NCBI GenBank assembly: GCA_027315365.1
Contig: DAHUYF010000202.1
Location: forward strand, 1-33,682
Direction: 5' to 3'
Origin: Rhodospirillales bacterium
GTDB lineage: Bacteria > Pseudomonadota > Alphaproteobacteria > ATCC43930 > CGMCC-115725
DNA length: 33,682 nt
Shown here: positions 1 to 33,682 of the stretch, piece after piece
Position numbering within the stretch: position 1 is the stretch's first letter
Layout of the letters: each line of letters begins with the position of its first letter
Translations under genes and position numbers: made by a program
The notes under the pieces: generated by a model
Databases searched by the model: none
What the model was told of the DNA's origin: nothing
What the model saw: only the letters and a program-made list of their open reading frames with translations

Positions 1-1785
1 GGCCTCGTCAAGTTCGACTTCCTCGGCCTGAAGACGCTGACCGTCCTGGCCCGCGCGCTGGAGCTGTTGCAGGCGCGCGGCGTGACGCTCGATCTTGCCG
101 CGCTGCCGATCGACGACCGGCCAAGCTACGATCTGCTGGGACGCGGCGACACCGTCGGCGTGTTCCAGCTCGAAGGCGCGGGCATGCGCGACGTGCTGCG
201 CAAGCTGCGCCCCGACCGCTTCGAGGACATCATCGCCGTCAATGCGCTCTATCGGCCGGGGCCGATGGAGAACATCCCGCGCTACATCGCGGTGAAGCAT
301 GGCGACGAGCGGCCGGATTATCTCCATCCCTCGCTCGAGCCGATCCTGGCGGAAACGCACGGGATCATGATCTATCAGGAACAGGTGATGCAGATCGCGC
401 AGGTGCTCAGCGGCTATTCGCTGGGCGGCGCCGATCTGCTGCGCCGCGCCATGGGCAAGAAGATCAAGGCGGAGATGGAGGCGCAGCGCAAGGCCTTCAT
501 CGAGGGCGCCACGGCGCGCGGCGTCGCCGGGCGGGTCGCCGAGCACATCTTCGACCAGGTGGCCAAGTTCGCCGGCTACGGCTTCAACAAGTCGCATGCC
601 GCGGCTTATGCGCTCGTCGCCTACCAGACGGCCTATCTCAAGGCGAACCATCCGGTCGAGTTCCTCGCGGCGCTGATGACGCTCGATCTCGGCAACACCG
701 ACAAGCTCAACGTCTTCCGCGGCGAATGCGACCGGCTCGGCATCAAGCTGCTGCCGCCCGACATCAACCGCTCGGAGGTCGCCTTCGCGGTCGAGGCGAC
801 GCCGCAGGGCATGGCGATCCGCTACGCGCTCGCCGCGGTCAAGGGCGTCGGCGCCCAGGCGATGCGGCAGCTCGTCGAGGAGCGTCAGGCGCGCGGACCG
901 TTCCGCGATCTCTTCGATCTCGCCCGGCGCCTCGACGTCAAGAGCTTCAATCGGCGCCAGTTCGAATGCCTGGCCAAGGCCGGTGCCTTCGACGCCCTCA
1001 ACCGCAATCGTGCGCAGACCTTCGCCGCCAGCGAGATGCTGCTGCGGCACGCCGCCGCCGCTGCCGACGAGCGCGCCAGCCAGCAGGTCAATCTGTTCGG
1101 CGACGGGGATGGACCTGCTGCGCGCGGTCCGGCGCTGCCGGCGGTCGCGGACTGGCCGCCGATCGAGCGCCTGCAGCACGAGTTCGACGCGATCGGCTTC
1201 TATCTCTCGAGCCATCCGCTCGATGCCTATGGCAAGAGCCTGGAGCGGTTGGGCGTGGTGCGTCTTGCCGACCTGTCGGCGCGGCTCACCATCGGCGGCG
1301 CCACCCGCTTCAAGCTTGCGGGCGTGGTCATCGGCCGCAAGGAGCGGACCTCGGCGCGCGGCAATCGCTTTGCCTTCGTGCAGATGTCGGATGCCAGCGG
1401 CGTCTTCGAGGTGATGATGTTCTCGGAGGTGCTGGGCCAGTCGCGCCAGCTCCTCGACGGTGGCCAGCCGCTGCTGGTTACCGTCGATGTCCGCGCCGAA
1501 GAGGAGACCCTGCGCCTCACCGGGCAGCGCGTCGAGGCGCTCGACGGGGTCGTCGCGCATGCGGCGGCGGGCCTCAAGGTGTTCCTCGGCGAGCCCGACG
1601 CGCTGTCGCCGCTGCGCGGCTTGATGCAGCGCGAGAGTGGCGGGCGCGGCCGGGTGTCGGTGGTGGTGCCGGTGCCGCCGGCCCGCGAAGTCGAGATTTT
1701 GCTGCCGGGCGGCTTTAAGATCAGTCCCAAGGTGCGGGCGGCGGTGAAGTCGCTGCCGGGCATCCTGGACGTCCACGACCTCTGA
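1..1785 (+). CDS. dnaE: DNA polymerase III alpha subunit, C-terminal part (5' end outside window)
   Basis: The catalytic subunit of the replicative DNA polymerase. The reading frame is open from base 1, so about half of the protein (594 residues) is visible. It begins with KFDFLGLKTLT, the palm motif that carries the third catalytic aspartate in the E. coli family. Next come the fingers region, a helix-hairpin-helix region near visible residues 275-310 (AAVKGVGAQA), a clamp-binding motif QVNLFG at about 362-367, and an OB-fold at about 430-510 (RFAFVQMSDASG). The end (LPGILDVHDL) is a normal DnaE C-terminus. No frameshift is seen. The identification is secure from motifs and length; the missing N-terminal PHP domain lies upstream of the window. 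Confidence 0.97.
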   Translation, partial: GLVKFDFLGLKTLTVLARALELLQARGVTLDLAALPIDDRPSYDLLGRGDTVGVFQLEGAGMRDVLRKLRPDRFEDIIAVNALYRPGPMENIPRYIAVKHGDERPDYLHPSLEPILAETHGIMIYQEQVMQIAQVLSGYSLGGADLLRRAMGKKIKAEMEAQRKAFIEGATARGVAGRVAEHIFDQVAKFAGYGFNKSHAAAYALVAYQTAYLKANHPVEFLAALMTLDLGNTDKLNVFRGECDRLGIKLLPPDINRSEVAFAVEATPQGMAIRYALAAVKGVGAQAMRQLVEERQARGPFRDLFDLARRLDVKSFNRRQFECLAKAGAFDALNRNRAQTFAASEMLLRHAAAAADERASQQVNLFGDGDGPAARGPALPAVADWPPIERLQHEFDAIGFYLSSHPLDAYGKSLERLGVVRLADLSARLTIGGATRFKLAGVVIGRKERTSARGNRFAFVQMSDASGVFEVMMFSEVLGQSRQLLDGGQPLLVTVDVRAEEETLRLTGQRVEALDGVVAHAAAGLKVFLGEPDALSPLRGLMQRESGGRGRVSVVVPVPPAREVEILLPGGFKISPKVRAAVKSLPGILDVHDL

Positions 1786-1803
1786 GGCAGGGGAGGAGGG
1801 GCC

Positions 1804-2220
1804 ATGGCGGATCGGGCGAAGATCGTATTCGACCTCGACGGCACTTATGTGCATCTCAAGGCGAGCGGCGGTGCGACGCAGGTGGAATCCGGCAACGATT
1901 TCTGGGCGCGACTGCCCGAGCGGGCCGAACTCGGCGAAGGGCGGCTGCTGTGGGCGGCGGCGCAGGTGCGCGACAGCGCCGATTGGGAGATGCATCCGCA
2001 GGGCGATGAAGTCGTCTACCTGTTGTCGGGGGCGATCGATCTCGCGGTGCTGGCGGGCGACGCCGAACGCACCGTCACCTTGCGGCCGAACAGCGCCTGT
2101 ATCGTGCCCAGGGGTGTCTGGCACCGCTTCATCGTACAGAAGCCGGCCAATGTGCTTTCCATTACGCCGAGCCTCGGGACGCAACGACGGCCGGTCGAAG
2201 CCAAGCGTCAAGGGCGGTGA
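1804..2220 (+). CDS. Small single-domain cupin protein
   Basis: A 138-residue protein with one cupin barrel. The first cupin motif supplies His64 and Glu69 (MHPQGDEVVYLLSG) and the second supplies His107 (VPRGVWHRF), enough for a metal site; the substrate is unknown. The start is ATG after a very G-rich ribosome site (GGGGAGGAGGGG), 18 bases downstream of the dnaE stop, so it may be co-transcribed with dnaE. There is no signal peptide or membrane segment, so it is probably cytosolic. Proteins of this type are often annotated only as cupin domain-containing. I can assign the fold but not the reaction. Confidence 0.85.
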   Translation: MADRAKIVFDLDGTYVHLKASGGATQVESGNDFWARLPERAELGEGRLLWAAAQVRDSADWEMHPQGDEVVYLLSGAIDLAVLAGDAERTVTLRPNSACIVPRGVWHRFIVQKPANVLSITPSLGTQRRPVEAKRQGR

Positions 2221-2414
2221 GTCTACAATTGGTGCAATTTTATTAAGAAATCACCGAAATTTGGTGTTCGGGACTCTTCCAAGTTTTTGGGGGTTTTAGA
2301 AGAATGCCGGACGATTTGTGGCCCCTCGGTGCGATTTATTGGAAAGCGGTAAGGATTACAGGCTAGGCTTCCGATCCTCGACAAGTCGCCGGCTCTTGCC
2401 CGCGAGGATCAACA
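2221..2414 (+). promoter_or_regulatory. AT-rich leader before the PilZ gene with alternative stems and a possible -10
   Basis: This 194-base gap is clearly richer in A and T than its surroundings, especially 2221-2300. TACAAT at 2224-2229 matches the -10 consensus at 5 of 6 bases, but no good -35 precedes it. GGTG at 2231-2234 and 2263-2266 can each pair with the single CACC at 2252-2255, giving two mutually exclusive stems. A mini reading frame at 2304-2366 (20 codons, starting MPDD) repeats the first four residues of the PilZ protein. A transcript starting near 2236 would have a leader of about 180 bases. Any regulatory role is inference. Confidence 0.35.
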
Positions 2415-3200
2415 ATGCCTGACGATCGGATCACGGACGCCAAGGACCTGGTAAAGCGGGTCAGCGATTTCGGCGAAGAGTTGAAGGAGCGGCGGCGTTT
2501 CGAGCGCAAGAAGCTGCTCTGGGCCGCCACGGTCGAAGTGCGTGGCCAACGCTTCGAAGGCATGATCGTCGACCTCTCGGCCGGCGGCGCGCGCATCAAA
2601 TTCGACGCTCCGGTGGCCACCGGAGATGAGCTCACACTGATGCTGAAGCAACTCGACGAACTCGGCGCCAAGGTGGTCTGGCAGCGCGAGGGCGAGGCCG
2701 GGCTGCAATTCCTGCTCGCTCCGGACGAGGTGGCGGCGCGGATCCAGCAGACCCTGCCTGTGGCTGCCTCGGTGGCGGAGGAATTGGCGGCCGACCGCCC
2801 CGCGACCGAACCGGCGCCGCCCGTCTCGGCGGCAACCGCCAGGCCCGAACCCGTATCGCCGCTCCCCCGTTCGGCTGCCCGCCGCCTGCGCCAGCGCATC
2901 CTTGCCGTCGCCGCGGTGGCCGTCGCCGGCCTCAGCCTGGTCATCGGCGGTGGCACGCTGCTGACGGGTTGGAGCCGCGGCGGCGTGCCGCCGGCGCTGG
3001 CCGTCAGCGCCGGCGCCAACGACCAGCGCAGCTGCCCTAATCTCATGGGCAAGGTCAACGGCTCGTCCAACCAGGTCGATTTCAGTTTGAACGTCGCCTC
3101 AGCAGTGCAAGCCAAGTGCCTGGATGTCCACCATCTTGGGCCGTCGGACGACAATGAGGGCGGGCGCATGGTGCGGGCCACCAAGGTGCCCCTCCAGTAA
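2415..3200 (+). CDS. PilZ-domain protein with one membrane anchor and a small periplasmic tail
   Basis: A 261-residue protein. The N-terminal half is a PilZ domain, the usual cyclic-di-GMP receptor fold: the arginine motif is R27xxxR31 within RRRFERKK, and the second motif is DLSAGG at 53-58, so both ligand motifs are intact. A proline/alanine-rich linker follows (about 118-155), then one hydrophobic segment at about 162-184 preceded by arginines (RRLRQR), which predicts a cytoplasmic N-terminus. The 75-residue tail has two cysteines (207 and 235) that could form a disulfide in the periplasm. The ribosome site is weak (GAGGA). Cyclic-di-GMP binding is inferred from the motifs; the partner is unknown. 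Confidence 0.85.
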
Positions 3201-3235
3201 ATCGCCGGCCGGCGCATTCCGGCTGGGTTTCGGGC

Positions 3236-3264
3236 TTGCCAAAACGCCTGCGGGGCCCTATTTA
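3236..3264 (+). promoter_or_regulatory. Candidate sigma-70 promoter for rpsB
   Basis: TTGCCA (3236-3241), 17 bases, then TATTTA (3259-3264). The start would fall near 3271, giving a leader of about 117 bases before rpsB. The -10 sits in a perfect palindrome, CCCTA-TT-TAGGG (3256-3267). The leader could hold an S2 autoregulatory site, but I see no motif that proves it. Confidence 0.6.
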
Positions 3265-3387
3265 GGGGCGCTCTTAAGCAAACCTCACGCGGGGACGCGG
3301 CGGCTTTCGCCTCGGCGATGGCAGCTGCTCCGGTGTCGGCATCGAGCCGATGATCCCCCGCGGCGGCCTAACCGGAGAAGGATGACA

Positions 3388-4179
<792 letters not shown>

Positions 4180-4200
4180 GCCGCGCCGCCGAGAGGAACG

Positions 4201-4232
4201 AGAACGGCGGCGGCTTCTGCCGCCGTTCTTTT
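4201..4232 (+). terminator. Intrinsic terminator between rpsB and tsf
   Basis: An 11-base-pair perfect stem (4201-4211 with 4219-4229), a 7-base loop and a T-run at 4229-4232. This is a classic rho-independent structure inside a translation operon. It probably ends most rpsB transcripts and lets a fraction continue into tsf, which would set the S2 to EF-Ts ratio. Confidence 0.85.
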
Positions 4233-4260
4233 AGGACAACGCGGTTGAGAGGGAGATAGC

Positions 4261-5190
4261 ATGGCCGAGATCACCGCTGCGCTGGTCAAAGAGCTGCGCG
4301 AGAAGACCGGCGCCGGCATGATGGACTGCAAGCGCGCGCTGGGCGAGACGCAAGGCGACCTCGAGGGCGCGGTCGATTGGCTGCGCAAGAAGGGCCTGTC
4401 CGCCGCCGCCAAGAAGGCGGGCCGCGTCGCCGCCGAGGGGCTGGTCGGGGTCGCCACGCGTGGCCGCCGGGGCGCCATGGTCGAGGTCAATGCCGAGACC
4501 GACTTCGTCGCGCGCAACGACGCCTTCCAGCAATTCGTGCGCACGGTCACCGAGCTGGCGCTCGACACCGGCGACGACATCGAAGCGCTGAAGGCAGCGG
4601 CGTTCCCGGGCTCCGGGCGCACGGTCGCCGAGGAACTCACGCACATGATCGCCACGATCGGCGAGAACATGGCGCTGCGCCGGGCGCGCCGGATCGAGGT
4701 CAAGGACGGCATCGTCCTTTCCTATGTGCACAACGCGCTGGCGCCGGGGCTGGGCAAGATCGGCGTGCTGGTGGCGCTGGAATCGACCGGTGACGGCGAG
4801 AAGCTGGGGGCGCTGGGCAAGCAGCTTGCCATGCATGTGGCGGCGGCCAAGCCGGACTATCTGGACGTCGGCGCGGTCGACGCCGCGGCGCTGGAGCGCG
4901 AGCGGGACGTGCTGCGCGAGCAGTCGCGTGCCAGCGGCAAGCCGGAGGCGATCATCGAGAAGATGGTCGAGGGAAGGCTGCGCAAATTCTACGAGGACGT
5001 CGTGCTGCTGGAGCAGGTGTATGTCATCGACGGCGAGCGCCGGGTCGGCAAGGTGATCGAAGCAGCGGCCAAGGATCTCGGCACTGCGGTCAAGGTGGCG
5101 GGGTTCGCCCGATTCGCGCTGGGCGAGGGGATCGCCCGCGAGCAGGGTGACTTCGCCGCCGAGGTCGCGGCGGCGGTAAAGCCGCGCTGA
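4261..5190 (+). CDS. tsf: Translation elongation factor Ts
   Basis: EF-Ts, 309 residues, the guanine-nucleotide exchange factor for EF-Tu. The N-terminal UBA-like domain ([19 protein letters not shown]) and the TDFVARN motif that contacts EF-Tu are intact, followed by the two-part core and the C-terminal region ending in a normal position for alphaproteobacterial EF-Ts. ATG at 4261 follows GAGAGGGAG at a good distance. It lies 81 bases after rpsB, behind the intrinsic terminator at 4201-4232, so its expression probably depends on read-through; I saw no convincing separate promoter in the gap. Confidence 0.97.
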
Positions 5191-5255
5191 CGGCGATGCA
5201 AGACGGCGGCCAAGGCCTCGTGTATCATGGCCCTGCCATAAAAGCTTAAAGCACC

Positions 5256-5993
5256 ATGCCAGAGGACCCCATTCACCATCCGGCCGCCCGGTACCGCCGC
5301 GTCCTGCTGAAGCTGTCGGGCGAGGCGCTGATGGGCGATCAGGGACACGGGCTCGATCCCAAGATCGTCACCCGCATCGCCCGGGAGGTGAAATCGGTGC
5401 ATGGGCTCGGCGTCCAGGTCTGTCTTGTCATCGGCGGCGGCAACATCTTTCGCGGGCTTGCCGGTGCGGCGCAGGGCATGGAGCGGGCGACCGCGGACTA
5501 CATGGGAATGCTCGCCACCGTCATCAATTCGCTGGCGGTGCAGAGCGCGCTGGAGCGCCAGGGGGTGGTGACGCGTGTGCTCTCGGCGATCAGCATGCAG
5601 GCGGTGTGCGAGCCCTATATCCGCCGGCGAGCCATCCGCCACATGGAAAAGGGCAGGGTCGTGATCTTCGGTGCCGGCACCGGCAATCCGTTCTTCACCA
5701 CCGACACCGCCGCCGCGCTGCGCGCCTCCGAGATGGATTGCGACGCGCTGCTCAAGGCGACCAAGGTCGACGGCGTCTATTCCGCCGACCCGCACAAGGA
5801 TCCGACGGCCGAACGTTACGAACGCCTCAGCTATCTCGATGTGCTGTCGCGGGATCTGGAAGTGATGGACGCGGCGGCGATCTCGCTCGCGCGCGAGAAC
5901 AATATTCCGATCCTGGTATTTTCGATCCACAGTGACGGCGGGTTTGCCGACGTCGTTACCGGGCAGGGCCGCTTCACGATCATTACGGAGTGA
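5256..5993 (+). CDS. pyrH: UMP kinase
   Basis: Uridylate kinase of the amino-acid-kinase fold, 245 residues, making UDP from UMP with ATP. Visible motifs are the N-terminal [11 protein letters not shown], the glycine-rich [25 protein letters not shown] and [10 protein letters not shown], all diagnostic of PyrH. The ATG at 5256 has no clear Shine-Dalgarno sequence; 65 bases separate it from tsf, and a TATCAT at 5223-5228 is a weak -10 candidate without a good -35. The stop is 10 bases before frr, so pyrH and frr are likely one transcript, as is usual. Confidence 0.97.
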
Positions 5994-6003
5994 GAGTGGG
6001 GGC

Positions 6004-6564
6004 ATGAGCGAAGAGCAGATCATCAGCGACCTCCGTCGCCGCATGGACGGCGCGCTTGAGGTGTTGCGCAAGGAGTTCGCGGGGCTGCGCACCGGACGCG
6101 CCTCGGCCGGCATGCTCGAGCCGGTGGTGGTCGAGGCCTATGGCAACACCCTGCCGCTTACCCAGGTCGGTACGGTGAGCGTGCCGGAGCCGCGGCTCAT
6201 CATCGTGCAGGTCTGGGACCGGGGTAACGTCAAAGCCGCGGAAAAGGCGATTCGCGAGGCCGGTCTCGGCCTCAACCCGCAAACCGAGGGCCAGACCATC
6301 CGCGTGCCGATCCCCGACCTCAACGAGGAGCGGCGCAAGGAACTGACCAAGGTTGCGGCAAAATATGCCGAGCAGGCGCGCGTTTCCGTGCGCAACGTCC
6401 GGCGTGACGGGATGGATCTGCTGAAGAAGCAGGAGAAGGATCACAAGATCACCCAGGACCAGCACCGCAAGCTCGACAAGGACATCCAGACGCTCACCGA
6501 CGACACCATCAAGAAGATCGACGGATTTCTCGCCCAGAAGGACAAGGAAATTCTCCAGGTTTGA
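6004..6564 (+). CDS. frr: Ribosome recycling factor
   Basis: RRF, 186 residues, which with EF-G splits post-termination ribosomes. Family features: the ELRTGRAS-type motif (here [21 protein letters not shown]), the central beta domain ([14 protein letters not shown]), and the C-terminal helical stretch with [14 protein letters not shown]. The start at ATG 6004 gives the standard family length; an upstream in-frame ATG at 5932 lies inside pyrH and would add unrelated residues. The gene ends 5 bases before the preferred start of uppS, so translation is probably coupled. Confidence 0.97.
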
Positions 6565-6569
6565 GCGCC

Positions 6570-7304
6570 ATGGACTCCGTCGCGACCGCCCCGCCGCCGC
6601 CACCCGCCCATGTCGCGATCATCATGGACGGCAACGGGCGCTGGGCGAAGCTGCGCGGCCTGCCGCGCATCGCCGGCCATCGCCGCGGCGCCGAGGCGGT
6701 GCGGCGCACCGTGCAGGCGGCGGCGGAGTTCGGCATCGGCTATCTCACCCTCTTCGGTTTCTCCTCGGAGAACTGGAAGCGACCGATCGGCGAGGTCGAC
6801 GACCTCATGGGGTTGCTGCGCCACTATATCCGCGCTGAGATCGCCGAACTGCATGCTCGGGGCGTACGCGTGCGCATCATCGGCGAGCGCCGGCGCCTGG
6901 CGCCGGACATCGTCACGCTCATCGACAAGGCCGAAGCGCTGACGGGTGGCAATGGCGGGTTGCGGCTGACGCTCGCGCTCTCCTATGGCGGCCGTGCCGA
7001 GATTGCTGCGGCGGCGCGCGCCATCGCGCAGGCGGCGGTGCAGGGCCGGCTCGCGCCGGAACAGGTCGACGAAGCGGTGTTCGCGCGCCACCTGTTCACC
7101 GCCGACATGCCCGACGCCGACCTTCTCATCCGCACCAGCGGCGAGCAGCGCATCAGCAATTTTCTGCTGTGGCAAAGCGCCTATGCGGAGCTCGTCTTCA
7201 CCGATACGCTGTGGCCTGATTTCGGCAAGGCGGATCTCGAAAAGGCACTTCGCGACTTTCATGGCCGCGACCGCCGCTACGGTGCCTCGGTTGGGTCGCG
7301 CTAG
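6570..7304 (+). CDS. uppS: Isoprenyl transferase (undecaprenyl diphosphate synthase family)
   Basis: A cis-prenyltransferase of 244 residues that extends farnesyl diphosphate with isopentenyl diphosphate to give the C55 carrier for cell-wall and LPS synthesis. The catalytic aspartate is Asp20 in IIMDGNGRWA. Other family blocks are GHRRGAEAVRR, LTLFGFSSENWKRP and the C-terminal LIRTSGEQRISNFLLWQ...ELVFTD. ATG at 6570 is chosen over a TTG at 6561 that would overlap the frr stop; the extra three residues would not matter. It overlaps the cdsA start by 44 bases. Its substrate depends on an isoprenoid pathway, relevant to the missing dxr downstream. Confidence 0.96.
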   Translation: MDSVATAPPPPPAHVAIIMDGNGRWAKLRGLPRIAGHRRGAEAVRRTVQAAAEFGIGYLTLFGFSSENWKRPIGEVDDLMGLLRHYIRAEIAELHARGVRVRIIGERRRLAPDIVTLIDKAEALTGGNGGLRLTLALSYGGRAEIAAAARAIAQAAVQGRLAPEQVDEAVFARHLFTADMPDADLLIRTSGEQRISNFLLWQSAYAELVFTDTLWPDFGKADLEKALRDFHGRDRRYGASVGSR

Positions 7305-8106
7305 GGCGACCCCGCTGCTGCTGCGCATCGCCTCGGCGGCGGTGCTGGCGCCTTTGGTGCTGGGCGCGGTCTGGGCGGGCGGTCGCTGGGTGCTGGCCCT
7401 GGCGCTGCTGGCCGTCGCCGTCATGGGCGGCGAGTGGGCGAGCCTTGCCGCACGCGGCCCGTTCGGCGCCACCGCGGCCCTGATCCCGATGACCGGACTC
7501 GCCGCCGTGGCCGCGCTCGGCTTCGGGGCCGGGCTCGGCATCGCCTGCCTCGTCGCCACGCTCGGCGCGCTGCTGGTATTCGCCGCCGCGATCGTCTCCG
7601 GCAAGGCTCGGCCGCTTTGGGCGGCGACGGGGACGCTTTGGATCGCGCTTGGCGCCGTCGCCTTCCTCGGCTTGGCAAGCCTCCCTGAAAGGGTGCACGA
7701 GACAGCTTTCTGGCTCCTGGCCGCGGTCTGGGCCAATGACATCGCCGCCTACGCCGCCGGCCGCACCATCGGCGGCCCCAAACTGGCGCCGCGTCTCAGC
7801 CCCAACAAGACCTGGGCCGGCTTCGCAGGCGGGGTGGCGGCGGCGGCTCTGATGGGCGGCCTGGCGGCGCTGGCGACCGGGGCGAGCCTGTCGCCGCTGA
7901 TCGGCATGAGCCTGCTGCTGGGCGTGGCGGGACAACTGGGCGACCTTGCGGAGTCCTGGGCCAAGCGCCATTTCGGAGTCAAGGATTCCGGCCGGCTCAT
8001 TCCCGGCCATGGCGGCCTCCTCGACCGCGTCGACGGGCTGCTCGCGGCGTCCTTGCTGGCGGGAGTGGTGACCGCCGCGGCCGGCCGTACACCTTTGCTA
8101 TGGTGA
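7261..8106 (+). CDS. cdsA: Phosphatidate cytidylyltransferase
   Basis: CDP-diacylglycerol synthase, 281 residues, a polytopic inner-membrane protein that activates phosphatidic acid for phospholipid synthesis. Most of the sequence is hydrophobic (about eight membrane segments). The C-terminal signature is complete: SWAKRHFGVKDSG followed by IPGHGGLLDRVDG, with the K-D, H-G-G and D-R-x-D elements of the family. ATG 7261 is taken as start; GTG 7282 is a real alternative. Both overlap the end of uppS, consistent with translational coupling. The next gene is rseP, not the expected dxr. Confidence 0.93.
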   Translation: MAATAATVPRLGRARATPLLLRIASAAVLAPLVLGAVWAGGRWVLALALLAVAVMGGEWASLAARGPFGATAALIPMTGLAAVAALGFGAGLGIACLVATLGALLVFAAAIVSGKARPLWAATGTLWIALGAVAFLGLASLPERVHETAFWLLAAVWANDIAAYAAGRTIGGPKLAPRLSPNKTWAGFAGGVAAAALMGGLAALATGASLSPLIGMSLLLGVAGQLGDLAESWAKRHFGVKDSGRLIPGHGGLLDRVDGLLAASLLAGVVTAAAGRTPLLW

Positions 8107-8202
8107 GACGGTATGGCATCTCCACATTGTTGACAAAAAGGACCTACACTCTCGTCTTGATATCTGCGACGAGGGGTTCCAGGAAAGGACGGATCTCTGC
8201 TC
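8107..8202 (+). other. cdsA-rseP junction lacking dxr
   Basis: Only 96 bases separate cdsA and rseP where many alphaproteobacteria carry the roughly 1.2-kb dxr gene. None of the three forward frames reads like a Dxr fragment. The gap holds TTGACA (8130-8135) and CCTACACT (8143-8150), but the two are only 9 bases apart and do not form a properly spaced promoter. AGGAAAGGA (8181-8189) serves as the ribosome site for rseP. Confidence 0.7.
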
Positions 8203-9321
8203 ATGGCTTGGGTGACAGGCGGTATCGGCCATCTCATCGCGTTCCTGTTCGTCCTCACCGTGCTGGTCTTCGTGCACGAGCTTGGCCACTACCTGGTGGC
8301 GCGGCGCAACGGCGTCCGCGTCGAGATATTTTCCATCGGCTTCGGACCGGAGCTGTTCGGCTGGCATGATCGCGCCGGCACACGCTGGAAAGTCAGTGCC
8401 ATCCCGCTGGGCGGCTACGTCAAGATGTTCGGCGATGCCGATCCCGCCTCGCTCCCGGGGGAGCAGCTGCGCGACATGACCGAGGCGGAGAAAGCGGTCT
8501 CCTTCCACCACAAGCGCCTGTGGCAGCGCGTCGCCGTGGTATCGGCGGGGCCGATCGCCAATTTCGTGCTGGCCGTGCTGTTGCTCACCGTCATCATCGC
8601 GGTGCGCGGTCAGCAATTCTCGCCTCCCGATGTCGGCCAGGTGCTGCCGGGCAGCGCCGCCGAGGCGGCCGGCATCAAGCCTGGGGACGTCATCGTTGCC
8701 ATCGACGGACAGCCGATCGACCGCTTCGAGACCATTCAACGGATCGTCGAGACCAACACCGGCACGCCACTCGAGCTGACGATAAAGCGCGGCGACGGCG
8801 AACTCGGCCTGCGGGTCACCCCCAAGATGGTGATCGAGACCGATCGCCTCGGCTTTATCCATCACATCGCGCGACTCGGCATCGGGCGCAAGGGGGTGGA
8901 TTTCATCCAGCGCAATCCCGTCGTAGCCGTTTGGTACGCCGCCGACGAATCCTGGTATCTCACCGCCGGGACGCTGAAGGCGGTATGGCAGATGATCATC
9001 GGTCTGCGCTCGAGCGACGAGCTCAGCGGGCCCATCGGCATTTTCCAGCTCTCGGGGGCGGTGGCGCAGGAGGGCTTCATTCCGCTGCTGGGATTCGCCG
9101 CCGTGTTGTCGATCAATCTCGGCCTCATCAATCTCTTTCCCATTCCCGTCCTTGACGGCGGTCATCTGCTATTCTATGCCGCTGAGGCCATTCGTGGAAA
9201 ACCGCTCAGCCAGCGCGCGCAGGAGTATGGCTTTCGCTTCGGATTGGCCCTGGTCCTGATGTTGATGGTGTTCGCGACCTGGAACGATTTGGTGCGGATT
9301 TCCAAAACCTGGAGTTCGTAA
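8203..9321 (+). CDS. rseP: Site-2 intramembrane zinc metalloprotease RseP/MmpA
   Basis: A 372-residue inner-membrane protease that cuts transmembrane substrates such as anti-sigma factors and remnant signal peptides. The zinc motif is H25-E-L-G-H29 in the first membrane segment. One PDZ domain follows (about residues 140-215, DVGQVLPGSAAEAAGIKPGD). The third zinc-site motif lies in NLFPIPVLDGGH near residue 310, and the last membrane segment ends the protein. A single PDZ and this length fit the alphaproteobacterial form; E. coli RseP is longer with two PDZ domains. It has a good ribosome site (AGGAAAGGA) and lies just upstream of bamA, the usual order. Confidence 0.95.
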   Translation: MAWVTGGIGHLIAFLFVLTVLVFVHELGHYLVARRNGVRVEIFSIGFGPELFGWHDRAGTRWKVSAIPLGGYVKMFGDADPASLPGEQLRDMTEAEKAVSFHHKRLWQRVAVVSAGPIANFVLAVLLLTVIIAVRGQQFSPPDVGQVLPGSAAEAAGIKPGDVIVAIDGQPIDRFETIQRIVETNTGTPLELTIKRGDGELGLRVTPKMVIETDRLGFIHHIARLGIGRKGVDFIQRNPVVAVWYAADESWYLTAGTLKAVWQMIIGLRSSDELSGPIGIFQLSGAVAQEGFIPLLGFAAVLSINLGLINLFPIPVLDGGHLLFYAAEAIRGKPLSQRAQEYGFRFGLALVLMLMVFATWNDLVRISKTWSS

Positions 9322-9383
9322 AACCCGGGCGCATGGACGACTGAGGCGGGGCAGTCGAGAGCGTTTCGCTGGCGGGGGGCGTA

Positions 9384-11684
9384 TTGCGGCGTAACTTGGC
9401 TGTTGCTGCGGTCTGCGTCGGGGTCGCAGGCGCTACCGGCGTGGTAATCTTGCCGACGCGGCAAAGCGCCGCACAGGTGCCGTCCGGCGGCACCATCTCC
9501 GAGATCCGCATCGAAGGCATGCAGCGCGTCGAGCCGGAGACGGTGCGCTCCTACCTGCAGGTGCAGCCGGGCGACGCATTCGATTCCGACCGGATCGACA
9601 AATCGCTCAAGAGCCTGTTCGCCACCGGCCTTTTCGCCGATGTGACGCTGCGCCGCGACGGCAATGCGCTGATCGTGCACGTGGTGGAAAATCCGGTCAT
9701 CAACCGCATCGCTTTCGAGGGCAACAAGAAGCTCAGCGACGACACGCTCAATCAGGAGATCCAGCTCAAGCCGCGCACCGTCTATACCCGTGCCAAGGTG
9801 CAGAGCGACGTGAAGCGCATCCTCGACCTTTACCGGCGCAACAGCCGCTTTGCCGCGCGCGTCGAACCCAAGATCATTCCACTGGAGCAGAACCGCGTCG
9901 ATCTCGTTTACGAGATTGACGAAGGCCCGACCACCGGCATCCGCAGCATCAACTTCGTCGGCAATCGCCTGTTCACCGCCGACCGGCTGCGCCAAGTCAT
10001 CCAGACCAAGGAATCCCGCTGGTACCGCTTCTTCAGCAGCGACGACAATTACGACCCCGATCGGCTGACCTACGACCGCGAGTTGCTGCGCAAATTCTAT
10101 CTGTCCGAAGGCTATGCCGATTTTCGCGTCGTCTCCGCCGTGGCCGAACTGACGCCGCAGCGCGACGGCTTCTTCATTACCTTCACCATCGAGGAAGGCG
10201 AGCGCTACAAATTCGGCAAGATCGACGTGACCAGCGCGCTCAAGGACGTCACAGCCGCCATGCTCAAGCCGCTGGTGACCGTGCACGAGGACGAGTGGTA
10301 CAACGCCGACAAGATCGACAACACGATAAAGGCGCTCACCGACGCGGCGGGTAATCGCGGTTATGCCTTCGTCAACATCGAGCCGCGCGTCCAGCGCAAC
10401 GGCCAGGCGCACACCATCGACGTCACCTTCGACGTCAAGGAGGGGCCGCGCGTCTATGTCGAGCGCATCGACATTACCGGCAACCAGCGTACGCTCGACA
10501 AGGTGATCCGGCGCGAGTTCCGGCTGATGGAGGGCGACGCGTTCAACACGTCGCGGATGCAGCGCTCGGAGCAGCGCATCAAGAACCTCGGCTACTTCAA
10601 GAAGGTCGACATCACCAACAATCCCGGCAGCGCGCCGGACAAGACCGTGATCAACGTCAACGTCGAGGAGCAGTCGACCGGCCAGTTCTCGGTCGGCGCC
10701 GGGTTCTCGACCTTGATGGGCATCCTGGGCGACGTCACCATCAGCGAGAGCAATCTCGCGGGGACCGGCCAGGATCTGCGCATCAACGCCATTGTCGCGC
10801 AATACGACGACCAGGTGGATCTGAGCTTTACCGAGCCCTATTTCCTCGATCGCAATCTCGCCGCCGGCTTCGACCTCTTCGTGATCAACCAGAACAACGC
10901 GCTGATGGGATCCTACCTGCCGTACAATCAGTTCAGCTACGGCGGCACGCTGCGTCTGGGCTATCAGATCACCGAGTCGCTGCGCCAGACGCTCAAATAC
11001 ACGCTGCGCCAGGACACCATCAACAATGTCCTGTCCTTCGCCTCGCGCTTCATCCAGGAGGAGGCGGGCACGCGCAACACCTCCTCGATTGGCCAGGTGC
11101 TGCTTTACGACAAGCGCGACAATCGGCTCGATCCGACGACGGGCTACTTCGCGCAACTCTCCACCGACCTCGCCGGGCTGGGCGGCGACGTGCGCTACGG
11201 TCGCGCGGTCGTCGCCGGCGGCACCTATTATGGCTGGGCGCCCTACTACGTGCTGAGCCTCACCGGTGAGGGCGGCATTATCCAGGGTATCGACATGGGC
11301 GTGCTCATCGAGGACCGCTTCTTCGTCGGCGGCGACAATCTGCGCGGTTTCAAGATCGGCGGCATCGGTCCGCGCGATCTCCAGACCAACGATACGCTGG
11401 GCGGCAACATCTACTATATCGGCAGCCTGCAGCAGAGCTTCCCGATCGGCCTGCCGCCGGAACTCGGCTTCAGCGCGCATGTCTTCAGCGATTTCGGTAC
11501 CCTCTACGGCATCAACGATGTCGGCAATATCGGCAATTCTAATTCAATCCGCGTTTCCGCCGGCACCGGCTTCTCCTGGAAGTCGCCGATGGGGCCCATC
11601 CGCGTCGACATCGCCCGCCCGGTGATTCGTCAGTACTATGACAAATCGTTGACGCTCAACGTCAATTTTGGCACGAGGTTCTGA
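9384..11684 (+). CDS. bamA: Outer membrane protein assembly factor BamA
   Basis: The core of the BAM machine that inserts beta-barrel proteins in the outer membrane; 766 residues. A signal peptide is seen at residues 1-30, with cleavage likely at SAA-Q. Five POTRA domains occupy about 35-425 (the first begins ISEIRIEGMQRVE), and a 16-strand barrel follows. The barrel-lid motif is present as NLRGF, and the chain ends in phenylalanine (NFGTRF), the outer-membrane signal. The start is TTG at 9384 after GGGGGG: no ATG or GTG exists in frame between the upstream stop and the signal peptide. The stop overlaps the next start (TGATG), so skp is translationally coupled. Confidence 0.96.
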   Translation: MRRNLAVAAVCVGVAGATGVVILPTRQSAAQVPSGGTISEIRIEGMQRVEPETVRSYLQVQPGDAFDSDRIDKSLKSLFATGLFADVTLRRDGNALIVHVVENPVINRIAFEGNKKLSDDTLNQEIQLKPRTVYTRAKVQSDVKRILDLYRRNSRFAARVEPKIIPLEQNRVDLVYEIDEGPTTGIRSINFVGNRLFTADRLRQVIQTKESRWYRFFSSDDNYDPDRLTYDRELLRKFYLSEGYADFRVVSAVAELTPQRDGFFITFTIEEGERYKFGKIDVTSALKDVTAAMLKPLVTVHEDEWYNADKIDNTIKALTDAAGNRGYAFVNIEPRVQRNGQAHTIDVTFDVKEGPRVYVERIDITGNQRTLDKVIRREFRLMEGDAFNTSRMQRSEQRIKNLGYFKKVDITNNPGSAPDKTVINVNVEEQSTGQFSVGAGFSTLMGILGDVTISESNLAGTGQDLRINAIVAQYDDQVDLSFTEPYFLDRNLAAGFDLFVINQNNALMGSYLPYNQFSYGGTLRLGYQITESLRQTLKYTLRQDTINNVLSFASRFIQEEAGTRNTSSIGQVLLYDKRDNRLDPTTGYFAQLSTDLAGLGGDVRYGRAVVAGGTYYGWAPYYVLSLTGEGGIIQGIDMGVLIEDRFFVGGDNLRGFKIGGIGPRDLQTNDTLGGNIYYIGSLQQSFPIGLPPELGFSAHVFSDFGTLYGINDVGNIGNSNSIRVSAGTGFSWKSPMGPIRVDIARPVIRQYYDKSLTLNVNFGTRF

Positions 11685-12286
11685 TGCTCCCGGTCCTGCG
11701 CCGCCGGCCCCTCGGTGCGCTGTTCCTGATTGCCGCCGCATTCGCAGCGACCCCGCTGGCGGCGGCGCAGCCGGCGCCCCCGGCGCCGGTGATCCTGATC
11801 GTCGACATGCAGCAGATCCTGCAGGAGGCCAAGGCGGCCAAGGAAGTCCAGGCGGTGCTCAGTCAGCGCTACAGCGCCTATTCCAAGGAGGTGGCGCAGC
11901 AGGAGGACGAGCTGCAGAAGGGGGGCGCCGAGCTCGAGCGCCAACGTACGGCGCTGGCGCCCGACGTCTACACCGCGCGCGCGCGCGACCTGCAGCAACG
12001 CTATGACGAACTCGGCAAGAAGGTGCAGTCCAAGCGCCAGGCGCTGCAGCAAAGCCTCAACGACGCCATGGGCAAGGTCCGCGCCGCCGCGCTCGAGGTG
12101 CTGGCCGAGATCAGCAAGGAACGGCGCGCCACGCTGGTGCTAGAGAAGCAGGCCGTGGTGTACGAGGCCGAGGGCATGGATATCAGCGCCGACGCCATTC
12201 AGCGTCTCGACAAGAAGCTGCCCTCGGTGCAAATCAACCTTCCCGGCGTCGAGGGCGCCAGCCCCCCGCCGCCGGCGAAAAATTAG
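11684..12286 (+). CDS. skp: Periplasmic chaperone Skp/OmpH
   Basis: A 200-residue secreted chaperone that carries unfolded outer-membrane proteins to BamA. It has a signal peptide of about 28 residues (cleavage near LAAA-Q) and a short beta segment with [16 protein letters not shown], typical of OmpH-family starts. Long charged helices follow (about 60-165), rich in Glu, Gln, Lys and Arg, which form the jellyfish-like arms of the trimer. The end returns to the core (SVQINLPG). The ATG overlaps the bamA stop by one base. The order bamA-skp-lpxD is the standard proteobacterial arrangement. Confidence 0.93.
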
Positions 12287-12297
12287 GCGGAGGCGTC

Positions 12298-13320
12298 ATG
12301 GCGGATCCGCGCTTCTTCAGCGTCGCCGGTCCCTTCAACGCGGCCGAGATGGCGCGCCGCAGCGGGGCGGTCATCGCCGGCGCCGCCCGGGCGGACCTGT
12401 TGCTGCGCGACGTGGCGCCGCTCGACACGGCGGGGCCCGATCAGCTGAGCTGGCTGGACAACCGCAAATACCTCGCGCAGTTCCGTACCACCGGCGCCGG
12501 CGCCGTCTTCGTCCAGCCCGGGCTGGCCGGACAGGCGCCGCCCGGCGTCACCTTGCTGCTGACCGAGCAGCCCTACCGCGCCTATGCCGTGGCCGCCCAG
12601 GCCTTCTACCCCGAGCCGCCGCCGGTGCCCGGCATCGCGCCGGGAGCGGTGGTCGATCCGTCGGCGCGGCTGGGCGAGGGCACCGCCGTCGAGGCCAACG
12701 CGGTGATCGGCGCCGGGGTCGAGATCGGCAGGCGCTGCCTGATCGGCGCCAACAGCGTCATCGGCGCCGCTTCGGTGCTGGGCGATGATGTGCGGGTGGG
12801 CGCCAACGTCAGCATCAGCCATGCGCTGATCGGGGCGCGCGTGCGGCTCTATCCCGGCGTCCGCATCGGCCAGGACGGGTTCGGCTTCGCCCTCGATCCC
12901 AAGGGCCATGTGAAAGTCCCCCAGCTCGGCCGGGTGATCATCGGCGACGATGTCGAGATCGGCGCCAACAGCACCGTCGACCGCGGCGCCGGGCCGGACA
13001 CGGTGATCGGTGCCGGTACCATGATTGATAATCTGGTGCAAATTGGGCACAACGTGAAGATCGGGCGCGGCTGCGTGCTGGTCGCCCAGGCAGGGATTGC
13101 CGGCAGCACCCGGCTGGGCGATCATGTCATGATGGGCGCCCAGAGCGGGATGATCGGTCACCTCGTCATCGGCAGCGGGGCCCGCATCGCCGGCCAGTCG
13201 GGCGTCATGCGCGATATCGGGCCGGGCGAGAGCGTGATGGGCTATCCCGCGTCGCCCATCAAGGAGTTCTTCCGCCAGCACGCGACCCTGCTGCGTCTGG
13301 CGAAAAGGAAGAGTGAATAG
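12298..13320 (+). CDS. lpxD: UDP-3-O-acylglucosamine N-acyltransferase
   Basis: The third lipid A enzyme, 340 residues. It adds a 3-hydroxyacyl chain from acyl-ACP to the amine of UDP-3-O-acylglucosamine. The N-terminal uridine-binding domain (about 1-100, [14 protein letters not shown]) is followed by a left-handed beta helix built of hexapeptide repeats (about 105-310). The catalytic histidine is in [11 protein letters not shown]-terminal helix for ACP binding follows ([16 protein letters not shown]). The start ATG is 11 bases after skp. The stop TAG lies one base before the preferred fabZ start. Confidence 0.96.
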
Positions 13321-13321
13321 G

Positions 13322-13786
13322 ATGGATACGACGCAGCCGGGCGTCACTGCCGAGATCGACATTCAGCGGATCATGCAGCTGATCCCGCACCGCCATCCCT
13401 TTCTGCTGATCGACCGGGTGGTGGAGGTGGTCAACGGCGAGAGCGCGGTCGGCATCAAGAACGTGTCGATCAACGAGAGCTATTTCCAGGGGCATTTCCC
13501 GCGGCACCCGGTGATGCCCGGCGTGCTGATGATCGAGGCCATGGCGCAGACCGCGGCAGTGCTGGTGGTGCACACGCTGGGGCCGGATTCGGAGGGCAAG
13601 CTGGTTTATTTCATGAGTGTCGACAATGCGCGATTCCGCAACCCGGTGTTTCCCGGCGATCAGCTGCGGGTGAAGGTGGTGCGCAAGCAGAACCGCGGCA
13701 ATGTCTGGAAGTTCGACGGTCAGGCGCTGGTGAACGACAAGGTCATGGCCGAGGCGACCTTCGCCGCCATGATCCGAGGCAGCTGA
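13322..13786 (+). CDS. fabZ: 3-hydroxyacyl-[acyl-carrier-protein] dehydratase FabZ
   Basis: A hot-dog fold dehydratase of fatty acid synthesis, 154 residues. The hallmark regions are PHRHPFLLIDRV, the catalytic histidine in GHFPRHPVMPG and the catalytic glutamate in MIEAMAQ. ATG 13322 is preferred: AGGA at 13306-13309 is about 12 bases upstream, while the in-frame GTG at 13313 would sit almost on it and overlap lpxD. FabZ uses the same 3-hydroxyacyl-ACP pool as LpxA and LpxD, and its place between them is the classic arrangement that links membrane and LPS lipid supply. Confidence 0.97.
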   Translation: MDTTQPGVTAEIDIQRIMQLIPHRHPFLLIDRVVEVVNGESAVGIKNVSINESYFQGHFPRHPVMPGVLMIEAMAQTAAVLVVHTLGPDSEGKLVYFMSVDNARFRNPVFPGDQLRVKVVRKQNRGNVWKFDGQALVNDKVMAEATFAAMIRGS

Positions 13787-13789
13787 GCC

Positions 13790-14590
13790 GTGGCCGAGAT
13801 CCATCCGACGGCCATCATCGAGCCCGGCGCCGAGATCGCGGCCAGCGCCCGCATCGGGCCCTATTGCCATGTCGGGCCCAAGGTCGCGCTCGGCGAGGAG
13901 GTCGAACTCCTGTCCCATGTCGTCGTCGCCGGTCGCACCAGAATTGGCGCAGGGACGCGCATCTTCCCTTTCGCCTCGATCGGTCACCGGCCGCAGGACC
14001 TGAAGTATGCCGGCGAGGATTCGGCGCTGATCATCGGCAAACGCAACACGATCCGCGAGCACGTCACCATGAATCCCGGCACCGCCGGCGGCGGCATGGT
14101 GACGCGCGTGGGCGATGACTGCCTGTTCATGGCCAGCGCGCATGTCGCGCATGATTGCCTGCTTGGCGACCATGTCATCATGGCCAACAACGCCACGCTG
14201 GCCGGGCATGTGGTGGTCGGCGACTTCACCTTCTTCGGCGGGCTCTCCGCGGTGCATCAATTCGTGCGCGTCGGCGCGCATGCCATGATCGGCGGGCTTA
14301 CCGGCGTCGAGCGCGATATCATTCCCTACGGCTCGGTGATCGGCGATCGCGCGCGGCTCATCGGGCTCAACATCGTTGGCTTGCAGCGCCGGGGTTTTTC
14401 GCGCGAGGACATACAGGCGCTGCGCGCCGCCTACCAGATGCTGTTCGAGGACGGCAACGGCACGCTCGCCGAGCGCGTCGAGGTGGTGGCGGCGCGCCAC
14501 GGCGAGGTAAAGCCGGTGCGCGACGTCGTCGACTTCATCCGCGCCGACAATGCGCGCGGCCTCGTCCAGCCCAAGCTCAATGGCGGCTAA
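13790..14590 (+). CDS. lpxA: UDP-N-acetylglucosamine O-acyltransferase
   Basis: The first lipid A enzyme, 266 residues, which transfers a 3-hydroxyacyl chain to the 3-OH of UDP-GlcNAc. It is a left-handed beta helix of hexapeptide repeats beginning at once (IHPTAIIEPGAEI), with the catalytic histidine at about 121 in ASAHVAHDC and a C-terminal helical domain (FSREDIQALRAAYQ). The start codon is GTG at 13790, three bases after the fabZ stop; no ATG would preserve the first repeat. Its end overlaps lpxI by 11 bases. Confidence 0.96.
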   Translation: MAEIHPTAIIEPGAEIAASARIGPYCHVGPKVALGEEVELLSHVVVAGRTRIGAGTRIFPFASIGHRPQDLKYAGEDSALIIGKRNTIREHVTMNPGTAGGGMVTRVGDDCLFMASAHVAHDCLLGDHVIMANNATLAGHVVVGDFTFFGGLSAVHQFVRVGAHAMIGGLTGVERDIIPYGSVIGDRARLIGLNIVGLQRRGFSREDIQALRAAYQMLFEDGNGTLAERVEVVAARHGEVKPVRDVVDFIRADNARGLVQPKLNGG

Positions 14591-15401
14591 GCTCGGCATT
14601 CTCGCCGGTGCCGGCGAGCTGCCGTTGCGCGTCATCGAGGCCTGCCGCGCCGCCGAGCGGCCGTTTTTCGTGCTCGCCTTCGAGGGCTCGGCCGATCCCG
14701 CTCTCGTGGCCGACGTCCCGCATGCCTGGGTGCGCGTCGGCGCCGCCGGCGAAGGGTTGCGCCTGCTGCGCGAAAACGGCGTCGAGGAGCTGGTGATGGC
14801 GGGCGCGGTGCGACGCCCCTCGCTGCTCCAGCTTCGGCCGGATTGGCGGACCGCCAAATTCTTCGCCCGCGTCAGTTATCGCGCGCTCGGCGACGACGGT
14901 CTGCTGCGCTCGGTCATCCGCGAGCTCGAGGAGGCGGAGGGCTTCCGCGTCGTCGGCGCCGACAGCCTGCTCGGCCCGGCGCTGGCGCCGCAGGGTGCTC
15001 TCGGCCGGCTGGCGCCCGACGAGGCGGCGCAACAGGACATCGCGCTCGGTTTCCGCATCGTACGGGCTCTGGGGGCGCTCGATATCGGCCAGGCTGCGGT
15101 GGTGCAGCAGGGTCTGGTGCTCGGCCTCGAAGCGATCGAAGGAACCGATGCGCTGATCGATCGCTGCGGCGCACTGCGCCGGGAAGGGCCGGGCGGCGTT
15201 CTGGTCAAGGGGATGAAGCCGGGGCAGGAGCGCCGCGCCGATCTCCCCACCATCGGACCGCACACCGTGGCGCGGGCGCAGGCCGCCGGCCTCGGCGGCA
15301 TCGCGGTCGAAGCCGGGGCGACCCTCGTTCTCGACCGCGCCGCGACGGTCGCCGCCGCCGACCGTGCCGGGCTGTTTCTCGTCGGCGTCGTGCCGCCATG
15401 A
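14580..15401 (+). CDS. lpxI: UDP-2,3-diacylglucosamine diphosphatase LpxI
   Basis: The alphaproteobacterial replacement for LpxH, 273 residues, hydrolysing UDP-2,3-diacylglucosamine to lipid X. Family features are the start KLGILAGAGELPLRVIEACR, the middle AGAVRRPSLLQLRPDW, the DSLLGPALAP stretch, and the C-terminal GPGGVLVKGMKPGQERRADLPTIG. ATG 14580 is chosen because it starts the conserved N-terminus directly; an upstream in-frame ATG at 14550 adds a serine-rich piece lying inside lpxA. It ends in a 4-base ATGA overlap with lpxB. Confidence 0.95.
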   Translation: MAAKLGILAGAGELPLRVIEACRAAERPFFVLAFEGSADPALVADVPHAWVRVGAAGEGLRLLRENGVEELVMAGAVRRPSLLQLRPDWRTAKFFARVSYRALGDDGLLRSVIRELEEAEGFRVVGADSLLGPALAPQGALGRLAPDEAAQQDIALGFRIVRALGALDIGQAAVVQQGLVLGLEAIEGTDALIDRCGALRREGPGGVLVKGMKPGQERRADLPTIGPHTVARAQAAGLGGIAVEAGATLVLDRAATVAAADRAGLFLVGVVPP

Positions 15402-16594
15402 CCGCCGAGGCGCCGCTGCTCTACCTGATCGCCGGCGAGCCCTCGGGCGATGCCTTGGGCGGCCGGCTGATGGCGGCGCTCAAGGAGCGCAGCGGCGGCC
15501 CGCTGCGCTTCGCCGGCATCGGCGGCGAGCGCATGGCGGAGCAGGGGCTGGTGAGCCTGGTGCCACTGCAGGAGCTCGCCCATATGGGGGTGGTCGAGGT
15601 GCTGCCGCGGGCGCGCCTCATCTTGAGGCGCGTCAAGGAAACCGTCGCCGACATCCGCCGGCTGAAGCCCGCGGCGGTCGTCACCATCGACAGCTCCGGC
15701 TTCACCTGGCGCGTGGCGCAGCGGCTGCGGCAAGGCGGCGAGACGGCGCTGCCGCTCATCCACTATGTCGCGCCGATGGTCTGGGCCTGGCGCGCCGGGC
15801 GGGCGAGGCGCATGGCGCGCTGGTACGACCATCTCCTGGTGCTGCTGCCCTTCGAGCCGCCCTATTTCGCCAAGGTCGGGCTCGCCTGCAGCTACGTCGG
15901 CCATCCCGTGGTCGAAAGCGGTGCCGATCGCGGCGATGGGCCGGGCTTCCGCCGCCGCCATGCCATCCCCCCCGAGGCGCCGCTGCTGGCGGTGCTGCCG
16001 GGGAGCCGGCGCGGCGAGGTCGGGCGGCTGCTGCCGCCCTTTGCCGGCGCGGTCGAGCGCCTGGCGCGGCGGCATCCCGATCTGCGGCTGGTGGTGCCGG
16101 TGACCGAGACGGTGGCCGCCCCGGTGGCGGCGGCGGTTGCCGGCTGGGCGGCTCCCGTCATCCTGGTGCGCGGCGAGCGCGAGAAATACGACGCCTTCGC
16201 CGCCAGCAACGCGGCCATGGCCGCCTCGGGCACGGTGGCGCTGGAGCTGGCGCTTGCCGGCGTGCCGGCGCTCGTCGCCTACCGCCTCAACCCATTGACC
16301 CATGCGCTGGTGCGGCGCATCGTCAAGATCGACTATGCTCATCTGCTCAACCTGATCCTGGGGCGCGAGGTGGTGCCGGAGCTGCTCCAAGAAGACTGCA
16401 CGTCGGAACGGCTGGCCGCGACGGCGGAGAGCCTGCTCGGCGACGAGGCGTACCGGCAGGCGCAGATCCAGGCCTGCCGCGAGGCGTTGAAGCAGCTCGG
16501 CCTCGGCGAGCTCTCGCCAAGCCGGCGCGCCGCCGATCTCGTGCTCTCCATCATCGCCGTGCGGCGGGGCGGCACGAGCTTCACCGCCGCCTGA
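15398..16594 (+). CDS. lpxB: Lipid-A-disaccharide synthase
   Basis: A GT-B family inner-membrane-associated enzyme, 398 residues, which joins lipid X to UDP-2,3-diacylglucosamine to form the disaccharide. The N-terminal nucleotide-binding motif is LIAGEPSGD, followed by FAGIGGERM, the conserved ELAHMGVVEVLP, HYVAPMVWAWR, YVGHPVVE, LLAVLPGSRRGEV and AASGTVALELAL. It starts inside the stop of lpxI (ATGA). It is the last gene of the lipid A block; the next gene starts 33 bases on with its own strong ribosome site and is not an envelope gene. Confidence 0.97.
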   Translation: MTAEAPLLYLIAGEPSGDALGGRLMAALKERSGGPLRFAGIGGERMAEQGLVSLVPLQELAHMGVVEVLPRARLILRRVKETVADIRRLKPAAVVTIDSSGFTWRVAQRLRQGGETALPLIHYVAPMVWAWRAGRARRMARWYDHLLVLLPFEPPYFAKVGLACSYVGHPVVESGADRGDGPGFRRRHAIPPEAPLLAVLPGSRRGEVGRLLPPFAGAVERLARRHPDLRLVVPVTETVAAPVAAAVAGWAAPVILVRGEREKYDAFAASNAAMAASGTVALELALAGVPALVAYRLNPLTHALVRRIVKIDYAHLLNLILGREVVPELLQEDCTSERLAATAESLLGDEAYRQAQIQACREALKQLGLGELSPSRRAADLVLSIIAVRRGGTSFTAA

Positions 16595-16627
16595 CGGCGC
16601 CCCACAAGATACGAAAGGAGAACCCCC

Positions 16628-17062
16628 ATGGATACGAAGACTGCCGGCAGGCCGGCTGCGTCCGTCATCGGCACGGGCCGGATGCTGCACACCATGCTCC
16701 GCGTCTTCGATCTCGCGAAATCGCTCGACTTCTACTCGCGGCTGCTGGGCATGCAGGTGCTGCGCCGGCGCGAAGTGCCGGAAGGGCGCTACACGCTGGC
16801 CTTCGTCGGCTACGGCGCCGAGGAGAGCAGCACGGTGATCGAGCTCACGCATAATTGGGACCAGAAGGAGCCCTATGCGCTCGGCACCGCCTTCGGCCAT
16901 CTCGCCATCGGCGTCGGCGACGTCTACGCTGTCTGCGACACGCTCGCCAAAGCGGGGGTGAAGATCACGCGGCCGCCCGGCCCGGTGAAGTTCGGCACCA
17001 CGGTGATCGCCTTCATCGAGGACCCCGACGGCTACAAGATCGAGTTGATCCAGCGTGACTAA
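16628..17062 (+). CDS. gloA: Lactoylglutathione lyase (glyoxalase I, VOC fold)
   Basis: A 144-residue VOC-fold enzyme that isomerises the methylglyoxal-glutathione hemithioacetal. The four metal ligands expected for glyoxalase I are present: His21 (RMLHTMLRV), Glu72 (STVIELTHNW), His91 (AFGHLAIGV) and Glu139 (GYKIELIQ), spaced as in the E. coli enzyme with a 16-17 residue N-terminal extension. The ribosome site AAAGGAG is strong. It overlaps the following hydratase-like gene by 8 bases. No signal peptide, so cytosolic. The call is firm from the motifs. Confidence 0.93.
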   Translation: MDTKTAGRPAASVIGTGRMLHTMLRVFDLAKSLDFYSRLLGMQVLRRREVPEGRYTLAFVGYGAEESSTVIELTHNWDQKEPYALGTAFGHLAIGVGDVYAVCDTLAKAGVKITRPPGPVKFGTTVIAFIEDPDGYKIELIQRD

Positions 17063-17861
17063 GACCGCAACCGGGCCGCGCCTTCTGCTCGGCATCGAAG
17101 AGCGCGGCGCCGCCGGCCGCGTCGCGCGGCTCGCCGTCGACCATCCCGGCAAGCTCAACATCCTGACGCGCGGGCTGATCGAGGAACTCGCGGAAATGGT
17201 CGAAGGGCTCGCCGGCGATGGGGGCTTGCGCGCCCTGGTGCTGACGGGGGCGGGGGAGCGCGCCTTCATCGGCGGCGCCGACATCCGCGACATGGCGGCG
17301 CTCGACGGCGCCGGCGCCGCGCCCTTCATCACCGCGCTGCACCGCGCCTGCGACGCGCTGCGCCGCCTGCCGGTGCCGGTGATCGCCCGCATCCACGGCT
17401 ATGCGCTCGGCGCCGGGCTCGAGATTGCCGCCGCCTGCGACCTGCGCATCGCCAGCGAGCATGCGCGCTTCGGCATGCCCGAGGTCAAGGTCGGCATCCC
17501 TTCGGTGATCGAGGCGGCGCTGCTGCCGAGCCTGATCGGCTGGGGCCGCACGCGCCGGCTGCTGCTTACCGCCGAGACCATCGATGCGCGTCGGGCGGAG
17601 CGATGGGGCCTCGTCGAATGGTGCGTGCCGGCAGCCCAGCTCGATGCCGCGGTGGGCGAGTTGCTCGATGCCATCCTGGCCTGCGGCGCCAACGCGATCC
17701 GGCTGCAGAAGGCGCTGATCCGCGAGTGGGAGGAGCTGCCGATGGCGCAGGCGATCGCACGCGGCATCGACAGCTTTGCCGCGGCCTTCGCCGGCGACGA
17801 ACCGCAGCGGATGATGGGCACTTTCCTGGCCAAGGCGGCGGCGCGGAAGAAGGCGCGCTGA
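17055..17861 (+). CDS. Enoyl-CoA hydratase/isomerase family protein
   Basis: A crotonase-fold protein of 268 residues, starting at GTG 17055 within the end of the glyoxalase gene. The oxyanion-hole segments are present (AFIGGADIRDM and HGYALGAGLEIAAACD). Two glutamates at the positions of the hydratase acid/base pair are also present, in GLEIAAACD and FGMPEVKVG. The usual GTIPGAGGTQ-like loop is replaced by a GIPSVIEAALLPSL loop, which marks a subfamily not typical of fatty-acid beta-oxidation. The substrate is therefore unclear; an acyl-CoA from aromatic or branched-acid breakdown is possible. Its neighbours downstream are catabolic, which fits that view but does not prove it. Confidence 0.85.
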   Translation: MTKTATGPRLLLGIEERGAAGRVARLAVDHPGKLNILTRGLIEELAEMVEGLAGDGGLRALVLTGAGERAFIGGADIRDMAALDGAGAAPFITALHRACDALRRLPVPVIARIHGYALGAGLEIAAACDLRIASEHARFGMPEVKVGIPSVIEAALLPSLIGWGRTRRLLLTAETIDARRAERWGLVEWCVPAAQLDAAVGELLDAILACGANAIRLQKALIREWEELPMAQAIARGIDSFAAAFAGDEPQRMMGTFLAKAAARKKAR

Positions 17862-17897
17862 GCCGCGACGAACACGAACCGGGAAAGGACCATCGCG

Positions 17898-18818
17898 ATG
17901 CGCCCGCTCAGCGTTGCCCTCGCCGGCTCCGGCCTCACCAAGCCGCTCAAGGAAGGCGCCGTGGATTGCGGCCGGCCGCTCGATTTCGTCCCGATCGAGC
18001 AGATCGTGCCGCAGATGCGGCGCATGGTGCGGACGCTGGATTTCGATATCTGCGAGATGGCGTTCACGACTTATCTCTGCGCGCGCGCCGCGGGCAAGCC
18101 GATCACCGCCATCCCGGTCTTCGTCACGCGCAATTTTCATCACCGGGCGGCGTTCCAGCATGTGGGAGCGGGGCTGGCGTCGCCGCGGGATCTCGAAGGC
18201 CGCGTCGTCGCCGTCAATCGCGGCTACACCGTCACGACCGGGCTTTGGGTGCGCGGCATCCTCGCCTCGGAGTACGGCGTCGATCTGCGCAAGGTGACCT
18301 GGGCGCCGACCGATGACGAGCATGTCCAGGAATACCAGGCGCCGGCCAACGTCACCTACCGCTTTCGCGGCCGGCCGGTGGCCGAGCTGCTGCTCGCGGG
18401 CGAGGCTGTCGCCGCGGTGGGCGATGTCCGCACCGATGCCGCGGCGATCAAGCCGCTCATCGCCGACGCCGAGGCGGCCGGCTTCGCCTGGTACCGCAAG
18501 ACCGGGATCTATCCCATCAATCATACCGTCGTGGTGAAGGACGAGGTGCTGGCCACCGAACCCGGCCTCGCCCGCGCCCTGATGGCGGGCTTCGCCGCCG
18601 CCAAAGCAGCCTATCTGGCGCAGCTTGACGCCGCCGGCGATCTCGGGCCCGCCGACGAGGCGGTCCGCGCCCGGCGCGCCGTGGTCGGCGATCCCTTCCC
18701 CTTCGGCGTCGCGGCGAACCGGCCCGCGCTGGAAGCGATCATCAGCTACGCCGTCGAGCAGCAGGTGATCCCGACGGCGCTGCGCCCGGAGCAGCTCTTC
18801 GCGCGGAGCGCGCTCTAG
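17898..18818 (+). CDS. 4,5-dihydroxyphthalate decarboxylase-like (Pht5 family) protein
   Basis: A 306-residue protein of the periplasmic-binding-protein-2 fold without a signal peptide. Motifs recalled from Pht5-type proteins are seen: FDICEMAFTTYL, the IPVFVTRNFHHRA stretch, a VWIRGILxxEYGV-like block (here LWVRGILASEYGV), YRKTGIYPINHTVVV, and the C-terminal PFPFGVAANRPALE...LRPEQLF. Pht5 removes a carboxyl group from 4,5-dihydroxyphthalate to give protocatechuate. Many relatives are untested, and some may be binding proteins; the missing export signal favours an enzyme. It lies 36 bases after the hydratase-like gene with a GAAAGGA ribosome site. Its stop overlaps the stop of the opposing LigJ gene in one CTAG. 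Confidence 0.7.
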   Translation: MRPLSVALAGSGLTKPLKEGAVDCGRPLDFVPIEQIVPQMRRMVRTLDFDICEMAFTTYLCARAAGKPITAIPVFVTRNFHHRAAFQHVGAGLASPRDLEGRVVAVNRGYTVTTGLWVRGILASEYGVDLRKVTWAPTDDEHVQEYQAPANVTYRFRGRPVAELLLAGEAVAAVGDVRTDAAAIKPLIADAEAAGFAWYRKTGIYPINHTVVVKDEVLATEPGLARALMAGFAAAKAAYLAQLDAAGDLGPADEAVRARRAVVGDPFPFGVAANRPALEAIISYAVEQQVIPTALRPEQLFARSAL

Positions 18819-19843
18819 GCGAATGCCGTGCGGCCAGTCGCCTGGAGGCGGCTGAACACCCGCCGGGCGTTGCCTTCGAAGATCTGCTGCCGTTCTTCGG
18901 CGCCGAGCCAGGACACCGCCTCGATATAGCGCTTGGTGTCGTCGTAAGGCTGGCCGGTTTCGGGATCGATGCCGCGCACGGCGCCGACCATCTCCGAGGC
19001 GAAGAGGATGTTCTCGACCGGTATCACCCGCGTCAGCAGCTCGATCCCGGGCAGGTGATAGACGCAGGTGTCGAAGAACACGTTCTTGAGCAGCAGCTCC
19101 GGCAGCGGCGCCTTTTTCATGTCCTGCGCCAGGCCGCGATAGCGGCCCCAATGATAGGGCACTGCGCCGCCGCCATGCGGGATGATGAATTTGAGCGTCG
19201 GGAAGTCCTTGAACAGGTCCGAGGTCAGGAACTGCATGAAGGCGGTCGTGTCGCCATTGATGTAGTGCGCGCCGGTGAAGTGGAAGGCGGGATTGCAGGA
19301 GGCGCTGACATGGACCATCGCCGGCACGTCGAGCTCCGCCATCTTCTCGTAGAGCGGATACCACCAGCGGTCGGTCAGCGGCGGATCGGTCCAGTAGCCG
19401 CCCGAGGGGTCGGGATTGAGGTTGCATCCGACGAAGCCGAGTTCCGTGATGCAGCGCTCGAGCTCGCCGATGCAGTTGGCCGGCGGCACCCCGGGCGATT
19501 GCGGCAGCTGGCAGACCCCGGCGAAGTTCCTGGGATAGAGCGTGCAGACGCGATGGACGAGATCGTTGCAGTGCTCGGACCAATGCTGGCTGGCGGTAGC
19601 GTCGCCGATGTGGTGGGACATGCCCGAGGCGCGCGGCGAGAAGATGGTGAGGTCGGTGCCGCGCTCGCGCTGCAGCCTGAGCTGCGTGTTCTCCAGGCTG
19701 TCGCGAATCTCGTCGTCGCTGATCGCGAGCGTCCCCTTGGCCGGGGCATGAGATTTGTCCGAGAGGGCGGCGATCTGGCGCTTGCGCCACCCCTCCAGCG
19801 CCTTCGGCGCGGTGGTGTAGTGCCCGTGGCAGTCGATGATCAT
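18815..19843 (-). CDS. ligJ: 4-oxalomesaconate hydratase
   Basis: A metal-dependent amidohydrolase-superfamily hydratase, 342 residues. It adds water to 4-oxalomesaconate in the protocatechuate 4,5-cleavage pathway, giving 4-carboxy-4-hydroxy-2-oxoadipate. Numbering matches the metal ligands described for LigJ: His6 and His8 (IDCHGHY), His178 (AMVHVS) and Glu284 (FASEM); His223 lies in IPHGGGAVPYHWGR. Long stretches (NLNPDPSGG, TGAHYINGDTTAFMQ, GAVRGIDPETG, YEDDTKRYIEA-like) are typical of LigJ rather than general amidohydrolases. The ribosome site AGGCCAGGA precedes ATG. It is divergent from the aldolase gene and convergent with the Pht5-like gene. Confidence 0.88.
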   Translation of the reverse strand: MIIDCHGHYTTAPKALEGWRKRQIAALSDKSHAPAKGTLAISDDEIRDSLENTQLRLQRERGTDLTIFSPRASGMSHHIGDATASQHWSEHCNDLVHRVCTLYPRNFAGVCQLPQSPGVPPANCIGELERCITELGFVGCNLNPDPSGGYWTDPPLTDRWWYPLYEKMAELDVPAMVHVSASCNPAFHFTGAHYINGDTTAFMQFLTSDLFKDFPTLKFIIPHGGGAVPYHWGRYRGLAQDMKKAPLPELLLKNVFFDTCVYHLPGIELLTRVIPVENILFASEMVGAVRGIDPETGQPYDDTKRYIEAVSWLGAEERQQIFEGNARRVFSRLQATGRTAFA

Positions 19844-19877
19844 TCCTGGCCTCGCTGAGCTCCGGCGGGAGAGCCGA

Positions 19878-19906
19878 ATGCTACGGAGATGCCGGCGGCC
19901 CGTCCA
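19878..19906 (-). promoter_or_regulatory. Candidate promoter for ligJ
   Basis: On the minus strand: TGGACG (19906-19901), 17 bases, TAGCAT (19883-19878). The start would be near 19871, about 28 bases before the ligJ ATG. The same TAGCAT -10 appears in the opposing promoter for the aldolase. Confidence 0.5.
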
Positions 19907-19917
19907 CCCCGCCGGCG

Positions 19918-19946
19918 CTGAAGACGGTCGGGTTTTGCGCTAGCAT
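19918..19946 (+). promoter_or_regulatory. Candidate promoter for the aldolase gene
   Basis: CTGAAG (19918-19923), 17 bases, TAGCAT (19941-19946), the latter within GCTAGCAT. The -35 is weak (3 of 6). The two -10 boxes of this divergent region are identical and its -35 boxes lie 11 bases apart, leaving room for a shared operator. Confidence 0.4.
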
Positions 19947-19973
19947 GCGCGAAACCGCCGGAGGAAGTGATCC

Positions 19974-20837
19974 ATGGCCGACCTGCCTCGTCTCAATGGT
20001 GTGATCCGCGCGCTGGAGCAGGGCCAGCCGGCTTTCGCCGCCTTCTGCCAGGCCGAGACCGAAGCGGCGCTGGCCATGAGCACGGCCGGATATGACGGCA
20101 TCGTCTTCGAGATGGAGCACAACCCCTGGGACGTGCGCGCGTTGCGCGACAGCCTGCAATACATGCTGAACCGGCGACAGATCGTGCAGTCGGCCTCGCT
20201 CGCCCCGGCGGTGACGCCGATGGTGCGGATCCCGCCCAACGGCAGCGAGAAGAACCAGTGGCTCGCCAAGCAGGCGCTGGATCTCGGCGCCTACGGCGTC
20301 GTCTGGCCGCATGTCAGCACCGCCGACGAGGCCTACAACGCGGTGGCCTCCTGCCGCTATCCGCGGCTCGGGACGGCGCCGCGCCACGAGCCGCAAGGCG
20401 TGCGCGGCGACGGGCCGACCGCGGCCTCGCGCTACTGGGGCCTGACGCAGCAGGAATATTACGCCAAGGCCGATGTCTGGCCGCTCGACCCGAAGGGCGA
20501 GATCGTCGTCATCCTGATGATCGAGGACAGCGCCGGCATCGCCAATCTGCCGGAGATGCTGCGGCGCGTGCCGGGGATCGGCGCCATCCTGATCGGCGAG
20601 GGCGATCTGAGCCAGGAACTGGGCCATCCGCGGCAATACGAACACCCTGAGGTGCTGGCCGCGATGGCCGAGGTGGTGCGGGTTTGCAAGGAGCACAAGG
20701 TACCGGTCGGCCATCCCCATGTCGATGCCGCCAATGCCGGCCGCATCCTCGAGGAGGGCTACCGCTTCCTGATGGCGGCGCCGACGCGCAGCTATGCCGG
20801 GCTCGAGAAGGCGCGGGCGCTTGCCGGGCGGAGCTAG
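19974..20837 (+). CDS. HpcH/HpaI family aldolase
   Basis: A 287-residue (beta/alpha)8 class II pyruvate-aldolase family protein. Visible active-site features: the FEMEHNPWD region (GEH of the HpaI family), arginine in MVRIPPNG, and the metal ligands glutamate in LMIEDSAG and aspartate in GEGDLSQELGHP. The family splits 4-hydroxy-2-oxo acids to pyruvate and an aldehyde or oxo acid. Divergence from ligJ suggests it may act on the LigJ product, a job usually done by the unrelated LigK, but this is inference. The ribosome site is strong (GGAGGAAG). There is no signal peptide. It ends three bases before the stop of the small membrane protein on the other strand (20837 and 20839-20841). Confidence 0.85.
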   Translation: MADLPRLNGVIRALEQGQPAFAAFCQAETEAALAMSTAGYDGIVFEMEHNPWDVRALRDSLQYMLNRRQIVQSASLAPAVTPMVRIPPNGSEKNQWLAKQALDLGAYGVVWPHVSTADEAYNAVASCRYPRLGTAPRHEPQGVRGDGPTAASRYWGLTQQEYYAKADVWPLDPKGEIVVILMIEDSAGIANLPEMLRRVPGIGAILIGEGDLSQELGHPRQYEHPEVLAAMAEVVRVCKEHKVPVGHPHVDAANAGRILEEGYRFLMAAPTRSYAGLEKARALAGRS

Positions 20838-20838
20838 G

Positions 20839-21025
20839 CTAGGACAGCACCGCCCAGAGCGCCGCCGCGAGCAGTGCGGCGCTGATACCCAGCCACAACA
20901 GCCGGTATTGCCTCGCGCCGCCGCTATTGTCGTTGGCCGGACGCGACGGCTGGCCGGGCCAGATCAGGCTGGCGACGTAGCGGCGCGCGCCGCCGGACGC
21001 GTGCGCCCGGCCGCGGCGGCTGACG

Positions 21026-21033
<8 letters not shown>
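20839..21033 (-). CDS. Small single-span membrane protein, hypothetical
   Basis: A 64-residue frame starting at GTG 21033, overlapping the gltA 3' end by 8 bases. The N-terminal half is basic and polar with a PSRPANDNS stretch, a phrase I recall in small alphaproteobacterial proteins. The C-terminal end is a clear membrane helix ([21 protein letters not shown]), ending one residue later. The charge pattern predicts a cytoplasmic N-terminus. It would be co-transcribed with gltA. The frame could be chance in such GC-rich DNA, but the sharp hydrophobic helix and overlap with gltA favour a real gene. Function unknown. Confidence 0.5.
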
Positions 21034-22384
<1,351 letters not shown>

Positions 22385-22435
22385 CGGCTTGGTCCCTATC
22401 GATTTTGTTGCGGTGCACCAGACCCCTTGCGTCGC

Positions 22436-22464
22436 AGCATAGGACGCCGGCCGGTTTTTATCAA
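22436..22464 (-). promoter_or_regulatory. Candidate sigma-70 promoter for gltA
   Basis: On the minus strand: TTGATA (22464-22459), 17 bases, TATGCT (22441-22436). The -35 overlaps the gltX stop codon. The predicted start near 22429 leaves a 45-base leader. Spacing and both hexamers are good. Confidence 0.65.
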
Positions 22465-23873
22465 ATTTCCCGGTGAGGCGAGCGGCGGTCGGCCAGGCGG
22501 GCGAGGGTCTCCTCCCTGCCAAGCACCTCCATGACCTCGAAAATCGGCGGCGACACGGTGCTGCCGACCAGCGCCGCCCGCAGCGGCTGGGCGACCGCGC
22601 CGAGCTTCAGCCCCCGGTCTTCGACGAAGCCGCGCACCGCCTCCTCGAGCGCCGGTCCGCGCCACTCTGCCGCGGCCAGCAGCGGAGCGAGGCCATCGAG
22701 CAGTGACGGGGCGTCGCCGGCGAGCTGCGCCCGGGCCTTGTCGTCGAGCGGGATCGGCCGGCGCTCGACGTAGAAGCGGGCGTTGTCGGCAAGCTCGGCC
22801 AGCGTCTTGGCGCGCGGCTTGAGGCCCGGCATGGCCGCCAGCAGCCGGGCGCGGCGGCCCTCGTCGATGGCCATGCCCAGCGCCCTTTCCAGGCGCGGCG
22901 CGATGAGCTCGACGAGCCGCGCATCCGTGGCGGCGCGGATGTAATGGCCGTTCAGGCTGTCGAGCTTGGCGAAGTCGAAGCGCGCGGCGGCGCGGCCGAC
23001 GGCATCGATGTCGAACCAGGCGATCGCCTGCTCGGTCGGGATGATCTCGGCATCGCCATGCGACCAGCCGAGCCGCAGCAGGTAGTTGCGCAGCGCTTCG
23101 GGCAGGTAGCCCATCTCGCGATAGGCGTCGACCCCCAGCGCGCCGTGCCGCTTGGAAAGCTTGGCGCCGTCGGCACCGTGGATCAGCGGCACATGACCGA
23201 ATTCAGGGACAGTCCAGCCCAGCGCGCGGTAGATCTGGGTCTGTCGGAAGGCATTGTTGAGATGGTCGTCGCCGCGGATGACATGGGTGATGCCCATGTC
23301 GTGGTCGTCGACCACCACCGACAGATTGTAGGTCGGTGTGCCGTCCGACCGCAGGATGATGAGGTCATCGAGCTGCGTGTTGGCCACCGTGACGGTACCC
23401 TGGACGTGGTCGCGGATCACCGTCTCGCCGCTGCGCGGCGCCTTCAGGCGGATGGCGGGCTTGACGCCGGGCGGCGCCTCGCTTGAGTCGCGTTCGCGCC
23501 AGGTGCCGTCATAGAGCAGCGCGCGGCCTTCGGCGCGCGCCCTCTCGCGCATTGCCGCCAGTTCCTCGGGCGTGCAGTAGCAGTAATAGGCGTTGCCGGC
23601 GGCGAGCAGCTGGCGCGCCACCTCGGCATGGCGCGCCGCGCGCTGCGATTGCAGCACGATCTCGCCGTCCCATTGCAGCTCGAGCCAGGAAAGACCCTCG
23701 ACGATCGCCTCGACCGCCTCGGGGGTCGAACGCTGGCGGTCGGTGTCCTCGATACGCAGCCGGAACGTCCCGCCATGGTGCCGGGCGAAAAGCCAGTTGA
23801 ACAGCGCGGTGCGCGCCCCGCCGATATGGAGGAAGCCGGTGGGCGAAGGGGCGAAGCGGACGACGACGCTCAT
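22461..23873 (-). CDS. gltX: Glutamyl-tRNA synthetase
   Basis: A class I aminoacyl-tRNA synthetase, 470 residues, charging tRNA-Glu (and often tRNA-Gln in alphaproteobacteria, followed by amidation). The HIGH motif is at His16 ([18 protein letters not shown]), and the KMSKS motif is [14 protein letters not shown], the [23 protein letters not shown] block and the C-terminal helical anticodon-binding domain are present. ATG 23873 is preferred; the GTG six codons upstream is inside the promoter -10. Many alphaproteobacteria have two copies; only one is seen here. Confidence 0.96.
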
Positions 23874-23881
23874 GCTGGCGC

Positions 23882-23910
23882 GATGTAGCACATCGGCCGC
23901 GGCGCGTCAT
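23882..23910 (-). promoter_or_regulatory. Candidate gltX promoter, possibly leaderless
   Basis: On the minus strand: ATGACGC (23910-23904), 14 bases, GCTACATC (23889-23882). This fits the recalled Caulobacter housekeeping consensus (TTGaCgS, 10-14 bases, GCtANAWC) with one mismatch. The start would fall near 23875, two bases before the ATG, and no Shine-Dalgarno sequence is seen. Confidence 0.6.
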
Positions 23911-23929
23911 GAGTGCGCCGCGTCGGCGC

Positions 23930-23958
23930 TTACGACCCCGACCGATTTCGGCTAAGCT
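23930..23958 (+). promoter_or_regulatory. Weak candidate promoter for the solute-binding protein gene
   Basis: TTACGA (23930-23935), 17 bases, TAAGCT (23953-23958). Only half of each hexamer matches consensus, but the geometry and the GCTA context agree with other promoters in this window. Confidence 0.35.
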
Positions 23959-23992
23959 CAGGCGGGGGTCCTCGTCCGGGAGCGCGCGTGCC

Positions 23993-25237
23993 ATGAAGCT
24001 TCTCTTGGCGGCAGCGCTGGCAACCGCGCTGGCCGGTGCCGCGGTCGGCCCCGCGGTGGCCGATGGCGCGCCGATCAAAATCGGCACCGCGCTCGACCTC
24101 TCGAACCCTTACGCCTACTTCGTTCCGGAATATTCGGCCGGGCAGCGCGACTACATCGCCTTGGTCAATGCCCGCGGCGGCCTCAAGGGCCATCCCGTGG
24201 AGATCGTCATTCTCGATCACGGCAACGATATCAAGCGCGGCCTCGAGGACTATCGGCGCCTGACAAACGAGGGCGTCGTGGTCATGGATTTCCTCAACGC
24301 CGGGATCGCGCGTGCGGTGACGCCGCTGGCGCTGGCCGACGGCGTCAATGTGATGACCATGTTCCATGGCCGCCCCGACGCCGCCGACGGTCGCGTCTTC
24401 CCGACGATCTTCCCGCTGTCGGCGACCTTCTGGTCGCAGGCGGCCGATCTCGTCAAATACATCGAGGATGTGGAAAAGGAGCTGATCGGCGGCAAGCGCA
24501 TCGCGCTGGTCGGCATGGATAACGAGATCGGCCACGAGGTCGAGCCGGTGCTGGTGGAGCTGTCGAAGCGGCTGCGCTTCAAGTTCCGCGCCTTCTACTA
24601 TCCGCCGCCCGGCATGGATCAGGCGGCGGCATGGAAGGCGGCCCGGCGCTTCGCTCCCGACTGGACGCTGGTCTGGGGCGCCGGCCTCGCTCAGGCGCAG
24701 TCGGTCCGCGCAGCGATCGCCCAGCATTTCAAGCTCGACCACCTCGCCTTCAACGTGGCGATGGCCGAGTCCGACCTAGCGCAGGCCGGCGCCGGCGCGT
24801 CGGGCGTGCTCAAATTCGAGGGTGTGGCGAGCGGCCGCGACCTGCCGCTCATCGCCGCGATCGACCATGAGGTCATCGCCAAGGGCCGCGGCGCGGGGCC
24901 GCCCGAGCAGGTCGGGCATGTCTATTACAATGCCGGCGTCGCCGGCATGGCGCTGTTCGCCGAGGCGGCGCGGCTGGCGCTGGAGAGCGAGGGCGAGCCG
25001 CTGACGCGGGCCAAGCTCAAGAAGGGCTACGAGCAGCTGCGCGATTTCACCGCCGAGGATCTGCTGCCGCCGACCACCATCACCGCGCGCGACCATCAGG
25101 GCGGCGGCCGCGGCCGCGTCGTGCAATGGGACGGCACGCGCTGGGTCGAGCGGCGCCATTGGTTCGCGGCATATCAGGACATCGTCTGGGACCTCATCAC
25201 CAGGAGCTCGGCGCAGTTCAAGGCGACGGGGAATTAG
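23993..25237 (+). CDS. ABC transporter substrate-binding protein, branched-chain amino acid/amide type
   Basis: A 414-residue periplasmic binding protein of the type 1 fold. A signal peptide is seen at residues 1-23 (cleavage at AVA-D) without a lipobox cysteine. The mature start PIKIGTALDLSNPYAYFVPEYSAGQRDYIALVNARGG is typical of the LivJ/amide group, which binds amino acids, urea, amides or aromatic acids. ATG 23993 directly precedes the signal peptide. No permease or ATPase gene is next to it, so it is an orphan binding protein in this window. It is divergent from gltX, and comEC follows on the same strand after 55 bases. Confidence 0.87.
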   Translation: MKLLLAAALATALAGAAVGPAVADGAPIKIGTALDLSNPYAYFVPEYSAGQRDYIALVNARGGLKGHPVEIVILDHGNDIKRGLEDYRRLTNEGVVVMDFLNAGIARAVTPLALADGVNVMTMFHGRPDAADGRVFPTIFPLSATFWSQAADLVKYIEDVEKELIGGKRIALVGMDNEIGHEVEPVLVELSKRLRFKFRAFYYPPPGMDQAAAWKAARRFAPDWTLVWGAGLAQAQSVRAAIAQHFKLDHLAFNVAMAESDLAQAGAGASGVLKFEGVASGRDLPLIAAIDHEVIAKGRGAGPPEQVGHVYYNAGVAGMALFAEAARLALESEGEPLTRAKLKKGYEQLRDFTAEDLLPPTTITARDHQGGGRGRVVQWDGTRWVERRHWFAAYQDIVWDLITRSSAQFKATGN

Positions 25238-25256
25238 CGCCCGCCGCCGACGGCGT

Positions 25257-25285
25257 TTGGCGGGCCGCTTCGGCTGCTCTACACT
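25257..25285 (+). promoter_or_regulatory. Candidate comEC promoter, possibly leaderless
   Basis: TTGGCG (25257-25262), 17 bases, TACACT (25280-25285). As heptamer and octamer this is TTGGCGG, 14 bases, TCTACACT. The start would be at about 25292, next to the ATG at 25293. There is no Shine-Dalgarno sequence in the short gap. Confidence 0.5.
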
Positions 25286-25292
25286 CGGCCCG

Positions 25293-27455
25293 ATGCAACC
25301 CAGGGATGCCGGCGACCTCGCGATCGGGACGGCGCCGCCGGCGGACGCGGCGAGCCGCCGGCTCGACGAGGTTGCGCACTGGCTGCTGGCCAACTGGCTT
25401 GCCGAGCGCGAGCGCTGGCCGCTCTGGGTTCCGGTGCTGGTCGGCGCCGGCATCGGTCTTTACTTCTGGCTGACGGTCGAGCCGCCGCTGGCGCCGGCGC
25501 TGGTCGCGGCGGCGCTGGCGATGCTGGTGGCGGCGCTGGCGATCCGGGCGCAGCGCCATGCGGCACCGGCGGTCGCGGCGGCGGCGCTGACGCTGGGCTT
25601 TGCCGCGGCGGCGCTGCAGAGCTGGTGGGTGGCGGCGCCGGTGCTCGGGCATCGCCTCAATGGCGTGACGATCGAGGGACGGCTCGTCGCGGTCCAGCCG
25701 CTGCCCGAGGGCACGCGCCTCATCCTGGCGCCGCGCAGCATCGAGCGCGTGGCATCTGCCGACCTGCCCGCCCGCATCCGAATCAGCCTGCGCAAGGACG
25801 CCCCCGATCTCGTTCCCGGCCTGTGGCTGCGGCTCAAGGGCGGGCTCTTCCCGCCTTCGGCGCCGGCGATGCCGGGCGCCTACGATTTTCAGCGCCGCGC
25901 CTGGTTCGACCGGCTGGGGGCGGTGGGCTACGCGCGTGGCGCGGTCGAGGTCATCGCACCGCCGGCGGGCGACGGGCCCGCCCGCTGGCGCGTCGCGGTG
26001 GAGGCGGTGCGCGCGACGGTCGCCGCCCGCATCCGCGCGGCACTGCCCGGCGATACCGGCGCCATCGCGGCGGCGCTGATCGCGGGCGAGACCCATGCCA
26101 TCCCGCCCGAGGAGGCCGGGCGCTTCCGCGACGCCGGATTGGCCCACATCCTGGTGATCGCGGGCCTCCACATGGGCATGGTGGCGGCGGCGGTATTCTT
26201 CGCGCTCCGCGCCCTGCTGGCGCTGATCCCGGCGCTGGCGCTGCGCTACCCGATCAAGAAATGGGCGGCGGCAGGCGCGCTCCTCGCCGCCTTTCTTTAC
26301 CTGCTGCTGTCGGGCGCCACCGTGCCGTCGCGCCGTGCCTTCGCCATGACCGGGCTGGTGCTGCTTGCCGTGCTGGTCGATCGCCTGAGCCTCTCGGCGC
26401 GCGCCATCGCCTATGCCGCGCTCGCCATCATGCTGATGACCCCGGAAGCGGCGGCGGGGCCGAGCTTCCAGATGTCGTTCGCCGCGGTCGCCGGCCTCGT
26501 CGCCTTCTACGAGGCGATGCGGCCGCGCCTGTCCGAATGGCACAGCCATGCCGGGATGCTGCGGCGCTGCGGCCTCTATCTGCTCGGCATCGCGCTTACC
26601 ACGCTGGTCACCACCGTGGCGACGATGCCGTTCACGATCTATCACTTCAACCGCTTCCCGCTCTATTCGGTGGTGGCGAACGCGCTGGCGGTGCCGGTCA
26701 CCGGTTTCTGGATCATGCCCTGGGCGCTCGTCGCCTGCCTGCTGATGCCGCTGGGCGGCGAGGGGTTGGCGCTGGCGCCGATGGGCTGGGGCATCGACGC
26801 GGTGAAGGCGGTTGCCGCGGCGGTGACATCCTGGCCGGGGGCGGTGGTGAGCCTGCCGAGCATGCCGCCGGAAGGGTTGATGCTGCTGGGCCTCGGCGGG
26901 CTGTGGCTCTGCATCTGGACGCGGGCCTGGCGCTGGCTCGGGCTGGCGCCGATCGCGCTGGGCTATGCCAGCCTGCTGCTGGTGCGGCCGCCCGATCTGC
27001 TGGTGGCGGCCGAGCCGGGGGCGCCGCCGCTGATGGCGGTGCGCGTCGCCGACGCGGGATATTCGCTGTCGAGCGTGCGCCGCGCCGCCTTTGTCCGCGA
27101 CACCTGGACGCGCCGCGGCGCCGCCGACGCCGGGGCCGCCTGGCCCGCCAGCGGCGGCAGCGCCGATGGCAGGCTCGCCTGCGACCCGCAGAGCTGCCTC
27201 TATCGCGCGCGCGGCCGCGTCGTGGCACTGATCCGCGACCCGGCAGCGCTGGCGCACGATTGCGCCGGCGCCGATCTCGTGGTCAGCCCGGTGCCGTCCT
27301 GGCGGCTCTGCCGGGGCCCGCGGATCATCGACAGCATCGATCTCTGGCGCAAGGGCGCGCATGCCGTCTGGCTCGATCCCGGCGGCATCCGCATCGAGAC
27401 GGTGGCCGGCTGGCGCGGCGTGCGGCCCTGGGCGCCGGGGCCGGAGCGGCGGTGA
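25293..27455 (+). CDS. comEC: ComEC/Rec2 family competence protein
   Basis: A 720-residue polytopic inner-membrane protein of the family that forms the DNA-uptake channel in natural transformation. An N-terminal hydrophobic region and a DUF4131-like domain (about 70-215) are followed by the competence domain (about 260-560) with the signature AHILVIAGLHMGMVAA, then LSGATVPSRRAFAM and GPSFQMSFAAVAG. The C-terminal part resembles the metallo-beta-lactamase-like end of ComEC but lacks an HxHxDH motif, so it should be inactive as a nuclease, as in many rhizobial relatives. It lies between gltX and lexA in the conserved order, but two other genes flank it. Confidence 0.9.
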   Translation: MQPRDAGDLAIGTAPPADAASRRLDEVAHWLLANWLAERERWPLWVPVLVGAGIGLYFWLTVEPPLAPALVAAALAMLVAALAIRAQRHAAPAVAAAALTLGFAAAALQSWWVAAPVLGHRLNGVTIEGRLVAVQPLPEGTRLILAPRSIERVASADLPARIRISLRKDAPDLVPGLWLRLKGGLFPPSAPAMPGAYDFQRRAWFDRLGAVGYARGAVEVIAPPAGDGPARWRVAVEAVRATVAARIRAALPGDTGAIAAALIAGETHAIPPEEAGRFRDAGLAHILVIAGLHMGMVAAAVFFALRALLALIPALALRYPIKKWAAAGALLAAFLYLLLSGATVPSRRAFAMTGLVLLAVLVDRLSLSARAIAYAALAIMLMTPEAAAGPSFQMSFAAVAGLVAFYEAMRPRLSEWHSHAGMLRRCGLYLLGIALTTLVTTVATMPFTIYHFNRFPLYSVVANALAVPVTGFWIMPWALVACLLMPLGGEGLALAPMGWGIDAVKAVAAAVTSWPGAVVSLPSMPPEGLMLLGLGGLWLCIWTRAWRWLGLAPIALGYASLLLVRPPDLLVAAEPGAPPLMAVRVADAGYSLSSVRRAAFVRDTWTRRGAADAGAAWPASGGSADGRLACDPQSCLYRARGRVVALIRDPAALAHDCAGADLVVSPVPSWRLCRGPRIIDSIDLWRKGAHAVWLDPGGIRIETVAGWRGVRPWAPGPERR

Positions 27456-27474
27456 GCGCCGATTTGTACCGGCG

Positions 27475-27503
27475 TTGACAAGGCTGCCGGCGCGTTCTCC
27501 ACT
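27475..27503 (+). promoter_or_regulatory. Candidate promoter for the TfdA-like gene
   Basis: A perfect -35 TTGACA (27475-27480), 17 bases, then TCCACT (27498-27503), a weak -10. The start near 27510 leaves a short leader containing the ribosome site GGAGGAA. Confidence 0.45.
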
Positions 27504-27526
27504 GGCGAAAACCCGGAGGAACCGCC

Positions 27527-28402
27527 ATGGCGCTCGAGCTCAGACCGCTGCACCCGCTGTTCGTCGCCGAGGCCGCGGGGGTCGATCTGGGTCGGCCGCT
27601 CGCGCCCGAGACGGTGCGCGCGATCGATGCTGCGATGGACCGCTTCGGCGTGCTGGTGTTCCGCGACCAGCCGCTCGACCAGGACCAGCAAATCGCCTTC
27701 GCCCGCTGCTTCGGCACGCTCGACATCGGCCTGCGCCGCGCCACCAAGGGCGGGCATCGCTTCAAATACGACGAACTCATCGATATTTCGAACGTAGCAG
27801 TCGACGGCGACATCGCCGCGCGCGACAGCCGCCGCGTCGCCAGCATGGTGGCGAACCAGCTCTGGCACAGCGACAGCTCCTTCCAATGCCCGGCAGCGAA
27901 ATACTCGATGCTATCGGCGGTGGCGCTGCCGTCCTGGGGCGGCGAGACCGAATATGCCGATCTGCGCGCCGCCTATGATGCGCTGCCGGCGCGCCTCAAA
28001 GCCGAGCTCGAGGAGCTCGAAGCCGAGCATTACGCGTTGCACTCGCGGATGATGCTCGGCACCACCGACTGGAGCGAGGAGGAGAAGAACGTGCTGCCGC
28101 CGGTGCGCTGGCCGATCCTGCGTACCCATCCGGGCTCAAAGCGCAAGCTGCTCTTCGTCGGCATCCATGCGCGCGAGATCATCGGCTGGACGCTGCCCGA
28201 GGGCCGGATGATGCTGGCCGACCTGCTCGAGCACGCGACGCAGCGGCAGTTCGTCCATCGTCACGAATGGCGGGTCGGCGATCTCGTCATGTGGGACAAC
28301 CGCGCCACGCTCCACCGCGGCCGGCGCTACGATCTCGGCGAGCGCCGCGAACTCAGGCGCACCACCACGATGGCGGTGGAGACGGCAGAGGCGACGGCGT
28401 AG
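27527..28402 (+). CDS. tfdA: TfdA-like Fe(II)/2-oxoglutarate-dependent dioxygenase
   Basis: A TauD/TfdA-family oxygenase, 291 residues. The iron ligands are His114 and Asp116 (LWHSDSSF) and His263 (LHRGRRYD); an arginine near 274-278 binds 2-oxoglutarate. These positions are one residue off those known for 2,4-D dioxygenase TfdA (113, 115, 262). Long stretches resemble TfdA as I recall it: the PLHPLF start, DQQIAFAR, YSMLSAV, RAAYDALP, LLEHATQR, VGDLVMWDNR. TfdA-alpha homologues in bradyrhizobia and other non-degraders act on phenoxyacetate-like or unknown natural compounds, so the substrate is uncertain. The ribosome site is GGAGGAA. It is convergent with lexA. Confidence 0.82.
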   Translation: MALELRPLHPLFVAEAAGVDLGRPLAPETVRAIDAAMDRFGVLVFRDQPLDQDQQIAFARCFGTLDIGLRRATKGGHRFKYDELIDISNVAVDGDIAARDSRRVASMVANQLWHSDSSFQCPAAKYSMLSAVALPSWGGETEYADLRAAYDALPARLKAELEELEAEHYALHSRMMLGTTDWSEEEKNVLPPVRWPILRTHPGSKRKLLFVGIHAREIIGWTLPEGRMMLADLLEHATQRQFVHRHEWRVGDLVMWDNRATLHRGRRYDLGERRELRRTTTMAVETAEATA

Positions 28403-28408
28403 CGTCGG

Positions 28409-28428
28409 GGCGCGGCCCGAACCGCGCC
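28409..28428. terminator. Weak hairpin between convergent tfdA-like gene and lexA
   Basis: A perfect 7-base-pair stem, GGCGCGG with CCGCGCC, and a 6-base loop, in the 41-base gap between two convergent genes. There is no T-run on either side, so it is at most a weak or factor-assisted terminator. Confidence 0.3.
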
Positions 28429-28443
28429 GACCGAACCGCCGCT

Positions 28444-29157
28444 TTAGTACCGCCTTATCAGCCCCACCAGCTTGCCCTGCACCTTGACGCGGTCGGGGCC
28501 GAAGATGCGGGTCTCGTAATCCTTGTTCGCGGGTTCAAGCGCGATCGAATCGCCGCGCCGGCGCAGCCGCTTCAAGGTCACCTCGGCGTCGTCGATGATC
28601 GCCACCACGATCTGGCCGTTCTCCGCCGTCTCGGCACGCTGGATCAGCACGGTGTCGCCGTCGAGGATGCCGGCATCGACCATGCTGTCGCCGGCAACCT
28701 CGAGCGCGTAATGCTCGCCCCGTCCGATCAGCGCCGGCGGCACGCCGATGCTGCTGGTGGGGTCGCGCAGCGCTTCGATCGGGGTGCCGGCGGCGATGCG
28801 GCCGAGCAGCGGCAACTGTACCGCCTCGCCGGCCTCGCTGGCCGCGGCGCCGGGCAGCGCCGCCTTGAAGTCGCCGCGGATCACCGTGGGTGAGAACTGG
28901 CGGCGCTCGACGGTACGGCCGCGCTGCACGGCGTAGGCGGTGTCCTCGGGCAGGCGGACCACTTCCAGCGCCCGGGCGCGGTGGGGCAGGCGGCGGATGA
29001 AGCCGCGCTCCTCGAGGCCGCTGATCAGGCGGTGAATGCCCGATTTCGATTTCAGGCCGAGCGCGTCCTTCATTTCCTCGAAGGAGGGGGAGACGCCGCC
29101 GTCGGACAGCCGGCGATTGATGAAGAGCAGCAGCTCGTATTGTTTTCGCGTCAGCAT
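28444..29157 (-). CDS. lexA: LexA repressor, SOS response
   Basis: A 237-residue repressor that blocks SOS genes and cleaves itself when RecA filaments form. The N-terminal winged helix-turn-helix begins [13 protein letters not shown] (1-65). The cleavage site is Ala123-Gly124 (GRIAAGTP), and the catalytic pair is Ser158 (VAGDSM) and Lys196 (VTLKRL). ATG 29157 is chosen: it opens the conserved N-terminus, has GGGGA upstream, and lies downstream of a well-placed promoter; the longer frame adds 12 odd residues. An SOS box overlaps its own -10, so it is autoregulated. Confidence 0.97.
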
Positions 29158-29205
29158 CGCTGTCCCCGCGGAAAGAGGGCGGAACAAAACCAAAACCAGA
29201 GCGAT

Positions 29206-29234
29206 GTTCTAGTTTGGTTCCCGCGGGTCGTCAA
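29206..29234 (-). promoter_or_regulatory. lexA promoter with embedded SOS box
   Basis: On the minus strand: TTGACG (29234-29229), 17 bases, TAGAAC (29211-29206). The SOS box lies at 29206-29220: on the plus strand GTTC, seven bases, GTTC, the alphaproteobacterial LexA site, and equally GAAC-N7-GAAC on the minus strand. It covers the -10 completely, so LexA bound here would block RNA polymerase. The predicted start near 29199 gives a 42-base leader. Confidence 0.85.
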
Positions 29235-29256
29235 GGCTTCCGTTGGCGCAAGCGGC

Positions 29257-30471
29257 TCAGGCGAGCGCCGGATCGGGGCCGAGCGGTACGATCTCGACGC
29301 TGGTGCCGATGGCGGCGGCGGGCGCATGCGGCGGCCGCACCACCAGGCAGTCGGATTTGGCCAGCAGCGACATCATCGAACTGTCCTGTTTGAGGAAGGC
29401 CTGCGCCTCGAGCGCGCCGTCCGCCGCGCGCGTCAGCGTGGCGCGCAGGTAGTCCTGGCGCCGGTCGTTGGCGGGGAGCGGCGCGGCGAGCCGTGCTCTG
29501 AGCGGTGGCGCCTCGGCGGCGGCGAGGCCGGTCAGCCGCTCGATCGCCGGCTTGAGGAAGAGCAGGGCGCAGACCAGGCTCGAGACCGGGTTGCCCGGCA
29601 GCCCCATCATCGGCGTGTCGCGGTAGCGCCCGACCATCAGCGGCTTGCCCGGCCGCATCGCGATCTTCCAGAAGTCGAGGGTGAGGCCGCTCGCGCCGAG
29701 CGCGTCGCGCACCAGGTCGTGATCGCCGACCGAGGCGCCGCCGGCGGTGACCAGGAAATCGGCGCCGGTGGCCGCTTCGGCGATGCGCTGCAGCGCGTCG
29801 GCGCGGTCGGGGGCTATCGGCAGCTGCAGCGGCTCGCCGCCGCATTGGGTGATCAGCGCGGCCAGCGCCAGCCCGTTGGAGCTGACGATCTGATGCGGAC
29901 CCACGGGATCGCCCGGCATTACCACCTCGTCGCCGGTGGGCAGGATGGCGATGCGCGGCTTGCGATGGAGCATGAGCCAGGGCCGGTTCATCGCCGCGGC
30001 GAGCCCGATATCCCGCGCCGTGAGCCGCCGCCCGGCGGTCAGCCCGATCTCGCCCTCGCGGAAATCGAGTCCCGCCGGACGCACATACTGCCCGGGCCGC
30101 GCCGCTTCGCGCAGCTCGACCATGTCGCCCTGGCGTTCGGCATCCTCCTGGATGACGACGGCATCGGCGCCGTCCGGCATCGGCGCCCCGGTGAAGATGC
30201 GCACCGCCTCGCCGCCGCCGACGGTGCCGGCATAGGCCTGGCCGGCCGGCACCGAGCCCACCACCTTCAGCGTCGCCGGCACCCGCGCCACATCGGCGGC
30301 GCGCACGGCGTAGCCGTCCATCGCCGAGACCGGCCAGGGCGGCTGGGTGCGCCGTGCCGCGACGTCCTCGGCGAGCACCCGGCCGACCGCCTGGCTGATC
30401 GCCACCTGCTCGGCGCCGAGCGGCTTCAAAGGCGCCAGGAGACGCGCGCGGGCTTCCTCGACCGAGATCAT
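29257..30471 (-). CDS. moeA: Molybdopterin molybdotransferase
   Basis: MoeA, 404 residues, inserts molybdate into adenylated molybdopterin in the last step of molybdenum-cofactor synthesis. Motifs: [12 protein letters not shown] in domain [15 protein letters not shown], the MPT-binding-fold ILPTGDEV and [11 protein letters not shown], and GLPGNPVSS near residue 330. The C-terminal beta domain is complete. The start overlaps the end of moaC by 4 bases (ATGA). It is the last gene of the trpG-D-C-moaC-moeA run, with lexA 99 bases downstream behind its own promoter. Confidence 0.96.
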
Positions 30472-30947
30472 CGTGTCGCCTCGTAAACTCCGGATTTTCC
30501 ACCGGATTTATGGAGCAAGCGAATCCCCTCGATGCGCATGGCGCGATCGGCTGCCTTGCACATGTCGTAGACCGTGAGCGCCGCCACGGCGACCGCGGTC
30601 AGCGCCTCCATCTCGACGCCGGTGCGGCCGGTGAGGCGGCAGGTGGCGGTGATGTCGACGGCGCTGCGCTCGGGATCGCAGGCCAGCTCGACGCTGACCG
30701 AGGTCAGCGCGAGCGGGTGGCAGAGCGGGATGAGATCGGGGGTGCGCTTGGCGCCCATGATGCCGGCGAGCTGCGCCACCGACAGCACGTCGCCCTTCTT
30801 GACGCCGCCGGCGAGGATGAGATCGAGCGTGGTCCTGGCCATGAACACGCTGCCGGTCGCGGTCGCGACGCGCTCGGTCTCGGGCTTGGCGGAGACGTCG
30901 ACCATCGCCGCATTGCCGTGCTCGTCGATATGGGTGAGGCGGCTCAT
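30468..30947 (-). CDS. moaC: Cyclic pyranopterin monophosphate synthase
   Basis: MoaC, 159 residues, converts 3',8-cyclo-7,8-dihydro-GTP to cyclic pyranopterin monophosphate, the first stable intermediate of molybdenum-cofactor synthesis. The conserved motifs are complete: [35 protein letters not shown], and [10 protein letters not shown], with the C-terminal [10 protein letters not shown]. MoaA is not in the window. It is joined by 4-base ATGA overlaps to trpC upstream and moeA downstream. Confidence 0.97.
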
Positions 30948-31755
30948 GCCGGCGTCTCGGCGGCCCGTACCGGCGCCAGCAGCGCCCGCGTCGCCGCCTC
31001 GACGTCGGCCGCCCGCATCAGCGACTCGCCGACCAGGAAGCAGCGTGCGCCGGCGCGCGCCATCCGCGCCAAGTCGCGCGGGCTCTCGAGGCCGCTCTCG
31101 CTGACCGGCAGGCGTCCCGGCGGCAGCGCTTGCGCCAATTCTTCCGTCATCGCAAGATCGACGGTTAATGTCTTGAGGTTACGGTTGTTTATGCCGATGA
31201 GTCGGGTCCGGAGCCGGGTGGCGCGTTCGAGTTCCTGGCGATCATGGACCTCGACCAGCACGTCCATCTGCCACGCCGCGGCTTCTTCCTCCAGCGCCGC
31301 CGCCTCGGCGTCGCCGAGCGCCGCCATGATCAGCAGGATGCAATCGGCGCCCATGGCGCGCGCCTCGGCCACTTGATAGCGGTCGAGCATGAAATCCTTG
31401 CGCAGCACCGGGAGAGGCACCGCGGCGCGCGCCGCCGCGAGATGCTCGGGCCGGCCCTGGAAATAGGGCTCGTCGGTGAGCACGGAGAGGCAGGCGGCGC
31501 CGCCCGCGGCATAGGCGCGGGCCAGCGCCGGCGGATCGAAATCGGCGCGGATCAGGCCGCGGCTGGGGCTCGCGCGCTTGATCTCGGCGATGAGGCCGTA
31601 GTCGCCGGTCTCGAGCTTGCGCTCCAGGGCGGCGATGAAGCCCCGCGGCGGCGCGGCTTCGCGGGCGGCGCGCTCCACCGCCGCCGCCGGGCGCTCCGCC
31701 TTGGCGGCGGCGATGGCGCGGCGCTTGTCGGCGCAGATGCGCGCGAGCACGTCGC

Positions 31756-31759
<4 letters not shown>
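30944..31759 (-). CDS. trpC: Indole-3-glycerol phosphate synthase
   Basis: A (beta/alpha)8 enzyme, 271 residues, that closes the indole ring in tryptophan synthesis. Signature blocks: [37 protein letters not shown] and the phosphate-binding [13 protein letters not shown] with [10 protein letters not shown]. It is not fused to TrpF. The start is the ATG overlapping the trpD stop (ATGA). The end overlaps moaC by 4 bases. The N-terminal [15 protein letters not shown] is typical of alphaproteobacterial TrpC. Confidence 0.97.
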
Positions 31760-32783
<1,024 letters not shown>

Positions 32784-32787
<4 letters not shown>

Positions 32788-33365
32788 GCGGCGACGCTTT
32801 GGGTCGTGGCGAGCCGCAGGAAATTGCGCAGCAGGTCGTGGCCGCCGATCGAGGCGATGCTCTCGGGATGGAACTGGACGCCATATACCGGGCGCTCGCG
32901 GTGGGCGAGACCCATGACCAGCCCGTCGCATTCGGCGGTGACGGCGAGCGTCGCCGGCAGGCCGTGCCGCTCGACGACCAGCGAATGATAGCGGGTCGCC
33001 GGCAGGGGATCGGGCAGTCCGGCGAAGACGCCGCTGCCGTCATGGCGGATCGCGCTCACCTTGCCGTGCATCGGCACCGGCGCGCGCACCACCGTGCCGC
33101 CGAACGCCTGGCCGATCGCCTGGTGGCCGAGGCAGACGCCGAGCAGCGGGACGGCGCCGGCGCGGCGCACCAGTTCCAGGCAGATGCCGGCATGGTCGGG
33201 ATCGCTCGGTCCCGGCGAGATCACGATGCCCTGCGGGCGGAGCGCCAGCGCCGCCTCGACGGTCAGCGCGTCGTTGCGCCTTACCGCCACCTCGGCGCCG
33301 AGCTCGCCCAGATAGTGCCAGAGGTTGTAGGTGAAGCTGTCGTAATTATCGATCAACAGGAACAT
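32784..33365 (-). CDS. trpG: Anthranilate synthase glutamine amidotransferase component
   Basis: TrpG (PabA-like), 193 residues, a class I glutaminase that feeds ammonia to TrpE for anthranilate and possibly to PabB for folate. The start [15 protein letters not shown] is typical; the oxyanion motif is ISPGPSDP, the nucleophile is the cysteine in GVCLGHQA, and the His/Glu pair is in VQFHPESI. The usual partner trpE is not upstream within the 317 bases that remain. A -10-like GATATAAC lies directly before the ATG with no Shine-Dalgarno sequence. Confidence 0.95.
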
Positions 33366-33371
33366 GAACGG

Positions 33372-33400
33372 GTTATATCAGGTTCGAGCGGGTCGGCGAA
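33372..33400 (-). promoter_or_regulatory. Candidate trpG operon promoter, possibly leaderless
   Basis: On the minus strand: TTCGCCG (33400-33394), 14 bases, GATATAAC (33379-33372). The -10 hexamer TATAAC matches consensus at 5 of 6; the -35 is weak. The start would be at about 33365, the A of the ATG itself. Confidence 0.5.
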
Positions 33401-33466
33401 AGTTCCGCCTCCGACGCCGCATCCGGGCTTGACGGCGCGGCAAAACCGCCTAAACCAGCCGCTCTC

Positions 33467-33592
33467 GTAAAGCGCCGCACTCTCGGCCGATTCGGACCGC
33501 AGGTCTCCACCATCGGGCTCGGCGACGACAATTGCGACGGCCGCCTCGGCGTCGAGGCGACGCACGCGATGGTGCATCAGGCGCCGGGCTGA
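33467..33592 (+). pseudogene. Remnant of an aldo/keto reductase N-terminus
   Basis: The frame reads VKRRTLGRFGPQVSTIGLG, the well-known start of aldo/keto reductases, and goes on as DDNCDGRLGVEATHAMV, which lines up with a subfamily pattern GLGTxNFGGRLDxxAT. It stops at TGA 33590-33592 after about 40 codons, before any of the barrel and catalytic tetrad. No ATG, GTG or TTG start lies in frame upstream before the stop near 33363. It is therefore a non-functional fragment. The reading rests on motif memory; chance similarity is possible but unlikely over the two blocks. Confidence 0.6.
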
Positions 33593-33632
33593 AGAATTTG
33601 GTTAATGATTTCCGCTACACTGCTACCCGACG

Positions 33633-33682
33633 ATGGATGAGAAGCTCGAGGAATTCTTAGCCCTGCTGCGCCGCGCGGCGCC
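33633..33682 (+). CDS. Start of an unidentified gene, cut by the window end
   Basis: ATG 33633 opens a frame (MDEKLEEFLALLRRAA) that runs off the window after 16 codons. GCTACACT at 33614-33621 is a -10-like box 11 bases upstream; a poor -35 precedes it, and there is no Shine-Dalgarno sequence. The low-GC bases just before (33594-33613) suggest a promoter region. The short amphipathic helix does not identify the protein. Confidence 0.45.
   Translation, partial: MDEKLEEFLALLRRAA

Follow-up and report, generated by a model that had tools for sequence, protein, structure and literature searches.

The locus considered here raises the question of why a gene for a LigJ-type hydratase should adjoin a gene for an HpcH/HpaI-type pyruvate aldolase, in the place that ligK holds beside ligJ in the protocatechuate 4,5-cleavage (lig/pmd) pathway of Diaphorobacter and Paraburkholderia. 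The window, that is the whole stretch of 33,682 nucleotides analysed from a Rhodospirillales bacterium, carries the following features in this region:

16628-17062, + strand: lactoylglutathione lyase (glyoxalase I), context only
17055-17861, + strand: gene for an enoyl-CoA hydratase of the PRK06143 subfamily, preceding the Pht5-like gene, context only
17898-18818, + strand: Pht5-like gene, 306 aa
18815-19843, - strand: ligJ, 342 aa
19844-19973, no strand: 130 bases of intergenic sequence separating the divergent ligJ and aldolase genes
19974-20837, + strand: HpcH/HpaI-type pyruvate aldolase gene, 287 aa
21026-22384, - strand: gltA, encoding citrate synthase and convergent with the aldolase gene, context only

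The open reading frames of the three central genes, which the original prediction had placed at 17898-20837, are all present. The Pht5-like gene and ligJ are convergent and ligJ and the aldolase gene divergent; since both strands are used, the three do not form one operon, and the "mini-cluster" of the prediction does not hold as a single transcription unit. Its position between lpxB and gltA is correct, but the set does not directly follow lpxB, as the glyoxalase and enoyl-CoA hydratase genes also precede it. Nor is it a private insertion of the home genome, because the same-genus genome G001 has all three genes beside the same gltA, and G002 has ligJ and the aldolase gene there, with no space for the Pht5-like gene. 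The earlier interpretation as a whole is thus partly supported.

The identities of the enzymes are the basis of any answer, and the PDB and Pfam scores of the three genes exclude chance matches. The second gene is assigned by a strong match to the LigJ, 4-oxalomesaconate (KCH) hydratase family. Its product finds its best PDB match in the 4-oxalomesaconate hydratase 2gwg (E 7.5e-162), is similar over its full length to the solved LigJ 6dxq (E 5.8e-148, residues 1-336) and matches Pfam Amidohydro_2 (E 3.3e-54). The residues H6, H8, H178, H223 and E284, which we take to be metal ligands and catalytic residues, are kept in 87/87 LigJ-family rows, that of the window included, so that the protein shares both family and catalytic residues with the LigJ of the lig/pmd pathway and the predicted identity is supported. 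The aldolase is a member of Pfam HpcH_HpaI (E 1e-27; 97.3 bits, the cut-off being 25) and does not belong to the RraA-like domain family of LigK/RraA-type aldolases. It has the fold of the class II enzymes HpaI, GarL, YfaU and SwHKA, with Z of 27 to 29 for SwHKA and HpaI, and it retains E46, H49, R85, E184 and D211; the catalytic His and Arg and the metal Glu and Asp (H49, R85, E184, D211), common to these class II enzymes, are present in 86/86 aldolases. It differs from the characterised enzymes in having E46 where the alignment places their Asp42, in the replacement of their Gln147 by M182 in most of its relatives, in inserted loops carrying R131 and W169, and in H113 and H249, which are invariant in 86/86. 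Its scores lie far under the NCBIfam HpaI and GarL cut-offs; for the HpaI equivalog TIGR02311 (4-hydroxy-2-oxoheptanedioate aldolase), 100.2 bits were obtained against the required 368.8.

The link between the aldolase and LigJ extends well past the home genome. A LigJ of at least 55% identity lies nearby in 48 of the best 80 of 366 aldolase loci, many of which come from metagenome-assembled genomes with broken contigs, and in 45 of these 48 it lies within 400 bases, in three gene orders (ald>ligJ> in 19, <ligJ ald> in 18, ligJ>ald> in 8). These adjacency counts rest on tblastn hits and are independent of the gene calls, which came from a simple codon-usage script; Pfam annotation was made on one representative per gene cluster, the remaining loci being tagged by similarity. 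Among the 32 of these best 80 without a nearby LigJ, 19 genomes carry one elsewhere in the assembly (62-78% identity, one match being partial), and in two of these, G049 and G062, it adjoins a cut-off aldolase end. No LigJ match was found in 10 of the 32, genomes whose assemblies may be incomplete. Across 41 genomes (the home genome and 40 relatives, seven of them also among the 80 loci), 9 have both genes, 2 the aldolase only, 2 LigJ only and 28 neither, at thresholds of at least 60% for the aldolase and at least 68% for LigJ (Fisher p 7.7e-6, not corrected for relatedness). It would be very improbable, in the light of the three-order adjacency in 45 of the best 80 loci and of LigJ elsewhere in 19 more genomes, that the neighbourhood is accidental and the aldolase serves the breakdown of a sugar acid or of another 4-hydroxy-2-oxo acid, with no link to LigJ. 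Such an accident would nevertheless agree with the 32 loci without a close LigJ, in 24 of which the aldolase is 1.3 kb or more from the end of its stretch (one, L133, has a 47% relative). A gene family for a TctC-type receptor is common to 9 of the 32, and together the LigJ-free loci, this shared receptor and the LigJ-free genomes suggest that the family may act on other substrates as well.

The two aldolase types occupy corresponding places in similar gene sets. LigK or RraA directly follows LigJ in Paraburkholderia caribensis, Diaphorobacter MNS-0 and Caballeronia, and the HpcH aldolase does so in Paracoccus methylovorus. A row of Pht5-like, LigJ, zinc-dependent alcohol dehydrogenase (Zn-ADH) and alpha/beta-hydrolase genes has RraA in place of HpcH in three cases (Phyllobacterium, Rhizobium WYJ-E13 and Sinorhizobium terangae), and the dehydrogenase and hydrolase are 63-68% identical to those of the HpcH loci L094 and L115. 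Rows with stops, fewer than 290 residues or less than 38% identity were first set aside; of the 93 extracted rows, 87 were left once identical ones had been removed, and from these a LigJ tree was built. "HpcH-adjacent" denotes an aldolase within 3.6 kb, so that L156, whose aldolase lies just past this limit, falls in no group. The tree requires 5 label changes between HpcH and LigK partners, and the well-supported branches alone force 3 changes of the HpcH label and 2 of the LigK one. Two observations tell against a replacement of LigK. The labels are clustered, shuffling giving 13 changes, and both types also coexist: L116 is the one locus of the best 80 of 366 with a LigK-like gene and an HpcH aldolase, G016 holds both, and in 3 of 17 LigJ loci, taken from 17 of the 19 "elsewhere" genomes, LigJ and LigK are neighbours and the HpcH gene is located elsewhere. 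The comparative pattern of linkage, exchange and tree agrees with the earlier proposal of a pyruvate aldolase taking the place of LigK.

We propose, with somewhat better than even confidence, that LigJ and the aldolase catalyse the two closing reactions of a lower pathway of the lig type, in which the final enzyme has been replaced by one of the HpcH/HpaI type. An unrelated enzyme would thus probably do the same job as the usual last enzyme of this aromatic breakdown, and its most likely substrate is the LigJ product, 4-carboxy-4-hydroxy-2-oxoadipate (CHA). CHA would pass from LigJ to the divergently transcribed aldolase, whose metal-dependent retro-aldol cleavage would yield pyruvate and oxaloacetate for entry into the TCA cycle. 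The work of LigK, an RraA-type alpha-beta-beta-alpha sandwich, would be performed by a TIM barrel. It tells against this that HpcH/HpaI enzymes are known chiefly for aldehyde acceptors, and CHA cleavage requires a keto acceptor; in its favour are the conserved catalytic and metal residues and a fold-match list of the aldolase that contains SbnG and macrophomate synthase, both of which use oxaloacetate.

The origin of CHA is less easily accounted for, as the LigA, LigB, LigC, LigI and LigK references gave no match within the window, as had been predicted for LigAB, LigC and LigI. The recommended search of the home genome for ligAB, ligC, ligI and ligK likewise returned no close copies; a complete lig operon with its own ligJ and ligK, which would have refuted the earlier interpretation, was not found elsewhere in it, one LigJ being present at 1e-40 and no RraA family (PF03737) match at 0.001. 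LigC gave no match at 1e-30 (7 of the 41 genomes are positive), and the best LigI matches are 37% at full length (C101) and 42% for a partial one, compared with 85% in the same-genus G003. Lacking a close LigAB, LigC and LigI, the home genome shows no canonical source of CHA, which weighs against the proposed replacement. A distant LigA/LigB pair on contig C144 could point to a normal protocatechuate or gallate 4,5-cleavage pathway that is scattered over the genome, with this dioxygenase cleaving the ring and the other genes missed or replaced. We regard that as very improbable given the LigC and LigI results, and the pair was not adopted as the partner dioxygenase: its LigB matches LigB and DesB in the PDB weakly (1.5e-23 and 2.9e-18), reaches the cut-off of none of the ten NCBIfam families listed and has 3-hydroxyanthranilate-dioxygenase-like, RutB-like and Rid-like genes as neighbours.

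Relatives with more of the pathway are informative in this respect. In G003, LigB, LigA, LigI, an RraA protein and LigJ share one contig, and no HpcH aldolase was found at 1e-20. In G009 and G018, ligCBAI are present, with neither ligJ nor ligK within the 20 kb taken; the sole close LigJ (71%, the others being 40-43%) adjoins the HpcH aldolase, and this pair seems to complete the canonical set. Each of the two has one RraA protein, at 30-33% identity to the references, and the distant RraA proteins of G001, G002, G009 and G018 could also be CHA aldolases.

The Pht5-like protein bears on what enters LigJ. It has a periplasmic-binding fold, and its clade is sister to that of 9jp7, the solved 4,5-dihydroxyphthalate decarboxylase and its sole PDB match at 0.001 (E 1.2e-30). 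It shares the Pht5 fold over nearly its entire length (Z 36.5, rmsd 1.9, 300 aligned, 31% identity), together with E53, R119 and P149; the next chain, the best binding protein, reaches Z 18.9. This difference, and the fact that no signal peptide was seen by eye, led us to reject a role as transporter binding protein. Orthology with the solved Pht5 was also ruled out, since the window protein lies outside that clade and the tree separates the two with 100/100 support (branch 0.89, 10 against 48 rows). R108, T114 and A55 are found in 47-48/48 rows of the window clade, where the Pht5 clade has P, A and S in 9-10/10. Formation of protocatechuate by this protein, as first suggested, is thus not supported. 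Members of its clade recur in LigJ/aldolase loci, and the protein may catalyse the reaction immediately before LigJ, drawing on a common pool, whether by decarboxylation or as a LigU-like isomerase. More tentatively, and at less than even odds, it can be hypothesised that this clade, LigJ and the HpcH aldolase form the core of an undescribed route in several phyla, the Pht5 fold performing a new reaction before LigJ (a tautomerisation replacing LigU, or the loss of a carboxyl group from a ring-opened acid) and the aldolase being a non-orthologous enzyme of the CHA type.

Rather unlikely is an undescribed route in which LigJ and the aldolase act in sequence on a ring-opened acid other than 4-oxalomesaconate. 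It would start from a Rieske oxygenase, or from a lactone whose ring a LigI-like hydrolase opens, and the Pht5-like protein would remove a carboxyl group or shift a double bond. The missing canonical source of 4-oxalomesaconate in the home genome is consistent with it, as are loci L094, L097 and L135, where ligABC give way to genes for a Rieske oxygenase of the LigXa_C type, a Zn-ADH, an alpha/beta-hydrolase and a Pht5-like member of the window clade. L115 has a Rieske-type set without LigJ, L119 has one that includes a Pht5-clade protein but in which no alpha/beta-hydrolase was seen, and L123, L136, L151 and L156 carry at least two Pht5-like genes and a LigI-like hydrolase. Moreover, R71 of LigJ is lost in 14/51 HpcH-adjacent rows and kept in 13/13 LigK-adjacent ones, so that some HpcH-linked LigJs may use another substrate. 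The window LigJ, however, retains R71 as well as the five catalytic positions; no column separates the HpcH- and LigK-adjacent groups at 80%, except one with a single row each; and the apparent completion of ligCBAI in G009 and G018 argues for the canonical substrate. A precedent on another substrate is the end of riboflavin (lumichrome) catabolism, where LumW, LumY and LumX perform hydrolysis, hydration and retro-aldol cleavage to pyruvate (PMC12746152). As a direct explanation this pathway was discarded, because its hydratase LumY is a cupin, unlike LigJ (PMC12746152).

Should the replacement of LigK by an HpcH/HpaI-type aldolase be correct, a well-studied step of the lignin pathway would be served by two unrelated enzymes, one of which current annotation leaves unnamed, and LigJ-positive, LigK-negative genomes would cease to look incomplete. 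An alternative aldolase would become available to pathway models and to the engineered funnelling of aromatics, and the Pht5-like clade of binding-protein-fold enzymes would become testable because the chemistry of its neighbour is known. Our literature search for a link between LigJ and an HpcH/HpaI aldolase found only PMC5065237, where HpcH is mentioned as an aldolase of different structure. Among the annotated plasmid records examined, the aldolase is labelled "aldolase/citrate lyase family protein" and its Pht5-like neighbours mostly "ABC transporter substrate-binding protein". The intergenic sequence that separates ligJ from the aldolase gene lacks, over 19844-19973, the TGTCAAAC element present in 12 other such regions; it contains GCTAGCAT at 19939 and, at 19878, ATGCTA, an element present in 14 of 19 such regions.

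The interval 17898-20837 of the window is occupied by three genes, as stated in the original prediction, in which two upstream genes, for an enoyl-CoA hydratase and a lactoylglutathione lyase, had gone unmentioned.

Genes in and around 17898-20837 of the window
+ strand: enoyl-CoA hydratase gene, upstream of the Pht5-like gene
+ strand: lactoylglutathione lyase gene, upstream of the Pht5-like gene
+ strand: Pht5-like gene, 5'-most of the three; its stop shares four bases with the ligJ stop
− strand: ligJ, between the Pht5-like and aldolase genes; its start is divergent from the aldolase start
19974-20837, + strand: HpcH/HpaI-family aldolase gene, 3'-most of the three, 130 bases from the ligJ start
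− strand: citrate synthase gene, downstream of the aldolase gene

This order is complete in one relative of the same genus (G001), and is found without the Pht5-like gene in another (G002), whose enoyl-CoA hydratase gene reaches directly to ligJ (1066-1082 of L057). The window LigJ, the sole one of the home genome (4.97 Mb, 99% complete) at 1e-40, matches solved 4-oxalomesaconate hydratases over the full length (2gwg, 7.5e-162; 6dxq, 5.8e-148). Residues H6, H8, H178, H223 and E284, whose roles we take to be those of the LigJ literature, are conserved in 87/87 aligned rows of the family, including three distant paralogues. The aldolase reaches 97 bits against Pfam HpcH_HpaI and scores far under the NCBIfam cut-offs of HpaI, GarL and 2-keto-3-deoxy-L-rhamnonate aldolase. 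Its AlphaFold model (pLDDT 84) aligns structurally with SwHKA and HpaI-type chains (Z 27-29, 29-32% identity). The catalytic His49 and Arg85 and the metal ligands Glu184 and Asp211 are conserved in 86/86 relatives, as are H113 and H249, with R131 in 85/86 and H247 in 82/86. These last four basic residues are shared by neither HpaI (4b5s) nor 4mf4 in the alignments; in the model H113 directly follows a strand and H247 ends one. We infer that they contact extra substrate carboxylates.

The suggestion that this aldolase may be a stand-in for LigK, the usual RraA-fold aldolase of 4-carboxy-4-hydroxy-2-oxoadipate (CHA), is well supported by comparison. Aldolase relatives were sought in one genome per species, and the best 80 of the 366 found were fetched, seven of them from genomes also in our set of relatives; these 80 include Alpha- and Betaproteobacteria, Acidobacteria, Chloroflexi, a Deltaproteobacteria/Myxococcota MAG and Nonomuraea. 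Among these best 80 of 366 loci, 48 carry a LigJ of at least 55% identity, within 400 bases of the aldolase in 45 (ald>ligJ> in 19, <ligJ ald> in 18, ligJ>ald> in 8) and more distant in 3, while a LigK-like gene occurs in one and a Pht5-like gene of either clade in 25. In 32 genomes the fetched stretch contains no LigJ; of these, 19 have LigJ at 62-78% elsewhere (one a partial match), 2 have a 47-48% relative adjoining the aldolase, 1 has a 38% relative only, and in 10 a search of the whole assembly found none. The aldolase was also detected on 12 of 72,556 plasmids (1e-30), 11 of which bear a relative of the window's Pht5-like protein, itself present on 17 plasmids overall (1e-20).

Canonical operons have ligJ followed by ligK, and Caballeronia has a ligJ-RraA pair whose annotated surroundings include no further lig gene. 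The gene after ligJ in Paracoccus methylovorus is of the HpcH type and overlaps it by 8 bases. An uninterrupted series of Pht5-like, LigJ, Zn-ADH, RraA and α/β-hydrolase genes is found on plasmids of Phyllobacterium, Rhizobium WYJ-E13 and Sinorhizobium terangae, and their Zn-ADH and hydrolase are 63-68% identical to the counterparts at the HpcH loci L094 and L115. Partner labels on the 87-row LigJ tree are clustered (5 changes vs 13 on shuffling) and yet mixed: well-supported branches alone require three HpcH-label and two LigK-label changes, one switch being L135 (HpcH), which groups with the three RraA plasmids at 100/99. At the 80% level no alignment column tells HpcH- from LigK-adjacent rows, aside from one listed column that is based on a single row per group; the clearest difference is R71, in 13/13 LigK-adjacent vs 37/51 HpcH-adjacent rows, the window's included. 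A near-identical hydratase would so work with either aldolase type, and it is mainly for this reason that we think both may accept the same LigJ product. Open-licence literature on LigJ with HpcH/HpaI aldolases yielded no proposal of such an enzyme for the LigK step. According to PMC5065237 the HMG/CHA aldolase differs in structure from HpcH/HpaI, and oxaloacetate decarboxylase activity is common to class II pyruvate aldolases; PMC12314914 orders the steps as OMA tautomerase (LigU/GalD), KCH hydratase (LigJ/GalB) and CHA aldolase (LigK/GalC), and PMC12746152 gives riboflavin breakdown a similar hydrolysis-hydration-retro-aldol end.

Split pathways are seen in two relatives, G009 and G018, where ligC, ligB, ligA and ligI are consecutive with neither ligJ nor ligK within the 20 kb taken, and the sole close LigJ (71%; others 40-43%) adjoins an HpcH aldolase elsewhere in the genome; the LigJ/aldolase pair thus seems to supply the end that their pathway lacks. 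Both encode a single RraA-family protein, with 30-33% identity to references. In the same-genus G003 (79% complete) one contig carries LigB, LigA, LigI and LigJ together with an RraA protein, and an aldolase of the window's HpcH type is absent. Against a strict rule, G016 carries a LigK-like gene (63%) plus a LigJ/aldolase pair, and in G051, G052 and G061, among the 17 read of the 19 genomes with LigJ away from the fetched stretch, LigJ adjoins LigK with the HpcH gene elsewhere.

The window's 19844-19973 was compared with 18 other divergent ligJ/aldolase intergenic regions. TGTCAAAC is present in 12/19 (mean after shuffling 0.01), the window's region not among them, and ATGCTA in 14/19 (0.36), the window's included, these being counts over regions related in sequence and hence non-independent. 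Before co-directional pairs they occur in 0/28 and 1/28, respectively. Both read like promoter elements, resembling overlapping divergent promoters (TTGACA/TTGTCA with TAGCAT).

In the home genome there is no match to the RraA family and no LigC at 1e-30, LigI relatives reach 37%, or 42% over a partial match, and the LigB of the one LigA/LigB pair (contig C144) gives weak matches to protocatechuate and gallate dioxygenases. A canonical path leading to LigJ is therefore not seen here. The neighbours of that pair are RutB-like hydrolases, two 3-hydroxyanthranilate-dioxygenase-like cupins and a Rid protein, which looks like another ring-cleavage pathway; ABC uptake genes were noted nearby by eye. 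The LigJ substrate would come either from a route resembling the Rieske-type loci described below or from a source hidden by genome gaps.

The model of the window's Pht5-like protein (pLDDT 95) fits 9jp7, the Comamonas 4,5-dihydroxyphthalate decarboxylase, with Z 36.5 over 300 residues, the next chain reaching 18.9; it thus has an enzyme-type periplasmic-binding fold, although "ABC binding protein" is a frequent annotation among its relatives. In the midpoint-rooted tree, the solved Pht5 and a second home-genome copy (C73) fall in a 10-row set, separated at 100/100 from the 48-row set holding the window's protein, and three positions differ nearly completely between the two. We do not name the window's protein Pht5, and the proposed Pht5 step is unsupported. 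Both sets are found in aldolase/LigJ loci, the source of 8/10 Pht5-side rows.

Three loci (L094, L097, L135) combine a Rieske LigXa_C-type oxygenase, Zn-ADH, alpha/beta-hydrolase, Pht5-like protein, LigJ and HpcH aldolase, which may constitute a catabolic route; no extradiol dioxygenase is among the gene families tagged there. Partial sets lack LigJ (L115), the hydrolase and window-type Pht5-like protein (L119) or, in the stretch read, the aldolase (L236, L237). Nine aldolase loci without nearby LigJ (L076, L080, L101, L132, L134, L140, L142, L147, L148) share a TctC-type receptor family, and the aldolase there may serve a transporter-linked route; 5/9 of these genomes have a close LigJ elsewhere. 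Two aldolase-bearing MAGs labelled Bordetella parapertussis (L084, L134) are apparently environmental bins whose species labels look doubtful. A further row (L156, L155, L144) has two different Pht5-like proteins, LigJ, a LigI-like hydrolase, a LigB-type dioxygenase and the HpcH aldolase, with a ThDP enzyme as well in L156 and L144.
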